Source: Hydrogenophaga sp. BPS33
GTDB taxonomy: Bacteria > Pseudomonadota > Gammaproteobacteria > Burkholderiales > Burkholderiaceae_C
DNA: 64,000 nucleotides
Reading direction: 5' to 3'
Assembly: GCF_009859475.1 (NCBI RefSeq)
Contig: NZ_CP044549.1
Span: 3,534,001-3,598,000, forward strand
The notes under the pieces are model-generated. The model was given only the letters and a program-made list of their open reading frames with translations, was not told the origin of the DNA and did no database searches. A program made the position numbers and the translations under genes. Positions 1 through 64,000 of this stretch are shown one piece after another. Each line of letters starts with the position of its first letter. Position 1 is the first letter of the stretch.

Positions 1-663
1 GGCGCCGCGCACCGTCTCCACCATCGAAGAAGCTTCGCCCAATGACTCTCGCAATCGCTTCACGTGCACGTCCACGGTACGCTCCTCGATGAACACATGG
101 TCTCCCCAGACCTTGTCGAGCAGCGTACCACGGGTGTGCACGCGCTCGGCGTGCTTCATGAGGTAATGCAGCAGCTTGAACTCGGTCGGTCCGACCTTGA
201 GTTCGCTGCCGCGGAAGGTGACGCGGTAGGTCGCGGCATCCAGCGCGAGCTCCCCCACTTGCACCGAGTCGTTGACGATCTCCGGCGCACGCCGGCGCAG
301 CACCGCACGGATGCGCGCGAGCAACTCCTGCGTGGAAAACGGCTTGGTGATGTAGTCGTCGGCACCCGCGTCCAGGCCCTGCACCTTGTCGCTTTCGTCG
401 CTGCGCGCGGTGAGCATGAGGATGGGCACAGTCTTGGTGCGTTCGTTCTTGCGCCACTGGCGCGCCAGCACCGCCCCGCTCTCGCCAGGCAACATCCAGT
501 CGAGCAGGATCACATCGGGCAACACCGCGTCGACCTCGCGCTGGGCGGCCGCGCCGTCGAATACGACCGTGGGCGCGAAGCCGTTGTGGCGCAGGTTGAC
601 CGCGATCAACTCGGCGATGGAGGGTTCGTCCTCGACGACGAGGACGCGTGGGAGCTTTCTCAT
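1..663 (-). CDS. phoB: Phosphate regulon response regulator PhoB (3' end outside window)
   Basis: DNA-binding response regulator that activates phosphate-starvation genes when phosphorylated by PhoR. The 221 visible codons run off the left edge. An N-terminal receiver domain shows the acidic pocket (VVEDEPS), the phosphoacceptor region (DVILLDWMLPG) and the conserved lysine (ITKPFS). A winged-helix OmpR/PhoB-type output domain follows, with TVDVHVKRLR in the recognition helix near the edge. Its ATG overlaps the phoU stop as ATGA, so the two are translationally coupled. phoR would be expected just beyond the left edge. The family call is secure; the exact C-terminus is not visible. Confidence 0.95.
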   Translation of the reverse strand, partial: MRKLPRVLVVEDEPSIAELIAVNLRHNGFAPTVVFDGAAAQREVDAVLPDVILLDWMLPGESGAVLARQWRKNERTKTVPILMLTARSDESDKVQGLDAGADDYITKPFSTQELLARIRAVLRRRAPEIVNDSVQVGELALDAATYRVTFRGSELKVGPTEFKLLHYLMKHAERVHTRGTLLDKVWGDHVFIEERTVDVHVKRLRESLGEASSMVETVRGA

Positions 664-1361
664 CCTACGACCGACTCCACGGCGGACATCGGCGCGTGGC
701 GCACGTCTTCACCCTTGACGATGAAGATGATCTGCTCGGCGATGTTCTTGGCATGGTCGCCCACACGCTCGATCGACTTGGCCAGGAACAGCAGGTCCAG
801 GCTGGGCGAGATGGTGCGTGGGTCTTCCATCATGTAGGTGATGAGCTTGCGCAGGAAGCCGTTGTACTCGCGGTCGATGGCGTCGTCGCCCTTGATGATG
901 GCCACGGCCATGGCGGTGTCCAGGCGTGCGAACGAGTCCAGCGAATTGCGCAGCAGCGCGGCGGCGAGGTCGGCAGCCATGCGCAGCTCGGAGCTGGGCA
1001 GGTTGCGCGGAGATCCGTTTTGAATGATGGACTTGACCATGCGCGCGATGCGGGCCACTTCATCGCCCGCACGCTCCAGATTCTGCGTGGTGCGCGAGAT
1101 GGCCATCAGAAAGCGCAGATCGCGCGCGGTGGGCTGGCGCCGGCCGATCGTGGAGATGATTTCGTGATCGATCTGCACTTCCATCTGGTTGATGCGGTTT
1201 TCGTTCTCCTGCACCTGCTCGGCGGACTCCAGGCTCATGTGGATCAGCGCGTAGACGGCCTGGTGCAGCTGGGATTCGACCAGCCCACCCATTTCAAGCA
1301 CGTGCGTGGAGATGGAGTTCAGCTCGGCGTCGAACTGGCTGGAGAGGTGTTTGTCGCTCAT
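660..1361 (-). CDS. phoU: Phosphate signalling protein PhoU
   Basis: 233-residue cytoplasmic helical protein that links the PstSCAB transporter to the PhoR/PhoB pair and keeps the Pho regulon off when phosphate is plentiful. The sequence begins MSDKHLSSQFD and shows two repeats of the PhoU helical bundle, each with the E/D-rich metal-binding signature (for example ERAGDEVARIA and ERVGDHAKNIAEQ). The frame is open further upstream, but that part lies inside pstB, so the ATG at 1361 is taken as the start. It sits 41 bp after pstB and overlaps phoB by 4 bp. Confidence 0.95.
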   Translation of the reverse strand: MSDKHLSSQFDAELNSISTHVLEMGGLVESQLHQAVYALIHMSLESAEQVQENENRINQMEVQIDHEIISTIGRRQPTARDLRFLMAISRTTQNLERAGDEVARIARMVKSIIQNGSPRNLPSSELRMAADLAAALLRNSLDSFARLDTAMAVAIIKGDDAIDREYNGFLRKLITYMMEDPRTISPSLDLLFLAKSIERVGDHAKNIAEQIIFIVKGEDVRHAPMSAVESVVG

Positions 1362-1402
1362 AGGGTCTCCGTTGGGTCGCTGGGTATGAGGGCGGTGCGG
1401 GC

Positions 1403-2197
1403 TCAACCAAAGCGGCCCGTGATGTAGTCTTCCGTCTCGGTCTTCTGGGGCTTGAAGAAGATCTGCTCGGTCGAGCCGAACTCGATCAGCTCGCCCAGGT
1501 ACATGTAGGCGGTGTAGTCGCTGCAACGCGCGGCCTGCTGCATGTTGTGCGTGACGATGGCGATGGTGTAGTCGCGCTTGAGTTCGTGCACCAGCTCTTC
1601 GACCTTGCCGGTGGAGATCGGGTCCAGCGCCGAGGTGGGCTCGTCCAGCAGCAGCACCGAGGGCTTCACCGCCACGCTGCGCGCGATGCACAGGCGTTGC
1701 TGCTGGCCACCGGAGAGCGAGAGGCCGCTCTGGTTGAGCTTGTCCTTCACCTCGTTCCACAGCGCCGCCTTGGACAGCGCCCATTCGACGCGGTCGTCCA
1801 TCTCGCCACGGCTCAGATCTTCGTACAGCTTCACGCCGAAGGCGATGTTGTCGTAAATCGACATGGGAAACGGTGTGGGCTTCTGGAACACCATGCCGAT
1901 GCGCGCGCGCAGCAGGTTGATGTCCTGCTTGGTGTCCAGGATGTTCTGGCCGTAGAAGCTGATTTCGCCCTCGGCGCGCTGGCCTGGGTACAGGCTGTAC
2001 ATGCGGTTGAGCGTGCGCAGCAAGGTGGACTTGCCACAACCCGAGGGGCCGATGAACGCCGTGACCTTGCGCTCCTCGATGTTCATATTGACGTTCTTCA
2101 GACCCTGGAAGGTGCCGTAGAAGAAGTTCAGGTTGCGCAATTCGAGCGCGTTTTTGGCTTGGGTGGCAGGTGCGGCGGCCGTGGCGGTAGTGGGCAT
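1403..2197 (-). CDS. pstB: Phosphate ABC transporter ATP-binding protein PstB
   Basis: 264-residue ATPase that powers high-affinity phosphate import by the PstSCAB complex at the inner membrane. Visible motifs are Walker A (GPSGCGKST), the ABC signature (LSGGQQQR), Walker B ([11 protein letters not shown]) and the H-loop (VTHNMQQA). The open frame extends to 2251, but the ATG at 2197 gives the usual family length and avoids overlap with pstA. A short alanine/threonine-rich N-terminal tail precedes the ABC fold. It lies between pstA and phoU in the operon. Confidence 0.96.
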
Positions 2198-2247
2198 GGT
2201 CGATTCCGTGTCTTGAAAAAGGGCGTGTGTGTTCAAACGTGCCGGCA

Positions 2248-3102
2248 TCAACCAGCTTTCTTCTCGCGCAGGAACACCCGCGCCACGACGTTGAGGGCCA
2301 GGACCGAGAGCGTGATCAGCAACGCGCCACCCCAGGCCAGCCGAACCCAGTTGTCGTACGGGCTGAGGGCAAACTGGAAGATCACCACCGGCAGGTTGGC
2401 CATGGGGGCGCCCATGTCGGTGCTGAAGAACTGGTTGTTCAGCGCGGTGAAGAGCAGCGGTGCGGTTTCACCGCTGATGCGGGCCACGGCGAGCAGCAGG
2501 CCGGTCATGACGCCGCTCTTGGCCGCCCGCAGCGTTACCAGCGTGGCCACCTTCCAGCGCGGTGCGCCCAGGGCGAAGGCCGCTTCGCGCAGGCTGCCCG
2601 GCACCAGGCGCAGCATGTTCTCGGTGGTGCGCACGACCACGGGCACCGCGATGAGCGACAGCGCCAGGCTGCCGGCCCAGCCGGAGAAATTGCCGACAGT
2701 GGCCACCGCGATGGCGTACACGAACAGGCCCAGCACGATGGAGGGCGCCGACAGCATGATGTCGGTGACGAAGCGCGTGAGTTCGGCGGTCTTGCTGGTA
2801 TCGCCATACTCGGCCAGGTACACGCCGGCAAAGATGCCGATGGGCGTGGACACCAGCACTGAAAAGCCGACCATCATCAGGCTGCCGACGATAGCGTTGG
2901 CCAAGCCACCGCCTTCACTGCCGGGCGCCGGTGTGGAGTGGGTGAACATGTTCCAGTCCAGCGCGGCCAGACCGTTGCTGAACAGCACGCTCAGGATCCA
3001 GAGCAGCGCGAACAGGCCCAGCACCATGGCGCCCATGGAGAGCGTCAAGCCAACGGCGTTGGCGCGCTGACGGCGTTTGTAGAGGGATTGATTGAATTCC
3101 AT
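2248..3102 (-). CDS. pstA: Phosphate ABC transporter permease PstA
   Basis: 284-residue inner-membrane permease, one half of the PstA/PstC channel. Hydrophobic segments alternate with loops, and the coupling-loop region ([22 protein letters not shown]) is typical of binding-protein-dependent permeases. The ATG at 3102 ([11 protein letters not shown]) is preferred over one five codons upstream at 3117, which would overlap pstC. Its stop lies ~50 bp before the pstB start. It is phosphate-regulated with the rest of the operon. Confidence 0.95.
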
Positions 3103-3113
3103 GGTGTGATGTC

Positions 3114-4124
3114 TCAAAGACCCTTGGCCTTCTCGGCGCGCAGCAGCATGATCTTGGCCGCCGACAGCACGATGAAGGTAATGACGAAGAGCAGGAAGCC
3201 GAGCGCGAACAGCGTGGAGAGATGGAAATCCGCCGCTTCACCAAACTCGTTGGCCAATGTCGAGGCGATGGATGTGCCCGGCGAAAACAGCGAGGTCGGC
3301 ATGCGGTTGGCGTTACCGATGACGAAGGTGACTGCCATGGTCTCTCCCAGCGCGCGACCCAGACCGAGCATGATTCCGCCAATGACGCCTTTTTGCGTGT
3401 AGGGCAGCACCACGCGGCGCACCACCTCCCAGGTGGTGCAACCCAGGCCGTAGGCCGATTCGCGCAGGATGGGTGGGACGATCTCGAACACGTCGCGCAT
3501 CACCGCCGCAATGAAGGGCAGCACCATGAAGGCCAGTACGATGCCGGCCGCCAGAATGCCGAAGCCGTTGGTGCTGCCGCCGAACAGAAACCCCACCAAG
3601 GGCATGCCGCCGAGCATCTGCTGCACAGGCATCTGGAAATGGTCGGCGAACAACGGCGCAAAAACGAACAGGCCGAACATCCCGTAAATGATGGAGGGCA
3701 CCGCCGCCAGCAACTCGACCGCAGTGCCCAGCGGACGCCGCAGCCATACAGGGCAGGTTTCGGTGAGGAACAGCGCAATGCCGAAAGCCAGAGGCACTGC
3801 AATCAGCAGCGCAATGCTCGCGCTCGCCAGCGTGCCCACAATGGCGATCGCTGCGCCGAATTCTTCGTTGATGATGTCCCACTCGACGCGCCAGATGAAC
3901 TGGACACCGAACTTCTGAAAGGCTGGCCAGGCGTTGATGAACAAGGAAACGATGATGCCCAGAAGCGCGACCAGCACCAGCAGCGAGAAGCCCTGGGTGA
4001 CGCGGTGAAAGACCATGTCTTCGACGCGTTGCCGTTTGGCAATCGACATCATGTCGGGGTTGTCGGTCGTCGCCGACGCGGATTTCGCACCCATGGTTGT
4101 TCCCACGCTCATATTGATTCCCAT
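3114..4124 (-). CDS. pstC: Phosphate ABC transporter permease PstC
   Basis: 336-residue inner-membrane permease that pairs with PstA. It has about six hydrophobic segments and a coupling loop ([20 protein letters not shown]). The ATG at 4124 ([12 protein letters not shown]) is preceded by AGGA at proper spacing; start codons at 4112 and 4094 are possible alternatives. It is separated from pstS by 76 bp that hold a stable stem-loop. Confidence 0.94.
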
Positions 4125-4150
4125 ATTGTGATCCTGAGAACAATGTGGTC

Positions 4151-4176
4151 CGCCGGCAGGATTCATCCCGCCGGCG
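4151..4176 (-). other. Stem-loop between pstS and pstC
   Basis: The arms CGCCGGC and GCCGGCG (4151-4157 and 4170-4176) enclose a 12-nt loop, directly after pstS and before pstC. There is no long T-tract, so it is more likely an mRNA-stabilising or partial-termination hairpin that lets the periplasmic receptor be made in excess over the permease. That role is inferred from position. Confidence 0.45.
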
Positions 4177-4200
4177 ATCCCTCCAGAAAGAACCTTCGTG

Positions 4201-5232
4201 TTATTTCTGGATCTGCGTCCAGACCTTGGAACGGATTTGCGCTGTCAGGGTGTCGGGCAGTGGCACATAGTCCAGTTCGGCTGCCATGCCCTTGCCGTTC
4301 TTGAACGCCCAGTCAAAGAACTTCAGCACCTCGGCGGATTGCGCTTTGTCGGCCGGATTCTTGTACATCAGGATGAACGAAGCCGTGCTCACGGGCCAGC
4401 TTTCGGCGCCCTTGGCGTTCACCATCGAAATGCCCATGCCGGGAGCGCTGAACCAGTCGGCGCTGGCGGCGGCGGCGGCGAAGGCCTTGTCGTCTGGGCT
4501 CACGTACTTTCCGTCGGCATTCTGCAATTGCAGGAAGTTCATGTTGTTCTTCTTGACGTATGCGTATTCCACATAGCCCAGTGCGCCCTTGACACGGTTC
4601 ACGTTGGCGGCCACACCTTCGTTGCCCTTGCCCCCGACGGATGAGGCGGCCGGCCATTTGACGGCGGCGCCCTTGCCCACGGTGTCGGCCCACTCCTTGC
4701 TGACCACGGTCAGGTAATCGGTCCAGTTGAACGTGGTACCCGAACCGTCGGCACGGTGCACAACGGTGATGTTGGCATCAGGCAGGGTCTTGCCAGGGTT
4801 CAGGGCCGCCAGCTTGGGGTCGTTCCACTTGACGATCTTGCCCAGGAACATCTCGGCCAGCACCGGGCCGCTCACGCGCAGCTCGCCGGGCTTGAAGCCA
4901 TCCAGGTTGATCACGGGCACCGTGCCGCCGATGATGGCGGGGAACTGCACCATGGCGTCCTTGTCCAGGTCTGCGCCGGGCACAGGGGCGTCGGACGCGC
5001 CGAAGGCGACGGTCTTGGCGCGGATCTGGCGGATGCCACCGGACGAACCGATGGATTGGTAGTTCAGGCCGATGCCGGTTTCTTTCTTGTAGGCCTCCGC
5101 CCACTTGGCATAGATCGGGAAGGGGAAGGTCGCGCCCGCGCCGGTGATGTCGGCGGCCAGTGCGGAGCCCATGCCTGCGGTGGCCATGGCGGCAGCGGCC
5201 ACGGTCTTGAGGAAAATGCGTTTGTTGATCAT
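4201..5232 (-). CDS. pstS: Periplasmic phosphate-binding protein PstS
   Basis: 343-residue periplasmic receptor that captures inorganic phosphate and delivers it to PstCA. A Sec signal peptide ([20 protein letters not shown], cleavage probably after ALA near residue 27) precedes the mature start [15 protein letters not shown], typical of PstS. The binding-site segments GSSGGIRQI and [16 protein letters not shown] are present. It is the first gene of the operon and lies ~50 bp downstream of a Pho box. Confidence 0.96.
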
Positions 5233-5283
5233 GAAGAGACTCCTTGCGGTTGGGAATTCAGAACAAGGGGGACTTTAGGCAGG

Positions 5284-5305
5284 CAATGTGACAACCACAT
5301 GACAT
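5284..5305 (-). promoter_or_regulatory. Pho box upstream of pstS
   Basis: On the minus strand two 11-bp units stand in tandem, ATGTCATGTGG followed by TTGTCACATTG. They match the known PhoB consensus of paired CTGTCAT-type units at 11-bp spacing. The box ends 52 bp before the pstS ATG. A further CTGTCACAAAG lies at 5313-5323 on the plus strand, toward ppx, but it lacks a convincing partner. That PhoB drives the operon from here is inferred. Confidence 0.72.
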
Positions 5306-5419
5306 AAAACGCCTGTCACAAAGCACCCTGGCAGGGCTGCTACCTCGCCGTCGCGCAGTCGGTCACGGGCATGCGTCACAATCCGGGTTTTCCCGCCCAC
5401 CCCAGCGCCGCTGTCTCGC

Positions 5420-6904
5420 ATGCAAAACGGAACCCTTCTCGCCGCCATCGACCTCGGCTCCAACAGTTTCCGGCTCGAGATCGGCCGCCACCACTCCGGC
5501 CATATCGAGCGCATCGAATACATCAAGGAGACCGTGCGCCAAGGCAGCGGGCTCGACGAGGAGAAAAACCTCAGCCAGGCCGCGATGGAGCGCGGCTGGG
5601 AGTGCCTGGCGCGCTTTGCCGAGCGGCTGCACGGCTTCAAGAAGCAACAGGTGCGCGCGGTGGCTACGCAAACGCTGCGCGAGGCCAAGAACCGCGACGA
5701 ATTCCTGCGCCAGGCGCAAGCCATTCTGGGATTCAACATCGACGTGGTCTCGGGCTACGAAGAAGCGCGCCTGATCTACCAGGGCGTCTCGCGCCTGCTG
5801 CCACACTCCGACGAAAAGCGGCTGGTGGTGGACATCGGAGGACGCTCCACCGAAATGATTCTGGGCCAGGGCTATACGGCGCGCACCATGGAGTCCTACC
5901 GACTGGGCAGCGTGGCGTGGTCCACGCGCTATTTCCCACGCGGCCAGTTCAGCGCATCTGCCTTCAAGACCGCCGAGGTGGCGGCCAAGGCGGTGATCGA
6001 CGAGGCGCTGGACAAGTTTCCGCCCGCCGAATGGACCGTGGCCTATGGCTCTTCGGGGACGGTGAGCGCGGTGGCCGACATGCTCGGCGCCAATGGCTGG
6101 GCCAGCGGGGTGGTGACGCGCTCGGGCCTGGACTGGTTGACCGACAGACTCATCAAGGCCGGCAGTGCCGACCAGTTGCGCCTCGAGGGCATCAAGGACG
6201 ATCGGCGACCGGTGATTGGCGGTGGCGTGGCCGTGCTTCGAGCGATCTTCGATCTGTTCGGCATCGAACAGATGCTGCCCGCGCAAGGTGCGCTGCGGCA
6301 TGGCGCGTTGTACGACCTGATCGACCGTGTCACCGATGGTGGCGACGTGCGCGAGCGCACGGTGCGCTGGCTGGTGCAGCGCTTCTCGGCCGATGAAGCG
6401 CAAGGCAAACGCGTGAGCGATGTCAGCACCGCGCTGTTTTCCCAGATCGCCGCGCTCGATGCCCAGAACGAGCGGTATTCGCAGAAGCTGGCCTGGGCGG
6501 GTCGCCTGCACGAGATCGGCACGCATATCTCGCACGATCGCGCGCACCACCACGGCGCCTACATCCTCGACCATGTGGATGCCCCTGGCTTTTCTCTGCC
6601 CGAATTGCACCGCATGAGTCAGTTGGTGATGGGCCAGCGCGGCAAGTTGCGCAAGCTCGAAGAGGCCTTGACGGACGAACTGTTCGCCAAGCAGTTGATG
6701 GCGCTTCGCCTGGCCGTGTTGCTGTGCCATGCGCGACAGATGCCGGAATACCAGTCCGTCAAGCTCAGCTACAAGCCACGTGCCTTCAAGCTCTCGACCA
6801 ACCCGGGCTGGGCCAGGCGCTACCCGCAATCGGCCTGGCTATTGGGCGAAGAGGTACTGGCCTGGCAGAAGTCGGCCTGGAAATTCACCGCCGATATTCG
6901 CTGA
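5420..6904 (+). CDS. ppx: Exopolyphosphatase (Ppx/GppA family)
   Basis: 494-residue enzyme that removes terminal phosphates from polyphosphate; some family members also hydrolyse pppGpp. The N-terminus (AAIDLGSNSFRLEIGRH) is the phosphate-1 motif of the ASKHA fold. VVDIGGRSTEM is the second phosphate-binding loop. The C-terminal half is an HD-like helical region (RLHEIGTHISHDRAHHHGAYIL). It diverges from pstS across a 187-bp gap containing the Pho box, which fits joint control of phosphate uptake and polyphosphate turnover. The length is that of the long Ppx type. Confidence 0.93.
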   Translation: MQNGTLLAAIDLGSNSFRLEIGRHHSGHIERIEYIKETVRQGSGLDEEKNLSQAAMERGWECLARFAERLHGFKKQQVRAVATQTLREAKNRDEFLRQAQAILGFNIDVVSGYEEARLIYQGVSRLLPHSDEKRLVVDIGGRSTEMILGQGYTARTMESYRLGSVAWSTRYFPRGQFSASAFKTAEVAAKAVIDEALDKFPPAEWTVAYGSSGTVSAVADMLGANGWASGVVTRSGLDWLTDRLIKAGSADQLRLEGIKDDRRPVIGGGVAVLRAIFDLFGIEQMLPAQGALRHGALYDLIDRVTDGGDVRERTVRWLVQRFSADEAQGKRVSDVSTALFSQIAALDAQNERYSQKLAWAGRLHEIGTHISHDRAHHHGAYILDHVDAPGFSLPELHRMSQLVMGQRGKLRKLEEALTDELFAKQLMALRLAVLLCHARQMPEYQSVKLSYKPRAFKLSTNPGWARRYPQSAWLLGEEVLAWQKSAWKFTADIR

Positions 6905-6915
6905 GCGCTTGCGTT

Positions 6916-6959
6916 TTGTCATGCTGCTGTCATATTCGTATAAACGGTATATACGGTTT
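6916..6959 (+). promoter_or_regulatory. Pho-dependent promoter with overlapping palindrome
   Basis: Two units, TTGTCATGCTG and CTGTCATATTC (6916-6937), are spaced 11 bp apart, very close to a consensus Pho box. Ten bases downstream is TATATA (6948-6953), placed as a -10 element should be in a PhoB promoter. An 18-bp near-palindrome, AAACGGTATATACGGTTT (6942-6959, one mismatched pair), covers the -10 and could be an operator. The gene at 6997 starts 38 bp further on. Confidence 0.7.
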
Positions 6960-6996
6960 AAAATCGGACTTTCATCATCCATTCCGGAGTCCGTAC

Positions 6997-7473
6997 ATGG
7001 CCAGTCAGAGCAACAAGATCAGCAACAAGAAGCCCAAGCTGGTGCGCGACAGCTTCACCATCCCCAAGGCTGAGTTCGCGGCCATCGACAGCCTCAAGAC
7101 CCGCGCGATTGCGCTGGGTACCAGCGTGAAGAAGAGCGAACTGCTGCGTGCGGGCCTGATGGTGTTGCAAGGCCTGAACGATGCGGCGTACAAGGCCGCG
7201 GTGGCCGCCGTGCCCACGCTCAAGACCGGTCGTCCCTCCGCCGCGCCACAGGCCAAACCCGCCTCGAAAGCGCCGGCGAAGCCCGTGGCCAAGGCACCGG
7301 TGAAGGCCGCTGCAAAACCCGTCGCCAAGCCCGTCTCAAAGACTGCAACCAAGCCGGTGAGCAAGGCCACCACCAAACCAGCGGCTCCCAAAACGGCGGT
7401 GGCGGCGCCCCGGCCCGCCGCGAAGCGCCCTGCCCCGAGCCGCCGCCCGGCGCCGGCCAAGAAGGCAGCCTGA
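6997..7473 (+). CDS. Ribbon-helix-helix-like protein with histone-H1-like Ala/Lys/Pro tail
   Basis: 158 residues. The first ~70 (LVRDSFTIPKAEFAAIDSLK, then SVKKSELLRAGLMVLQGLN) read as one strand and two helices in the manner of a ribbon-helix-helix DNA-binding domain. Residues ~80-158 are low-complexity repeats such as AKPVAKP, KTATKP and APAKKAA, resembling bacterial histone-H1-like tails. The predicted product is therefore a very basic nucleoid or polyanion binder. The ATG at 6999 side (6997) is chosen over the longer open frame because the promoter and a GGAG lie just upstream. A Pho promoter precedes it and ppx is immediately upstream. Function is unknown; DNA or polyphosphate binding is inference. 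Confidence 0.75.
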   Translation: MASQSNKISNKKPKLVRDSFTIPKAEFAAIDSLKTRAIALGTSVKKSELLRAGLMVLQGLNDAAYKAAVAAVPTLKTGRPSAAPQAKPASKAPAKPVAKAPVKAAAKPVAKPVSKTATKPVSKATTKPAAPKTAVAAPRPAAKRPAPSRRPAPAKKAA

Positions 7474-7486
7474 GCGGCACAGGGCG

Positions 7487-7969
7487 TTACATCAACTCCG
7501 GCGTCTGCACGGTAACGATCACCGTCTGATCGGCGCCATCGCGTTCGCGGTGGCGCAACCACCAGACTGCGCCCTTCTTCATCGAGCACTCCGGCTCCAC
7601 CAGGCCGAGCAGGCGCGACACCACCCGCCCCAGCGTGGGCTGATGGCCGACCACCACCACCGGTGACTTGCCCTGCGGCCACTGCACCAGCTCCAGCAGC
7701 GCCAGCACATCGCCGTCCGGGGCCAGTTCGTCACGCAGCTTGAATTTGCGCCCCAGGGCCAGCACGGTCTGCTCGCAGCGCGCGGCCGGACTGCTCCAGA
7801 TGCGCGCGCCATCGGGCAACTGCCGGTCGAGCCAGCCCGCCATGCGCGTGGCCTGCTTTTCCCCTCGCGGCGTGAGGCGCCGCGCCAGATCGACAGCGTC
7901 ACCGGGCAGGCCGGTCTGCAGATCGGGGTGGTCGTGCGCCTCGGCATGCCGCCACAGGATCAGGTCCAT
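7487..7969 (-). CDS. sixA: Phosphohistidine phosphatase SixA-like
   Basis: 160-residue member of the histidine phosphatase (phosphoglycerate-mutase-like) superfamily. The catalytic RHAE motif is at residues 7-10 and the second histidine lies in VVGHQPTLG. The ATG at 7969 has a strong AAGGAGG eight bases upstream. An in-frame ATG at 7993 overlaps the ppk1 stop as ATGA and would add eight residues. It follows ppk1 in the same direction. Known SixA proteins dephosphorylate histidine phosphotransfer domains; the substrate here is not evident. Confidence 0.85.
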   Translation of the reverse strand: MDLILWRHAEAHDHPDLQTGLPGDAVDLARRLTPRGEKQATRMAGWLDRQLPDGARIWSSPAARCEQTVLALGRKFKLRDELAPDGDVLALLELVQWPQGKSPVVVVGHQPTLGRVVSRLLGLVEPECSMKKGAVWWLRHRERDGADQTVIVTVQTPELM

Positions 7970-7989
7970 GGATCGGCCCTCCTTCGTGT

Positions 7990-10062
7990 TCATCCTTTGC
8001 CTCCGTAGCGGGCCATCAGGCTGACTTGTGCCGAATGCAGCACGGTACCTGAGCGCTCCAGAGAGCCTGCGGGCACGTAATGGCCATCGGGTTGCAGCAG
8101 CCAGGCGTCCTTGGTGTCGTGCATATAGGCCAGCAGGCACTCTTCCACGAGGCGGTGGCGCAGCGCGGCATCGGTCACCGGCCAGGCCAGCTCGATGCGC
8201 CGCAGCATGTTGCGGTTCATCCAGTCGGCGCTGGAGAGCCACAACTCTTCCACCTCCGCGGTGCGGAAATAAAACACCCGGGAGTGCTCCAGCAAGCGGC
8301 CGATGACGGAGCGCACGCGCACGTTGTCGGTGAATCCAGGCACCTGGGCCGGCAGGATGCAGGCACCGCGCACGATGAGATCGATCTTCACGCCCTCTTG
8401 CGAAGCCACGGCCAGCGCACGCGCCAGCGGCTCGTCGGTCAAGGCGTTCATCTTGAGAATGACCCGGGCGTCCAGGCCCGCCTTGGCGGCCGCCCCCGCG
8501 GCCTCCACCTTGTCCAGCATCGCCTTGTGCAGGTGAAAGGGTGCGATCAAGGCCTTGTTGAGCTTGGGCAGGCGGTTCTGGCTGGCCAGGTGCAGGAAGA
8601 TGTGCTCCAGGTCGGCCGTGAGCGCATCGTCGGCGGTGAGGTAACTCAGGTCGGTGTAGAGGCGTGCGGTGCCGGGGTTGTAGTTGCCGGTGGAGATGTG
8701 CGCATAGCGGCGCAGGCCCTGGGGCTCGCGCCGCGTGACGAGCAGCATCTTCGCGTGTGTCTTCAGGCCCACCACGCCATACACCACCTGCGCCCCCACC
8801 GATTCCAGCCGCTCGGCGTAGTTGATGTTGGCCTCTTCGTCGAACCGCGCTTTGAGTTCGACCACCGCCGTGACTTCCTTGCCCCGGCGCACCGCTTCGC
8901 GCAGCAAGTCCATGAGCTCGGACTTGGCACCGGTGCGGTAGATGGTCTGCTTGATGGCGAGCACATCCGGGTCTTCCACGGCTTCGCGCAGAAAAGCGAG
9001 CACCGCATCGAAGCTCTCGTATGGCTGGTGGATCAGCACATCGCCCTTCTTCAGGCGTTCGAAATACGACTCCCCGGGATGGAGCTGCACCGGCCAGCAG
9101 GCGTTGTAGCTGTCGAAGTGCAGTGCGGGCGTGTCGACCTTGTCGATCAACTGGTTCAGCCGCACCAGATTCACCGGACCGGACACGCGGTAGAGATCGC
9201 TTTCCTGGAGCCCGAACTGTGCCAGCAGAAAATTGGACAGATACAGCGAGCAGCCGGCCGACACCTCCAGCCGCAGCGCCTGGCCGTAGTGCCGCTGTTG
9301 CAAGCCCTTGCGCAAGGCGGTGCGCAGGTTCTTCACCTCTTCTTCATCCACCGCCAGATCGGAGTGGCGCGTGACGCGGAATTGCGAGAACTCGGTGACC
9401 TGGCGCCCGGGAAACAGGTCGTTCAGGTGCGAACGGATCAGGCTGGAGATGGAGACGAAGTGCGTCTGCTTCGAGCCTTTGACCGGTGGCATGCGAAAGA
9501 AGCGCGGCAGGATGCGCGGCACCTTCACGATGGCGATTTCGTTCTCGCGGCCAAAGGCATCCCGGCCACTCAGGCGCACGATGAAATTGAGCGACTTGTT
9601 CGCGACCTGGGGAAACGGGTGTGACGGGTCCAGGCCCACGGGCATGAGCAGGGGCTGGACTTCCTTGGTGAAAAAGTCCTTGACCCAGCGCCTTTGCCGC
9701 GCATTGCGCTCACCATGGGAAACGATCTTGACGCCCTTCTTCTCCAGCAGCGGCAGCAGCTCGTCGTTGTAGATGGTGTACTGCTGCCCCACCAGCGCAT
9801 GCACCTTCTGCGACAACGCTTCGTAGGTGTGTGCGGTGTACGCGCCGCGCTGTTCGTTGGCCCGGGCCGCGCTCAGGTGCGGGGCCACGCGCACTTCGAA
9901 GAACTCGTCGAGATTGCTCGACACGATGCTGAGGTAGCGCAGGCGTTCGAGCAAGGGCACGTCAGCCCGCCGGGCCCAGTCCATGACCCGCTCGTTGAAA
10001 GCGAGGATGCTGTGATCGCGATCGAGAAAGGGAATCCTGGAATGGGGGTTGGTGCCGCTCAT
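7990..10062 (-). CDS. ppk1: Polyphosphate kinase Ppk1
   Basis: 690-residue enzyme that builds polyphosphate from ATP. N-terminal helical domain (FLDRDHSILAFNERVMDWA) and head domain are present, followed by two phospholipase-D-like catalytic domains. The active-site histidine lies in KTHAKMLLV and the arginine/asparagine-rich pocket in HISTGNYNPGTARLYTD. It follows the glycosyltransferase by 8 bp and precedes sixA by about 20 bp, so it is probably transcribed with the lipid-modification genes upstream. Together with ppx it allows polyphosphate cycling. Confidence 0.96.
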   Translation of the reverse strand: MSGTNPHSRIPFLDRDHSILAFNERVMDWARRADVPLLERLRYLSIVSSNLDEFFEVRVAPHLSAARANEQRGAYTAHTYEALSQKVHALVGQQYTIYNDELLPLLEKKGVKIVSHGERNARQRRWVKDFFTKEVQPLLMPVGLDPSHPFPQVANKSLNFIVRLSGRDAFGRENEIAIVKVPRILPRFFRMPPVKGSKQTHFVSISSLIRSHLNDLFPGRQVTEFSQFRVTRHSDLAVDEEEVKNLRTALRKGLQQRHYGQALRLEVSAGCSLYLSNFLLAQFGLQESDLYRVSGPVNLVRLNQLIDKVDTPALHFDSYNACWPVQLHPGESYFERLKKGDVLIHQPYESFDAVLAFLREAVEDPDVLAIKQTIYRTGAKSELMDLLREAVRRGKEVTAVVELKARFDEEANINYAERLESVGAQVVYGVVGLKTHAKMLLVTRREPQGLRRYAHISTGNYNPGTARLYTDLSYLTADDALTADLEHIFLHLASQNRLPKLNKALIAPFHLHKAMLDKVEAAGAAAKAGLDARVILKMNALTDEPLARALAVASQEGVKIDLIVRGACILPAQVPGFTDNVRVRSVIGRLLEHSRVFYFRTAEVEELWLSSADWMNRNMLRRIELAWPVTDAALRHRLVEECLLAYMHDTKDAWLLQPDGHYVPAGSLERSGTVLHSAQVSLMARYGGKG

Positions 10063-10070
10063 GGAGGCGA

Positions 10071-11168
10071 TTATTCAACGACCGGACGACCATTGGGCGA
10101 CAAGCTCTGCTGGCTTGAGCGGCCCGAGCCGACATGGTGCCTGGGCCTGCGCGGAGGGTTGAGCGGACTCAGGTGCGAGACAAACAACTCGGCCACCTTT
10201 CCCCAGTCGAATTCCAGTGCGCGTTCCCGCGCTTCGTGGCGTTTGACCTTGAGCGCGTCCATCCAGGCTTCGCGCAGGTCTTCGTGCAAGGCACCCGCGC
10301 GGCTCTCGCCGATCACCTGCAAGGGGCCGTCCACCGGGTACGCTGCGACCGGCACGCCGCAGGCCATGGCCTCGAGCATGACCAGGCCGAAGGTTTCGCT
10401 GCGGCTGGGAAACACGAAAACGTCTGCAGCGGCGTACACCTTCGCCAACTCGTGGCGCGGCATCACCCCCAGCCAGTGCACATTGGGGTACCGCTGCTGC
10501 AGCGTGGAGGCCAGAGGCCCCACCCCACACACCACCTTGCTGCCCGGCACGTCCAGGTCGAGAAAGGCTTCGATGTTTTTCTCGTACGAGACACGCCCCA
10601 CGTAAAGGCTGACGGGATGTGCCAGCGGTCCCAGCAAGGGGTAGGTCGAGGGCGTGTCCGTCAATGCGAACAAGCGTGTATCCACACCATGGGTCCAACC
10701 GCGCAGTTGGCAGAATCCACGCGCCTGAAGCATCTCCATCACGCCTTCGGTGGGCACCATCACGCCGCGGCTGGGGCGGTGGAACCAGCGAAACAACGCA
10801 TAGCCCCAGGAGAGCGGCACACCCAGCGCGGCGTGCAGGATTTCGGGGAACTTGGTGTGAAACGCGGTGGTGAAGGCCAGCTTGCGGCGCAGGCAGTAGC
10901 GGCGCGCCGCCCAACCCAACGGTCCTTCGGTGGCGATGTGGATGGCATCGGCCTGGGCCGCGTCCATCAGGGCGCGCAGGCGACGGCCGGGAAAGAGCGC
11001 CAGATCGATGCCCGCGTAGCCCGGACATGGCCGCGTGCGGAACTGGCCGGGCTGGATGACCACCACCTCGTGGCTGCGGGCCTGCAGCTCGCGCACGAGT
11101 TCGACCAGGGTCGTCACCACGCCATTGACCTGTGGCTGCCAGGCGTCCGTCACGATCAGAATCTTCAT
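10071..11168 (-). CDS. Family 4 glycosyltransferase, possible Agt-like glycolipid synthase
   Basis: 365 residues with a GT-B fold. The N-terminus MKILIVTDAWQPQVNGVV is typical of GT4 enzymes near MgtA/PimB, and the E-x7-E donor-binding motif lies in SRSETFGLVMLEAM near residue 260. The ATG at 11168 is preceded by AGGGAG; the frame is open to 11288. It lies directly after the PlcP-like metallophosphoesterase and 8 bp before ppk1. In other bacteria a PhoB-controlled PlcP/Agt pair converts phospholipid to diacylglycerol and then to glycolipid; by context this could be such an Agt. The substrate is not proven by sequence. Confidence 0.8.
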   Translation of the reverse strand: MKILIVTDAWQPQVNGVVTTLVELVRELQARSHEVVVIQPGQFRTRPCPGYAGIDLALFPGRRLRALMDAAQADAIHIATEGPLGWAARRYCLRRKLAFTTAFHTKFPEILHAALGVPLSWGYALFRWFHRPSRGVMVPTEGVMEMLQARGFCQLRGWTHGVDTRLFALTDTPSTYPLLGPLAHPVSLYVGRVSYEKNIEAFLDLDVPGSKVVCGVGPLASTLQQRYPNVHWLGVMPRHELAKVYAAADVFVFPSRSETFGLVMLEAMACGVPVAAYPVDGPLQVIGESRAGALHEDLREAWMDALKVKRHEARERALEFDWGKVAELFVSHLSPLNPPRRPRHHVGSGRSSQQSLSPNGRPVVE

Positions 11169-11202
11169 GCCTTGTCTCCCTGACATGTTTTTGGTGGCGG
11201 GT

Positions 11203-12036
11203 TCAGGACAGTTGGCGTTCTGCCTGCGGTGCGGGGGAGGACACCGGAGCGATGCGCTCACCCCAGTGCACGAGCTCGAGCCGACCATCCAGGTGTTCCA
11301 CCAGCGCCGTCAGGCTCTCCACCCAATCGCCGTCGTTGCAGTACAGCGTGCCGTCGATGGTGCGCATCTCGGCGCGGTGGATGTGACCGCAGACCACGCC
11401 CTGGTACCCGCGCGAGCGCGCTTCCGCGGCCACGGCGCGCTCGAAGTCGGTCACATAGTTGAGCGCGCTCTTGACCTTGTGCTTGAGGTACTGCGACAGC
11501 GACCAGTAGGGCAGGCCCAGGCGCGCACGCAGCGAGTTGAGGTGCCGGTTCAGGCGCAGCGTGAGTTCGTAGGCGTTGTCGCCCAGGTAGGCGAGCCATT
11601 TGGCGCACTGGATCACGCCATCGAAATGGTCGCCGTGCACCACCCAGAGGCGGCGGCCGTCGGCCGTGGTGTGCACGGCTTCGTTCGCCACTTCGATGCC
11701 GCCGAAGTTGTGGCCATCGAACTGGCGCGCAAACTCGTCGTGGTTGCCCGGCACGAACACCACGCGGCAACCTTTGCGCGAGCGGCGCAACAGCTTCTGC
11801 ACCACATCGTTGTGCGCCTGCGGCCAATACCATTTTCGGCGCAGTTGCCAGCCGTCGATGATGTCGCCCACCAGGTACAGCGTGTGGCTGGGGTGGTGCT
11901 TGAGGAAATTCAGCAAGGGCCGGGCCTGGCAGCCCGCGGTGCCCAGGTGCAGATCGGAAATGAAAACGGCCCGGTAGCGGGCGCGTTCGGTGGGCTCGTG
12001 GGCGTCGTCTTCAAGCGGGTCCAGTTCGATGGGCAA
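11203..12036 (-). CDS. Metallophosphoesterase (COG2908 type), PlcP-like phospholipase C candidate
   Basis: Calcineurin-fold hydrolase with a full two-metal set: ISDLHLGT (residues ~26-33), GDIIDGW, VPGNHDE, VVHGDHFDG and CGHIHRAE. Such proteins are usually labelled UDP-2,3-diacylglucosamine diphosphatase (LpxH-like). The rhizobial phospholipase C PlcP belongs to the same superfamily and is found beside a glycosyltransferase. The frame is open to an ATG at 12171, but the intervening stretch is a GC-rich repeat. A TTG at 12036 with GGAGG ten bases upstream gives a 277-residue protein and is preferred. It lies between an OlsB-like gene and the glycosyltransferase. Confidence 0.8.
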   Translation of the reverse strand: MPIELDPLEDDAHEPTERARYRAVFISDLHLGTAGCQARPLLNFLKHHPSHTLYLVGDIIDGWQLRRKWYWPQAHNDVVQKLLRRSRKGCRVVFVPGNHDEFARQFDGHNFGGIEVANEAVHTTADGRRLWVVHGDHFDGVIQCAKWLAYLGDNAYELTLRLNRHLNSLRARLGLPYWSLSQYLKHKVKSALNYVTDFERAVAAEARSRGYQGVVCGHIHRAEMRTIDGTLYCNDGDWVESLTALVEHLDGRLELVHWGERIAPVSSPAPQAERQLS

Positions 12037-12061
12037 AGCCCCGAAACCTCCGGCAGCCCCA

Positions 12062-12165
12062 CCCCGGCGCGCGAGGTTTTCCAGACCAGAGGTGCCGTGG
12101 AACCGGCTTTGCCGGGCCATAGGCACCGCCCCCGGAAGGGGGTCACGCGAAGCGTGGCGGGGGAG
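12062..12165. repeat. GC-rich palindromic intergenic repeat
   Basis: Between the acyltransferase and the metallophosphoesterase. On the minus strand it contains CGCTTCGCG, then CCCCCTTCCGGGGGCGG and the palindromic CCGGCAAAGCCGG. A related arrangement (CGCTTCGCGGG, CCCCCC..GGGGG, GGGGCGGCCC) recurs at 62492-62568, so it looks like a dispersed element rather than coding sequence. Start choice for the downstream gene depends on this reading. Confidence 0.5.
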
Positions 12166-12173
12166 ATCCATGG

Positions 12174-13037
12174 CTAAGCTCCCAGGAAATGCTTGCGGTA
12201 CCGCGCGGGCAAGTCCGAGATGCGCATCAGCATGGGCAGGTCGGCGGCGTTGAAGTCCGGATCCCACGCCGGGGGGCCCAGTACCTTGGCACCCAGGCGC
12301 AGGTAGCCTTTGATGAGCGCGGGAGGCTCCACGTCGAGCGTGTCGTCCAGCCGCTCCACCGGCAGCGGCAGGCGCGGGCGCACATGGCAGTCGATCGGCG
12401 CGAGGTGCATTTCCTTCACCTGGCGCCAGATGCTGGCGGCCACATGCCCGCCACCCACGACGCCATTCGGCCCCTCGTGCCGCATCGGGATGCTGGCGCA
12501 ACCGATCATCGTGTCCAGCCCGTTGCGCACCATGAACTCGGCCAGAGCGCCCCACAGCGCCATGATCACGCCCCCGTGGCGGTGGTCGCGGTGCACACAG
12601 CTGCGGCCCAGCTCCACCATGCGTTCGCGCACCTGGCGCAGGCGGGTCAGGTCGAACTCGGTATCGCTGTAGGTGCTGCCCACGCGCTTGGCCTGGGCCG
12701 GCGTGAGCACGCGGTAGGTGCCGATCACGTCGCGGCTGGCGGCGTCGCGCACCAGCAGGTGCTCGCAGAAATCGTCGAACAGGTCCACGTCATGGCCGGG
12801 TACCTGCTGCGGCAACCGGGCGCCCATTTCGTTGGAGAACACCTCATACCTCAACCGTTGCGCTTCACGAACCTCATCCAGATCCCGCGCCCACGAAACA
12901 TCAATGCCCCCAGCGAGGGGGGTTGCAGCGGTCGTGGCGACCACGGGCGTGGGCGCGAAAAGCGGGCGGGGATGAAGCGACCCCCGAGGCAAGGCGATGG
13001 GCGAGATGTCCAGCGTCGGGGTAGGCAGTTCTTTCAT
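12174..13037 (-). CDS. OlsB-like acyltransferase (GNAT, 'putative hemolysin' COG3176 family)
   Basis: 287 residues. The core from WARDLDEVREAQRLRYEVFSNE to GRSCVHRDHRHGGVIMALW matches the acetyltransferase family that contains OlsB, which makes lyso-ornithine lipid from ornithine and 3-hydroxyacyl-ACP. The ATG at 13037 has AGGAG upstream. OlsA, the second acyltransferase, is not in the window. It is the first gene of the minus-strand cluster acyltransferase, metallophosphoesterase, glycosyltransferase, ppk1, sixA. An ornithine-lipid role in phosphate limitation is inferred from family and setting. Confidence 0.75.
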   Translation of the reverse strand: MKELPTPTLDISPIALPRGSLHPRPLFAPTPVVATTAATPLAGGIDVSWARDLDEVREAQRLRYEVFSNEMGARLPQQVPGHDVDLFDDFCEHLLVRDAASRDVIGTYRVLTPAQAKRVGSTYSDTEFDLTRLRQVRERMVELGRSCVHRDHRHGGVIMALWGALAEFMVRNGLDTMIGCASIPMRHEGPNGVVGGGHVAASIWRQVKEMHLAPIDCHVRPRLPLPVERLDDTLDVEPPALIKGYLRLGAKVLGPPAWDPDFNAADLPMLMRISDLPARYRKHFLGA

Positions 13038-13139
13038 GGCATGCTCCTGAAGCAATGCGCCGCTCTTGGGCGCCGAGACGGATGAAGCTGTGGTCATGAA
13101 AAAGCAGTGTGCGAACCGGCCATGTCCATCGCGTGGCAA

Positions 13140-13161
13140 GCACATGAAGTTTTGGTGACAA
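13140..13161 (-). promoter_or_regulatory. Possible degenerate Pho box upstream of the olsB-like gene
   Basis: On the minus strand TTGTCACCAAA is followed at 11 bp by ACTTCATGTGC. The first unit is good and the second matches only in TTCAT. It lies ~100 bp upstream of the ATG at 13037, in the only long non-coding gap before the cluster. This is weak evidence and would need a PhoB matrix scan. Confidence 0.35.
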
Positions 13162-13197
13162 ACCACTGGCCGGGACGGCCTGCCAGAATGCAGGGCT

Positions 13198-13773
13198 GTG
13201 AACGCCAGCCTCGACCTTCTGCGCACCCAGTTGCGCCACCACCCCGCCACGCCCCCCGGTACGCCCCTGTCGCTGACCGTGGAACTGCGCACACAGGGCG
13301 ATGGCTTGCGGCTGCGCTACACGCTGAGCGGCCACACGGCGGCCCTTTGCATCCCCGCGCCCGCAGCCCCGACGCCCACCGATGGCCTTTGGCGGCACAC
13401 CTGCTTCGAAGCCTTCGTCGCCGCAACGGGTGAGGCCGCCTACCGCGAATTCAATTTCTCGCCCTCGAGCCAATGGGCGGCCTACCGCTTCAGCGCCGAG
13501 CGTGAGCGCGACACGGCCGCCGAAGCGCGCGAACCCGTGCTGCCGATGCCGCCACCGGCGGCCCAGGCCACGCCACGCGCGCTCACCCTCACCGCCCGCC
13601 TGCCCTTGAACGCCTTGCCCCGCAGCGCCTCGGTGCTGGACATCGGCCTGTGCGCCGTCATCGAGGAGCGCGATGGCCGCCTGAGCTACTGGGCGCTGCA
13701 CCACCCGGGCGCACGCCCCGATTTCCACCATCCCGATGGCCGCACCCTGCGACTGGCCTCGCCCTTGATCTGA
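13198..13773 (+). CDS. DOMON-like domain protein
   Basis: 191 residues, GTG start at 13198. There is no signal peptide or membrane segment. The sequence WRHTCFEAFVA...YREFNFSPSSQWAAYRF matches the DOMON-like type 1 domain found in uncharacterised proteobacterial proteins, a beta-sandwich that in relatives binds sugars or heme. It sits 5 bp before the NamZ-like gene, so the two are probably co-transcribed. The function is unknown; a carbohydrate-binding role would fit the neighbour but is only inference. Confidence 0.7.
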   Translation: MNASLDLLRTQLRHHPATPPGTPLSLTVELRTQGDGLRLRYTLSGHTAALCIPAPAAPTPTDGLWRHTCFEAFVAATGEAAYREFNFSPSSQWAAYRFSAERERDTAAEAREPVLPMPPPAAQATPRALTLTARLPLNALPRSASVLDIGLCAVIEERDGRLSYWALHHPGARPDFHHPDGRTLRLASPLI

Positions 13774-13778
13774 ACACC

Positions 13779-14981
13779 ATGCAATTCGGCATCGAACGTT
13801 TCCTGAACGACCCCGCTCTGCGCGCCCCCCTCGAAGGCCGCCGCGTGGCCCTGCTGGCCCACCCGGCATCGGTCACACGCGACCTGACCCATTCGCTGGA
13901 TGCGCTGGCCGCCCTGCCCGACGTGAAGCTCAGCGCCGCGTTCGGCCCGCAGCACGGCCTGCGCGGAGACAAGCAGGACAACATGGTCGAGTCGCCCGAC
14001 TTCCAGGACCCGCGCCTGGGCATCCCGGTGTTCAGCCTATACGGCACGGTGCGCCGCCCGACCGATGCCATGATGGCCAGCTTCGACGTGCTGCTGGTCG
14101 ACCTGCAAGACCTCGGCTGCCGCATCTATACCTTCATCACCACCCTTCGATACGTGCTGGAAGCCGCGGCGAAGCACGGCAAGGCCGTGTGGGTGCTCGA
14201 CCGCCCCAATCCCGCGGGCCGCCCCGTGGAAGGTCTCACGCTGCGCGAAGGCTGGGAGAGCTTCGTCGGCGCGGGCCCCATGCCCATGCGCCATGGCATG
14301 ACCATGGGCGAACTGGGCCAGTGGTTCATCGCCACGCTCGGCCTTCAACTGGAGTACCGCGTCATCACCATGAGCGCCTGGGAGCCCGACACCGCGCCCG
14401 GCTTCGGCTGGCCGCTAGGCCGTACCTGGGTGAACCCCAGCCCGAACGCGGCCAACCTGTCGATGGCACGCGCCTACGCGGGCACGGTCATGCTCGAAGG
14501 CACCACGCTCAGCGAGGGCCGAGGCACCACGCGGCCACTGGAGTTGTTTGGCGCGCCGGGCATCGACATCCGCCGTCTGATGGCCGACATGCGCCGCATC
14601 GCGGCGCAGTGGCTGCAGGGCTGCGTGCTGCGCGAGTGCTTCTTCGAGCCCACCTTCCACAAGCATGTGGGCCAACTCTGCGCGGGCGTGCAAATCCACG
14701 TGGAAGACCCTGCGCACTACGACCACGCCGCCTTCAAACCCTGGCGCCTGCAAGCGCTGGCATTTCGAGCGCTGCGGCTGCAATCCCCCGACTACCCGTT
14801 GTGGCGCGACTTCCCCTACGAATACGAGCACGACCGACTGGCCATCGACCTCATCAACGGCGGACCCTTGCTGCGGGAATGGGTGGATGACGTGTCGGCT
14901 GCGCCCGAGGTGCTCGAACAAGCCGCCAGCGCGGATGAAGCGGCCTGGCTGGAAGCGCGCAAGCCCTATCTGCTGTACTAG
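13779..14981 (+). CDS. DUF1343 / NamZ-like exo-N-acetylmuramidase
   Basis: 400 residues covering the whole DUF1343 family, whose Bacillus member NamZ releases N-acetylmuramic acid from the ends of peptidoglycan fragments. Characteristic blocks are AAFGPQHGLRGDKQDNM, LYGTVRRPTDAMM, DLQDLGCRIYTFI, DRPNPAGR and EGTTLSEGRGTTRPLE. No signal peptide is seen, suggesting cytoplasmic action on recycled muropeptides. The ATG follows the DOMON-like gene closely. It converges on glmM. The name namZ is not given because substrate specificity in betaproteobacteria is untested here. Confidence 0.82.
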   Translation: MQFGIERFLNDPALRAPLEGRRVALLAHPASVTRDLTHSLDALAALPDVKLSAAFGPQHGLRGDKQDNMVESPDFQDPRLGIPVFSLYGTVRRPTDAMMASFDVLLVDLQDLGCRIYTFITTLRYVLEAAAKHGKAVWVLDRPNPAGRPVEGLTLREGWESFVGAGPMPMRHGMTMGELGQWFIATLGLQLEYRVITMSAWEPDTAPGFGWPLGRTWVNPSPNAANLSMARAYAGTVMLEGTTLSEGRGTTRPLELFGAPGIDIRRLMADMRRIAAQWLQGCVLRECFFEPTFHKHVGQLCAGVQIHVEDPAHYDHAAFKPWRLQALAFRALRLQSPDYPLWRDFPYEYEHDRLAIDLINGGPLLREWVDDVSAAPEVLEQAASADEAAWLEARKPYLLY

Positions 14982-15029
14982 GGCCTGTTCACACTATTTT
15001 TCCAAGTGCGAAGGTGTTGAAAACAGCGC

Positions 15030-16373
15030 CTAGGCCGGCACCTGCGCCTGCACCGCCGCCACCAGCCGCTCGGCGCACGCCTGGGCTTGCTGCGCATCAC
15101 GCGCTTCCACCATCACGCGCAACAACGGCTCCGTGCCGCTGGCCCGGATCAACACGCGCCCTGAGTCGCCCAACTCGGCTTCCACCGCGCGCGTCTCCTC
15201 GGCAAGGACGGTGTTGCTCTTCCAGTCCTGGCCGGGCTGCAGTCGCACGTTGATCAGCGTCTGCGGAAACAGCGTGACATCGATCAGCAACTCGGCGATG
15301 GTCTTGCCCGTGTCCACACACGCATGCAGCACCTGCAAGGCCGACACTAAGCCATCGCCCGTGCTGTGCCGGTCGAGCACGAGCAAGTGGCCCGAGCCCT
15401 CGCCCCCCAGCAACCAGCCCTGGCGCTCCAGCTCTTCGAGCACGTAGCGGTCGCCCACCTTGGCGCGCACGAACTTCACTCCGCGCGCCTTGAGCGCGAC
15501 CTCCACCGCCATGTTCGTCATCAGCGTACCCACCACGCCCGGCACGCTCTCGCCACGGTCCAGGCGTTCGGAAGCGATCAGATACAACAATTCGTCGCCG
15601 TTGAACAGGCGGCCCTGTGCATCGACCATCTGCAAGCGGTCGGCGTCGCCGTCCAGCGCGATGCCGAAGTGCGCACCATGCGCCTTCACGGCGTCCAACA
15701 GGGCCTGCGGATGGGTCGCGCCCACGTCCTTGTTGATGTTCAATCCATCGGGCGAGCAACCCACCTTGATGACTTCGGCCCCCAACTCGTGGAACACCGC
15801 CGGCGCGATCTGGTACGCCGCACCGTTCGCGCCGTCCACCACGATCTTCAGGCCCTTGAGGGTCAGATGGTGCGAGCAGGTGCTCTTGCAGAATTCGATG
15901 TAGCGGCCGGCGGCATCGTCCAGCCTGCGCGATTTGCCCAGTTCGGCCGACGCCACCCACACCGGCGCCTCTTCCAGCGCGGCCTCGACTGCAAGCTCCC
16001 AATCGTCGGGCAACTTGGTGCCCAAAGCGCTGAAGAACTTGATGCCGTTGTCGGCGAACGGGTTGTGGCTGGCGGAGATCACCACCCCCAGACTGGCGCG
16101 CTGCGCGCGCGTGAGGTAGGCCACGGCGGGCGTCGGCACCGGGCCGAGCAGCACCACATCCACCCCGGCAGAGTTGAAGCCCGATTCGAGCGCGGACTCG
16201 AGCATGTACCCGGAGATGCGCGTGTCCTTGCCGATCAACACGGTCGGGTGCGCCTCGGTACGCCGCAGCACCCGCCCCACGGCATGCGCCAGGCGCAGCA
16301 CGAAATCGGGCGTGATCGGCGCCTGCCCCACGGTGCCTCGGATGCCATCGGTGCCAAAGTATTTGCGGGCCAT
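15030..16373 (-). CDS. glmM: Phosphoglucosamine mutase GlmM
   Basis: 447-residue enzyme converting glucosamine-6-phosphate to glucosamine-1-phosphate for UDP-GlcNAc, hence peptidoglycan and [16 protein letters not shown] opens the protein. The phosphoserine loop is [18 protein letters not shown], the metal-binding loop DGDADR, the sugar-binding loop GEGSGH, and the C-terminal phosphate loop [15 protein letters not shown]. Length is standard. It follows folP in the same direction, a common order ftsH-folP-glmM in proteobacteria. Confidence 0.97.
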
Positions 16374-16417
16374 GGTGTGGTTGTCCTCTTTCTTGTCGTG
16401 TTTGTTGGGTCTGGGAA

Positions 16418-17260
16418 TTATCGCGGGGCAGCCTCGTTCTGCATGGCCTGCCAGAGCTTGAGCGCGTCGACTGTGTCACGCACATCGTGTACACGCACCA
16501 CGCGCGCGCCCCGGTCCACGGCGAGCAGGGCCGCCGCCACACTGGCGGCCGCGCGATCGGCTGGCCGCTCGTGGCCGGTGACCGCACCCAGCGTCGACTT
16601 GCGCGACCAGCCCGCCAACACCGGCAACCCCAGTGGCAACAGCTCGGACTGGCGCGCGAGCAAGCTCAGGTTCTGCGCTACCGTCTTGCCAAAGCCCACA
16701 CCCGGGTCGAGCACGATGCGACCGCGCGCCACGCCTCGCGCGGCCAGCGCCTCGGCGCGTTCGCGCAGAAACGCGCTGACACCGGGCAGCACGTCTCCCT
16801 CCATGGGCGCCACCTGCATGGTCTGCGGATCGCGGTGCATGTGCATCAGGCAGATGCCGCACCGCGCATGGGCGGCGACCACGTCCAGGGCATCGCCTTG
16901 GCGCAGCGCCCAGATGTCGTTGATGATGTCCACTCCGGCGTCGAGCGCGGCGCGCATCACCTCGGGCTTGTAGGTGTCGATCGACACTGGCACACCCAGG
17001 CGGGCGGCTTCACGCAACACAGGCAGCACCCGCGCCAGTTCGTCCTCCAGAGACACGGCCGGGCTGCCTGGCCGTGTGGATTCGCCGCCAATGTCGAGGA
17101 TGTCCGCCCCTTCCTTCAGCAAGACTTCGCAATGCGCCAGCGCCGCCGATGTGCTGGCGAATCGCCCGCCATCGGAAAAGGAATCGGGCGTCACGTTGAC
17201 GATGCCCATCACGCGCGGGCTGGAGAGGTCGATGTCGAAACGGGAGGTCAACCAATGCAT
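16418..17260 (-). CDS. folP: Dihydropteroate synthase FolP
   Basis: 280-residue enzyme joining p-aminobenzoate to the pterin diphosphate in folate synthesis. Signature segments are [43 protein letters not shown] and [10 protein letters not shown]. The ATG at 17260 gives normal length; the frame is open to 17548 within non-coding and ftsH sequence. It is downstream of ftsH and upstream of glmM. Confidence 0.96.
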
Positions 17261-17342
17261 GGATGGCGAAGGCGATGGAAGTAGAAACGACAACGGGGCC
17301 GAAGCCCCGTGTGTGGATACGAAATGACCGGGTCGGCCGCGC

Positions 17343-19259
17343 TCAGGCTGCCGAGGGCGAAGGATCCGTCGACACCGCAGGCGTGCCGCCGTCACCGCCA
17401 CCACCCACCGGCGGGTTGCGCGGCGTCCAGTCTTTCGGGGGGCGCGGCGGCTTGCCGGCCATGATGTCGTCGATCTGGTCGGCATCGATGGTTTCCCATT
17501 CGAGCAGCGCGGTTGCCATGGCGTGCATCTTGTCGCTGTGCTGCTCAATCAGGTCGCGCGCCAGCTTGTATTGGGCGTCGATGATGCGGCGCACCTCGGC
17601 GTCCACCTTCTGCATGGTGGATTCGCTCATGTTGGTGGTCTTGGTCACCGAGCGGCCCAGGAACACCTCGCCTTCGTTTTCCGCATAGACCATCGGCCCC
17701 AGCGCGTCGCTCATGCCATAACGCATGACCATGTCGCGGGCGATCTGCGTCGCACGCTCGAAGTCGTTGCTGGCGCCGGTGGTCATCTGGTTCATGAACA
17801 CCTCTTCGGCGATGCGGCCACCGAACAGCATGCTGATCTGGTTCAGCATGTAGTCCTTGTCGTAGCTGTAGCGGTCCTGCGAAGGCAGACTCATGGTCAC
17901 GCCCAGCGCCCGGCCACGCGGGATGATGGTGACCTTGTGCACCGGGTCGCACTTGGGCAGCAGCTTGCCAATCAGCGCGTGGCCCGACTCGTGGTACGCG
18001 GTGTTGCGGCGCTCTTCCTCGGGCATCACCATGCTCTTGCGCTCGGGGCCCATGAAGATCTTGTCCTTGGCCTTCTCGAAGTCCTGCATTTCCACCACGC
18101 GGGCGTTGCGGCGCGCGGCCATCAGGGCGGCTTCGTTGCAGAGGTTGGCCAGATCGGCACCACTCATGCCTGGCGTGCCGCGTGCGATCACACTGGCATT
18201 CACGTCGGTGCCGAGCGGCACCTTGCGCATGTGCACGTTCAGGATCTGCTCGCGGCCACGGATGTCGGGCAAGGTCACGTAGACTTGGCGGTCGAAACGG
18301 CCGGGGCGCAGCAAGGCAGCGTCCAGAATGTCCGGGCGGTTGGTGGCCGCGACCACGATCACACCCAGGTTCGTCTCGAACCCGTCCATCTCGACCAGCA
18401 TCTGGTTCAACGTCTGCTCGCGCTCGTCGTTGCCGCCGCCCAGGCCGGCGCCACGCTGGCGTCCCACGGCGTCGATTTCATCGATGAAGATGATGCAGGG
18501 CGCGTTCTTCTTCGCGTTCTCGAACATGTCGCGCACACGGGCCGCGCCCACGCCGACGAACATTTCAACGAAGTCAGAACCCGAGATGCTGAAGAACGGC
18601 ACCTTGGCTTCGCCCGCGATGCCCTTGGCCAGCAGCGTTTTACCGGTGCCAGGAGGGCCCACCAACAGCAGGCCACGCGGAATGCGCCCGCCGAGTTTCT
18701 GGAATTTGGCCGGGTCCTTCAGGAAATCCACGACCTCCTTCACTTCTTCCTTGGCCTCGTCACAACCCGCGACGTCGGCGAAGGTAATGGTGTTGTTGTT
18801 CTCATCGAGCATGCGGGCCTTGCTCTTGCCGAAGCTGAACGCGCCGCCCTTGCCACCGCCCTGCATCTGTCGCATGAAGTAGATCCAGACGCCGATCAAC
18901 AGCAGCATCGGGCCCCAGCTGACCAGCAGCGTCATGAGCACCGAGCTTTCTTCGCGCGGGCGCACGTCGAACTTCACGTTGTTGTTGATCAGGTCGCCGA
19001 CCAGACCGCGGTCCAGATAGGTGGCCGTGGTGCGCACGCGCCGATCGTCCTGGGTGACGGCCACGATTTCGGTGCCGCCCTGGCCTTCCTGGATCGTGGC
19101 GCTCTTGATGCGCTGGGCCTTGACCTCATCCAGGAATTCGGAGTACCCCATGTACCCCGAGCCTGCAGCAGAGCGCGTGTCGAACTGCTTGAAGACGGTG
19201 AAAAGCACCATGGCGATCACCATCCACACGGCGATTTTCGAGAACCATTGGTTGTTCAA
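17343..19259 (-). CDS. ftsH: ATP-dependent zinc metalloprotease FtsH
   Basis: 638-residue membrane-anchored AAA protease that degrades misfolded membrane proteins and regulators. Two membrane segments flank a small periplasmic domain. Walker A is GPPGTGKT (near residue 200), the SRH region is [12 protein letters not shown]...RPGRFDR, and the zinc site HESGHA lies near residue 421. The start is a TTG at 19259 ([12 protein letters not shown]) with AGGAG seven bases upstream. The 29 residues in front of it, in an open frame to 19346, do not resemble FtsH. A hairpin near 17292-17312 lies between ftsH and folP. Confidence 0.96.
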
Positions 19260-19382
19260 GTGCAGCTCCTGGAAGCGATGGAAATATCGACTGACATACT
19301 CATATGCTGCCCATTCTAGGACTTTCAAGCGCCTGGTCTGCCGCACGTGACAGTGGCATGACCACGGGAAAGAGGCGGGTAT

Positions 19383-20066
19383 TCAAGGTTTTTCACGCTT
19401 TTTCAGACCCATGCCAACCAGGAAGGTTTCCGACGATTTGTCCCGTGAGGCCTTGGGCTTGATCGTTTTGACAGTGAGAAAGGTCTTTCTGAACAGCGCC
19501 ACGAGCGGATCGTAGGCGGCCCCGTGAAACAGTTTGACCACCAGCACGCCCTCAGGCTTGAGGTGATGAACGGCGAAATCCACCGCCAGCTCCACGAGGT
19601 CGGTGATGCGCGCGGCATCGGTCATGCCGATGCCAGACAGGTTGGGCGCCATGTCCGACACCACGACGTCGACCTGTTGCACATCGCGGTCGAGCAAACA
19701 CTGCTCCAGCTCCGCCAGCACGGCAGCCTCGCGGAAATCGCCCTGGATGAAATGAACACCTTCGACCGGCTCCATGGGCAGCATGTCCAGGGCCACGATC
19801 GTGCCGTGCAGCTCGCCCACGGCGGCACCTTGCGGGCTGAGGCGCCGGCGCAGGTATTGGCTCCATGCACCCGGCGTGGAGCCCAGGTCCACCACGCACT
19901 GGCCGGGCCGCACGAGGCCCAGCAACTCGTCGATTTCCTTGAGCTTGTAGGCCGCACGCGCGCGGTAACCGTCCTTTTGCGCCAGACGCACGTAGGGATC
20001 GTTGACGTGCTGGTTGAGCCAGGCCTTGTTGACCTTCTTGCTCTGGGTCTTGACTTTCATGCCCAT
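19383..20066 (-). CDS. rlmE: 23S rRNA 2'-O-methyltransferase RlmE (FtsJ/RrmJ)
   Basis: 227-residue SAM-dependent enzyme that methylates U2552 in the ribosomal A-site region and is heat-shock-induced in other bacteria. The SAM loop is VVDLGSTPGAWSQYL, and the K-D-K-E catalytic set includes VVSDMAPNLSG and VVKLFHG. The ATG at 20066 or 20060 is possible. It lies upstream of ftsH in the same direction, as in E. coli, and diverges from yhbY with a 38-bp gap. Confidence 0.95.
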   Translation of the reverse strand: MGMKVKTQSKKVNKAWLNQHVNDPYVRLAQKDGYRARAAYKLKEIDELLGLVRPGQCVVDLGSTPGAWSQYLRRRLSPQGAAVGELHGTIVALDMLPMEPVEGVHFIQGDFREAAVLAELEQCLLDRDVQQVDVVVSDMAPNLSGIGMTDAARITDLVELAVDFAVHHLKPEGVLVVKLFHGAAYDPLVALFRKTFLTVKTIKPKASRDKSSETFLVGMGLKKREKP

Positions 20067-20104
20067 AAGGGTCGCCTGGGGTCTGTGTAAACGATAATTG
20101 TCCC

Positions 20105-20581
20105 ATGCCCCAGATCACACTTACCCCCGCCCAGCGCAAAGTCCACCGAGCCGAGGCGCACCACCTCGATCCTGTCGTCCATATTGGTGGCGACGGCCTG
20201 AGCGCAGCGGTCAAGAAAGAAACCGACGCGGCCCTCAAAGCCCATGGTCTGATCAAGATCCGGGTGCTCAACGACGACCGAGCCGCGCGCGACACCATGT
20301 TGCAAACCCTTGCCAATGAACTGGACGCGGCACCGATCCAGCACATCGGCAAGCTGCTCGTCCTGTGGCGGCCCATGCCGGAAAAGGAAAAAGTGGTCAA
20401 CGAAGACCGCAAACCCGGCCCGCGCGACGTGAAAGTGCTCAAGTTCAGCAAACGCGGCGGCCAGCGCCCCGAGGTCAAGATGGTGCGCGTGCTGGGCAAC
20501 CAGCGCCTCACACCTGGCGGACAGGTCAAACGCGCCAAGGTGCTGAAGAAAAGCGTGAAGAAAAGCGCCCAATCCCAATAG
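20105..20581 (+). CDS. yhbY: YhbY-family RNA-binding protein (CRM domain)
   Basis: 158 residues. The first ~95 form a CRS1/YhbY (CRM) domain, with LTPAQRKVHRAEAHHLDPVVHIGG and the GxxG-type loop followed by KIRVLNDDRAARD. This domain associates with pre-50S particles in E. coli. The C-terminal ~60 residues are a basic extension (VKRAKVLKKSVKKSAQSQ) not found in the short E. coli protein. The divergent arrangement with rlmE/ftsH is conserved in many proteobacteria. Confidence 0.88.
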   Translation: MPQITLTPAQRKVHRAEAHHLDPVVHIGGDGLSAAVKKETDAALKAHGLIKIRVLNDDRAARDTMLQTLANELDAAPIQHIGKLLVLWRPMPEKEKVVNEDRKPGPRDVKVLKFSKRGGQRPEVKMVRVLGNQRLTPGGQVKRAKVLKKSVKKSAQSQ

Positions 20582-20646
20582 GCGCGCCCGTGGGCGTGCA
20601 GCCCGCTCGCCTTGAACTTCCCCCACTGCACCACATCTGAGAACGC

Positions 20647-22728
20647 ATGAACGACCGCTCCACACCATCCGTCCTCAACCCCTTGCTCGACTTCGGCGAT
20701 CTGCCGTTGTTCAACGCCATCACCCCGGCTTCGGTCGCAACGGCGATGGACGAGCTGCTTGACGCCGCCAACCGCGCGCTGGAGGAAGTGACGGCGGTGG
20801 ATTTTCCGAACGATTGGTCCCGCATCTCGCGCACCCTGGACGTGTCCACCGAGCGCCTCTCACGCGCCTGGGGCGCCGTGAGCCACCTCAACAGCGTGGC
20901 AGACACCCCTGAGCTGCGCGCCGCCTACAACGAAGCGCTGCCCAAGGTCACCGAGTTCTGGACCCGGCTGGGCGCCGACGAGCGCCTGTACGACAAGTAC
21001 AAAGCCATGGACCCGCGTTCGCTCAACCCTGAACAGGCGCAGGCGCACCACAACGCCATTCGAGGCTTCGTGCTGGGCGGCGCGGCCCTGCAGGGCGAGG
21101 CCAAGGCGCGCTTCGCCTGGCTGCAGGAACGGCAGGCGGAACTGGGACAGAAGTTCAGCGAAAACGCGCTCGACGCCACCGACGCGTTTGCGCTCTATGC
21201 CACAGCGGACGACATGGCCGGTGCGCCTGACGATGTCTTGCAAGCCACCGCCGCAGCCGCCAAGGCCGAAGGCAAGACTGGCCACAAGCTCACGCTGAAG
21301 ATGCCCTGCTACCTGCCGGTGATGCAATTCGCCCACAGCAGCCCCCTGCGCGAAAAGCTCTACCGCGCGTACGCCACGCGGGCCAGCGACCAGGCCGGTG
21401 GCGATGCGGTGAAGTTCGACAACACCGCCATCATGGCCGAGCTGCTGGCCTTGCGCCACGAAGAAGCCCAACTGCTCGGCTACCGCCACTATGCCGACGT
21501 GTCCCTGGTGCCCAAGATGGCCGAATCGCCCGAGCAGGTCGTGGCCTTCCTGCGCGATCTGGCGGCCAAGGCCCGGCCCTACGCCGAAAAAGACCTGGCA
21601 GACCTGCGAGCATTCGCGTCCACGGAACTGGGCCTCAACGATCCACAGGCCTGGGACTGGCCCTACATCGGCGAAAAGCTCAAGGAGGCGCGTTACGCCT
21701 TCAGCGAACAGGAAGTCAAACCCTACTTCACGGCGCCCAAGGTGCTCGCCGGTCTGTTCCAGATCGTTGAAACCTTGTTCGAAGTGGCCATCCGCGAAGA
21801 CCGCGCCCCGGTCTGGAACCCCGGCGTCGCGTTCTACCGCATTGAGCGCTCGGGCGCGAAAGGCACGGAACTGGTGGGTCAGTTCTACCTCGACCCTGCG
21901 GCGCGCACCGGCAAACGAGGCGGCGCGTGGATGGACGACGTGCGCGCGCGCTGGCTGCGGCCCGACACCGGCACGCTGCAAACCCCCGTGGCGCACCTGG
22001 TGTGCAACTTCGCCGAAGGCGTGAATGGCAAACCCGCCCTGCTCACGCACGACGACGTGATCACCCTCTTCCACGAGTTCGGCCACGGCCTGCACCACAT
22101 GCTCACGAAAGTGAACGAGCGCGATGTCTCCGGCATCAGCGGCGTGGAGTGGGACGCGGTCGAACTGCCCAGCCAGTTCATGGAGAACTTCTGCTGGGAA
22201 TGGGACGTGCTCAAACACATGACGGCCCACGTGGATACCGGCGAACCCCTGCCGCGCCCACTGTTCGACAAGATGCTCGCCGCCAAGAACTACCAGAGCG
22301 GTCTGCAAACCCTGCGCCAGGTGGAGTTCTCGCTGTTCGACATGCTCCTGCACAGCCAGCCCACGCCGGTCTCCAGCGGCGAAGCCATCCTTGCGCTGCA
22401 GCAACAGGTGCGCGACGAAGTGGCCGTGATGCAGCCACCGCCGTACAGCCGCACGCCCCATACCTTTAGTCACATCTTTGCGGGCGGGTATTCGGCCGGC
22501 TACTACAGTTACAAGTGGGCGGAAGTGCTGTCGGCCGATGCGTATGCTGCGTTCGAAGAAGCGGCGCAGAAGAGCGGCCACAGCACGTTGGACGTGGCCA
22601 CGGGGCGTCGCTATCGACAGGCGATCCTCGAGGCAGGCGGCGGCCGTCCGGCCATGGAGTCGTTCAAAGCCTTCCGTGGTCGAGAACCGAGCATTGATGC
22701 CCTGCTGCGCCACCAGGGCATGGCTTGA
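20647..22728 (+). CDS. prlC: M3-family oligopeptidase A
   Basis: 693-residue cytosolic zinc oligopeptidase that degrades short peptides, including cleaved signal peptides. The HEFGHGLHHM zinc motif starts near residue 476, with the third ligand glutamate expected in SGVEWDAVELPSQFMEN. The C-terminal SHIFAGGYSAGYYSYKWAEVL block is typical of OpdA/PrlC. Length matches the ~680-residue family. It follows yhbY by 65 bp and precedes the glutaredoxin-like gene by 31 bp. Confidence 0.93.
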   Translation: MNDRSTPSVLNPLLDFGDLPLFNAITPASVATAMDELLDAANRALEEVTAVDFPNDWSRISRTLDVSTERLSRAWGAVSHLNSVADTPELRAAYNEALPKVTEFWTRLGADERLYDKYKAMDPRSLNPEQAQAHHNAIRGFVLGGAALQGEAKARFAWLQERQAELGQKFSENALDATDAFALYATADDMAGAPDDVLQATAAAAKAEGKTGHKLTLKMPCYLPVMQFAHSSPLREKLYRAYATRASDQAGGDAVKFDNTAIMAELLALRHEEAQLLGYRHYADVSLVPKMAESPEQVVAFLRDLAAKARPYAEKDLADLRAFASTELGLNDPQAWDWPYIGEKLKEARYAFSEQEVKPYFTAPKVLAGLFQIVETLFEVAIREDRAPVWNPGVAFYRIERSGAKGTELVGQFYLDPAARTGKRGGAWMDDVRARWLRPDTGTLQTPVAHLVCNFAEGVNGKPALLTHDDVITLFHEFGHGLHHMLTKVNERDVSGISGVEWDAVELPSQFMENFCWEWDVLKHMTAHVDTGEPLPRPLFDKMLAAKNYQSGLQTLRQVEFSLFDMLLHSQPTPVSSGEAILALQQQVRDEVAVMQPPPYSRTPHTFSHIFAGGYSAGYYSYKWAEVLSADAYAAFEEAAQKSGHSTLDVATGRRYRQAILEAGGGRPAMESFKAFRGREPSIDALLRHQGMA

Positions 22729-22759
22729 TCTGTCCCGTGGCCCGCAGAGAGGAACTGTC

Positions 22760-23416
22760 ATGAATGCCACACCTTGCGCCCTCCGGCTGTCGACGCTGGC
22801 CGTGGTCGCCAGCCTTTTCGCCTTGCCGGTGTTGGCGCAAGGTGTCTACCGCATCGTCGGCCCGGATGGACGGGTCACGTTTTCCGACCAACCTCCGCCC
22901 GGCGGCACGCCACAACGGACTTCGGGTAGCCCGGCACCTGGCGCGGCCTCGTCAGGCGCCACAAGCGCTCAACTCCCGTTCGAACTGCGCCAGACCAGCA
23001 GCCGCTTCCCGGTCACCCTGTATACCAGCAGCGAGTGCGCGCCCTGTAACAGCGGGCGCAACCTGCTCAACGCCAGAGGCATCCCCTATACCGAAAAAAC
23101 GGTGGAAACGCCGCAAGACAGCATGGCGTTCAAGCGCGTCAGCGGTGACGGCACGCTGCCTTTCCTGAGCATTGGCGGTCAGCAGATCAAAGGCTATTCC
23201 GACAGCGAATGGACCCAGTTCCTCGACGCCGCGGGCTATCCCAAGCAGTCGGCACTTCCGGCCAACTACCGCAGGCCTGTAGCAACGCCACTGGTGACCG
23301 TGACGGGACCGGGGAGCACCAACGCACCCTCCTCTTCAGCGTCTGACAGCCCACCACCCAGAGCTGAAACTCCCGTGACCCCGTCGCAGCAGAATCCCGC
23401 GGGCATTCGCTTCTGA
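22760..23416 (+). CDS. Exported DUF4124-glutaredoxin protein
   Basis: 218 residues. A signal peptide (LAVVASLFALPVLAQ) is followed by a DUF4124 segment (GVYRIVGPDGRVTFSDQPPPGG). A glutaredoxin-like domain follows, with a CAPC redox centre in SSECAPCNSGRNLL and the cis-proline-like GDGTLPFLSIGG. The C-terminal ~45 residues are a disordered Pro/Ser/Thr tail. It is probably a periplasmic thiol-disulfide protein. The partner is unknown. The start ATG at 22760 lies just after the oligopeptidase gene. Confidence 0.85.
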   Translation: MNATPCALRLSTLAVVASLFALPVLAQGVYRIVGPDGRVTFSDQPPPGGTPQRTSGSPAPGAASSGATSAQLPFELRQTSSRFPVTLYTSSECAPCNSGRNLLNARGIPYTEKTVETPQDSMAFKRVSGDGTLPFLSIGGQQIKGYSDSEWTQFLDAAGYPKQSALPANYRRPVATPLVTVTGPGSTNAPSSSASDSPPPRAETPVTPSQQNPAGIRF

Positions 23417-23430
23417 CCGACGAGCGTCCT

Positions 23431-24102
23431 TCAAAAGGTCAGCGTCTTCACGCCATCGGCGGTGCCCAACAGGCACACATCGGCCTTCTGGTGCGCGAAC
23501 ACCCCGATGGTCACCACCCCAGGCCATTGATTGACCTGGCTCTCAAACGCCAAGGGATCGCCGATCTGCAAACCGGTGACGTCCAGAATGTGCTGGCCGT
23601 TGTCGGTCACCAGCGGTATGCCATCTTTCAAGCGCACTTGCGCGGTACCCCCCATCTGTGCGAACTGGCGTGCGACGCGGGCCGTTGCCATGGGAATCAC
23701 CTCGACCGGTAGTGGAAAGCGGCCCAGCACCTTGACCAACTTGGACTCATCGGCAATGCAGACGAAGCGGCGCGATTGCGCCGCCACGATCTTTTCGCGC
23801 GTGAGCGCGGCGCCACCGCCCTTGACCATATACCCTTGCGCGTCGATCTCGTCCGCGCCGTCGATATAAACAGAGAGTTCGCCCACCGCATTGGCTTCGA
23901 ACACGGGGATGCCCAGCGCCTTCAGGCGCGCGGTCGAGGCCTCCGAACTCGACACAGCGCCGGGAATCCGATCCTTCATGCTGGCCAGGGCGTCGATGAA
24001 TTTGTTGACGGTCGAGCCCGTCCCCACGCCCACGATGTCACCAGGGGTCACGTATTGCAGGGCGGCCTGGCCCACCAGGGCTTTGAGTTCATCTTGGGTC
24101 AT
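23431..24102 (-). CDS. rpiA: Ribose-5-phosphate isomerase A
   Basis: 223-residue enzyme interconverting ribose-5-phosphate and ribulose-5-phosphate. Conserved blocks are [33 protein letters not shown] and [14 protein letters not shown]. The ATG at 24102 ([11 protein letters not shown]) is preferred; the open frame extends upstream to 24174 toward the divergent pyrD. The two genes share a 38-bp gap that must hold both translation starts. Confidence 0.96.
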
Positions 24103-24140
24103 TTGAGACAATCGGTTGGAACAACACGCCGGATTATCCA

Positions 24141-25229
24141 ATGTCGCTTCTCCCCTACTCCCTCGCCCGCCCATTCCTCTTCGGGCTGGATCCCGAAGCC
24201 GCCCACGAGCTCACCCTGGCGTCCATTGCCAAGATACAGCACTCGCCGCTGACCTGCCTCTACAGCGAACCCCGCGTACAGGACCCGTACACACTGGCTG
24301 GACTGCGCTTCCCCAACCGCGTCGGACTGGCGGCAGGCCTGGACAAGAACGCTCGCTGCATCGACGGCCTGGCGGCCATGGGTTTCGGCTTCGTGGAAGT
24401 GGGCACGGTCACCCCGAAGGCCCAGCCGGGCAACCCCAAGCCGCGCCTGTTCCGCCTTCCCAAGGCCCATGCGCTCATCAACCGGCTGGGATTCAACAAC
24501 GAAGGTCTCGACGCCTTTGTCGACAACGTGAAGCAGGCGCGGTTTCGCAAGCTAGCAGGTGGGAGCCCGATGCTGCTGGGGCTGAACATCGGCAAGAACG
24601 CCGCCACCCCGATCGAACGCGCAACCGAGGACTACCTGACCTGCCTCGATGGCGTCTACCCCCACGCCGACTACGTCACGGTCAACATCTCCAGCCCCAA
24701 CACGAAGAACCTGCGCAGCCTGCAAAGCGACGAGGCCCTGGACGCGCTGGTGAGTGCCGTCGCCGAGCGACGTGAGCAACTCGCGCAACGCTTTGGCCGA
24801 CGCATCCCGGTGTTCGTGAAGATCGCGCCCGACCTGGACGATGCACAGATCGGCATCATCGCGACCACGCTCAAACGGTATGGCGCGGACAGCAACGGTG
24901 TTGCCAATGGCGCGCTGGGTGTGATCGCCACCAACACCACGCTCAACCGCGACGCCATTGAAGGCCTGCCACACGCCCAGGAAGCCGGCGGGGTGTCCGG
25001 AGCGCCGGTGCTGGAAGCCAGCAACCGTGTGATCAGCAAACTGCGCAGCGACTTGGGCGAGAGCTTCCCCATCATCGGCGTAGGAGGCGTGATGAGCGCG
25101 GACGACGCGGTCAGCAAGATCCGCTCGGGCGCAAACCTGGTCCAGATCTACACCGGCCTGATCTACCAAGGACCGTCACTGGTCCACGCATCGGCGCGCG
25201 CCATTCAGGCATCCGGCAAAAAAGCCTGA
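24141..25229 (+). CDS. pyrD: Dihydroorotate dehydrogenase (quinone), class 2
   Basis: 362-residue FMN enzyme of pyrimidine synthesis at the inner membrane. The N-terminal helix ([20 protein letters not shown]) is the membrane/quinone-binding extension of class 2. Family blocks are [44 protein letters not shown] and [13 protein letters not shown]. The catalytic serine and FMN region are present. It converges with the FAD oxidoreductase at 25230 with no gap. Confidence 0.96.
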
Positions 25230-26345
25230 TCAACCCAGCGCAGCCACCCTCTGCGCGATGGCCATGCAACTGGTGAGGCCCGGCGACTCGATGCCCAACA
25301 GGTTGACCAGACCCGGCACACCATGCGAGGCAGGCCCCTGGATCACGAAGTCGGCCGCAGGCTCATGCGGGCCATGGATCTTGGGTCGCATGCCCGCGTA
25401 GCCCGGCTGCAAGGCGCCGTCGGGCAAATCGGGCCAGTAACGTCGCACCTCCGCATAGAACGCCTCACCCCGCGCGGGATCCACCTCCAGTTCGTCAGGG
25501 CTCTCGACCCACTGCACATCCGGCCCGAACTTGGCTTGGCCACCCAGGTCGAGCGTGAGGTGAACGCCCAGTCCCGCCAAGTGCTTGTCGGGCTCCGGCG
25601 CAGGGTAGATGAGATGTTGAAACGGCGCACGCCCCGACAGAGTGAAGTAGTTTCCCTTGGCGTACCAGGCTTTCGGCACATGCCGCGCATCCAGGCCCTC
25701 TGCACGCCGCGCCAGATCGCAAGCGCCCAAGCCCGCCGCGTTGACCACCGTGCGGGCGCGCAAACGGGTGCCATCGAACATGCGCACATCCATGCCCACG
25801 TCTGTTGCGAACAACTGCTCAACGCCCGCATGGCACACCACCATGCCACCGGCGCTTTCCAGCTCGCCCTGCAGCGACAACATCAAACCGTGGCTGTCCA
25901 CGATGCCTGTAGAGGGCGAATACACCGCCCCCAGGCAGGCCAGATGCGGCTCGAGCTCCAAAGCTTGGTCACGATCCAGGAGGCGCAAATCGTGCACGCC
26001 ATTGGCGCGCGCCTTCTCCAGAATCGACGGCAACGCGGCGAGTTGCGATGGGGAGTTGGCCACGATGAGCTTGCCGCACCGCTTGTGGGCCACGCCGCGA
26101 TCAGCGCAATACGCGTAAAGCGCCTGCTTGCCTTCCACGCAAAGCTGGGCCTTCAATGAACCTGTGGGGTAGTAGATGCCCGCATGAATCACCTCGCTGT
26201 TGCGCGAACTGGTCTCCGTGCCAATGTCGCCTTCGCGCTCCAACACCATGACCTCGCGCCCCGCCAGCGCCAGAGCACGGGCCACCGCAAGCCCGACGAC
26301 GCCCGCACCCACCACAACCGCATCGACCCGTTCGATGTCACCCAT
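25230..26345 (-). CDS. FAD-dependent oxidoreductase, LhgO/DAO family
   Basis: 371 residues with an N-terminal dinucleotide-binding fold ([22 protein letters not shown]) and the DAO-family glycine-rich layout ([15 protein letters not shown]). These features are typical of L-2-hydroxyglutarate or glycerol-3-phosphate-type oxidases. The C-terminus has [17 protein letters not shown], another LhgO-like hallmark. It begins nine bases after the protease gene and is the last gene of the minus-strand run that includes the HPr-rel-A genes. It may be an independent metabolic enzyme that merely follows that operon, or a tailoring enzyme of it. Confidence 0.85.
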
Positions 26346-26354
26346 GAACGCTCC

Positions 26355-27131
26355 TCAACGGTGGCGGTCCACCAACTCCTGCACATAGCGGCTGGGAACG
26401 GCGTAAGAAATGCCAGAGGGTTGACTCAATGCCGACTCGCGCGTGCCCTTGATCAGCACCATGTTCATCACACCGACCACATCGCCGGTATCCGGATCAA
26501 ACAAGGGCCCTCCGCTGTTGCCCGGATATGCCGTGGCATCAAGTTGAAAAATGTCGAAGGTACCGCTGCGCAAACTGCGGATTGCCTGTTCCTTCAAACG
26601 CTCCGCAGAAGGGCTCGGCAAGGCTGCCGACGTGATGCTCGATACCGTCGCGCGATGCGTCACATGCGAAAAGCCCAACACCCCACCGATGGGAAAGCCC
26701 ATGAACGCGAGGGAGTCGCCTTCCTTCACCCGCCTGGAGTCTCCAATCTTCAAAGACGGGCCGGGCTGTCCATCAATGCGCATAAGCGCCAGGTCTCGCG
26801 CCGCATCCACCTCCAGAACCGAGGCCGACCGCATTTGCCAATCACCCGCCCCACCTCGAACATGCACCACCAACGACGCCATCTCCGATAAACCCGCACC
26901 GCTGCTCGGCAGCACATGGGCGTTGGTCACCACCAAATCACCACCGGCCACTAGAAAGCCCGCGCCGCGCAGTTGAAATCGTGGGTTGTCCGTGGATTTG
27001 AATGTTCCGACGAGGACCACCGAGGGTTTCACACGCAACACCGTGTCGGGCAACCCTGCCCAGGCGGACAGACTCCACGTCAGCGCGATTACCCACAGGC
27101 CGAGAACACGAAACAACCAACGTGAGGTCAT
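26355..27131 (-). CDS. Exported trypsin-like serine protease
   Basis: 258 residues. A signal peptide (WVIALTWSLSAWA, cleavage near residue 25) leads into an S1C/HtrA-like chymotrypsin fold. The triad is visible: H72 in VTNAHVLP, D113 in DAARDLALMRID, S206 in YPGNSGGPLFD. There is no PDZ domain, unlike DegP. The ATG overlaps the nucleotidyltransferase stop as ATGA. The tight coupling with the HPr-rel-A genes suggests that it processes an exported product of that operon, which is inference. Confidence 0.88.
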   Translation of the reverse strand: MTSRWLFRVLGLWVIALTWSLSAWAGLPDTVLRVKPSVVLVGTFKSTDNPRFQLRGAGFLVAGGDLVVTNAHVLPSSGAGLSEMASLVVHVRGGAGDWQMRSASVLEVDAARDLALMRIDGQPGPSLKIGDSRRVKEGDSLAFMGFPIGGVLGFSHVTHRATVSSITSAALPSPSAERLKEQAIRSLRSGTFDIFQLDATAYPGNSGGPLFDPDTGDVVGVMNMVLIKGTRESALSQPSGISYAVPSRYVQELVDRHR

Positions 27132-28234
27132 TTCGCCTCCGCGGGCGTGGAGTACGCCGACTTGACAAGCTTGCGCATCAAATGCCAGGTCAACTTTGCA
27201 GGAGGCATGCGCAACCAATGCCCGCGCAGGTACAACAGAAATCGCGCCGTCGATGTCCATCGATCCGCTGCCGACGCATGCGCGGGACGCAAGGCGCGCA
27301 AGAACAAGGCATCCAAGGCGCGCTGACGCCATGGTGCGATTTGCACACCTGGGCTGGTCAACAATGCCTGCGTCACGTGCGAAGGAGTCTCGGTCCCCAG
27401 CAACATGCCGGTGTATCGCAACGCTTGATGCAGGGGCCAATCCAGCTGCAGGGCACGTGCACGGCCAATCAGTTCGCGCCAGAAGTCCGGGGCCGCCGCA
27501 AACTCACGTAAAAGAGCATCCAGATCCACCAAGCCTCGAAGGCCCAACTCCAGATCGCCTTCGTGAAAGAGGTGCGCAGCACTGTGCAACACCATGTCGA
27601 CGGGCGCCAACACGAGAATTCGAGCGTCATTGCCAGGCGCACGAGCGCTGCGCAGGAGCAGGTTGGCATCGGGCTTGAGCCGGGCTGTCAGCGGCATGAT
27701 GGCGTGGTGCACGTCCAGCACCGTTCCCCGCTTCATGTGCTTGAGCGGCGGCAACTCGTGCATCGAGGTGCGGTAATAGCGCTGATCGTAGGCGTCGCGG
27801 TTCGTCGACACCCAGCCACCCACCATCAGCGCGGATTCCACCTCGGGCAAGCGCTCGCGCGGCACCAGGATGTCGACATCCGACACCATGCGCCCACGCG
27901 AGGCATCCAGCCCCGCCATGGCGTACGCCGCACCCTTGAGCAGCACCACCGGTACGCCGATGCTCTCCAAGACCTGCGCGATCTCCAGCACCTCGTAGCG
28001 CAGCTCGGTCTGCTGTCGTGCAGCCAAATTCATGGCCGATGCGAGATGACGGCGCGGCGCAAGCGGCAACGCGTCCCAATGGCCTTCGTCCTGCGCCAAA
28101 CGACCAATGCGAGCCAGCAAATCCGCCTGACGCGCTTGGCGGACGAGCAAATCCCACTCGTTCGGATCCAAAGCCCCCAGACTGGCTGGCTGCTTCAAAG
28201 CCGCGACAAGCATTTCAATCTTGGGCAACGTCAT
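27128..28234 (-). CDS. Nucleotidyltransferase-family protein of the HPr-rel-A cluster
   Basis: 368 residues of the uncharacterised NTP_transf_5 type. The core IPVVLLKGAAYAMAGLD followed by RMVSDVDILVPRERLPEVE is the nucleotidyltransferase fold, with the two metal-binding aspartates in SDVDIL. Related proteins accompany PqqD-like and kinase-like genes in peptide-modification or export loci. It overlaps the kinase gene upstream and the protease gene downstream by 4 bp each. Substrate is unknown. Confidence 0.85.
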   Translation of the reverse strand: MTLPKIEMLVAALKQPASLGALDPNEWDLLVRQARQADLLARIGRLAQDEGHWDALPLAPRRHLASAMNLAARQQTELRYEVLEIAQVLESIGVPVVLLKGAAYAMAGLDASRGRMVSDVDILVPRERLPEVESALMVGGWVSTNRDAYDQRYYRTSMHELPPLKHMKRGTVLDVHHAIMPLTARLKPDANLLLRSARAPGNDARILVLAPVDMVLHSAAHLFHEGDLELGLRGLVDLDALLREFAAAPDFWRELIGRARALQLDWPLHQALRYTGMLLGTETPSHVTQALLTSPGVQIAPWRQRALDALFLRALRPAHASAADRWTSTARFLLYLRGHWLRMPPAKLTWHLMRKLVKSAYSTPAEAK

Positions 28235-29163
28235 GCGGGCATGTCGGCAAGCGCTGAAAACCATGCCAGGGCCTCATCGAGATTCCCATACTCGAGGTCA
28301 TAGCAGCCACATTCGTCCACCAACCTCGCCAAGGCCTGGAAACCAGCACGCCCGTGCACATGGTGATTGAAGCTGTTGGATGCAAGTTCGACCAGCGCAT
28401 GGGCCTTGGGCCGGTCTTGCACTGACAGCGCTGCCATTTTCTTAAACCGAGGAAAGATCACCCAGGCAGGCTTGGCCAACTCGCCTGCTCGGGTCAAACT
28501 CTGCGCAGAGATGCGCATATGAGCCACCGATCCCTTCATCGTGTCGTGAGCGACAGGACCGAAACTCGCACCAGGTGCGCGGCCTCGAATGACTTCGATG
28601 GACTCGTTTTTCAGGCTCACGGGACGTGGGGAGGGCGTGACCAGTCCCGAAACGGGATCGAGCAATGCCATCTCGTCCGACAAGAGACGCCAGCCATTCA
28701 GCATGAGCGCTGCGCACAACGTGCTTTTCCCTGAGCCGGGCGGCGCCGGCAAGACCAACACCCGCCCGCCACGTTCGAGGACAGCAGAGTGCAGCGTGAT
28801 CCATGTGTGGCAATAGCTGGTCACGCACCAGTTCATGCCCCATTCCAGGAACGCGTACGCCTCGCCATAAGCCAGGGGCGTGAAGGGTTGAAACCCGTCC
28901 ATCTCGAATATGCAGACCGACTTGAACAGCCGCCGTCTTGGCTTTACCGATACATGGAAGTCCGCAAAAACCTCTTCACCCTGCAAGAGTTCGTGTTCGG
29001 CATACAGCGCATGCAAGCCCTGCGCAACCACCGGGATGGGACTGCGAATGTGCATGACGAAAGGCGGTATGCGCAGCGTCACGCCGTCAGAGCGGAGGCG
29101 CTGCGCCAGTTCCGCAGAAGAAACTTCTGAAAGCGTCCGCGTGGACTTCACCCCTGAGTGCAC
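28231..29163 (-). CDS. HprK-related kinase A
   Basis: 310 residues. Walker A is PPGSGKST at residues 141-148, in the context HSAVLERGGRVLVLPAP. This resembles the C-terminal kinase domain of HPr kinase/phosphorylase, but the HPr-specific parts are not recognised. DEMALLDPVSG follows as the second acidic motif. The GTG at 29163 overlaps the PqqD-like gene by 16 bp; later starts are possible. Family knowledge places such kinases in an 'HPr-rel-A system' with a PqqD-like protein and a nucleotidyltransferase, function unknown. Confidence 0.87.
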   Translation of the reverse strand: MHSGVKSTRTLSEVSSAELAQRLRSDGVTLRIPPFVMHIRSPIPVVAQGLHALYAEHELLQGEEVFADFHVSVKPRRRLFKSVCIFEMDGFQPFTPLAYGEAYAFLEWGMNWCVTSYCHTWITLHSAVLERGGRVLVLPAPPGSGKSTLCAALMLNGWRLLSDEMALLDPVSGLVTPSPRPVSLKNESIEVIRGRAPGASFGPVAHDTMKGSVAHMRISAQSLTRAGELAKPAWVIFPRFKKMAALSVQDRPKAHALVELASNSFNHHVHGRAGFQALARLVDECGCYDLEYGNLDEALAWFSALADMPA

Positions 29164-29441
29164 GCGATCAAACCCATCGACTCGAATTGCAAAAGCAAAG
29201 ATTGCAACATGCTCAGATCTTCCGCCTCTGGCTCATCGAGGCCCAAGGCATGTGCCAGGCTTTGAGCATTGGAAGCACGTTGAGCTTGAAGCAGAGCAAA
29301 CGCCTCGCCGGCGATTGGGGTTAGCGCATGCAAGCTACCGTTGGCATCGTCATAGACGACCACGCCATCTGGCCAACTCTGAACGGCAAATTGATCGACT
29401 CTTGGGCAATGGTAGTTGCCCAGAGCCTGCTCAAAACTCAC
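29148..29441 (-). CDS. HPr-rel-A system PqqD-family peptide chaperone
   Basis: 97 residues with the PqqD/RRE fold pattern: VVVYDDANGSLHALTPIAGEAFALLQ, then a helical half ending in LQFESMGLIACTQG. PqqD-type proteins bind leader peptides and present them to modifying enzymes. The GTG start overlaps the stop of the upstream Tat-exported gene (GTGA). This places a leader-peptide binder immediately after its most likely client and before the kinase. Confidence 0.85.
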   Translation of the reverse strand: MSFEQALGNYHCPRVDQFAVQSWPDGVVVYDDANGSLHALTPIAGEAFALLQAQRASNAQSLAHALGLDEPEAEDLSMLQSLLLQFESMGLIACTQG

Positions 29442-30031
29442 AGAAAAGCTCGACCGAAAACCGCTTCAAAGTACTGCATCGTTTGATCGAGAGACCAGGT
29501 TGCACCCGCGAAAGGAGACCACCGGCCCTGCCCTTCCCAAATGGCCTTGCACTGCGCCCTCGTCAACAGGACTTGAGTGGGGTCGTCGTTGCAGGCCCGA
29601 GCACTGAGGAACGCGGCAGCAACGTGGCGGGCCAACGCCGCATTGTTGCGATTGCCGCCCTGTTCAAGCACCTGCTGGATCGTCAAGTCACGATAGGCAT
29701 TGCCGGGGTCTTGTTTGAAGCCTGTGGCGTCCGACAAAAACTTGGTGGTTTCCTTGAAATTCGTTGGCAAGCGCCCGCTATTGTTCTTCCAGTAACCGTG
29801 GGACTTGCACTCGTAGTCGGTCTTGAGGGCACGGCCTTGACTGACTTTCCAATTCGCAGCGGCCAACGACGAAAACGACGATGGACGGATACAGGTGTGA
29901 TCCCCTGCAAGAACGCTATTGCTCTTCAGCGCAGCAACAACCGGCGCAGCAGACAACCCTGCGCGCACCAACCGGCGGCGAGAGAGACCAGAGGACGAGG
30001 AAGGCGTGGAGTGCGATGAGTCGGTCATCAT
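29438..30031 (-). CDS. Tat-exported protein with a C-x(2)-GYWKN motif, probable client of the HPr-rel-A genes
   Basis: 197 residues. A twin-arginine-type signal (LSRRRLVRAGLSAAPVVAAL) precedes ANVLAG-like sequence around residue 40. The mature part has ECKSHGYWKNNSGRLP, a C-x-x-GYWKN motif seen in diverse secreted bacterial proteins. Two further cysteines (ARACNDD and RAQCKAI) follow. It is the first gene of the operon. Two adjacent ATGs (30031, 30028) follow a GAGG. No known enzyme family was recognised. Being the modified or processed product is inferred from position only. Confidence 0.7.
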   Translation of the reverse strand: MMTDSSHSTPSSSSGLSRRRLVRAGLSAAPVVAALKSNSVLAGDHTCIRPSSFSSLAAANWKVSQGRALKTDYECKSHGYWKNNSGRLPTNFKETTKFLSDATGFKQDPGNAYRDLTIQQVLEQGGNRNNAALARHVAAAFLSARACNDDPTQVLLTRAQCKAIWEGQGRWSPFAGATWSLDQTMQYFEAVFGRAFL

Positions 30032-30185
30032 GAGTACCTCTAAACAACGGAACTGGATCCGGCGCGATCAATGACGGTCAGTATAGATGCATCGCAACAA
30101 AAAGTAAGCAATCAAGAACCGAAAAACCGGGCAAATTACCGCCACAGTACGTCTTGACGTCGCTCATGTCCTTAAAAAAACAAAG
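30032..30185. promoter_or_regulatory. Presumed promoter region of the HPr-rel-A operon
   Basis: About 150 bp between the operon start and the tRNA terminator. It is AT-richer than the surroundings (for example AAAAAGTAAGCAATC on the plus strand). No convincing -35/-10 pair or operator was identified by eye. Confidence 0.3.
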
Positions 30186-30219
30186 AAAAAGCCCGGGATC
30201 TTTCGATCCCGGGCTTTTT
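30186..30219. terminator. Rho-independent terminator after tRNA-Pro
   Basis: A 10-bp perfect stem, GCCCGGGATC/GATCCCGGGC, closes a TTTC loop and is flanked by A-run and T-run, so it can act in both directions. It lies 11 bp beyond the tRNA 3' end. Confidence 0.9.
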
Positions 30220-30230
30220 GGGGCAAGAAA

Positions 30231-30307
30231 TGGTCGGCGTGGCGGGATTCGAACTCGCGACCCCTTGCACCCCATGCAAGTGCGCTACCAGGCTGCGCTA
30301 CACGCCG
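30231..30307 (-). tRNA. tRNA-Pro (anticodon GGG)
   Basis: A 77-nt tRNA on the minus strand. The acceptor arms CGGCGTG/CACGCCG pair and the T-arm has GTTCGAATC. The anticodon stem CTTGC/GCAAG closes the loop ATGGGGT, giving anticodon GGG for CCC codons. The 3' CCA is encoded. A tRNA-Pro next to the ihfA-MerR genes is common in Burkholderiales. The mobile island is not inserted here. Confidence 0.96.
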
Positions 30308-30342
30308 ACAAGCCTCAAATTATAGCGTTCAAAACAGGGGTT

Positions 30343-30801
30343 TCAGGCTGCGCGTGCGAGAAGCTCTCGAATTTCAAGCAACTCACGGCGCACGTCTCGC
30401 AGCAAGGCGCCGGAAGCACCATGCGCCGACATTTCGCTGCTGTTCGACAAGGGGTCCTCTTGCATGCCCTCAGAAGCAGAAGCGCCAAGCTCCATCACAT
30501 CAATGGCCTCGTCTTCGTCCCCGCGTCGCTTCTCCCGCTCTGCTTGCACAAGCTCTTGGAGCTTGTTGCGAGCGCCACTGATGGTGAAGCCCTGGTCGTA
30601 CAGCAGTTCCCGAATCCGGCGAATCATCAGCACCTCATGATGCTGGTAATACCTCCGATTGCCTCGCCGTTTCATGGGTCGAAGCTGCGTGAACTCTTGC
30701 TCCCAATACCTCAGGACATGCGGTTTAACACCGCACAACTCCCCGACTTCACCAATCGTGAAGTAGCGTTTAGCAGGAATGGTTGGGAGATTTTTTTCCA
30801 T
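30343..30801 (-). CDS. MerR-family transcriptional regulator next to ihfA
   Basis: 152 residues. An N-terminal MerR winged helix (FTIGEVGELCGVKPHVLRYWEQEF, then RRYYQHHEVLMIRRIRELLY) is followed by a short coiled coil and an acidic C-terminal tail ending in a predicted helix. There are no conserved cysteines of the metal-sensing type. This gene commonly follows ihfA in beta- and gammaproteobacteria and its target is unknown. The ATG at 30801 (MEKNLPTIP) is preferred to one three codons earlier. Confidence 0.9.
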   Translation of the reverse strand: MEKNLPTIPAKRYFTIGEVGELCGVKPHVLRYWEQEFTQLRPMKRRGNRRYYQHHEVLMIRRIRELLYDQGFTISGARNKLQELVQAEREKRRGDEDEAIDVMELGASASEGMQEDPLSNSSEMSAHGASGALLRDVRRELLEIRELLARAA

Positions 30802-30904
30802 GAAAATCAAGGCAGTATGAGCCGAACCTTGAAATCTACTCTAACTGACGTTGCCATGCGCGGCGGATCGCGCCTTTCCGGGAGAAATGTTGCAACTCAC
30901 ACTC

Positions 30905-30931
30905 AAAAAAAACGCACCCTCGTGGATGCGT
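30905..30931 (-). terminator. Terminator after ihfA
   Basis: Reading leftward, ACGCATCC-ACGA-GGGTGCGT forms a stem with a run of eight T residues after it. It lies between ihfA and the MerR-family gene, so the regulator probably relies on read-through or its own promoter. Confidence 0.75.
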
Positions 30932-30964
30932 CTATGGGGTTGATCCCGCGTCAGCGGCGGGAGA

Positions 30965-31291
30965 TCAACTGCCAATCACAGCCGTCTGGACCTGCTCCTT
31001 TAGCTTGGGACTGGCATGAAATGTGACAACTCGACGCGCCTCGATGGCCACCGGCTCTCCGGTCCGCGGATTCCGGCCGGGGCGAGGAGCCTTGGTACGG
31101 ATCTGAAAATTGCCGAACCCAGAGATCTTCACGTCGGTGCCCTCGACCAGGCTATCCGTGATCAGGTCAAAAAAAGCGTCGATCATGTCTTTGGACTCGC
31201 GCTTGTTCAAACCGATCTGGTCGAACAACAATTCGGCGAGTTGCGCCTTTGTCAAGGCGGGCGTTTCCAAACTTTCGACAGCAAGTTCCAT
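30965..31291 (-). CDS. ihfA: Integration host factor subunit alpha
   Basis: 108-residue DNA-bending protein that acts with IhfB in recombination, replication and transcription. The HU/IHF fold is complete ([20 protein letters not shown], then [21 protein letters not shown] with the intercalating proline arm). It directly follows pheT, as in E. coli, where ihfA is part of the pheST operon. Confidence 0.96.
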
Positions 31292-31313
31292 TCAAGATCT
31301 CCTCCTTGTTCGT

Positions 31314-33749
31314 TCAGGCGCGAAGCCGCCCATCAACACCTTGCACCATCGCATCGACAGCGGCTTGCACCGTTGATTCGATATCGTCCTCGGTCAGTGT
31401 AGCGTCGTCGCGCATCAGCACCAGGCGCACCGCCAAGCTCTTCTCGTCTTGAGCCAGACCACCTGCTTGAACCACGTCATGGGCCGCGACCTTCTTTGGC
31501 CGGTACACATCGAACAACACCACATCGCGCAACCATGAACGGTTGGCCGCGCGAATCGCTTTGATCACGTTGTCGTGCGTCACCGACTCTTTGACCACAA
31601 TGGCCAGATCGCGCTCGACCACCTGGTAACGGCTGACTGGCTGGTACAGGGGCACTGGCCGCGCCAAGACCGCATCAAGCGCCAGCTCGAACAGGACCGG
31701 TGCTTGCGCCAAGTCGTACACTTGGCGCCATTTAGGGTGCAGTTCACCCACGTGTCCGATGCAACGATCGTCCTGCCAGATGCTTGCACTGCGCCCAGGA
31801 TGCATGGCGGGATGCTGCGCAGCGATGAATCGCAGTGAATGCGATGACAACAGGGCCTGCACATCGCCCTTGACATCAAAGAAATCCACGGATCGCTCGT
31901 TCGCACCCCATTGCAGGATGTCAACGCCGCCATACGCGATTCCAGCCACGCGCATGGGCTGCTGAAAGCCTGCCACGGTGGTGTCGCTGTCGCGGACGGA
32001 CGGGTCCTTGGAAAACACCCGCCCGACTTCGAAGAGCCGTACGCGATCAGCGCGGCGGTCCAGGTTGAATTTGAGCGTGGAAATCAATCCTCCCAGGAGC
32101 GACGAGCGCATCACACTCATCTGGCTGGCGATGGGGTTGAGCAACCGAATCGGATCGTTGTTGCCGGCAAGCTCCCGCTCCCACCGCTCTTCCACGAAAC
32201 TGAAGTTGATGGTCTCCTGGTAACCGAGCCGAGCCAGGTCACGGCGAACGTCGAAGGGGCCTCGGCGCGATTCCGCACGGATCTTTGCCGTGATGGGTGC
32301 TTGTGGCGGTGTATCGGGCAGATGTTCGTAACCGACAACGCGGGCAACTTCTTCAATCAAGTCCTCTTCAATCTGCAGGTCAAACCGGTAAGCTGGCGCC
32401 ACGACGGTGATTTCACCCTCACCCTCCTCGACCCGCAAGCCCAGACGGCGCAAGGCATCCGCACATTGCACCTGAGTGATCGGCATGCCTATCACCTTGG
32501 CCGCGCGAGCCACCCTCAGCCTCACCGTCGCAGGCTGGGGGGTGTTAACGATCTGGTCATCGAGCACACTGGCCTGGCCACCACAGATCTCGAGCACCAA
32601 CTGCGTGATGCGCTCGACATGCTGACGTGTGGTGGAAGGATCTACGCCGCGCTCGAAACGATGGCCTGCATCGGTGGAGAAATTAAAACGGCGCGAGCGG
32701 CCGGCGATGGACTTGGGCCACCAGAAGGCCGCCTCGATATAAATGTTCTGCGTGTCATCGGACACTGCCGTCGAATCGCCGCCCATGATGCCGGCCAGCG
32801 ACTCCACCGATTGGTCGTCTGCGATGACACCGACTTGCGCGTCTACCTGGATCGTATTGCCGTTGAGCAGCTTCAGCGATTCGCCTTCGCGCCCCCAGCG
32901 CACCTGCAAGCCGCCGTGGATCTTGTCCAGATCGAAGATGTGCGACGGTCGGCCGAGTTCAAACATCACGTAGTTCGAGATGTCCACCAATGGCGAGACA
33001 CTGCGCTGGCCGCATCGCTCCAACCGGTCGACCATCCAGGCAGGCGTCGTTGCACGCGTATTGACGCCACGCACGATGCGACCGGTGAAACGACCGCAAA
33101 GATCGGGGGCCAACACCTGGACCGCCAACCGGTCTTGCAACGTCGGCGTCACGGCAGAGAACGTCGGCTCGATCAATGGCGAACCCGTCAACGCGGACAG
33201 CTCGCGTGCGATGCCATACACGCTCAGGCAGTGCGCAAGATTGGGCGTGAGCTTGAGAGTGAACAACATGTCATCCAACGCAAGCTGCTCGCGGATATCG
33301 CGCCCCACCAAGGCATCTCCAGGCAACTCCAGCAAACCTCCATGGTCATCGGACAGCTTGAGTTCGCGCGCCGAGCACAGCATGCCCTGGCTCTCGACAC
33401 CACGCAGCTTGCCCAGCTTGATCTGGAAAGACTTGCCATCTTCTCCCGGGGGCAGCGCCGCGCCCACCAGCGCGCAGGGCACCTTGAGACCCACGCGTGC
33501 GTTGGGCGCACCACAGACAATCTGGAGCAAATCGCCCGGCCCCGCGTTCACTTGGCAAACGCGGAGGCGATCGGCATTCGGATGCTGCTCGGCAGAAACG
33601 ATTTCGGCGACCACCACCTTCGAAAACGGAGGTGCAACGGGTTGCATCTCCTCGACCTCAAGACCCGCCATGGTCAAGGTGTCGGCGAGTTGTTGGCTGC
33701 TCAGCGGCGGGTTGCAGAAGGCGCGCAGCCAGGATTCGGGAAATTGCAT
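31314..33749 (-). CDS. pheT: Phenylalanine-tRNA ligase beta subunit
   Basis: 811 residues. The domains are in the expected order: N-terminal tRNA-binding EMAP-like part (residues ~40-150), B3/B4 editing domain, B5 domain, and a C-terminal anticodon-binding FDX-ACB domain (YQPVSRYQVVERDLAIVVKE onward). It forms the alpha2beta2 enzyme with PheS and starts 10 bp after it. Confidence 0.97.
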   Translation of the reverse strand: MQFPESWLRAFCNPPLSSQQLADTLTMAGLEVEEMQPVAPPFSKVVVAEIVSAEQHPNADRLRVCQVNAGPGDLLQIVCGAPNARVGLKVPCALVGAALPPGEDGKSFQIKLGKLRGVESQGMLCSARELKLSDDHGGLLELPGDALVGRDIREQLALDDMLFTLKLTPNLAHCLSVYGIARELSALTGSPLIEPTFSAVTPTLQDRLAVQVLAPDLCGRFTGRIVRGVNTRATTPAWMVDRLERCGQRSVSPLVDISNYVMFELGRPSHIFDLDKIHGGLQVRWGREGESLKLLNGNTIQVDAQVGVIADDQSVESLAGIMGGDSTAVSDDTQNIYIEAAFWWPKSIAGRSRRFNFSTDAGHRFERGVDPSTTRQHVERITQLVLEICGGQASVLDDQIVNTPQPATVRLRVARAAKVIGMPITQVQCADALRRLGLRVEEGEGEITVVAPAYRFDLQIEEDLIEEVARVVGYEHLPDTPPQAPITAKIRAESRRGPFDVRRDLARLGYQETINFSFVEERWERELAGNNDPIRLLNPIASQMSVMRSSLLGGLISTLKFNLDRRADRVRLFEVGRVFSKDPSVRDSDTTVAGFQQPMRVAGIAYGGVDILQWGANERSVDFFDVKGDVQALLSSHSLRFIAAQHPAMHPGRSASIWQDDRCIGHVGELHPKWRQVYDLAQAPVLFELALDAVLARPVPLYQPVSRYQVVERDLAIVVKESVTHDNVIKAIRAANRSWLRDVVLFDVYRPKKVAAHDVVQAGGLAQDEKSLAVRLVLMRDDATLTEDDIESTVQAAVDAMVQGVDGRLRA

Positions 33750-33758
33750 GTCTTGGTC

Positions 33759-34811
33759 TCAGCGGAACTGGGCGAGAAAACGGATGTCACCGTCGAAGAA
33801 CAATCGCAGGTCGTTGACGCCATAGCGCAGCATGGTCAACCGGTCAGGACCCATGCCAAAGGCGAAACCGATGTAGCGCTCCGGATCCAGTCCCATGTTT
33901 CGAACCACATTCGGATGCACCTGACCAGAACCCGCCACCTCCAACCAGCGGCCTGCCAAAGGACCTTGCTGGAACTGAATGTCGATTTCTGCGCTGGGCT
34001 CGGTGAAGGGAAAGAAGCTGGGACGGAACCGCAGCACCAGATCATCCGATTCGAAGAATGTCCGGCAGAAATCGGTGAAGACGTATTTCAGGTCCTTGAA
34101 GCTGACGTTCTCGCCAATCCAAAGCCCCTCGCACTGGTGAAACATCGGAGAATGCGTCGCATCGCTGTCCACGCGGTAGGTGCGGCCCGGCGCGATCACG
34201 CGAATCTCCGGCATGGAGTGCCCCGCATCGAGATCGGCGCGGTGGCGCTTGACGTGCTGCACGGCATGACGGATCTGCATCGGGCTGGTATGGGTGCGCA
34301 GCAGGTTCGGCGCCTTCTCACTCCCGCCTTCCACATAGAAGGTGTCGTGCATGGAACGCGCCGGATGGTCTTCTGGCGTATTGAGCGCAGTGAAGTTGAA
34401 CCAGTCCGATTCGATCTCGGGACCATCCGCCACCTCAAACCCCATGGAGCCAAAAATGGCCTCGATGCGCTCCAAGGTGAGGCTCACGGGATGCAGGCCT
34501 CCCTGGCCGTGCCGGCGGCCCGGCAACGTGACATCCAGCGCCTCCGCCTTCAGTTGCGCTTGCAACTCCGCATCGGCCAAGGCCTGCCGGCGCTCGGTCA
34601 GCGCAAGTTCGATGGCCTGTTTTGACTGGTTGATGGCCGCGCCGCGGGACTTCTTCTCGACCACGGTCAGCGCACCCAGCCCCTTCATCAGCTCGGTGAT
34701 ACGCCCCGATTTTCCGAGATACTGAGCCTTGGCATTCTCCAGATCGGCCGGCGTGTTGGCCTGTGCAAAATCGTTGCGGGCACTATCGACCAGTGCGTCC
34801 AACTCGTTCAT
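33759..34811 (-). CDS. pheS: Phenylalanine-tRNA ligase alpha subunit
   Basis: 350-residue catalytic subunit. An N-terminal coiled coil (residues ~1-100) precedes the class II core with motif 2 ([10 protein letters not shown] region) and motif 3 ([13 protein letters not shown]). The ATG at 34811 overlaps a TGA that ends a 16-codon open frame containing three Phe codons. A terminator-like structure lies upstream, so termination control is plausible. Confidence 0.97.
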
Positions 34812-34837
34812 GTGTGTGCTTGAATCGTTGGGAAAAT

Positions 34838-34887
34838 AAAAAAAGGGATTGAAGCCATTGAGGGAATCCCTCCAGCTTCAACCCCTT
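34838..34887 (-). terminator. Terminator/attenuator between rplT and pheS
   Basis: On the minus strand AGGGGTTGAAGCT pairs with GGCTTCAATCCCT, with an inner GGAGGGATTCCCTC hairpin, followed by seven T residues. It sits after rplT and 27 bp before pheS. It may end the L35/L20 transcript or act as an attenuator for pheST; the leader peptide needed for classical attenuation is not clear upstream. Confidence 0.7.
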
Positions 34888-34935
34888 TGAGCGACCAGGA
34901 AACACCGCGTTGCCGCGGCACGTCCCGGCCGTGAA

Positions 34936-35295
34936 TCAAGCGGCCAGCTTGGCTTTGACCTGCTCCACGATGCTGCCAAAGGCAGCGGGATCGTTCACCG
35001 CCAGATCGGCCAGGACCTTGCGGTCGATTTCGATCTGAGCCTTCTTCAAGCCGTTGGCGAATTGGCTGTACGTCAGGCCGCATGCGCGGGCACCGGCGTT
35101 GATACGGGCAATCCACAACTGGCGGAAGACGCGCTTCTTGGTGCGGCGGTCACGGTAGGCATATTGCCCGGCCTTCATCACCGCTTGCTTGGCGATGCGG
35201 AAGACGTTGCCGCGGCGGCCGCGGAAACCTTTGGCCAGAGCCAGTACTTTTTTGTGTCGGGCGCGAGCCGTTACACCACGTTTGACGCGAGGCAT
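34936..35295 (-). CDS. rplT: Large ribosomal subunit protein bL20
   Basis: 119-residue ribosomal protein binding 23S rRNA domain I early in assembly. [18 protein letters not shown] opens the protein, and the basic N-terminal extension and globular domain are complete. The ATG at 35295 is chosen over an open extension to 35391. In E. coli L20 represses rpmI-rplT translation; the 185-bp space upstream of rpmI could hold such an operator. Confidence 0.97.
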
Positions 35296-35320
35296 GTGTG
35301 TTCTCCTTGTTCGTCGTTGA

Positions 35321-35524
35321 TCAAATGCCCGTGCCGGGCAGCATCTGTGCCATGTGACCCATGTTGGTCTCATGCACGGTGACTGCTCCACGCAGGTGGC
35401 GCTTGTTCTTGGTGGTCTTCTTGGTCAGGATGTGACGCTTGAAGGCTTGGCCGCGCTTGACGGTACCACCGGGACGAACGCGAAAACGTTTCTTCGCGCT
35501 GCTCTTGGTCTTCATTTTGGGCAT
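35321..35524 (-). CDS. rpmI: Large ribosomal subunit protein bL35
   Basis: 67-residue basic ribosomal protein, [20 protein letters not shown] at the N-terminus. The ATG at 35524 gives the standard start; one two codons earlier (MKMPKM) is possible. It is followed by rplT after 25 bp and preceded by a 185-bp structured gap after infC. Confidence 0.96.
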
Positions 35525-35709
35525 CTTCATGCTCCTTTTCATTTGTGCTCGTGAGGCGCCGCGAACCTTCCGCGGACTTGTTGGCCCCGAGCCACTTTTG
35601 GGGATGGCCTTTCGACCATCCGATTCGGCGCCGAGCCTTTCAGCCTGCGCCTCGGACCAGCAGGAGACTACCCTGCCCATCCAATCCTGTTCTTGTCAAT
35701 CGGCGGTGT

Positions 35710-36309
35710 TCAGGTCACCGGCTGACTTGCCGCTTCGGCAGGTTTGGCCACACCACCTGAAGCCTTCTTTCGTCCAGGCGCGATCATCATGATCATCTGA
35801 CGCCCTTCCAGCTTGGGAAACTGCTCCACCACAATGGAATCCGCCAACTCGTCGCGGATGCGGTTCAACAGAGCCAATCCGAGGTCCTGGTGGGTGATCT
35901 CACGGCCGCGGAACCGCAGCGTGATCTTGCATTTGTCACCGTCGTCCAGGAAGCGGCGGATGTTCCGCATCTTGATGTTGTAGTCGCCATCATCGGTACC
36001 GGGTCGGAATTTGACCTCCTTGATTTCGATGACCGTTTGCTTGGCCTTGGCTTCCGCCGCCTTCTTCTGCTCCTGGTACTTGAACTTTCCGTAGTCCATC
36101 AAGCGACACACGGGAGGCACGGCCGTGGCCGCGATTTCGACCAGGTCCACGTCCAGTTCGCCGGCCATGCGCAGCGCTTCTTGCAGACTGACGATGCCCA
36201 GGGGCTCGTTTTCAGGTCCGTTGAGGCGAACCTCAGGAGCCATGATTTCCCGATTCAGTCTGTGTGCGCGCTCTTCACGTTGGCGGCGGTCGCGAAAGTT
36301 GGTAGCTAT
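35710..36309 (-). CDS. infC: Translation initiation factor IF-3, AUA start
   Basis: 199-residue factor that proofreads initiator tRNA and start codon on the 30S subunit. N-domain ([18 protein letters not shown]) and C-domain ([17 protein letters not shown]) are both complete. The start codon appears to be ATA at 36309 (ATA GCT ACC AAC), with AAGGA seven bases upstream. ATG starts in the frame lie far upstream or deep inside the protein. Rare AUU/AUA/AUC starts on infC are known and allow IF-3 to repress its own translation. Confidence 0.95.
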
Positions 36310-36418
36310 GGTGAGTTCCTTTGTGTGGGCTTGATCAAGCGGAATGGCGGCACGACGGCCGCCACTGTGCACCCGAGGTGCGCCACAGCAGCGGGGGCAT
36401 CAACCGAAGCGTTTGACT

Positions 36419-38326
36419 TCAAACTTTGGATGAAACGTCTGCCGCAATGAGTTTGGAAAAGGCTTCCAGCGGCATGACACCGAGGTCTTTGTTCCCTCGA
36501 GCCCGCACAGCCACGGCGCCAGCTTCTCTTTCCTTGTCGCCCACGACAACGATAAAAGGCAGCTTTTGCAACGCGTGCTCCCGTATTTTATACGTAATTT
36601 TTTCGTTGCGCAGATCTGAGATAACCCTAAGCCCTTGATTCTGCAGAGTTTTCGCGATTTCACGACAGTAATCAGCTTGCCCATCGGTGATGTTGAGCAC
36701 CGCAACCTGCACCGGAGACAGCCAGGTCGGCAAAGCGCCGGCATGCTGTTCGATCAAGATGCCGATGAAGCGCTCCAGACTGCCCACAATGGCGCGGTGC
36801 AGAACGATGGGGCGGTGGCGCGCACCGTCCTCGCCCACATATTCCGCGTCCAGGCGCTCGGGCAAGTTGGGGTCGACCTGGATCGTTCCGCATTGCCACG
36901 GCCGCCCCAAAGCATCCTTGAGCGTGTATTCAACCTTTGGCCCATAGAACGCGCCCTCGCCCGGCAGATACTCGAACTCACAGCCGGAAGCACGCAAGCC
37001 TTCGGCCAACGCGTTTTCCGCGCGGTCCCAGCTCTCTTCAGAGCCGATGCGCTTCTCCGGCCGCGTGGACAGCTTGTAGATGATGTCGTTGAAACCGAAG
37101 TCCTTGTAGACCTTTTTCAGCAGTGCCGTAAATGCCACCACTTCCGCCTGGATCTGGTCTTCGGTACAGAAGATGTGGCCGTCGTCCTGCGTAAAGCCGC
37201 GCACGCGCATGATGCCGTGCAGGCCGCCCGATGGCTCGTTGCGGTGGCACTGACCGAACTCCCCATAACGCAGCGGGAGATCGCGGTAGCTCTTGATCCC
37301 TTGTTTGAAGATCAGGATGTGCCCGGGACAGTTCATCGGCTTGAGCGCGTAGTCGCGCTTTTCCGATTCCGTCACAAACATGTTCTCGCGGTACTTGTCC
37401 CAGTGGCCGGTTTTCTCCCATAGGCTTTGATCGAGGATCTGCGGGCCTTTGACCTCCTGATAACCGTTCTCGCGGTACACGCGGCGCATGTACTGCTCCA
37501 CCTCCTGCCACACGGTCCAGCCCTTGGGATGCCAGAACACGGTGCCGGGCGAATGCTCGTCGATATGGAACAGGTCGAGCTCGCGGCCGAGTTTGCGGTG
37601 GTCCCGCTTCTCAGCCTCCTCCAACATGGTGAGGTACTGCTGCAGTTCCTCCTTGCTCGCCCAGGCCGTGCCGTAGATGCGTTGCAGCATCTCGTTGCGG
37701 TGGTCGCCGCGCCAATACGCCCCAGCCACCTTCATGAGTTTGAAGTGCTTGAGCTTGCCGGTGCTGGGCACGTGCGGGCCACGGCACAGGTCTTCGAAAG
37801 TGCCTTCGCGATACAGCGACACGTCTTCGTTGCTGGGAATGCTGGCAATGATCTCAGCCTTGTAGTGCTCGCCCTGCCCCTTGAAATACGCCACGGCCTC
37901 GTCGCGCGGCAGCACGCGGCGCACCACCGGTTCGTCCTTGGCCGCCAATTGCGCCATGCGCTTTTCAATGGCGACAAGATCCTCCGGCGTGAAGGGGCGC
38001 TTGTAGGAGAAGTCGTAGAAAAAGCCGTTCTCGATCACCGGGCCGATGGTCACCTGGGCGTCCGGGAACAATTCCTTGACGGCGTAGGCCAGCAAGTGCG
38101 CGGTGGAATGGCGGATCACCTCCAGCCCGTCCGGATCCTTGGCTGTGACGATGGACAGCGGGCTGTCCTGCGTGATGAGATGGCTGGTATCCACCACTTT
38201 GTCGCCAATCTTGCCGGCCAGCGCGGCCTTGGCCAGGCCAGAACCGATAGAGGCCGCGACTTCGGCCACGGTGACCGGTCCGGGATATTCGCGTTGAGAT
38301 CCGTCGGGGAGCGTGATGTGCAACAT
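36419..38326 (-). CDS. thrS: Threonine-tRNA ligase
   Basis: 635 residues. TGS domain at the N-terminus ([20 protein letters not shown]), editing domain ([18 protein letters not shown]), class II core with zinc ligands ([10 protein letters not shown], then [15 protein letters not shown]), and C-terminal anticodon domain. The ATG at 38326 gives normal length. The 230 bp upstream contain a terminator and a Thr-rich leader peptide, suggesting attenuation by charged tRNA-Thr. Confidence 0.97.
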
Positions 38327-38341
38327 GGGAGGTCCAGAAAC

Positions 38342-38367
38342 AAAAAAAGCGCGGCATGGGCCGCGCT
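38342..38367 (-). terminator. Attenuator-type terminator in the thrS leader
   Basis: On the minus strand AGCGCGGC-CCAT-GCCGCGCT is followed by seven T residues. It lies 16 bp before the thrS ATG and downstream of the leader peptide, so its only apparent role is to stop transcription before thrS. Confidence 0.8.
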
Positions 38368-38415
38368 GGTGTGGGTCAAAAGGAGAAACGATCGGGCAGG
38401 CGCGAACTGCGGGCC

Positions 38416-38457
38416 TCAACGGGCCGTGGAGGTGGTCTCCATAGTTCGCGGTGTCAT
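38416..38457 (-). CDS. Threonine-rich leader peptide of thrS
   Basis: A 13-codon frame encoding [13 protein letters not shown] and a TGA, with five threonine codons (ACA, ACT, ACC, ACC, ACG). It is too short for ordinary gene finding. The perfect 8-bp arms CGCGAACT/AGTTCGCG (38401-38408 and 38443-38450) bracket most of it, so a ribosome stalled on Thr codons would change the folding upstream of the terminator. The ribosome-binding site is weak (AAAGG is 13 bases away), which is the main doubt. Confidence 0.55.
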
Positions 38458-38560
38458 AACCAGATGTGCCTTTCTCGCTCTTGCCGATTCAAGGAAAAGG
38501 CGATTTTTACACAAAATGCGCCAGACGGTCCCTCATGACCAGAACATGGCCCTCGGACGA

Positions 38561-39544
38561 TCATCGTCCCATCGAGGCGACGTGCGACGGCGTCGTGCCC
38601 AAGCCGTCATGCACTGAAGGCAAGGCCCTCGTCAAACCAGGCTGACTGGCCGCTGTTCTGGAAATGGCGCCGTCGAGCAGCCAGTCCGAAAGATTCGCCT
38701 CGTCGCTCGCACGGGACTGAGACCGATTCCGGGTGACGGTGTAGAGCGTACTGAACAGCACACCGCCCTGGATGCGCAAGCCGGCCAAGCGTCCTGCCCT
38801 GATTTCTTGCGCAATGCTCCCATAAGGAAGCACGCTGGCCGCGCTGCCTCTGAGCAGCATGTCGCGGATCCCGGTCACAGACTGCAGTTCATAGCGCACC
38901 TTGAGCGCCTCGGGTGCCATTCCCGCTGCGCGCGCCAGCGCTCTTCGCCCGATGTCCTGGGATGTGCCCAGCGCGAGCTGGCGCTCAAGGATGTAGGCTA
39001 GTTCGACCGTAGGACCTTCGGGCGCAAGGTCGGGCCGGCAGGTAAACAGCAACTCTTCTTCGAGGACCGGCCGCAACTTCAGTGCCGGTCGCGGTGCCAC
39101 GTCGTAGGCAAGCGCCAGGTCGAGTTCGCCATTCTCAACAGCCGCCACCAGTTTGAAGCTGGGCTCCTCCCAGATGCGCAATTGCCAGTGCGGCGCTTTC
39201 TCGACAAAGGCCAACTGGAGATCGGTGCCGATCAGCAGGGTGAGGCTGGGCGTGAGCCCCAAGGTGATGGTGCGGGCCACGCCGCCTCCCAGCGCCACAA
39301 CTTCCCGCTGCGTGCGGGCGATCAGGTCGAAGATCTCCAGGCTGCGGGTGTACAAGGCCTCTCCGGCCGCGGTGGCGGTGACGCCGCGCGAATGCCGATC
39401 CAGCAAGGGCACGCCCAGCTCGGCCTCCAATGCCCGGATATGCTGCCCCAGGGCCGGCTGGGCAACGTGCAGGCGCTCTGCCGCACGCGTGACGCTGCGG
39501 TGCTCGACCGCCGCAGCAAAGTACCGAAGTTGCCGTAGATTCAT
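38561..39544 (-). CDS. LysR-family transcriptional regulator
   Basis: 327 residues. The N-terminal winged helix is MNLRQLRYFAAAVEHRSVTR...LHVAQPALGQHIRALE, followed by a LysR substrate-binding domain (TITLGLTPSLTLLIG onward). The ATG at 39544 gives the normal LysR start. It lies 73 bp after the isochorismatase-like gene in the same direction, so it may regulate that gene and the receptor gene. The effector is unknown. Confidence 0.92.
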   Translation of the reverse strand: MNLRQLRYFAAAVEHRSVTRAAERLHVAQPALGQHIRALEAELGVPLLDRHSRGVTATAAGEALYTRSLEIFDLIARTQREVVALGGGVARTITLGLTPSLTLLIGTDLQLAFVEKAPHWQLRIWEEPSFKLVAAVENGELDLALAYDVAPRPALKLRPVLEEELLFTCRPDLAPEGPTVELAYILERQLALGTSQDIGRRALARAAGMAPEALKVRYELQSVTGIRDMLLRGSAASVLPYGSIAQEIRAGRLAGLRIQGGVLFSTLYTVTRNRSQSRASDEANLSDWLLDGAISRTAASQPGLTRALPSVHDGLGTTPSHVASMGR

Positions 39545-39617
39545 CCGAGGAGCTTGCAAGGCCAGGCGGCGATGCGACCCGCCGAACGGGGCATCATAAG
39601 CCCGCACCGCGGCGAAA

Positions 39618-40277
39618 CTACGTGGCAGGCAGCGCGGTCAGATACGCCTGGGCTTCGGACAAGCCCACGACGTCGCCGTATTTGGTATCGATGTCGAAAA
39701 GGCTTTGCTGGTGCGACGCATGCGAGCGGTCTCCGACGCCCTCGGCGACGACCATGGGCCGAAACCCCAACTGCACGGCGTCGACCACCGTGGCCCGAAC
39801 GCATCCACTCGTGGACGTGCCTGTGATGATCAAGGTGTCGATGCCTTCGTTGACCAGACGCGATGTCAGATCGGAGCCGAAGAAGCAGGAGGCGTACTTC
39901 TTGTACAGCACTTCGTCACCCTCCTCGCGCAGCAGCCTGGGGTCCAGCTCGTGCCCATCGCCGTCGATGTGCAGGGTGGATTGCCCCCGCATCTTCTGGT
40001 ACCAGAGCCCGGCATCGCGCAGGTTCCTGCCTTCGTACCGCACGGCACTGAAGATCACGGGAACCCGCTGGGTTCGGGCCGCGCGGATCAGCACATTGGT
40101 GGCCGCGATCTGGCCCGACAGATCGGACCCCAATGGCTGAACGGGGTCGGTGAATCCCTTGCTGAGATCGATCACCAGGAGGGCCGGCTTGCGACCAAAA
40201 CTCAATCGTCCGCCAAACCCCCGGGCCTTGAAGAAGTCGGCATCCTCTGAACCCAAACTTTTCGCCAGTTCGCTCAC
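39618..40277 (-). CDS. Isochorismatase-fold cysteine hydrolase (amidohydrolase)
   Basis: 219 residues with the cysteine-hydrolase triad: D37 (LLVIDLSK), K127 (LYKKYASCFFGSDL) and C159 (TSTSGCVRATVVDA). The family includes N-carbamoylsarcosine amidase, maleamate amidase and nicotinamidase. Length and the YASCFFGSDL segment favour the N-carbamoylsarcosine/maleamate side. It is followed by a LysR regulator and preceded 16 bp upstream by a TctC receptor. A role in degrading an imported amide is inferred. Confidence 0.85.
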   Translation of the reverse strand: MSELAKSLGSEDADFFKARGFGGRLSFGRKPALLVIDLSKGFTDPVQPLGSDLSGQIAATNVLIRAARTQRVPVIFSAVRYEGRNLRDAGLWYQKMRGQSTLHIDGDGHELDPRLLREEGDEVLYKKYASCFFGSDLTSRLVNEGIDTLIITGTSTSGCVRATVVDAVQLGFRPMVVAEGVGDRSHASHQQSLFDIDTKYGDVVGLSEAQAYLTALPAT

Positions 40278-40293
40278 GTCGGTGCCTTCCAGG

Positions 40294-41301
40294 TCATTCC
40301 ACGCGAAGCTGGGCTTTGTCGATCACGCTTTGCCATTGCCTGCCTTCCTGCGCGAACCGCTCCAGCCAAGCGCCGTGGTCGATGAGATCGGGCTCGATGC
40401 CTTGCACGGCGATGGCATTGCGAACCTCAGCGGAGTCCATCACCTTTCGGACCTCATCGAACCACTTCTTCCTGACCAGCTCCGGAATGCCTCGGGGTGC
40501 CAACAAGCTGACACGGAAGGTCGCCTGGTAGTCGGGAACACCCGCCTCGGCCACCGTGGGCACGTTGGGAAGGGCCTGTGCCCGCGCCCCACCGGTCACG
40601 GCGAGCGCCTTGAGCTTGCCGGCCTTGATGTGAGGTAGAACGGAGCTGATCGGCGAAAACACCGCCGTCACCTGACCGCCCAGCAAACCGTTGATGGCCG
40701 GCGCAGTCCCCTGGTACGGAACGTGCAACAAGGACACACCGGCTTTCGAGGCGAACAGCTCGGCCGTCAGTTGGTGGATGCTCCCCACACCGGCCGAGCC
40801 GTACGAAGCCTGACCGGGCTTCTGGGCAGCATAAGCCACCAGCTCCTTGATGTTCGACACCGGCAACGAGGGGTTCACCGTCACGACAATGGGCACTTCC
40901 GCCACCGGAGCCAACTGCATCAGTTGCTTGTGCGTGTCGTACGGCAGGCGCTTGCCATAGAGGACAGGTGCCACGGTCCACAACTCGTTGGGAATGACCA
41001 GGACGTTGTAGCCGTCGGCCTCGGAACGCGCCACCCAGCCGGTGCCGACCTGCCCCGCCGCCCCGGCGCGGTTCTCCACGATGAGGGAAGCCTTCCAATC
41101 CGCCCCAATCCGGTTGGCGATCTGGCGCGCCAGGTAGTCGGTGCTGCCGCCGGGCGGAAACGCATCGACGATCCGGATGGTGCGACTGGGATTGGGATAG
41201 GTCGAAGCCACGCTGTTGTCCGATTGCGCCCATGGGGTGGTCGCTGCGATCGCGGACAGCGCCGCCACGCTGAGTCGCCCGACGAGAAGGCTCACATGCA
41301 T
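40294..41301 (-). CDS. TctC/Bug-family periplasmic solute-binding protein
   Basis: 335 residues. The signal peptide MHVSLLVGRLSVAALSAIAA leads to a Bug-type receptor with YPNPSRTIRIVDAFPPGGSTDYLARQIA and VENRAGAAGQVGTGWVA. This family is heavily expanded in Comamonadaceae and binds carboxylates and related small molecules. No TctA/TctB membrane genes adjoin, so it is an orphan receptor. It is the first gene of the receptor-hydrolase-LysR run. Confidence 0.92.
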   Translation of the reverse strand: MHVSLLVGRLSVAALSAIAATTPWAQSDNSVASTYPNPSRTIRIVDAFPPGGSTDYLARQIANRIGADWKASLIVENRAGAAGQVGTGWVARSEADGYNVLVIPNELWTVAPVLYGKRLPYDTHKQLMQLAPVAEVPIVVTVNPSLPVSNIKELVAYAAQKPGQASYGSAGVGSIHQLTAELFASKAGVSLLHVPYQGTAPAINGLLGGQVTAVFSPISSVLPHIKAGKLKALAVTGGARAQALPNVPTVAEAGVPDYQATFRVSLLAPRGIPELVRKKWFDEVRKVMDSAEVRNAIAVQGIEPDLIDHGAWLERFAQEGRQWQSVIDKAQLRVE

Positions 41302-41419
41302 CGTTTTTTCTCCTGTGGCTCTGATGTGGGAATGCGCCGCATTGGAACAGCGCGATGCAACGCCGTCCAAGACTGTTTGCGGCTGGCAGGCATCGCAAAG
41401 CCGTCTACCTCCCAGAAAC

Positions 41420-41442
41420 AAAAAGCCACCCCGAAGGGTGGC
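41420..41442 (-). terminator. Original aceA terminator, left by island insertion
   Basis: GCCACCC-CGAA-GGGTGGC with an A-run on the left, reading leftward. The same hairpin follows intact aceA at 56952-56977. It now ends only the aceA remnant, and may also help end transcription toward tctC. Confidence 0.8.
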
Positions 41443-41472
41443 GATTTGTCTCCTCTGTGAGGCGGATTCAGC

Positions 41473-41702
41473 TCAGTGGAACTGCTCTTCCTCGGTCGAA
41501 CCCGTCAGCGCCTTCACGCTGGAAGAACCGCCCTGGATCACCGTGGTCACGTCGTCGAAGTAACCCGCGCCCACTTCCTGCTGGTGCGACACGAAGGTGT
41601 AGCCCTTTTCGCGTGCGGCGAATTCGGGTTCCTGCACCATTTCCGTGTAGTGCTTCATGCCTTCGCCGCGGGCGTAGGCGTGGGCGAACTGGAAGGTGTT
41701 GA
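41473..41702 (-). pseudogene. Displaced 3' end of isocitrate lyase gene
   Basis: About 76 codons of the C-terminus of AceA, from [14 protein letters not shown] to TEEEQFH and the stop. They are nearly identical to the end of intact aceA at 57006-57235, with seven base differences. Homology stops abruptly at 41702/57235. This is the original chromosomal 3' end, cut off when the island inserted and supplied a replacement. An MSGRI-type start just outside (41715) is probably fortuitous. Confidence 0.9.
41681..41702. other. attL core (left junction of island)
   Basis: A 22-bp identical stretch, beginning TGGGCGAACTGG and ending AAGGTGTTGA, occurs here and at 57214-57235. Sequence to its right is unrelated at the two sites. 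It encodes part of NTFQFAHA in aceA. It is the likely crossover region, although strand exchange could lie elsewhere within the repeat. Confidence 0.75.
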
Positions 41703-42073
41703 TTCTGCCGGACATAGAGAATCCCGAACATCGTCAAGTAGTTAGGTGTGGCCGGGAGGCACTTGGAGCCCCGCACCCACCGCCCACCCAACGGGGCCGG
41801 CTATGGAGACTTGGGCATCCGCCCGGGGTGCACACGGCGGGAACATACGCACGCCGGTGGGTTCCCACCACAGACCCACACCAAAGGGGGCACGGGGGCA
41901 GTGCAAGCAACTTTGGTTGCGGAGAAATTTTGCCCAGTTTTTGTGTGGTGCGCTCGACTTCTTCGTGTGCGGCTACTATGGAGTCTTACGGCCGGAATCA
42001 GAGTGCAGTAATTTCCCTTCATTGTTGAAATTGTGCTGCAGAGCCAAGCCTTCCAAATCAATCTCCTCCCTTC
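41703..42073. other. Left end of island, non-coding
   Basis: 370 bp without a convincing gene. It is GC-rich with C/G runs and a GGTGGG-TT-CCCACC hairpin at 41856-41869, then turns AT-rich before the lipoprotein gene. Integrase arm sites could lie here, but none was identified. Confidence 0.4.
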
Positions 42074-42547
42074 ATGAAGTCTTCCATCACACGAATGCAC
42101 ACCGCATACGCAGCCCTCATTCTGACTGCACTGACTGGTTGCGCGTCCGTTAGCTACGGCGACAAGAATGTCGAAGCAAACCTCAAGACACTGGCCCCGG
42201 TAGTCGGCAAAGCAAGTCTCTACGTTTGCCGCGAGCCTGCTGTATGGGTGGGTGCCGGAGCTAGATCAACGGTCATCGTCGACGACAAACCTATTGGTAC
42301 CCTGAAGCCAAATAACTTCGCTCACGTGCTTTTGGAACCTGGGGAGCATGGCGTCAAGGTCAAGAATTCACCCGGGGGCGAAAGTGGCATCCTGAACGTC
42401 ACTGCAAAAGCGGGGGAAGTGCAGATCATTTGGTTGGGAATTACCGGCGGCGGATTTGGCACTTTGACCGTCGACTTTTTCTCGAACCGAATCGAGGCAG
42501 AGCAATGCGTGAAAAAGGCCGAGTACGCGGTCCCGAGCGCTCAGTAA
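42074..42547 (+). CDS. DUF2846-like lipoprotein
   Basis: 157 residues. A lipoprotein signal (LILTALTGC, lipidated cysteine near residue 24) leads a beta-rich domain. It has ASLYVCREPAVWVGAG, a VDDKPIGTLKPNNF core and LLEPGEHGVKV, the pattern of DUF2846 proteins. The product is probably anchored to the outer membrane. The start at 42074 or a methionine seven codons later is possible. Function unknown; it is the first gene inside the left end of the island. Confidence 0.7.
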   Translation: MKSSITRMHTAYAALILTALTGCASVSYGDKNVEANLKTLAPVVGKASLYVCREPAVWVGAGARSTVIVDDKPIGTLKPNNFAHVLLEPGEHGVKVKNSPGGESGILNVTAKAGEVQIIWLGITGGGFGTLTVDFFSNRIEAEQCVKKAEYAVPSAQ

Positions 42548-42648
42548 TGCTCCCTTCCTTACGGAGCCTCCTTGGGACACCGTCCACGGGCGGCAACACA
42601 ATGACGCTGCGCAGCATTCGCCTTCCACAGTTGGCAAATGGACCAACA

Positions 42649-42861
42649 TTATTCAGACGTATCGGAATTCATTTTTTTTCGGCCTGCAGAAACACCGCGA
42701 TGGATCAGTAGCGCGATTGCACAAACCAGCAGGACGATGAGTGCGGCAATCATCGTATGCGCCGTCGGGGACAAGATAGCCAATGCTACCGTCGCCACCA
42801 ACGGAACGCCCAGCGAGACCACAACAACCGCCGTCGAGAGGAGATTGAGGAACTTCTTCAT
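42649..42861 (-). CDS. Small membrane protein
   Basis: 70 residues starting MKKFLNLLST at 42861. Two hydrophobic segments (TAVVVVSLGVPLVATVALAIL and MIAALIVLLVCAIALLI) are separated by a short polar turn. A short basic C-terminus (HRGVSAGRKKMNS) follows. It lies opposite in direction to its neighbours. No family recognised. Confidence 0.55.
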   Translation of the reverse strand: MKKFLNLLSTAVVVVSLGVPLVATVALAILSPTAHTMIAALIVLLVCAIALLIHRGVSAGRKKMNSDTSE

Positions 42862-42948
42862 TTGACTTCCCACGCAATGTGGTGCGCATTTGACGACCAC
42901 TCATGGCCGATAGACGTCATCGTAGCCGAGAGTCTCAGCACGTCTAAC

Positions 42949-43221
42949 ATGGCGTGCATGGATCTCGACGCCATCGACCCCGCCGAACTGCGCACTTCCA
43001 TGCTGCTGGCCATGGACTTCCTGACCGCGCATCGAGTTGCCCGGGATCACACATACGACGTCGGCCGAATCACGGCAATGCGGGCTGTCTTGGAGGAGAG
43101 GGTTCTTCGGGCACTCGCGGAGACCGACACAGCACAGATGCCCGCCGATTGGTCCTGGAGGCACGCTGCACATGAGATCGCTGTCCGGATTGCGCTGGAC
43201 CTGGTCGAAGAGGAGCGGTGA
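42949..43221 (+). CDS. Small acidic orphan protein
   Basis: 90 residues, MACMDLDAIDPAELRTSML at the start, largely alpha-helical by composition, ending LDLVEEER. An alternative ATG lies three codons in (42958). Just upstream (42918-42933) is CATCGTAGCCGAGAGT, which recurs at 46443-46458 near the SRAP gene. It converges with the serine recombinase 12 bp away. No family recognised. Confidence 0.5.
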   Translation: MACMDLDAIDPAELRTSMLLAMDFLTAHRVARDHTYDVGRITAMRAVLEERVLRALAETDTAQMPADWSWRHAAHEIAVRIALDLVEEER

Positions 43222-43233
43222 GCCTTAGCCAAG

Positions 43234-44727
43234 TTACGGCAGCACAAGCCTCGCCCGAATCTCTCGGAGCAAGCCCTCCCCATCCGCAATGCTGATGAGG
43301 CCCACGGGAGCTTCTGCTGTAAGCCAAGCGTTCGTGTTCTGATACTCGTCGGCGCTGAGCAGCACGAAGCGAATGGCGCACTCCGTGATCTCCATTTGCG
43401 CCAGGAGAATCCAGTCAGCTTCCGGCGGCCGGGCTTTGAATATCTTCCACTGCTGTGCGCCTCGATTGGTGCGTGGCCACACCAGCTGCAATCGAATCTT
43501 TGGCCCTGCCCCGAGCAGCAAGAGGCGGCTCTTTGGATAGATTCCGCAGGCGATGCTGTTGCTCTCCAACAGCGAACAAATATCCCGGGTCATGCGTTTC
43601 CCAACCCTCATGGCATCCCTGCGTCTCAAATGGTGCTGCGCTCGGACCAACGCACGATCTCGGCCGGCAAGTTCAAATGCGCGTGACACTGAGCCGAACG
43701 CTCCTTCGAGAGCGCTTTTGGGATACCCCATCGCCTCCAAATCCAAGGCGCACAGTCCCGGTTTCTCCGCGACCATCTCCCGCAACCGTTGCAGCAGATC
43801 TTCCTTATCCCATGTCCTCTTTCTGCGCGCCCAAAGCTTCTTCTGCACCTGTTGCCAGAGGTCGGCCGGAACGATCGGCTCAATGACATTTTCTGCGCGT
43901 GATATCGGAGCCTTCCGGTGCTTGGGCTGCTTCGGGTGGCGATCCCTGCCCCAAACAAAATTCCCCGCGAACGCTTCATTTCGAAGCAACTGGTCCACTG
44001 TGTAGGCGGTGAACGATCGCCCCATCGCGGTGGTGAGCCCCTCGTCGCACAGTTGCCGCGCCAGACCGACGATCGTTGTATTTGGCTCGGCGTATATCGT
44101 GAAAATTCGGTTGACCAGGTCGACCTCTGTTTGCGGCCCCGGCACCCATACGATGTGTTCGCTCTGCATCGCTTTGTGCTGGCTGCGCGAGAGTGGTCTC
44201 CTGTTTCCGTCGCGATCAATCGCAACCCGACTCAGCCCGATGCAGGGAAGGCCCCCCATCTGAAATCCAAGTTTGACCGCGCGGTCTTGCCCCGCCCTTG
44301 TTTTCACACCCAAATCGCGAGAGTACTTGGCCGCCATCGTCCTCTGCATGGCCTTCAAGAGTGCGGTCATTGGATCGTCATCCGCCCCGAACTTCTCCTG
44401 GACGTACACCACCCGGGCACCGTGGAGCTTGCATGTGTACTCGTAGTAGGCGGCGGCGTCGACATCCTGAAAGCGTCCCCACCGGCTCACGTCATATACA
44501 AGAATCACGTCGAATGGGCGCGGGTCCTCCATCACATCACGCAGCATCTGTTTCATGCCCTCCCGCTTGGAGATCGCTAGGCCGCTGCGCCCTGCATCCT
44601 TGTAGATCCTCGCGACGTCAAGCTCATTTTCTTGTGCGTAGGCCTCAATGGCGTCGAGCTGGGTTCCGATAGAAAGATCTTGCTGATCCGTCGACATCCG
44701 AACATAGGCGGCAGCTATCAGTGACAT
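43234..44727 (-). CDS. Large serine recombinase
   Basis: 497 residues. The N-terminal resolvase domain has the catalytic serine at position 12 (AAYVRMSTDQQ), then GTQLDAIEAYA and VYDVSRWGRF. A Recombinase domain follows (FQMGGLPCIGLSR onward), with a long C-terminal DNA-binding region. Large serine recombinases catalyse site-specific integration and excision. The ATG at 44727 has GGAGG nine bases upstream. A LexA-type box at 44849-44864 lies between it and the divergent small genes. No zinc-ribbon cysteines are obvious. Confidence 0.9.
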   Translation of the reverse strand: MSLIAAAYVRMSTDQQDLSIGTQLDAIEAYAQENELDVARIYKDAGRSGLAISKREGMKQMLRDVMEDPRPFDVILVYDVSRWGRFQDVDAAAYYEYTCKLHGARVVYVQEKFGADDDPMTALLKAMQRTMAAKYSRDLGVKTRAGQDRAVKLGFQMGGLPCIGLSRVAIDRDGNRRPLSRSQHKAMQSEHIVWVPGPQTEVDLVNRIFTIYAEPNTTIVGLARQLCDEGLTTAMGRSFTAYTVDQLLRNEAFAGNFVWGRDRHPKQPKHRKAPISRAENVIEPIVPADLWQQVQKKLWARRKRTWDKEDLLQRLREMVAEKPGLCALDLEAMGYPKSALEGAFGSVSRAFELAGRDRALVRAQHHLRRRDAMRVGKRMTRDICSLLESNSIACGIYPKSRLLLLGAGPKIRLQLVWPRTNRGAQQWKIFKARPPEADWILLAQMEITECAIRFVLLSADEYQNTNAWLTAEAPVGLISIADGEGLLREIRARLVLP

Positions 44728-44842
44728 GAGCACCATCCTCCAGTACCGGCCAGAAATTGAACTGGGCACCCAAGGGGATCATCGACCATAGCGAGGAATG
44801 AGCGCAAGCAGCACACGCCGGAGTCATTGCCGACCGCACTGC

Positions 44843-44870
44843 AAATAGCTGTACATACATACAGTTATTT
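44843..44870. promoter_or_regulatory. LexA-type SOS box
   Basis: CTGTACATACATACAG at 44849-44864 fits CTGT-N8-ACAG, the LexA consensus of beta/gammaproteobacteria. It is the core of a longer inverted repeat with arms AAATAGCTGTA and TACAGTTATTT (10 of 11 pairs). It lies in the 160-bp divergent region between the serine recombinase and the 62-residue gene, so it could control both. LexA binding is inferred. Confidence 0.65.
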
Positions 44871-44887
44871 GCGGTACCATTACGCAA

Positions 44888-45076
44888 ATGGACGCCCTCC
44901 CCGCAAACATCTGGATCGCCGCCTGCGCTCATCAGCTGCAGCAGCACTGGCGCTCGGTTGACCCTGCACAGCTGGAAGATCTCGCAGGCGACCTCTGGCG
45001 GGATGAGCGGCTGCGCGCGATGGGCCCAGATGAGGCTGCGCGGGTTTGGCTTGAGCCGGTGACCAACCTCTCGTGA
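44888..45076 (+). CDS. Small orphan protein under the SOS-like box
   Basis: 62 residues, MDALPANIWIAACAHQLQQH at the start, rich in Trp, Asp and Arg, no membrane segment or known motif. The ATG is 18 bp beyond the LexA-type inverted repeat. It precedes the 119-residue gene by 9 bp and the SRAP gene further on, all in one direction, so they may form an SOS-induced operon. Confidence 0.55.
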   Translation: MDALPANIWIAACAHQLQQHWRSVDPAQLEDLAGDLWRDERLRAMGPDEAARVWLEPVTNLS

Positions 45077-45085
45077 AGGCCACCG

Positions 45086-45445
45086 ATGCGCGTGACGTTG
45101 ACCATGCTTCGTCGAGGCGGACGAGCACTCCGCGCTGAGACCCAAAAGTCGCTCACGGGCGATGTGCACACCAAGCGGTTCAAGGCTGGAGACACGTGGG
45201 TGAAGGTTCTAGCGTTCCACCAGTCCGGTTGCGCACCGGGAATGATTGAGCTCTACGATCCCAAGATCAAGGAGTGCGTTCAGGGGCAGGCCACCATGGT
45301 GCTTGCGGGCGTCGAGAGAGATGACGATGCCTGGGTCGTCCAGGAGTGGCGGATTGAAGTCTCGCCCCCTCCTCCCGAGACGCCCGTGGGAAAGGGCTGG
45401 CATAAACCCGAGCGCAGGTACCCATCAATGGATCGGGTCGGGTGA
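45086..45445 (+). CDS. Hypothetical island protein
   Basis: 119 residues, starting MRVTLTMLRRGGRAL. The middle (DTWVKVLAFHQSGCAPGMIELYD, then TMVLAGVERDDDAWVVQEWRIEV) is beta-rich. A proline-rich C-terminal tail follows. It lies between the 62-residue gene and the SRAP gene. No family recognised; small phage-type accessory protein is the best description. Confidence 0.6.
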   Translation: MRVTLTMLRRGGRALRAETQKSLTGDVHTKRFKAGDTWVKVLAFHQSGCAPGMIELYDPKIKECVQGQATMVLAGVERDDDAWVVQEWRIEVSPPPPETPVGKGWHKPERRYPSMDRVG

Positions 45446-45495
45446 CGCACAGCAGGTATGCTGACCTCCGAAGATCCATTCAATGGAGGCCAGCC

Positions 45496-46416
45496 ATGTG
45501 CTACTCAGCTCAAATCTGGGCGGACTACCGACGGTACAAGCGGGCGTACGGCACGGAGATCGACATTGCCACCTTCGCCGAGCTGTTTTGGTCGCGGCTG
45601 GAGAATCCCCGCATCGTGATTCCCCGGGGTTTAGAGGCGACGTTTGAGCACCCGACCAATGAGGCCGAGCGGAGCATCTGGGAGGCGATCGAGCTGCACC
45701 GCACCCGCACATCCGCCACCATTGAGCAGGACCTCTTCAAACAGCGCAAGCGCCTGGCCGACGCCGAGCGGTCTCTTCTGACGAAGCACACCAAGAAGGC
45801 GACGGAGGACGTGCGCATTGCCGGTGACAAGATCGCGCGCGGGCTGTCCAGGCTGGAGGAGATGCGGCGCACCGAGCTCACACCAAATGACTCACGGATC
45901 TACCCCGGCAACTACGCCCCGGTGATGGTGATGGAGAACGGGCGGCGAGTCGTGAAGCCCATGCGCTACCAGTGCCGTCCTGCAGGCAAACCGGCGATCT
46001 ACGACACCAAATATCCGGGCACCTACAACGCCCGACGGAACAACCTCACGGGCTTCTGGCGCGGGCAGTTTGGTGTGACTCACGGCCTAATGGTGGTGGA
46101 TGTGTTCTACGAGAACGTGAGCACGCCGGACGGCAATGTGGTGCTGGAGTTTCGTCCTCGATCGGGTGAGCCCATGCTGATCGCCTGCCTGTGGTCGAAG
46201 TGGACTGCGCCGGCGGAACCTGACCTGCTGTCGTTCGCGGCCATCACGAGTGATCCGCCGCCCGAGGTCGCAGCTGCTGGACATGACCGATGCATCGTGC
46301 AGATACGGCCAGAGAACGTGGACCGGTGGCTGCGTGCAGGGGGCAACGATGCGGAGCTACTCGCGATTCTCGATGACCCGGCGCCCACCTACTACGAGCA
46401 TCGACTGGCTGCTTAG
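45496..46416 (+). CDS. SRAP-family protein (YedK/HMCES-like), diverged
   Basis: 306 residues. MCYSAQ places Cys2 at the mature N-terminus, the residue that in SRAP proteins forms a thiazolidine cross-link to abasic sites in single-stranded DNA. Later blocks echo the family: YNARRNNLTGFWRGQ (the N-A-R segment), VVDVFYENV (the active-site glutamate region) and AGHDRCIVQI (the histidine region). It has an extra helical insert near residues 60-115, longer than YedK. An AATGGAGG precedes the ATG. The downstream position from a LexA-type box fits a damage-response role. Confidence 0.8.
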   Translation: MCYSAQIWADYRRYKRAYGTEIDIATFAELFWSRLENPRIVIPRGLEATFEHPTNEAERSIWEAIELHRTRTSATIEQDLFKQRKRLADAERSLLTKHTKKATEDVRIAGDKIARGLSRLEEMRRTELTPNDSRIYPGNYAPVMVMENGRRVVKPMRYQCRPAGKPAIYDTKYPGTYNARRNNLTGFWRGQFGVTHGLMVVDVFYENVSTPDGNVVLEFRPRSGEPMLIACLWSKWTAPAEPDLLSFAAITSDPPPEVAAAGHDRCIVQIRPENVDRWLRAGGNDAELLAILDDPAPTYYEHRLAA

Positions 46417-46505
46417 AATGACTGTCATCGGCCCATCGCGGCCATCGTAGCCGAGAGTGTCGCCACACCCAACCCAGCAACAGTAGTCGCCGAGCTGGGT
46501 GTGAT

Positions 46506-47690
46506 CTAGGCTACCTTCTGCGTCTCTGCACACGACACAGATGCCACCGCGTTTGCCGCCTCCTCCATGGCCGACATGAGCACTGTGTCCGAGAGATGCG
46601 CATACCGCTGAGTCGTCTTCACCTGCGTGTGTCCCAGCAGCCGCCCCACCTCATAGATCGACCGCCCGGAGTTCACCAGGTTGCTCGCGAAGCTGTGCCG
46701 CAGATCGTGGATACGCACACCATCCAGACCGGCCCGCTTCCGTATCGCATCCCATTGGTGATGCAGATTGCCCCATGGCTTCAGGGTTGAGGGGTTCGGT
46801 ACCACGTATGAGCAGCCATCGAATCGGGGCAATGAGGCGAGCACATCGACGGCCGCCGACGACAGGGGAACATTGCGCGCCCTCCCCGACTTCGACATCG
46901 GTATGTGCCACATCCGACGTTCAAGGTCTACGTGCTCCCAGCGAGCCTCCAGCAGTTCCCTCTTGCGGCAACCCAGCATCAGCAGCAGCGGGACAATGAC
47001 CCTCATCTGCTCGTAGGGGCACGCCTCCAGCACCGTGCGCAGCCGCTGGACCTCCTCGGCGGTCAGGTAGCGCTCCCGGCCATTGTTGAGCTGAAACAGC
47101 TTCAGTGACTGAGCCGGGTTGTTCGACGCCCCCTGCACCTTCATTCGACGACCGAGGTTGTAGAAGATCTTGAACAGGGTCGGCATCTTATTGGCCGTCG
47201 AGAGTGCATAGCCGCGGGCCTTCAGTTCATCATGAGCATCACCGATCATCTTGGGTGTGATCTCGTCCAGCCGACGCGAGCCAAATCGCGGCAGGATGTG
47301 ATGCTTCAGGAAGCTCACCGTGGATTGGTAGTTGCGACGATGTGCGCGTATGTGCGGCATGTAGACGTCGCGGATGAACTCCGACAGGGTGGGAACCGTG
47401 CGCTGTGCTCGGCGCTCATCCATGGGACTATCGCCGCCGACGACGCGGGAGCGGACCCGCTGTGCTGTGTCGCGTGCACGGGTGAAGTTGATGGACGCGG
47501 CATCGCCGATCTTGTACTGGCGCTGCTTGCCGTACTGGTCGCGGTAGCGCAGGTGGTAGGTCTTGCCGCCCGACGCACGGACCTCCAGGATGAAGCCCGG
47601 CACGGCGGTGTCGTAGAGGTCGATCTTGCTGCGACCCTCCGGGCACGTAGCGGTGTTGACGATGGATGTGGACAGGGTGACGGTGGGCAC
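46506..47690 (-). CDS. Tyrosine recombinase/integrase
   Basis: 394 residues. The N-terminal arm-binding domain has VPGFILEVRASGGKTYHLRYRD. A SAM-like core-binding domain follows, then the catalytic domain. The likely catalytic set is R244 (GCRKRELLEARW), H328/R331 (HDLRHSF), H354 (LGHTQVKTTQ) and Y363. Integrases of this type use gene 3' ends as attachment sites, so it is the best candidate for insertion at aceA. It lies in the middle of the island, not at the edge, which is unusual. Confidence 0.93.
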   Translation of the reverse strand: MPTVTLSTSIVNTATCPEGRSKIDLYDTAVPGFILEVRASGGKTYHLRYRDQYGKQRQYKIGDAASINFTRARDTAQRVRSRVVGGDSPMDERRAQRTVPTLSEFIRDVYMPHIRAHRRNYQSTVSFLKHHILPRFGSRRLDEITPKMIGDAHDELKARGYALSTANKMPTLFKIFYNLGRRMKVQGASNNPAQSLKLFQLNNGRERYLTAEEVQRLRTVLEACPYEQMRVIVPLLLMLGCRKRELLEARWEHVDLERRMWHIPMSKSGRARNVPLSSAAVDVLASLPRFDGCSYVVPNPSTLKPWGNLHHQWDAIRKRAGLDGVRIHDLRHSFASNLVNSGRSIYEVGRLLGHTQVKTTQRYAHLSDTVLMSAMEEAANAVASVSCAETQKVA

Positions 47691-48078
47691 GATGGTGACT
47701 CCTCAGAAAAGTACAGACGAAAAAAAACCCCACCGGCAGCGAGTGCAGGCAGGGCCTGTGATTGGGTGATCTATTGGTTGGTTAGACTAGGTGGATCTCC
47801 TTGATTTGTGTGAACCGATGCGGGCTCGCAGCGGCTCTGAGACATGGGTTTCTTCTGGGCGGGCCACACACCCAACGGTCGGGGGGACGGGAGGCAACGG
47901 AAGCAACTTTGCCAACCTTGGCCGGCCCAGCTGTGGCGGCGGAAGCGCCAGGCAGGTCTTTGCGCGTGTTTCTGCTACCCGTGCCTCCGCCCTGAGTTAG
48001 CGTTGCATGCGGTCATGCCAATAGAAAGTCGTGTTCTCTGCCCCCCGTGCTACCGCCCGGTTGAGCTCACACCAAAAA
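47691..48078. other. Non-coding gap between integrase and VapE gene
   Basis: About 390 bp. It includes an A-run and GC-rich text at 47722-47760 near the integrase start and G-rich, C-rich repeats around 47860-47960 (CAACGGTCGGGGGGACGGGAG). These resemble the GC-rich segments at 41760, 49940 and 52840. No gene or clear site was identified. Confidence 0.4.
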
Positions 48079-48107
48079 AAAGGGAGACCCTTTTGAGGAC
48101 TCCCTTT
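48079..48107 (-). terminator. Terminator after the VapE gene
   Basis: Reading leftward, AAAGGGAG pairs with CTCCCTTT around a 13-nt loop, followed by more T residues. It lies 27 bp past the VapE-gene stop. Confidence 0.7.
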
Positions 48108-48133
48108 GGCATCTCTGCAGAGACTTGACTGAC

Positions 48134-49465
48134 TTAGAACACCACTTCCGGCACTTCCCTTTCGGTACGTGCGCTTACGCCATAAACCGACGGAGCCCTG
48201 AACGGGACTAGCCACCGCTCACGATCCCGGATCTTCTTACTGCCGCCGAAGAACTCTCTCAGCAGCCTGGCGCACTCCTTGGCCTGTCCATTGGTGGGAT
48301 ACGAGATGCCGAGCTTTACGAGCACTTCGCTGGAGGTAAAAGCCTCACACCCACTTCGATCGCTGCACTCCACATCGACCTTTTCAAGGAACGCCTCACG
48401 AATCACGCTAACTGCGCGGTGCTTGCGGTTCTCGTACTCCAGGAGTGCTTCCTCCTCTTGATTGAGCCACCACGTTGCACCCTCGTCCAGCATCACCAGA
48501 GCCTGCGCATACAACTGCTGCATGTTGATGCCATGCTGGTAGTTGATGTGTTCGGTCTCGATGGTCCAGAACCTTGAATTTCCCGTTGAATCCTCCAAAA
48601 AGTTGTACTCATTCACAGAAGCACAGAACACTGTCCGCCTGCGATATTCCGATTCGGTCCGTGCATACGGCTTCCGAATCTTGTCCTGATCACTCGTCAA
48701 AAAGCCCTTCAATCGAGCGAAATCCTTCCCGATAGTGCTGTCCAGTTCTCCCAGCTCGACGATCAGATGCTTGATCGCACCAAGCTTTGAGTCCTTGTTG
48801 TGTACGTCCAGATGATGGTCGATCTTGACTAGTCGCTCGCGCAACTCGGGATCGTCCACCAAGCCCCGGAACCAGCTCGTCTTGCCGAGGCCCTGCCGCC
48901 CCTGCATGGTCAGTACACCGCGACCGCTGAAGTTCGTCTGAGTCGCTGCGGCCGCAACGCTCAAGACAAACTTCACGACCAGGATGTCCCGCAGAAACTT
49001 GGGGTAGCTCTTCGCCGGAGTGATGGTTTCAGCAATGGCCGCCATCCGATCAACGCCGTCCCATGGTTCGGAGCGCATCCACTCCTCAGCACAGTTCGTC
49101 TCGTTGTCTTTGGCCATCACCTCGATATAGCCCGAGATGTTCGCCGCCGGCAACTTGTTCAACTGAGCCAGGCTAATGACCGTGGCCAGCAGGGCTTCCT
49201 GCATGCCTTCGGTGTTGGCTACGCCGTCCATGAACAGCGCTGTGGACTTGGTGATCAAGTCGTTTGACACCGAAATGCCGTAACCCTTGAGCATGTGGGC
49301 GAGATTCTCGATCGTGCCCGGTAGTGCGTGATGTGGTAACTCTGGTTGGTGTGGAAAGCTGGCCTTGTCCAGCGGCTGGAAAACCCTGGTCAGACTTGGC
49401 AAGAAGGACTTGCGTCCTGCGCGCTTTGTTGCTTTCACTACCGTATCTTCGTATTCCTTTGTCAT
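48134..49465 (-). CDS. VapE-family (virulence-associated E) replication ATPase
   Basis: 443 residues with the VapE/D5-like helicase core. Walker A is GRQGLGKTS at 189-197. Acidic Walker B region is KHLIVELGELDST, the sensor part is RRTVFCASVNEYNFLEDSTGNSRFW, and EPWDGVDRM is the typical upstream block. Such proteins act as replication helicases or initiators in phage satellites (PICI/SaPI) and prophages. The N-terminal primase part of larger homologues is missing. It supports the satellite interpretation of the island. An AT-rich promoter region lies upstream. Confidence 0.88.
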   Translation of the reverse strand: MTKEYEDTVVKATKRAGRKSFLPSLTRVFQPLDKASFPHQPELPHHALPGTIENLAHMLKGYGISVSNDLITKSTALFMDGVANTEGMQEALLATVISLAQLNKLPAANISGYIEVMAKDNETNCAEEWMRSEPWDGVDRMAAIAETITPAKSYPKFLRDILVVKFVLSVAAAATQTNFSGRGVLTMQGRQGLGKTSWFRGLVDDPELRERLVKIDHHLDVHNKDSKLGAIKHLIVELGELDSTIGKDFARLKGFLTSDQDKIRKPYARTESEYRRRTVFCASVNEYNFLEDSTGNSRFWTIETEHINYQHGINMQQLYAQALVMLDEGATWWLNQEEEALLEYENRKHRAVSVIREAFLEKVDVECSDRSGCEAFTSSEVLVKLGISYPTNGQAKECARLLREFFGGSKKIRDRERWLVPFRAPSVYGVSARTEREVPEVVF

Positions 49466-49935
49466 CGTTGTGTTCCCTTTTTTTTGTATTTATTAGAACT
49501 TTATTAATAGCATCAAGCGTTCAAGCCTGAAGCCGCTGGTCTGAGAAACTCTGATCAGGAGTAACTCAGGACCGCTAGTTTAGGGCGGGGCCAAATGGGG
49601 CCAGGGCGCAGATGCATCTACATGTAACGGCACAAATTCGAGCTCGATTTGCCTAATTTGATAACGGGAAAATAGCCGCAAACTTGCACATTGAATACTA
49701 TGACACCAAAACATAAAAACCACCCCATTGATACTTACCAATAAGTAGTACCAAATTTTGTAGAAATTAGCATTTTTGATTATCGCCAGCGATACATCAC
49801 ATTGCAATTGAAATAAAGAGGGACGAAATGCATTTCCTCCACTATAGATACGTGCTTTTCCCCACGCTGCTTGCCCGTCAGACCCCGGCAAGAGCGCAGG
49901 AGCTGATGCCCTTGCGTGGTCATCATTGACCGCAC
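49466..49935. other. AT-rich non-coding region upstream of the VapE gene
   Basis: About 470 bp with low GC (for example TATTTATTAGAACTTTATTAATAG near 49490 and AT-rich text at 49630-49830). The open frames here have no family resemblance and no ribosome sites. Its position beside a replication ATPase makes it a candidate replication origin or control region. No definite iterons were confirmed. Confidence 0.4.
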
Positions 49936-49939
49936 TTAG

Positions 49940-50190
49940 AACCGGCCCCGGAACCCTTTTCGAAAAGTTGGTCAGGCTGCCCCCCGTGCCCCCGTCTGGT
50001 TGCCCGAGCCGAGCCGCTGCCCCGGGTGGTGCCCGAGGTTGCCCAGGTTTGGCCATAGCGGCCCCGTCGGCGCCCCGGCATGGCCACCCCCATTGCTCGC
50101 ACCTGCGCGGCCCTGGCGGTCACATTCGGCGGCCCACGCGCGGTCTGGCTGGTCAGCGGCGGCGGCCCGGTCCAACTTGCTGCGTCGGTG
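49940..50190. repeat. GC-rich region with GGTTGCCC/GGTGCCC-type repeats
   Basis: Contains GGTTGCCCGAG, GGTGGTGCCCGAGG and GGTTGCCCAGG in close order, then CATGGCCACCCCCATTGC. A related run (GGGTGCCCGG, GGGTGCCCAGG, CATGACCACCCCCATGG) occurs at 52838-52970. Open frames cross it in several phases but none looks coding. Function unknown; iterons or a structured RNA are possibilities. Confidence 0.4.
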
Positions 50191-50211
50191 ATGCATGACA
50201 TGGATGACTCC

Positions 50212-50382
50212 CTACTTGAATAGGTACAGAACGAAGGTGATGGCCAGCACGATCAGGCAGGCCGCTACGATTGGCTTGAGGTAGCAGACAGCAACTAGGC
50301 AGACAATGCCGAACCCCCTCGTACTCGCGAAGAGCATCGAGAGCAGCGCAGCCGCCAGCAGAGCGCCGATCACGCCCGTCAT
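50212..50382 (-). CDS. Small membrane protein overlapping the upstream gene
   Basis: 56 residues starting MTGVIGALLAAALLSML, almost entirely hydrophobic with two likely membrane helices and ending VLYLFK. The ATG overlaps the stop of the gene at 50379 as ATGA, which supports it as a real, translationally coupled gene too short for default gene calling. Holin-like size and topology, but no holin signature. Confidence 0.6.
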   Translation of the reverse strand: MTGVIGALLAAALLSMLFASTRGFGIVCLVAVCYLKPIVAACLIVLAITFVLYLFK

Positions 50383-50822
50383 TGCGCACCCCGGGACTTG
50401 CGCTTGGGTGCCTCAGTTGTGGGTGTGAACACAGAGGCCAGCGGCACGTCGGGATTGCGTGCATAGCCACGTGCGCCCTCCGGCATCGGCACCAGCACAC
50501 CGAGCCCCAGCAGCACGGCCATGAGGAAGCCGCCCGTGTTGATGGAGCGACCGGCGTACAGCTCGCGGAAAGCCGATGACGTGATCGGACCATCGCCCGC
50601 GATCACACCATCAATCTCCTTGGCGAAGATCCAATCCCGCGCGAACATGCCCCGCCCGGTGTTGTCGTGGATGCGGATGAAGTGCTCGCGCTCTCCGATG
50701 TGGCCCAGGTGGTAGGTCAGCACGGAGCGGCCGGATACTGATGGACATTGGCCCTCACGCAGGACCTGAACGAGGTCGTCGAGGGTCGGTGCTTCTGCGA
50801 TGGTGATTTCTTCGTTGGACAT
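50379..50822 (-). CDS. Hypothetical island protein with one membrane segment
   Basis: 147 residues, MSNEEITIAEAPTLDDLVQV at the start. A middle segment (GERFHFIRIHDN-like, then FAKEIDGVIAG) is globular. A hydrophobic stretch (GGFLMAVLLGLGVLVPM) near residue 100 could be a membrane helix. It is first of a pair with the 56-residue membrane protein. No family recognised. Confidence 0.6.
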   Translation of the reverse strand: MSNEEITIAEAPTLDDLVQVLREGQCPSVSGRSVLTYHLGHIGEREHFIRIHDNTGRGMFARDWIFAKEIDGVIAGDGPITSSAFRELYAGRSINTGGFLMAVLLGLGVLVPMPEGARGYARNPDVPLASVFTPTTEAPKRKSRGAQ

Positions 50823-50851
50823 GGATAGCTCCTATTGGTTGGCGGTGTGGA

Positions 50852-51037
50852 TCAAATGAGCCGCGCAAGGACGGCGGGGTACTGACGGATGACCAGCAGC
50901 AGCGCGAGCGCCTCGGCCAGATCACGGGGGATGCCGGCATCGAACTGCATGACGGCCGCCCTCTCCTCCCACGCTTCACGCAGGTTCTCGTCGAGCAGCG
51001 CGGCGAAGTCGGCGACGATGGGGTGGCTCTCATGCAT
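50852..51037 (-). CDS. Small hypothetical protein
   Basis: 61 residues starting MHESHPIVADFAALLDENLR, with GGAG upstream of the ATG at 51037. Predicted helical and mildly acidic, no membrane segment. It lies 29 bp before the 147-residue gene and 66 bp after the 117-residue gene, in the same direction, as part of a run of small island genes. Confidence 0.55.
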   Translation of the reverse strand: MHESHPIVADFAALLDENLREAWEERAAVMQFDAGIPRDLAEALALLLVIRQYPAVLARLI

Positions 51038-51103
51038 ACAAATCTCCGGACGTAAAAAAACCGCCAGAGAGGCGGTTGGGGGTGGGGGGACGGGGGGCGA
51101 CAT

Positions 51104-51457
51104 TCATGACATTGCCTCGCGACAATGAGCAAGCAGATCGGGATCGACGTTGGGGCGCACAGGTACGTACACCACCACGCCCGATCCGTCGTCGCTCAAT
51201 ACGATGGTCAGCTCGATCCAATGCTTATGGGACTCGATGACGTCCAGCGGGCGCTCCAGCAGCGGGAATCCCAACTCGGCGTCGATCGCGGCAAGTGCAT
51301 CGCCGGGTTCGACAATGACCAGCCGCACCATCTCCGTGAGGTCGCAGCCGTCATCGTCCAGGTCCGCCACTAGCCGCGCGATGAGCACCGACAGTGATGG
51401 TTCGTCGGGGTCTGCTCCGGCACTTCGGATCGAGGCCGAATCACGCAATACGCGCAT
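51104..51457 (-). CDS. Hypothetical acidic protein
   Basis: 117 residues starting MRVLRDSASIRSAG, rich in Asp/Glu (LVADLDDDGCDLTEMVRL). The C-terminal half (WIELTIVLSDDGSGVVVYVPV) is beta-rich. No known motif. It is in the same run of minus-strand small genes and an A-run lies beyond its stop near 51054. Confidence 0.55.
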   Translation of the reverse strand: MRVLRDSASIRSAGADPDEPSLSVLIARLVADLDDDGCDLTEMVRLVIVEPGDALAAIDAELGFPLLERPLDVIESHKHWIELTIVLSDDGSGVVVYVPVRPNVDPDLLAHCREAMS

Positions 51458-51543
51458 ATGTAGTTCTCCGTTTGTTGTGTGAAATGAAAAAGGGCCCCAC
51501 GGAGTGAACCGAGGGACCCATCGGGGGTTACTGCAGAGATCGA

Positions 51544-51711
51544 CTATTGAATTTTTCGGCGTCTCCTACGCAGGGTCCACACCAGCACAGCGGCCAGCAG
51601 GACGACCAGCACCGTGACCGCCAGCCGCAGCACCGAGGCCATGGCGAGGGCCGCACCTAGCTGGAACATGGCGAGCGCGGCGGGGATCGCCAGCAGGGAT
51701 ATCCAGATCAT
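51544..51711 (-). CDS. Small membrane protein
   Basis: 55 residues starting MIWISLLAIPAALAMFQLG, with AAAGGAAA just upstream. Two hydrophobic helices are followed by a strongly basic end (WTLRRRRRKIQ), which should stay in the cytoplasm. It lies downstream of a terminator for the next gene, so it needs its own promoter. No family recognised. Confidence 0.55.
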   Translation of the reverse strand: MIWISLLAIPAALAMFQLGAALAMASVLRLAVTVLVVLLAAVLVWTLRRRRRKIQ

Positions 51712-51730
51712 TGATTTCCTTTCATACAGA

Positions 51731-51762
51731 CAAAAAAAAAGCCCCGGGATTTCTCCTGGGGC
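51731..51762 (-). terminator. Terminator after the exported protein gene
   Basis: Reading leftward, GCCCC-AGGAGAAATCCC-GGGGC is followed by nine T residues. It lies about 27 bp beyond the stop of the gene at 51789. Confidence 0.85.
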
Positions 51763-51788
51763 GCGGGGTGGGGATGGCTTTGGGTTAG

Positions 51789-52184
51789 TTAGAGGCTCAC
51801 GATGATTGACGCGCACTTTGGGAAATCCACGTCCTTCGTCGCCATGAAGTGCCATGAGCCCTCCAGGAACGACACAAAGGCCATCTGAAAGCCGGTGTAG
51901 CCGCCGAATCGATTCTTGGAATTGACAGCAACACACGCGTGCTTATTGGGAAGAACAAGGACGTCACCGAAGCGAGCAGAGTCAGGATCGATCAGAGAGC
52001 GCTGAACCGCCTGAGTGATTTGAAGCTTCTCGCTGCTTGTGGCAGGTCGGACCGCTTTCAACTTTTCAGCCTCGCTGGGGTTCTGGGCCGCGCTGTGCTG
52101 CACCACCCCACAGACAGCCACTACCGCCAACAGGCACTGGCCGATGATTTTTCGCGCGGTAATGGATTGAACAAACAAACTCAT
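51789..52184 (-). CDS. Exported hypothetical protein
   Basis: 131 residues. The signal peptide (IIGQCLLAVVAVCGVVQHSAAQ) gives a mature protein of ~95 residues containing QRSLIDPDSARFGDVLVLP and FGGYTGFQMAFVSF. Two cysteines (ACVAV, KCASI) could form a disulfide. It diverges from the XRE repressor, with the operators in between, so it is likely repressed by it. No function known. Confidence 0.6.
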   Translation of the reverse strand: MSLFVQSITARKIIGQCLLAVVAVCGVVQHSAAQNPSEAEKLKAVRPATSSEKLQITQAVQRSLIDPDSARFGDVLVLPNKHACVAVNSKNRFGGYTGFQMAFVSFLEGSWHFMATKDVDFPKCASIIVSL

Positions 52185-52257
52185 GGTTCTCCTTGGTATC
52201 GATGAAGTGAAAGACAGCGAGCGGCCGCGACGGACCATCCGCAAAGGGACAATCAAT

Positions 52258-52307
52258 GTCACGTTTTTCGTGACGACAGATTATCACCACGTCACGAGAC
52301 TCGTGAC
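52258..52307. promoter_or_regulatory. Paired operators of the XRE repressor
   Basis: Two perfect 17-bp palindromes, GTCACGTTTTTCGTGAC (52258-52274) and GTCACGAGACTCGTGAC (52291-52307). Both have the form GTCACG-N5-CGTGAC and their centres are 33 bp apart, about three helical turns. The second ends directly before the repressor ATG. They should allow cooperative autorepression and control of the divergent gene. Confidence 0.8.
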
Positions 52308-52634
52308 ATGGGTTCAGAGCCTGCTCACACCACAAATCTCATCGGGAAGCGCATTCGCTCACGCCGTGAAGATTTGGGCTGGTCGCAGGAAAAGTTGGGT
52401 GTGCTGATAGGCATCGACGAGTCGTCGAGCCGGGCAAGAATCAGCCGCTATGAGTTGGGCAACCATGAACCCCAGTTGGGCATTGCGCGCAACATCGCGA
52501 AAGCATTGGAGGTGCCGCTGGCCTACCTCTACTGTGAGGAGAACGACGTGGCCGAGTTGCTGCTTGCGATGCAGGCCGTGAAAGGCAAACGGCGAACAGC
52601 TCTGATTGCCTCTTGGCTGGAACAGGTCGGATAG
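52308..52634 (+). CDS. XRE-family repressor
   Basis: 108 residues. A helix-turn-helix of the Cro/CI type spans about residues 13-72 (IGKRIRSRREDLGWSQEKLG, then ARISRYELGNHEPQLGIA and LEVPLAYLYCEEND). A short helical C-terminal tail suggests dimerisation. There is no LexA-like protease domain, so it would need an antirepressor or other signal for induction. Two palindromic operators lie directly upstream. It is probably the island's maintenance regulator. Confidence 0.85.
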   Translation: MGSEPAHTTNLIGKRIRSRREDLGWSQEKLGVLIGIDESSSRARISRYELGNHEPQLGIARNIAKALEVPLAYLYCEENDVAELLLAMQAVKGKRRTALIASWLEQVG

Positions 52635-52661
52635 TTTGAGGTCGCGTCGCGCTGAGGACTT

Positions 52662-52835
52662 ATGCAGCCTCGCACACGGGCGGACGTGGACCGACGCCAC
52701 ATCTCGGAGATCGAGCTAGGGCGGAATACCCCGGGCCTGCGTCTCATCTTCAAGCTCTGCGATGCACTTGACATCGCGCCCTCGGATCTGCTGAAGGACA
52801 TCGAGAGGCGCATGCGGGTGCAGGCCCCGCGTTAG
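52662..52835 (+). pseudogene. XRE HTH fragment, probably frameshifted
   Basis: 57 codons encoding RADVDRRHISEIELGRNTPG and LIFKLCDALDIAPSDLLKDI, the second half of an XRE helix-turn-helix. The missing first half is partly readable in another phase just upstream (SRRAEDLCSLAH), so an indel near 52672-52682 is likely. It follows the intact repressor by 28 bp. It could still be a short translated protein, but a full DNA-binding domain is absent. Confidence 0.5.
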
Positions 52836-52837
52836 TG

Positions 52838-52970
52838 CCGGTCCGGGCCGGGTGCCCGGGGGGTGCCCAGGTTGGCCCCGGGTGACGCCAACGTGGCCCA
52901 GCCATGACCACCCCCATGGCCCGGGGTTGCGCGTCGCCTGCGGCCAGTTGTGCGGCGGCCCACCACACCC
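52838..52970. repeat. GC-rich region similar to 49940-50190
   Basis: GGGTGCCCGG and GGGTGCCCAGG, then CATGACCACCCCCATGG, recall the segment at 49940-50190. There is no gene in the interval. Shared sequence in two non-coding gaps of one island suggests a repeated functional site. Confidence 0.4.
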
Positions 52971-53015
52971 AATCAAACTACCATCAGCGCCACCGTCCCG
53001 CTCAATGGAGGCCAG

Positions 53016-53285
53016 ATGAATCGCACTGATCAGCTGATTGCCGATCTCGACTATCTTGAAAACGCAGGCATGACGGTCGAGCAACTCCGGTCTCTGCATC
53101 ATTGGTCGGACAAGGAGACACGTGAGCGCGTGACGTTCAGCAGTGCGCGCGACTACTTCTCCCATGGGCACGATATGAGGACCAACAACGCGGCTTTTGC
53201 GGACAGACTGCGCGTCGTGGCAGATCTGCATCAGCGAGGGCTCGCAGGACTTGTTGAGATCGCCCTGCTTAGGCGCCCCTTCTGA
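53016..53285 (+). CDS. Small hypothetical protein
   Basis: 89 residues starting MNRTDQLIADLDYLENAGMT, polar and helical. The ATG is preceded by TCAATGGAGGCCAG, the same 14 bases that precede the SRAP gene, so the two starts share an origin or regulation. No known family. It begins the segment leading to the AT-rich cargo. Confidence 0.55.
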   Translation: MNRTDQLIADLDYLENAGMTVEQLRSLHHWSDKETRERVTFSSARDYFSHGHDMRTNNAAFADRLRVVADLHQRGLAGLVEIALLRRPF

Positions 53286-53370
53286 CCCAATGCTGTTTAA
53301 AGCACGTACATGCCCCTCGCGCAGCTCGGACCATGGACATTCAATCTGGTCCGTCGCCAACAGCTCGTAT

Positions 53371-53577
53371 ATGAAGGGCCTGCGTTGCGCGCGCTGCCCG
53401 GGGGTGTTCTACCAGGCAGGCATGGGCGTCTGGCTCTGGTCGTCGCTGCTGATGCCGATCACACCATTCTTCCTGATCCATTGGGCTGTGGGCATCGTGG
53501 CGATGGTCGCGGAAGTCTTGCATGTGATGGTGTATATCAATCGAAGAATGCCACTGTTGGCAGCGCAGCGAAGCTAG
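53371..53577 (+). CDS. Possible small membrane protein with CxxC motif
   Basis: 68 residues starting MKGLRCARCPGVFYQAG. The CARC pair near the N-terminus could bind a metal. It is followed by two membrane segments (WLWSSLLMPITPFFLIHWAV, then AMVAEVLHVMVYI). The ribosome site is poor, and a longer frame upstream exists, so the start is uncertain. No family recognised. Confidence 0.4.
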   Translation: MKGLRCARCPGVFYQAGMGVWLWSSLLMPITPFFLIHWAVGIVAMVAEVLHVMVYINRRMPLLAAQRS

Positions 53578-53674
53578 GAATGAGGCGCATGTGAGATCTA
53601 TTACGGCGCACGCATAATCCAAGTGGGCCAAAGGTACCAAACTAGCGATCCCACAACGCATACTGGGGGAACAG

Positions 53675-54316
53675 TCACGTCACACGCCTGATTGCATGCT
53701 CGGCGAGGACTGAACAAACCAATCTGACTCCGCTATTTCTTGCCGCAATGCTGGTCAATAAATATTGCACCGCAAAAAGTCCAAAGGCCTGGAAAATCGT
53801 AATGATTGACACCACAGAGAATGTCATAACGAGCGGCACGAGCAGCATAAGGAGGAATGACAATCCAGCCATTTCGCGAAAACGAAGAAAGCTCCGGTTT
53901 GCATCGATCACGCTGGTCTTTGCATCCACCCTTCGATACAGCTTGTACCACAACTCGTTCTGTTCACGGGGAACCTTCGGGAAAGATCCCACGTTCTGCT
54001 GCAACGATGCCATATCAATCCGGGGGTCGGCAGGACCGTGTCGTGTGAATGCTCTGCAGCCTGGTAGATGATCCTTAATCCGCCAAAAAACAAGCATTTC
54101 TTTAAGTGTTGCAGGCAGAAGACCTGCCAGAATCAAAATTGGCACAGGCAAGAGAGCATTCAATGCAACCCGCACTCCACTAATTTGGCTCAATGATGTG
54201 TTAGCGACAACACTTGGGAAAACTATGCCAATCAAGACAAGAATATCAAGTGCGACAAGTGCTACCAACCATGGTAGGTTCCATGCCTTTACGTGACTAC
54301 TACGTGTGTTAGCCAT
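53675..54316 (-). CDS. Four-helix membrane protein paired with the MBL hydrolase
   Basis: 213 residues. Two N-terminal membrane helices (residues ~14-34 and ~48-70), a ~75-residue cytoplasmic part (IKDHLPGCRAFTRHG to VDAKTSVIDANRSFLRFREM), then two more helices (~150-170, ~172-192). The ATG lies one base after the stop of the MBL gene, so the two are coupled. Low GC relative to the chromosome. No family recognised; a membrane effector or sensor of a two-gene system is inferred. Confidence 0.7.
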   Translation of the reverse strand: MANTRSSHVKAWNLPWLVALVALDILVLIGIVFPSVVANTSLSQISGVRVALNALLPVPILILAGLLPATLKEMLVFWRIKDHLPGCRAFTRHGPADPRIDMASLQQNVGSFPKVPREQNELWYKLYRRVDAKTSVIDANRSFLRFREMAGLSFLLMLLVPLVMTFSVVSIITIFQAFGLFAVQYLLTSIAARNSGVRLVCSVLAEHAIRRVT

Positions 54317-54317
54317 C

Positions 54318-55181
54318 TTAGTGATACTCAGTATCGATAGTGAAGCTTCCGTTCTCCGCTACGATGAAAATAATATGCCCATCTCGCCGCGTCGTCAACA
54401 CTCGGCGCCTTTTCATGTTTGACCGCACCAATAATCCATCTGGGTGATTAGAAATAACTTCAGCGCGATATGTCTGCGCCATTCGCTGAGTGTCGTGAGC
54501 TATTGCCTTATCTGACATTACGACTAATCTTGGACATGCCACATTGAACAAAGGTGCATAGTAGCCATTTTCACGCCCATGATGAGACGCTACAAGCACA
54601 TCAATATCTTTCAATTCCTCCAAGAAAGCCGGCTGTTCGAACATTGCCTCCCATCCCGCCTTTTCGAGGTCACCCGGAAAGAGAATTTTGAATCCTCGAA
54701 ATGTTATAAAAACTGCCAAACTTAAGTTGTTAGTATCTTGAAAACGAGGATAGGCATTCGAAAATGATTTCACCGTGATGCCGCCCATGTACTCGTTAAA
54801 CGGTTCAGGCACAGCACTGGTATAACTCCCATGAATGCTTAAGTACCGCTCAATGTCGTTGCTAGTACCGCCGGCCATCTTGATCCGGCGAAGATCCTCC
54901 ACCGATACCTTGCGATTGCGGGTCAAAGTCGCAACATGAATACCCTCTTCCCAGAGCGAATTGAGGTCACTCATATGATCTTGGTCGGCGTTCGTGATGA
55001 ACAGGTAGTCCAGGCGACTTCGCTTCAACGTGTTCTTGATGAACTTGCTAGGAGTCCACTCTTCAGTGCATCCAGAATCGATCATGGCCAGCCTTCCCTC
55101 GACGCCGTTAGTACGGGGTGCAATCAACGCACACGCTCCGTGTCGGACATCGCAAATGCGAAGCACCATTTCATTGCTCAT
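54318..55181 (-). CDS. ComEC/Rec2-like metallo-beta-lactamase-fold hydrolase
   Basis: 287 residues from the ATG at 55181 (MSNEMVLRICDVRHG). MBL motifs are: MIDSGC, metal-binding TNADQDHMSD (a variant of HxHxDH, with Asn for the first His), FPGDLEKAGWE, and VASHHGRENGY. This arrangement is shared with the ComEC C-terminal domain, which acts on nucleic acid or cyclic phosphodiesters. Such stand-alone MBL proteins occur in defence islands. It is immediately followed by the membrane protein gene. The activity here is inferred. Confidence 0.8.
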   Translation of the reverse strand: MSNEMVLRICDVRHGACALIAPRTNGVEGRLAMIDSGCTEEWTPSKFIKNTLKRSRLDYLFITNADQDHMSDLNSLWEEGIHVATLTRNRKVSVEDLRRIKMAGGTSNDIERYLSIHGSYTSAVPEPFNEYMGGITVKSFSNAYPRFQDTNNLSLAVFITFRGFKILFPGDLEKAGWEAMFEQPAFLEELKDIDVLVASHHGRENGYYAPLFNVACPRLVVMSDKAIAHDTQRMAQTYRAEVISNHPDGLLVRSNMKRRRVLTTRRDGHIIFIVAENGSFTIDTEYH

Positions 55182-55395
55182 TTGATCGACCCCATGCAAA
55201 ATCAACTAGAACGACATGCGTTTGGCGCAACAGTGCTGCATCTGCGCGGCCACTCTCGATACACTACTGGTAGTGTATGTCATATTTCGTAGACACCAAA
55301 TGTGCGGTTCTCGAACTTCTGATTCGCACGCAAGGCCGCACATGGCTTAAATCCAACTCCAAACGGCACTGTGGCCTTTGCGAAAGAACGAAACT

Positions 55396-56913
55396 ATGAT
55401 GCCCAGTAAACTCAAGCTTGTTGACGTACTAAGCAGGCGAATCAGGCAACTTTCTCAAAGTAAAGCTGCCTCCAGCATAAAATGGAAACTGCATTGGCTT
55501 GCACCCAATCTAATGCGCCATCCACACTTTAGCGCGGGAGAGGCAGACTACCATTTCAAACGCGATGAGAAATTAAACAGGGAGACATGCCCTGCGGGCG
55601 ATGAGGAAATAAGGTCGCCAATGGTTTGGGGGCTAGAGTTGTATGGCCCTCAAGAAATAGGCGCTCTATATCGCGCACTTGAAAGATTCAAGTGGCAAGC
55701 TGGGTGGGGCCGTAGCGAAAAGGAAAGCGCTATAGCTTGGTTGCAGAATGAACGCGCATATGGTAGAGATGGCAGTTGGTACAATGTTGGAATTGTCGTC
55801 CCCAACTCTCAAAGACAAAATTATGTCACAGCAGACAATTATGCAGACCCACCAAAACAAGCAAATCATCTATTGGTTAGATTGTTTCAACCAACGCCCT
55901 CACTCACATGCCTGCTTATTGGCTTCTCGCTCAAAGAAGAGCTCGCAAGCAGCTATCACAACCAACTTAAATTAGATCGTAAAAGCCACTATAGACGAAT
56001 TCGCAGAAGATGGGCCATCGAACATCTATCACCCGAACACATTAAATCAAAATCCATCGACGACACGCGAAATCAACTCCAAGATTTGGCATCTAACTGG
56101 TTTTCAAAAAATGCACCTGGATACTTCTCCAACACAATTTCAAGAGTGATAACAGCCGAACTTATTACAACGAAAAACCAGTCCTTATTTCCCAACTCGA
56201 AGAATGATCACGTTAGAGATTGGCGCTCTATCGTTAGCGCAACGACTCCATTCAACATTTGGACTCTTGAAGACTGCCCCGCCATGCAATTTATTGTTGA
56301 AAATCGCAAGGAATACGACAAACGCTTTCATTTAATCACAAATCTGCATACAGATAAAATCCCCGAAGATAAGATCAAACACTTGGGCGGCCATCAGCCT
56401 CACGCATACACATATTTCTGCCACGAGCACCTTGATGAAATCCTGGTCAATTTTGCTGCAATAGAGTTTTTGGTTGAAGTGTCAAAAAATCTAAAAACAA
56501 GCACAACATCACTTAAACTAGATCAAGTTCGCAAACGTACCAGCGCTAAATCATTGGAGAAGATTCAGCGTTTCTTTGACATGTCAATCGGCACTCCTCT
56601 GATCGCATCGGAACTAAAAATGCGTACTGAGGATAAGAGCCTATATAGCTTCCAGTGCTCCAAATTTTCCGCAACATCCTTGTGGGACGAGAAGAAATCA
56701 AAGCCACTAGCTGAGCTTCTCTGCGAACACACAAAATATCTAGCGTCACGCACAATTTCGGAAGAGGGTCTGACAAGGGATCATTTTGCGCAATTGGCAA
56801 ATATTGTCAGCGTGCGGGAGAGCGTCAAAGCGCAGAGCCGCATGGAATGGCTAACTCTGATGGCTCTAGTTGTAGCTCTCATCTCTCTCTGGGTGTCTTT
56901 CAGTAAATCGTGA
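55396..56913 (+). CDS. 505-residue orphan with C-terminal membrane helix (candidate defence protein)
   Basis: Very AT-rich compared with the chromosome, so recently acquired. The N-terminal half has WGLELYGPQEIGALYRALERF and WYNVGIVVPNSQRQ. The middle is polar with LGGHQPHAYTYFCHEHLDEI. The end has a heptad-like stretch (FAQLANIVSVRESVKAQSR) before a single C-terminal helix (EWLTLMALVVALISLWVSF), giving a tail-anchored layout. No known catalytic motif was found. The ATG at 55396 (with a second at 55399) lies after a weak AAAGAAC. It diverges from the MBL gene across ~215 bp. Function unknown; a membrane-targeting abortive effector is a hypothesis. Confidence 0.75.
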   Translation: MMPSKLKLVDVLSRRIRQLSQSKAASSIKWKLHWLAPNLMRHPHFSAGEADYHFKRDEKLNRETCPAGDEEIRSPMVWGLELYGPQEIGALYRALERFKWQAGWGRSEKESAIAWLQNERAYGRDGSWYNVGIVVPNSQRQNYVTADNYADPPKQANHLLVRLFQPTPSLTCLLIGFSLKEELASSYHNQLKLDRKSHYRRIRRRWAIEHLSPEHIKSKSIDDTRNQLQDLASNWFSKNAPGYFSNTISRVITAELITTKNQSLFPNSKNDHVRDWRSIVSATTPFNIWTLEDCPAMQFIVENRKEYDKRFHLITNLHTDKIPEDKIKHLGGHQPHAYTYFCHEHLDEILVNFAAIEFLVEVSKNLKTSTTSLKLDQVRKRTSAKSLEKIQRFFDMSIGTPLIASELKMRTEDKSLYSFQCSKFSATSLWDEKKSKPLAELLCEHTKYLASRTISEEGLTRDHFAQLANIVSVRESVKAQSRMEWLTLMALVVALISLWVSFSKS

Positions 56914-56951
56914 CCTGCCGAGGCTCGAAATACCTATTCAGTATGCCCCCT

Positions 56952-56977
56952 AAAAAAAAGCCACCCCGAAGGGTGGC
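56952..56977 (-). terminator. aceA terminator (island-supplied copy)
   Basis: Reading leftward, GCCACCC-TTCG-GGGTGGC (allowing one extra C) followed by eight T residues. It ends aceA and matches the displaced copy at 41420-41442. Confidence 0.85.
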
Positions 56978-57005
56978 CCTGTCTCCTCTGTGAGGCGGAT
57001 TCAGC

Positions 57006-58337
57006 TCAGTGGAACTGCTCTTCCTCGGTCGACCCCGTCAGCGCCTTCACGCTGGACGAGCCACCCTGGATCACCGTGGTCACGTCGTCGAAGTAACCCG
57101 CGCCCACTTCCTGCTGGTGCGACACGAAGGTGTAGCCCTTGTCGCGTGCGGCGAATTCGGGTTCCTGCACCATTTCCGTGTAGTGCTTCATGCCTTCGCC
57201 GCGTGCGTAGGCATGGGCGAACTGGAAGGTGTTGAACCAGTTGATGTGGATGCCGGCCAGCGTGATGAACTGGTACTTGTAGCCCAACGCGGCCAGGTCT
57301 TCCTGGAACGACGCGATCTGCTTGTCGTTGAGGTTCTTCTTCCAGTTGAACGACGGCGAGCAGTTGTAAGACAGCAGCTTGCCCGGGCACGCGGCCTGCA
57401 CCGCCTGGGCGAACTCGCGGGCGAAGCCGATGTCGGGCACGCCGGTTTCGCACCACACTAGGTCGGCATATGGCGCGTAGGCAACGCCGCGGCTGATGGC
57501 CTGCTCCAGGCCGTTCTTCACGCGGTAGAAGCCTTCTTGCGTGCGCTCACCGGTCAGGAAAGGCTTGTCGTTGGCGTCGTGGTCGCTGGTGATCAGGTTG
57601 GCGGCTTCCGCATCGGTGCGGGCCAGCACGATGGTGGACACGCCCATCACGTCGGCCGCAAAACGGGCAGCGATCAGCTTTTCGCAGGCCTCTTGCGTCG
57701 GCACGAGCACCTTGCCACCCATGTGGCCGCACTTCTTCACAGCGGCCAGTTGGTCTTCGAAGTGCACGCCTGCCGCGCCAGCGGCGATCATGTTCTTCAT
57801 CAGTTCGAAGGCGTTCAACACGCCGCCGAAACCGGCTTCCGCGTCGGCCACGATGGGGAGGAAGTAGTCGATGAATTCAGCGCTGCCCGGCTCGATGCCA
57901 CGGCCCCATTGGATTTCGTCGGCGCGCTTGAAGGTGTTGTTGATGCGGCGGACCATGGTGGGGACCGAGTCGTAGGCGTAGAGCGACTGGTCCGGGTACA
58001 TGGTTTCAGACGTGTTGCCATCGGCGGCCACTTGCCAGCCCGACAGGTACACCGCTTCCAGGCCAGCCTTGGCCTGTTGCATCGCCTGGCCGGCGGAGAT
58101 CGCGCCGAAGGCGTTCACATAGCCCTTCTTGGCACCGCCGTTGACCTTGTCCCACAGCTTTTCGGCGCCACGCTTGGCCAGCGTGTGCTCGATTTGCATG
58201 CTGCCGCGCAGGCGCACCACGTCGGCCGCGCTGTAGCCACGCTTCACACCTTTCCACCGGGGGTTGGTCGCCCAGTCTTTTTCCAGGGCATCGATCTGCT
58301 GCTGACGGCTCAGTTGCTCGGTGAGGGATTGGGGCAT
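57006..58337 (-). CDS. aceA: Isocitrate lyase
   Basis: 443-residue glyoxylate-shunt enzyme splitting isocitrate to succinate and glyoxylate. The signature KKCGHMGGK is at residues 201-209 with the catalytic cysteine at 203. [15 protein letters not shown] and [16 protein letters not shown] are also typical. The ATG at 58337 is preceded by AAGGAG. The last ~76 codons were brought in by the island and replace the original end, leaving the protein intact. Upstream lies an unusual repeat array that should hold its regulation by carbon source. Confidence 0.96.
57214..57235. other. attR core (right junction of island)
   Basis: Partner of 41681-41702, inside the aceA coding sequence. To the right is original chromosome (ACCAGTTGATG, coding NWF), to the left the island-borne 3' end of aceA. 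Confidence 0.75.
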
Positions 58338-58412
58338 TTGAAGACTCCTTGAGGTTGATGAAACAGCCCGGCAAGCTTGCATGCAATGGCGATGCCGTTG
58401 GACAGACTTTAA

Positions 58413-58456
58413 GTCTTATAGAAGACCATGAGAAGCTCTTATGTCTTATATAAGAG
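58413..58456. promoter_or_regulatory. Two GTCTTATA(G/T)AAGA(C/G) palindromes upstream of aceA
   Basis: GTCTTATAGAAGAC (58413-58426) and GTCTTATATAAGAG (58443-58456), 30 bp apart start to start. Both have TCTT/AAGA arms. They lie 75-120 bp from the aceA ATG and are good operator candidates for a dimeric regulator of the glyoxylate shunt; which one is not evident. Confidence 0.6.
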
Positions 58457-58462
58457 AAAAAA

Positions 58463-58589
58463 TTTCTCATTGTTTTTAAAGGATATTTTCGACAAATATC
58501 TCAATGCAAAAATCGTTTTCTTACATTGAGAAAATTTCTTGCGCCGCAACATTCTGTAATTTCACATTGAGAAAAGAAAATCTCTCATT
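58463..58589. repeat. Array of CATTGAGAAA-type repeats upstream of aceA
   Basis: At least five copies in ~125 bp and in both orientations: TTTCTCATTG (58463), TCTCAATG (58499), ACATTGAGAAAATTT (58523), CATTGAGAAAA (58565) and TCTCATT (58583). The region is very AT-rich in a GC-rich genome. It separates aceA from the divergent EamA gene. Probably a cluster of transcription-factor sites. Confidence 0.6.
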
Positions 58590-58618
58590 CTGAAAAATGA
58601 CACAGCACTTGGGGCATC

Positions 58619-59578
58619 ATGCGCTCCAGTTCAGTGCACTCCCATGACATCGCCATGACTTCCCCGAACCGTGGATGGGCCTACGCCAGCCTGGCCTTGA
58701 GCATGTCGCTGGTCGGCAGCTACGTCGCACTGTCCAAACCGCTGGTGCTGGTGTTTCCGGTGTTCCTGCTCGCCTGGCTGCGCTTTGGCATCGGCGGCGT
58801 GGCGATGTGGAACTGGCTGCGCAAGCCGGCGCACGAGCCGTCCCTGTCGCGCCGCACACGTGTGCTGTTGTTTCTGGAATCGTTCCTGGGCAACTTCCTG
58901 TTTTCCGTTTGCATGCTGTTCGGCGTGAGCATGACCACCGCCGTGGCGGCAGGTGTGGTGATGTCGTCCATCCCCGCGGTGGTCGCCGCGCTGAGCTGGG
59001 TGTTCCTGCGCGAACGCCTGGGGTGGCGAAGCGCGGCCGGCATTGCCTGCGCGGCCATCGGCATCGGACTCTTCTCGCTGCAGAAGGTGGACGCTGGCGC
59101 GGCGGTCGACCGGGCGGGGCCGTTCGGCATGGATAAGGCCTTGCTGGGCAATCTGCTCGTGTTCGCGGCGGTCGTGTGCGAAGCGTCCTATGTGGTGATC
59201 GGGAAACTGCTCACCGAAGGCCTGGGACCCAAGCGGATCTCGGCCATCATCAATCTCTGGGGATTCGCCCTGGTGACGCCCTTGGGCCTGTGGGCCGCCT
59301 GGTCGTTCGATTTCTCCACGGTCGCCCTGCCCGTCTGGGCCTTGCTGGTGTTCTACGCGCTGGCCGCGAGCGTGTGGACGGTATGGCTCTGGATGACGGG
59401 TCTCAAGGCGGTGCCGGCTTCGCAGGCGGGCGTTTTCACGGTAATGCTGCCGATCAGCGCCGCAGCGATCGGGGTGTTGTTCATGGGCGAACGGCTCACA
59501 GGCATGCAGGGTGTCGCGTTCGGCATCGCGCTGTTGGGTCTGGTGTTGGCGACCCTGCCTGAACGCACGTCAGGCTAA
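58619..59578 (+). CDS. EamA/DMT-family transporter
   Basis: 319 residues, ten predicted membrane helices in two EamA repeats (starting ALSMSLVGSYVALSKPLVLV and LGNLLVFAAVVCEASYVVIG). The RLGWRSAAGIACAAIGIG and RLTGMQGVAFGIALLGLVL segments are typical of drug/metabolite exporters. Substrate unknown. It diverges from aceA over the repeat array and overlaps the SafE-like gene by 4 bp at its 3' end. Confidence 0.9.
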   Translation: MRSSSVHSHDIAMTSPNRGWAYASLALSMSLVGSYVALSKPLVLVFPVFLLAWLRFGIGGVAMWNWLRKPAHEPSLSRRTRVLLFLESFLGNFLFSVCMLFGVSMTTAVAAGVVMSSIPAVVAALSWVFLRERLGWRSAAGIACAAIGIGLFSLQKVDAGAAVDRAGPFGMDKALLGNLLVFAAVVCEASYVVIGKLLTEGLGPKRISAIINLWGFALVTPLGLWAAWSFDFSTVALPVWALLVFYALAASVWTVWLWMTGLKAVPASQAGVFTVMLPISAAAIGVLFMGERLTGMQGVAFGIALLGLVLATLPERTSG

Positions 59579-60246
59579 GCGCACCACAAACCGGATGGAT
59601 GCGCGACGCCCATCCAGAGTGCCCAGCCCGAGGTCGCCATCAACGCCAATCCGGCGAGCCGGATACCCCAGCCACCGGAGCGCGCGCCACGCAAGCGCAG
59701 CAGCAACCACGGCCCGGCCAGCAGCGACACCGAGGTGCCGAGCGCGAACAGTGCCATGACGGCCGCGCCCTCGAACGCGTGGGCCGTCAACGACGCCACC
59801 AGCAAGGCGGAGTACAACAGGCCGCAGGGCATGAGCGCCCACCCCAGGCCCAGCACGAACGGCGCGCGCGGCCCCAGCGCGGCCATCGTGGGCCTGGCCT
59901 TGCGCCACACGGCCTGCCCCAGGTTCTCGATCCAGGCGGGCTGGCGCGCACGCCACAGCAACGCCATGCCCAGCAGCAGCGCCCCCACATGGAACATGGT
60001 CCACACCGGACGCAGCACCGCGGTGTTCGTGCCCAGCCACGCCAGCCCCTGCACCGAGCCCGCGGCAAAGGCGCCGAACAGCGCGTAGCCGGCGATGCGG
60101 CTGAGCTGGAAACTCAGCAAGGCTTGCGTGCTGCGCGCCCCCGCCGCTCGGCCCACGCCCGCGCACGCGGCACCGCACATGGCCACGCAATGCGGGCCGC
60201 CCACCAGGCCCATGAACAACGCGGTGATCGCCATCGAGGTTTGCAT
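59575..60246 (-). CDS. Sulfite exporter TauE/SafE-like membrane protein
   Basis: 223 residues. GLVGGPHCVAMCGAACAGVG at the N-terminus is the signature of the CcoH/SafE-like 'urease accessory UreH-like' transmembrane family found in cbb3 oxidase clusters. About six helices follow, with LGLGWALMPCGLLYSALLVA as the second repeat and conserved cysteines in CAMCG and MPCG. It lies 21 bp after hemN in the same direction. A role in metal or redox handling for cytochrome oxidase assembly is suggested by context. Confidence 0.85.
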   Translation of the reverse strand: MQTSMAITALFMGLVGGPHCVAMCGAACAGVGRAAGARSTQALLSFQLSRIAGYALFGAFAAGSVQGLAWLGTNTAVLRPVWTMFHVGALLLGMALLWRARQPAWIENLGQAVWRKARPTMAALGPRAPFVLGLGWALMPCGLLYSALLVASLTAHAFEGAAVMALFALGTSVSLLAGPWLLLRLRGARSGGWGIRLAGLALMATSGWALWMGVAHPSGLWCA

Positions 60247-60267
60247 GCTCGGACGCGTTCGCGCGGG

Positions 60268-61647
60268 TCAGATGATGCGGGAGAAACGCGCCCGGTCACG
60301 ATCTGCCTGCAAGTGGCGGTCGAACACCATGGCAATGGCGCGCACCAGGAACCAGCCGGTCTCGGTCACCTGCACGCTCGCGTCGTCCAGGCGGATCAGG
60401 CCCTCGTCGGCCAGCGTTTTCAGGGCGTCCATCTCGCGAGCGAAATAGCGCTTGAAATCGATCAGATGCCCGAGTTCGATCGACTCGAACTGCACCTCGC
60501 CCTGGCACATCAAGGCCATGATGACCGCGCGCCGCAGCAGGTCGTCGCGCGTGAGGGCCAGGCCGCGCACCACGGGCAGGCGGCCCTGGTCGAGCAGGTC
60601 GCGGTATTCGTCCAGCGTCTTGGCGTTCTGGCTGTAGGTGGCGCCGATGCGGCCGATGGCAGAGACACCCAGCGCGATCAGGTCGCAGTCGGGCTGGGTG
60701 CTGTAGCCCTGGAAGTTGCGGTGCAGGCGGCCTTGGCGTTTGGCCACGGCCAACGCATCGTTGGGCAAGGCGAAATGGTCCATGCCCACATAGACGTAGC
60801 CCGCGTCCATCAGCGCGTCGAGCGAGAGGGCCAGCATGCCGAGCTTGTCGCTCGGGCTGGGCAGCTCCACGGCGGAAATGCGCCGCTGCGGCTTGAAGCG
60901 CGCGGGCAAGTGGGCATACCCGTAGAGCGCGATGCGGTCGGGCCGCAGCGTGTTCACCTGCGCCAGCGTGCGCGCGAAGGACTCCGGCGTTTGCAGCGGC
61001 AGGCCGTAGATCAGGTCCACGTTCACCGACTCGAAGCCGATGCGCCGCGCGGCCGCCACCAGCGCGAACACCTGCTCGGCCGGCTGCACCCGGTGCACAG
61101 CTTTCTGCACGGCCGGGTCGAAGTCCTGCACGCCAAAGCTCAGGCGGTTGAAGCCCAGGCGCGCCAGGGTCTCGAGACGTTCTTCCGTGACCGTGCGCGG
61201 GTCCACCTCCACCGAGTACTCGCCGCCCGGCACCAGCGTGAAGTGACGCCGCAGCATGGTCATGAGGTCGCCGAGTTCGGCGTCTGACAGGAAGGTGGGG
61301 GTGCCTCCGCCCAGGTGAAGTTGCGAGACGTTCTGGCCTTTGCCGATGTGCGCCACCTGCAGCTCCACTTCACGCGCCAGGTAGCGCAGGTACTCGGTCG
61401 CGCGCGAATGGTGTTTGGTGATGACCTTGTTGCAGGCGCAGTAGTAGCAGACCGACTCGCAAAACGGAATGTGCACGTAGAGCGACAGCGGCAGCGCCAT
61501 CGAACCGGCCCGGCGCTGCTCCAGCGCCTGGACGTAGTCGCTCTCGGTGAACGCCTCGACAAACCGGTCGGCGGTGGGGTACGAGGTGTAGCGCGGGCCG
61601 GGAACGTCGAACCGGCGCAACAGCTCCTCGGAAATGGCGTGGCTCAA
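60268..61647 (-). CDS. hemN: Oxygen-independent coproporphyrinogen III oxidase
   Basis: 459-residue radical-SAM enzyme of heme synthesis used at low oxygen. The 4Fe-4S motif is in PFCESVCYYCACN, then HLGGGTPTFLSDAELGD and SFGVQDFDPAVQKAVHRVQ. The start is taken as the TTG at 61647 (SHAISEELLRRFD follows) because it has GGAG upstream and gives standard length. Longer frames would run through the FNR-type box at 61700-61713. It diverges from fnr, consistent with Fnr control. Confidence 0.93.
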   Translation of the reverse strand: MSHAISEELLRRFDVPGPRYTSYPTADRFVEAFTESDYVQALEQRRAGSMALPLSLYVHIPFCESVCYYCACNKVITKHHSRATEYLRYLAREVELQVAHIGKGQNVSQLHLGGGTPTFLSDAELGDLMTMLRRHFTLVPGGEYSVEVDPRTVTEERLETLARLGFNRLSFGVQDFDPAVQKAVHRVQPAEQVFALVAAARRIGFESVNVDLIYGLPLQTPESFARTLAQVNTLRPDRIALYGYAHLPARFKPQRRISAVELPSPSDKLGMLALSLDALMDAGYVYVGMDHFALPNDALAVAKRQGRLHRNFQGYSTQPDCDLIALGVSAIGRIGATYSQNAKTLDEYRDLLDQGRLPVVRGLALTRDDLLRRAVIMALMCQGEVQFESIELGHLIDFKRYFAREMDALKTLADEGLIRLDDASVQVTETGWFLVRAIAMVFDRHLQADRDRARFSRII

Positions 61648-61699
61648 AATGAAATCTCCATCAAGGCCCTCACTGTGCGGCAGACTGGGCTGCCGCCCC

Positions 61700-61713
61700 T
61701 TGATCTCGGTCAA
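61700..61713. promoter_or_regulatory. FNR box between hemN and fnr
   Basis: TTGATCTCGGTCAA matches TTGAT-N4-ATCAA in nine of ten positions. It is 53 bp upstream of hemN and 55 bp upstream of fnr, so one site could activate hemN at low oxygen and let Fnr control itself. Confidence 0.7.
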
Positions 61714-61767
61714 CAAGTGCCCAGATCGCATTTCGCCCCCAATGCTTACGGGGGTATGCTTCGCCCT

Positions 61768-62487
61768 ATGGACGCCCAAAGCATCAAAGTCGCCTGCTCG
61801 AGTTGCAACCTGCGGGAGCTGTGCCTGCCCATGGGACTCAACCCGGGGGAAATGGACAAGCTCGACGCCATCGTCTCCAAGCGCCGCCGCATCCCGCGCG
61901 GCGCCGCGCTCTTCAACGTGGGCGACAAGTTCACGTCGCTCTACGCGGTGCGTTCAGGGTTTTTCAAGACATGCGTCACCACCGCCGATGGCCGCGACCA
62001 GGTGACCGGCTTCCAGATGACGGGCGAGATCATCGGCTTGGACGGCATCGTGAACGACCACCACTCGTGCAACGCGGTGGCGCTGGAGGATGCCGAGGTC
62101 TGCATCATGCCGTTCGACCAGGTGGAAGAGCTTTCACGCGAATTCACCACGCTGCAGCACCACGTGCACAAGATCATGAGCCGCGAGATCGTGCGCGACC
62201 ACGGCGTGATGCTGCTGCTGGGCAGCATGCGCGCAGAAGAGCGGCTGGCGGCATTCCTGCTGAACCTGGTGCAACGGCTGCACGCGCGGGGGTTCTCGCA
62301 GTCGGAGCTGGTGCTGCGCATGACGCGCGAGGAGATCGGCAGCTACCTGGGCATGAAGCTGGAGACGGTCAGTCGAACGTTCTCGAAGTTCGTCGACGAC
62401 GGCATCATTGACGTCAAGCAGCGCTACGTGCGCATCAAGGACACGGACGGCCTGCGCCGCATCGTGAACCCGCAGCCCTGTGGATGA
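61768..62487 (+). CDS. fnr: Oxygen-sensing regulator Fnr
   Basis: 239 residues of the CRP/FNR family. The cluster cysteines C10, C13 and C19 (ACSSCNLRELC) and C101 (DHHSCNAV) match the pattern for an oxygen-labile [4Fe-4S] centre. The cAMP-binding-like fold and a C-terminal helix-turn-helix (MTREEIGSYLGMKLETVSRTF) follow. The recognition helix E--SR is that of true FNR. The ATG at 61768 is chosen within a longer open frame. Its neighbours hemN and ccoG are typical FNR targets. Confidence 0.95.
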   Translation: MDAQSIKVACSSCNLRELCLPMGLNPGEMDKLDAIVSKRRRIPRGAALFNVGDKFTSLYAVRSGFFKTCVTTADGRDQVTGFQMTGEIIGLDGIVNDHHSCNAVALEDAEVCIMPFDQVEELSREFTTLQHHVHKIMSREIVRDHGVMLLLGSMRAEERLAAFLLNLVQRLHARGFSQSELVLRMTREEIGSYLGMKLETVSRTFSKFVDDGIIDVKQRYVRIKDTDGLRRIVNPQPCG

Positions 62488-62491
62488 TGTC

Positions 62492-62568
62492 GCTTCGCGG
62501 GTCGCTGCCCCCCCCAAGGGGGCTGATCCGCCTTGGGGCGGCCCGGCGGCGGATCGCGTCCCTTCTCC
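62492..62568. repeat. GC-rich palindromic intergenic repeat
   Basis: CGCTTCGCGGGTCGC, a CCCCCCCCAAGGGGG palindrome and GCCTTGGGGCGGCCC, in the gap between the convergent fnr and the small membrane gene. It resembles 12062-12165 and could act as a bidirectional terminator. Confidence 0.5.
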
Positions 62569-62571
62569 ATT

Positions 62572-62793
62572 TCAGTCTCGCGCCAGCCACACGCTGAGCG
62601 CGCCCGAGAGCGCCGTCACCGCCCAGAACACGAAGAACGCCACGGTGTAGACCATCTGGCGCGAGCCTTCGAGCGGCTGGCCGCCGAGCCAGTGCAGGTC
62701 GCCCGGGTCGACCATCGCGAACACCAGCATCTCCAGCAATGCGGCAGTGAGGAAGGTGGGCCAGGCGATGCCCATCCATTGGCGCACGTTCAT
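62572..62793 (-). CDS. Small membrane protein of the cco/fix cluster
   Basis: 73 residues starting MNVRQWMGIAWPTFLTAALLEMLVF-like sequence (positions 1-25) with two membrane helices. The second is TVAFFVFWAVTALSGALSVWL. It begins one base after the FixH-like gene stop, so it is part of the ccoG operon. Similar short proteins follow fixH in related genomes; function unknown. Confidence 0.75.
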   Translation of the reverse strand: MNVRQWMGIAWPTFLTAALLEMLVFAMVDPGDLHWLGGQPLEGSRQMVYTVAFFVFWAVTALSGALSVWLARD

Positions 62794-62794
62794 T

Positions 62795-63088
62795 TCATCG
62801 CTCCTGCGGCACGACGGGCGAGGCCGCGTGGTTGCGCGCCTGGTGGGCGGGCTGCAGCTGGATCAGGGCTTCGTCACGCGCCTGGCCTTGCAGCACGGAA
62901 GCCGCCGCGCGGTCGCGCTCGAAAGCGGTTTTGTCGAGCACCGGGTCGGCATGGGTCACGGCAATGTAGACCATGACGAGACTGGCCAGCACCACGATCA
63001 GCGGGCCACCTACCACCAGCCACATTTGCGGCACGCGCCACCAAGCCACGCTCGGTATCTGGACGGTGGGAGAGGACGATGGGTTCAC
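62795..63088 (-). CDS. FixH-like protein
   Basis: 97 residues from a GTG at 63088 (VNPSSSPTVQIPSVAWWRVP) with AAGGAG upstream. A single membrane helix (MWLVVGGPLIVVLASLVMVYIAV) precedes a periplasmic tail with YIAVTHADPVLDK, in the manner of the FixH/CcoH family that assists cbb3 oxidase assembly. The usual FixH domain is shortened. It overlaps nothing and follows ccoG by 29 bp. Confidence 0.75.
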   Translation of the reverse strand: MNPSSSPTVQIPSVAWWRVPQMWLVVGGPLIVVLASLVMVYIAVTHADPVLDKTAFERDRAAASVLQGQARDEALIQLQPAHQARNHAASPVVPQER

Positions 63089-63117
63089 GCGAGCTCCTTC
63101 AAAGACGGAAAACAAGT

Positions 63118-64000
63118 TCAACGCGGCACGAGGAACACGGCCTTTTCGGACACGTGGATGCCCTCGTCGCCTGTGGCGCGGATGTCGAAGCGGATCGGAT
63201 GCGATCCGCTGCTGGCCGCGTCCGGCGGGATCTGCACGCGCACGGCCACGGCGCGCACTTCGGTCGACAGCACCTCGACCTCGGCCGGCGTGTCCAGCGC
63301 GATGCCGGGCAGGCCCGAGACCTGGATGGCATAGCGCTGCGGCAATTCGGTGGCGTTCATGATCTGCAGGCGGAACACGTTCTCGATCCGGCCCTCTTCC
63401 ACCATGCGCGCGAGCGCCCCCCGGTCGCGTATCACGTCGACCTTGAGCGGCGTGCGCAGGAACAGGCTCAGGCCCACCGCGATCGTGATGACACCCAGAA
63501 TGGCCGTGTAGACCAGCACGCGGGGGCGCAACGCCCGGCGCAGCATCTGGCGCGTGCCCCAGCCTTGCTCAATGCCGTTCTGCGTGGAGAAGCGGATCAG
63601 CCCGCGCGGGTAGCCCACCTTGTCCATCACGGTGTCGCACACGTCAATGCAGGCAGCGCAGCCGATGCATTCGTATTGCAGGCCGTTGCGGATGTCAATG
63701 CCGGTCGGGCACACCTGCACGCACAGCGTGCAATCCACGCAGGCACCCAGGCCCAGCGCCGTGGGGTCGGCCTTCTTCGAGCGCGCGCCGCGCGGCTCGC
63801 CGCGTTGCTCGTCGTAGGTGACGATCATGGTGTCGCGGTCGAACATCGCGCTCTGGAAGCGCGCGTAGGGGCACATGTACTTGCACACCTGCTCGCGCAG
63901 GAAGCCGGCGTTGCCGTAGGTGGCCAGGCCGTAGAAGAAGATCCAGAACCACTGCCAGGGCCCGAGCGCGGCGGCCATGGAGAGCGCGCCCAGTTCGCGG
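63118..64000 (-). CDS. ccoG: cbb3 oxidase accessory ferredoxin CcoG/RdxA (5' end outside window)
   Basis: About 294 C-terminal codons. Two 4Fe-4S motifs (CVDCTLCVQVCPTG and CIGCAACIDVCD) follow EQVCKYMCPYARFQSAMFD. One membrane helix (YTAILGVITIAVGLSLFL) leads to a periplasmic Ig-like domain (RIENVFRLQIMNATELPQRY onward). CcoG is a membrane cupric reductase needed for cbb3 oxidase maturation. The N-terminal helices lie beyond the right edge. ccoNOP are expected further right. Confidence 0.93.
   Translation of the reverse strand, partial: RELGALSMAAALGPWQWFWIFFYGLATYGNAGFLREQVCKYMCPYARFQSAMFDRDTMIVTYDEQRGEPRGARSKKADPTALGLGACVDCTLCVQVCPTGIDIRNGLQYECIGCAACIDVCDTVMDKVGYPRGLIRFSTQNGIEQGWGTRQMLRRALRPRVLVYTAILGVITIAVGLSLFLRTPLKVDVIRDRGALARMVEEGRIENVFRLQIMNATELPQRYAIQVSGLPGIALDTPAEVEVLSTEVRAVAVRVQIPPDAASSGSHPIRFDIRATGDEGIHVSEKAVFLVPR

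Follow-up and report, generated by a model that had tools for sequence, protein, structure and literature searches.

The AT-rich cargo at the right end of a mobile island of Hydrogenophaga sp. BPS33 contains a conserved gene pair, in which a ComEC-type metallo-β-lactamase-fold protein (MBL2) is followed by a membrane protein (TM), and the same pair is found in other genomes directly behind the core gene of 6A-MBL, a ubiquitin-like anti-phage system. The explanation that we favour, and to which we give about an even chance, is that MBL2 and TM form a membrane-docked phosphodiesterase or nuclease module acting against foreign DNA, and that the adjacent divergent gene for a 505-amino acid CorA-like protein is separate from it.

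The window is the whole 64,000-nucleotide stretch that was analysed; its relevant features are collected in Table 1. The island spans 15.5 kb and has entered the isocitrate lyase gene at its 3' end; this gene has a DNA match in 23 of the 25 genomes of the genus. Its ends form a 286-bp direct repeat (274/286 identical, blastn). In two element-free relatives (L085 and L087), the end of isocitrate lyase lies about 60–70 bp from sequence matching window positions 38001–38495, on the left side. The repeats and these empty sites confirmed what a sequence-only reading had proposed, namely that the cargo sits just inside the right junction of a mobile island. Two sister islands (L079 and L082) share the integrase region at approximately 80% DNA identity (blastn), and the VapE-type gene is 74% identical in L079 with no DNA match in L082. 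That reading was also correct on the coordinates, frames and divergent order of the three cargo genes, with MBL2 and TM one base apart. All three open reading frames are intact, and they are not chance frames because each has homologues elsewhere. The G+C contents of the TM, MBL2 and 505-amino acid genes are 48.3%, 48.0% and 44.6% (46.6% for the cargo overall). The island between 41703 and 53500 has 59.2%, and the left and right flanks have 61.6% and 65.0%, respectively; no 3239-bp stretch outside the cargo is below 56.3% (50-bp steps), so the cargo is indeed more AT-rich than everything around it.

Table 1. Features of the island and its insertion site (window coordinates)
Feature	Position	Strand	Basis or remark
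Left end repeat: isocitrate lyase 3' end, displaced, with its terminator	41417..41702	.	blastn; isocitrate lyase query match G000:C1:3575473-3575702
Island tyrosine-integrase gene	46506..47690	-	By eye from translation
VapE-type gene, island backbone	48134..49465	-	Pfam VapE-like_dom, 2.2e-43
Island HTH regulator	52308..52634	+	Pfam HTH_3, 2.1e-11
TM, four-helix membrane protein, 213 aa	53675..54316	-	
MBL2, ComEC-type metallo-β-lactamase-fold protein, 287 aa	54318..55181	-	ATG start
Intergenic region separating the pair from the divergent 505-aa gene	55182..55395	.	214 bp
505-aa protein, CorA-like predicted fold, one C-terminal membrane helix	55396..56913	+	
Right end repeat: 3' end of intact isocitrate lyase gene with terminator	56952..57235	.	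blastn
Isocitrate lyase, insertion target	57006..58382	-	Named by eye from translation

A scan of genome contigs placed TM directly downstream of MBL2 in 39 of 47 MBL2 relatives, with two of these TM genes broken; TM is not beside MBL2 in the other eight. Lack of conserved co-occurrence had been named beforehand as a result that would count against a functional pair, and the opposite was found. Across 399 genomes of the order, MBL2 and TM each occur in eight, seven of which are shared, and TM stands directly behind MBL2 in six. The two proteins also diverge together, since the identity matrices of 44 pairs correlate with r = 0.825, a value reached in none of 2000 shuffles. At an E value of 1e-5, no match to MBL2, TM or the 505-amino acid protein was found among 50,697 phage records.

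The gene directly upstream of MBL2 in 15 of the 47 loci encodes the E2-E1-JAB protein of the 6A-MBL anti-phage system. Thirteen of these loci also have TM, and two (L040 and L042) have MBL2 after the core without it. At L027, the two proteins upstream matched the NCBIfam families 6A-MBL_enzyme (1.3e-119) and 6A-MBL_cap2_3 (2e-204). On plasmids, the 6A core lies no more than 5 kb from TM in 8 of 12 contexts, in two of which the core is in pieces. The 6A-MBL system (NCBIfam NF058523/NF058524) corresponds to operon row 6a of Iyer et al. (2006; PMC1779556), which in the available part of that paper usually consists of two genes, with no membrane protein named and no ubiquitin-like gene reported. 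The pair in the window is a stand-alone form, as the core is absent from both the window and the genome; the best match to NF058523 in the genome (6.6e-16) falls below the 320-bit cut-off, which is exceeded in 4 of 398 genomes of the order. Nor is the MBL2 of the window the 6A-MBL enzyme itself (14.8 bits against the 220-bit cut-off of NF058524). We picture the pair as a mobile two-gene module that is evolutionarily joined to 6A-MBL and that here lacks both E2-E1-JAB and the first MBL; in 6A-type operons, the same pair would operate alongside, and might be controlled by, the conjugation machinery that is absent from the window.

MBL2 matched PDC-M48B, a phage-defence candidate of PADLOC that we take to be component M48B of PDC-M48, over residues 5–277 of 287 (1.5e-49). 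Its match to Pfam Lactamase_B (4.7e-5) is barely past the cut-off. The closest solved sequences are those of ComEC (4.2e-7), and the protein stays under the NCBIfam ComEC/Rec2 cut-off (TIGR00361, 16.5 against 190 bits). Motif II reads TNADQDH and the C-terminus TEYH. The Asn in place of the first His of motif II had been noticed earlier and the residue was assigned correctly, but it is not a local peculiarity, as Asn is found in 120 of 120 listed homologues, its own sequence included. The second His is replaced by Asp, as in ComEC. In the 44 pairs, the residues of the putative metal site (motifs II–V), N64, D66, D68, H69, N151, D171, H200 and H201, are at least 95% conserved. The family-wide Asn would thus represent one changed metal ligand and, judging from the sequence, could entail a loss of activity; we know of no activity for any MBL2. 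The MBL domain of ComEC, which has Asp in motif II and Asn in motif III, is described as a Mn-dependent nuclease in the portion available of PMC8579336.

The four helices of TM, as anticipated, are predicted in an AlphaFold2 model with a mean pLDDT of 91, where they form two pairs, and three hydrophobic stretches cover them. The model places a conserved loop (approximately residues 70–147) in the cytosol. No match to TM was found in Pfam, NCBIfam or PADLOC (the last at an E value of 10), the TM profile matched no solved chain at an E value of 10, ComEC included, and a structure search with the model returned no matching solved fold. Under the favoured explanation, TM would reside in the inner membrane with its loop as a dock and probably as a sensor, the latter a guess. 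MBL2 would be a metal-dependent phosphodiesterase or nuclease that is held at or released from this loop, and its target may be incoming phage or element DNA, or a nucleotide.

The most serious alternative, possible by analogy and perhaps half as probable as the reading above, is that TM is the killing effector, disrupting the membrane or forming a channel, with MBL2 as its brake or as a regulator that degrades a signal. TM is the more constant part at five plasmid loci (L137, L138, L140, L141 and L142), where it accompanies the 6A core and no MBL2 was detected within the 5-kb flanks, and TM is also paired with quite different MBLs (L041, L126, L133 and L136). A precedent is the phosphodiesterase NrN, which in type III CRISPR is a neighbour of the CorA effector according to the available part of PMC10600005. 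Against this assignment, MBL2 follows the core without TM in L040 and L042 and lacks an adjoining TM in 8 of 47 loci, and the structure search with TM gave no pore-like fold.

The C-terminus of MBL2 bears on a different set of possibilities. The last residue is Gly in all 17 core-linked rows and in 105 of 120 listed homologues; the copy in the window ends in His. A terminal Gly is likewise present in 18 of 22 sequences of the 6A-MBL enzyme, compared with 6 of 51 for TM and 0 of 25 for cap2_3. The Gly is not forced by an ATGA overlap with TM, because L024, L040, L041, L065 and L066, which have no TM overlap, keep it with other codons or stops. MBL2 occurs away from the core in 30 genomes (25 with an adjoining TM), 27 of which have no cap2_3 match at 1e-60, a threshold at which both positive controls were recovered. 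All 27 retain the Gly; five core-free genomes, including that of the window, do not. The MBL2 tail is therefore independent of that E1-E2, unlike the tail of cGAS, for which the accessible text of PMC10097602 describes Gly or Ala as conserved only in the presence of Cap2 and Cap3. A broader and rather speculative proposal, which we consider somewhat improbable, is that MBL2-TM is a portable membrane-docked module plugged into ubiquitin-like conjugation. The two ComEC-type MBLs of each operon would take the part of ubiquitin, being conjugated through their Gly ends, and TM would be the membrane receptor for both. Stand-alone pairs would represent a conjugation-independent branch whose Gly tail is docked in TM or used by another enzyme, and the lineage in the window would have lost even the tail. 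It is less probable still that MBL2 is simply a modifier activated by E1-E2, as cGAS is by Cap2, with a decayed or decoupled copy in the window: the distribution of Gly ends among the four families speaks for it, but the retention of Gly in the 27 genomes without cap2_3 and the terminal His of the window copy argue against it.

The suggestion that the cargo is a candidate anti-phage or inter-element system was supported by context, through the PDC-M48B match, the 6A link, the sister islands, the neighbours and a phage site. Other defence candidates, PDC-S11 and HEC-04, are present in the sister islands that occupy the same site. Among the 25 families listed for each group, 12 PADLOC names with a match below 1e-50 were obtained for 140 neighbours of stand-alone pairs, and 96 controls gave two (MTase_II and DruM2, which may be a single protein), a comparison to be read with the control's make-up in mind, namely five genomes unmatched to the loci. 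At L124 the pair lies near a phage portal gene, and so, elsewhere, does one copy of the 505-amino acid gene; we took this portal gene for P2-type, and the place beside it is a documented antiviral hotspot in P2-like phages. We regard the pair as a probable immune module in stripped-down form. A more ordinary role in the envelope or in DNA uptake, carried on islands by chance, would suit the ComEC kinship of MBL2 and the sporadic spread (8 of 399 genomes), which also fits an accessory metabolic trait, but the direct linkage to a named anti-phage core and the phage and sister-island placements make this quite unlikely.

Calling the 505-amino acid protein an orphan was too strong, given 11 relatives at 31–41% identity and a CorA-like predicted fold. 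Its single C-terminal membrane helix was upheld as a hydrophobic segment at residues 481–505. The CorA family has two such helices and a GMN motif; only the one segment was found here, and GMN is absent from all 12 sequences. Neither MBL2 nor TM occurs in the stretches retrieved for seven other loci of this family (L003, L004, L005, L118, L119, L130 and L131), which fits the earlier remark that two systems might be present, and the gene occurs in none of the 47 MBL2 loci. It is probably a second, independent cargo gene encoding a membrane effector. A single system of three components, in which the CorA-like protein would be the effector, suggested by the adjacency, divergent arrangement and similar base composition of the genes, is very improbable in view of these two null counts.

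These observations link the 6A ubiquitin-like anti-phage operon to a membrane protein family that often accompanies it and that gave no match in Pfam, NCBIfam or PADLOC, within a pair that also travels without the core. They provide a handle on what the 6A operon conjugates, as both MBLs, through their conserved Gly tails, are testable substrates, and the stand-alone form allows the pair to be studied apart from the conjugation machinery.

Several known systems invite comparison. PADLOC PDC-M48 shares M48B with the window, and TM has no PADLOC counterpart. In trypsin-MBL modules (HamM and kin), a DNA-uptake-type MBL is an add-on common to several defence systems according to the part available of PMC12799240, whereas MBL2 is partnered by a membrane protein; a Pfam scan of eight island proteins revealed no protease family. 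The 505-amino acid protein shares a predicted CorA-like fold with the type III CRISPR CorA effectors of PMC10600005, as far as described there, but has one membrane helix and no GMN. With the ComEC/Rec2 MBL domain (PMC8579336, in part), MBL2 has in common the Asp of motif II, a motif-III-like Asn and HHG; it differs in being a separate small protein and in the Asn that replaces the first His of motif II. Conjugated cGAS ends in Gly, as do most MBL2 relatives. Finally, MBL2 resembles the 6A-MBL enzyme in being ComEC-like and in mostly having a Gly tail, and MBL2-TM, which comes directly after the core at 13 of the 47 loci, lies outside the published definition of the system.

The three genes that the sequence-only reading had placed at the right end of the island were all found there intact, and their AT-richness was confirmed: the G+C content of this cargo is 46.6%, against at least 56.3% for all other 3239-bp stretches of the window (C1:3534001-3598000 of a 6.77-Mb genome), taken in 50-bp steps.

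Cargo genes at the right end of the island
Gene	Position	Strand
TM gene	53675-54316	-
MBL gene	54318-55181	-
505-aa gene	55396-56913	+

The MBL and TM proteins belong together. Among 399 genomes of the order, TM was detected in 8, MBL in 8 (E 1e-30) and both in 7, with TM directly 3' of MBL in six of these seven. The exceptions are G200, where the gene order differs, G087, which holds TM and only a weak MBL, and G349, with MBL alone. A scan of genome contigs returned 48 MBL loci, or 47 after exclusion of L071 (22% identity), and TM lies directly downstream in 39 of the 47, although broken in two of these 39 (L068 and L070); it is missing from that position in eight (L024, L040, L041, L042, L046, L065, L066 and L069). 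Because the scan patterns were derived from MBL only, TM could have been missing from the loci. Identities of the two proteins across 44 pairs are correlated (r = 0.825), a value equaled in none of 2000 shuffles. The co-occurrence proposed earlier as a check on the pair is therefore conserved across genomes.

The window MBL barely exceeds the Pfam Lactamase_B cut-off (23.8 versus 22.7 bits), and PADLOC PDC-M48B matches its whole length (1.5e-49). The nearest solved sequences are ComEC, matching over residues 151-224. A homology search gave 1731 proteins at 1e-3, its own entry included, and the best 120 were examined. The Asn noted earlier in place of the first motif II His is present; motif II reads N-x-D-x-D-H in all 120 (116 by pattern, four read individually), and this Asn marks the listed family as a whole. 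Residues N64, D66, D68, H69, N151, D171, H200 and H201 are at least 95% conserved in the 44 pairs. In the part of the ComEC literature consulted, motif II has an Asp and motif III an Asn, and the enzyme is a Mn-dependent phosphodiesterase/nuclease (PMC8579336).

The TM search returned 50 proteins at E 0.1, including the query, and the window TM had no matches in Pfam, PADLOC or NCBIfam. Its structure model is confident (pLDDT 91), with two helix pairs about a central part that is predicted to face the cytosol, and matched none of the solved folds. In 36 sequences, invariant K72, P85, A89, F90, R99, Q119, Y124, L144 and R147 lie within or adjoin this part, and R193 and V203 are near the C-terminus. 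At five loci (L041, L126, L133, L136 and L143) TM adjoins other MBL types, with TGWDQDH or HxDxDH motifs, so TM as a membrane partner is not limited to MBL2, as we call the paired MBL below.

MBL2 is also found beside the core (E2-E1-JAB protein) of the 6A-MBL anti-phage operon. At 15 of these 47 loci (L027-L037, L039, L040, L042 and L050), several of which are near copies, the gene directly upstream of MBL2 encodes a protein of at least 749 aa; TM is also present in 13 of the 15. Prok-E2_A, ThiF and Prok-JAB domains were recognized in the upstream proteins of L027 and L032, both of which match NCBIfam 6A-MBL_cap2_3 (2e-204 and 6.5e-206); in the other 13 loci the core was assigned by an in-house profile of the E2-E1-JAB cluster. 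The gene preceding E2-E1-JAB in L027 encodes a second MBL, matching 6A-MBL_enzyme (1.3e-119). Row 6a of Iyer et al., 2006 (PMC1779556) is described as usually two genes, E2-E1-JAB and MBL; a membrane protein is not named in that description.

TM matched 21 plasmid records, and 12 contexts were examined with 5-kb flanks. Eight contain the core (Polaromonas, B. glumae, P. syringae, X. citri, A. ursingii, Methylobacter, B. arboris and A. soli), in pieces in P. syringae and A. soli. It was not found within the flanks in Rahnella, Bradyrhizobium, Staphylococcus or Azospirillum; in the last three an MBL or MBL piece adjoins TM. On Xanthomonas and Acinetobacter plasmids (L137, L138 and L142) a WYL-domain gene, possibly a regulator, lies between TM and the core.

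In the order, cap2_3 exceeded its cut-off in 4 of 398 genomes, two of which have the pair (G082 and G120); G279 and G272 are absent from the TM list, and no cap2_3 over the cut-off was found in the window genome, G000. Three genomes with a stand-alone pair (G425, G439 and G443; loci L038, L057 and L061) have a cap2_3 gene elsewhere. In the MBL2 tree the window groups with L024 (93/92) inside a 19-row set (95/95) holding 14 core-linked rows. The core label requires five changes, at least four of them forced by starred branches, so the states with and without the core have switched more than once.

Around MBL2 genes that do not adjoin the core, 165 neighbors lie within 4.5 kb, and we scanned the 140 from TM-containing loci, leaving out L067 and a single fragment. 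These matched 87 PADLOC families at 1e-12; the best 25 families include at least 12 names (not protein counts) below 1e-50, namely type IIG enzyme, OloA, OloB, BovA, MTase_II, RmrA, PDC-M60A, type IV enzyme, AbiEii, Orf5, PDC-S04 and HEC-06. As a control, 14 arbitrarily chosen stretches from five genomes, unmatched to the pair loci by genome, supplied 96 proteins; these gave 31 families and, among the matches listed, two names below 1e-50 (MTase_II and DruM2).

Direct repeats at 41417-41702 and 56952-57235, which agree in 274 of 286 columns, mark the two ends of the island; the right copy is the isocitrate lyase 3' end plus terminator. In element-free relatives L085 and L087 this end lies ~60-70 bp from a match to window 38001-38495; the window carries extra genes between that region and the left repeat. 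The repeats and these relatives indicate an element of about 15.5 kb, which we read as carrying its own copy of the isocitrate lyase end that it displaces. The site recurs as an insertion point (window, G049, G400, G421 and G000), and displaced 3' fragments also occur elsewhere in G000 (C1:4507959-4508167) and in G421, there amid SIR2-like and other genes that by eye look defensive.

The sister island of G049 (L079), from the same genus, is arranged alike, with DNA identities of 80% (integrase), 74% (VapE) and 70% (regulators); that of G400 (L082) shows 80% (integrase) and 78% (regulators), with no DNA match to the VapE region. The right-end slot differs among the three. L079 encodes 242-aa and 200-aa proteins, to which PADLOC and NCBIfam give no family, and then a ComEC-like MBL of 353 aa whose motif reads HWHDDH (L079:13626-15982); L082 encodes an ATPase matching HEC-04 (1.2e-46). 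A PDC-S11 match (6.3e-116) lies on the far side of the L079 integrase. Other PADLOC matches among the ten sister-island proteins scanned are weak or generic, and five proteins have none at 0.1. The cargo genes are thus the swap-in load of an island family that also bears defense candidates. SRAP/HMCES-like genes, recognized by eye, recur near cargo genes (window 45442-46416, L124:10949-11797 and L005:947-2005).

Going beyond pairing and placement, we take the pair to be an immune module that is akin to the 6A system but stands alone, and the 505-aa gene, whose product has a CorA-like predicted fold, to be a second, separate system. For the mechanism we infer that MBL2 would be a membrane-docked phosphodiesterase/nuclease and TM its dock, perhaps also a sensor.

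MBL2 ends in Gly in 17/17 core-linked rows and in 33/40 other rows, a set in which one broken gene appears as two halves and one locus is counted twice. The same ending is found in 105 of the 120 best-listed homologues. The window MBL and P0002, its closest relative (72%) among the matches listed, end in His. In core-free genomes of the order the last residue is H (G000), N (G098), A (G376), R (G349), E (G200) or G (G203); both order genomes with MBL2 and the core have G. Terminal Gly is found in 18/22 6A enzymes (the operon's first MBL), 6/51 TM and 0/25 cap2_3 proteins. 6A enzyme tails include PPRAG and PHG (L027, L032, L138, L140 and others).

According to the portion of the CBASS work consulted (PMC10097602), the terminal Gly/Ala of cGAS in type II systems is the conjugation site, and is kept only where Cap2 and Cap3 exist. 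Thirty genomes have MBL2 away from the core (25 with TM adjoining), 27 of them without a cap2_3 match at 1e-60, and the terminal Gly of MBL2 is kept in 27/27 of these, which makes the case for MBL2 as a conjugation substrate mixed. By the same cGAS yardstick the 6A enzyme, which mostly ends in Gly, is a likely substrate, and this residue may be the conjugation site in an operon without a reported ubiquitin-like gene.
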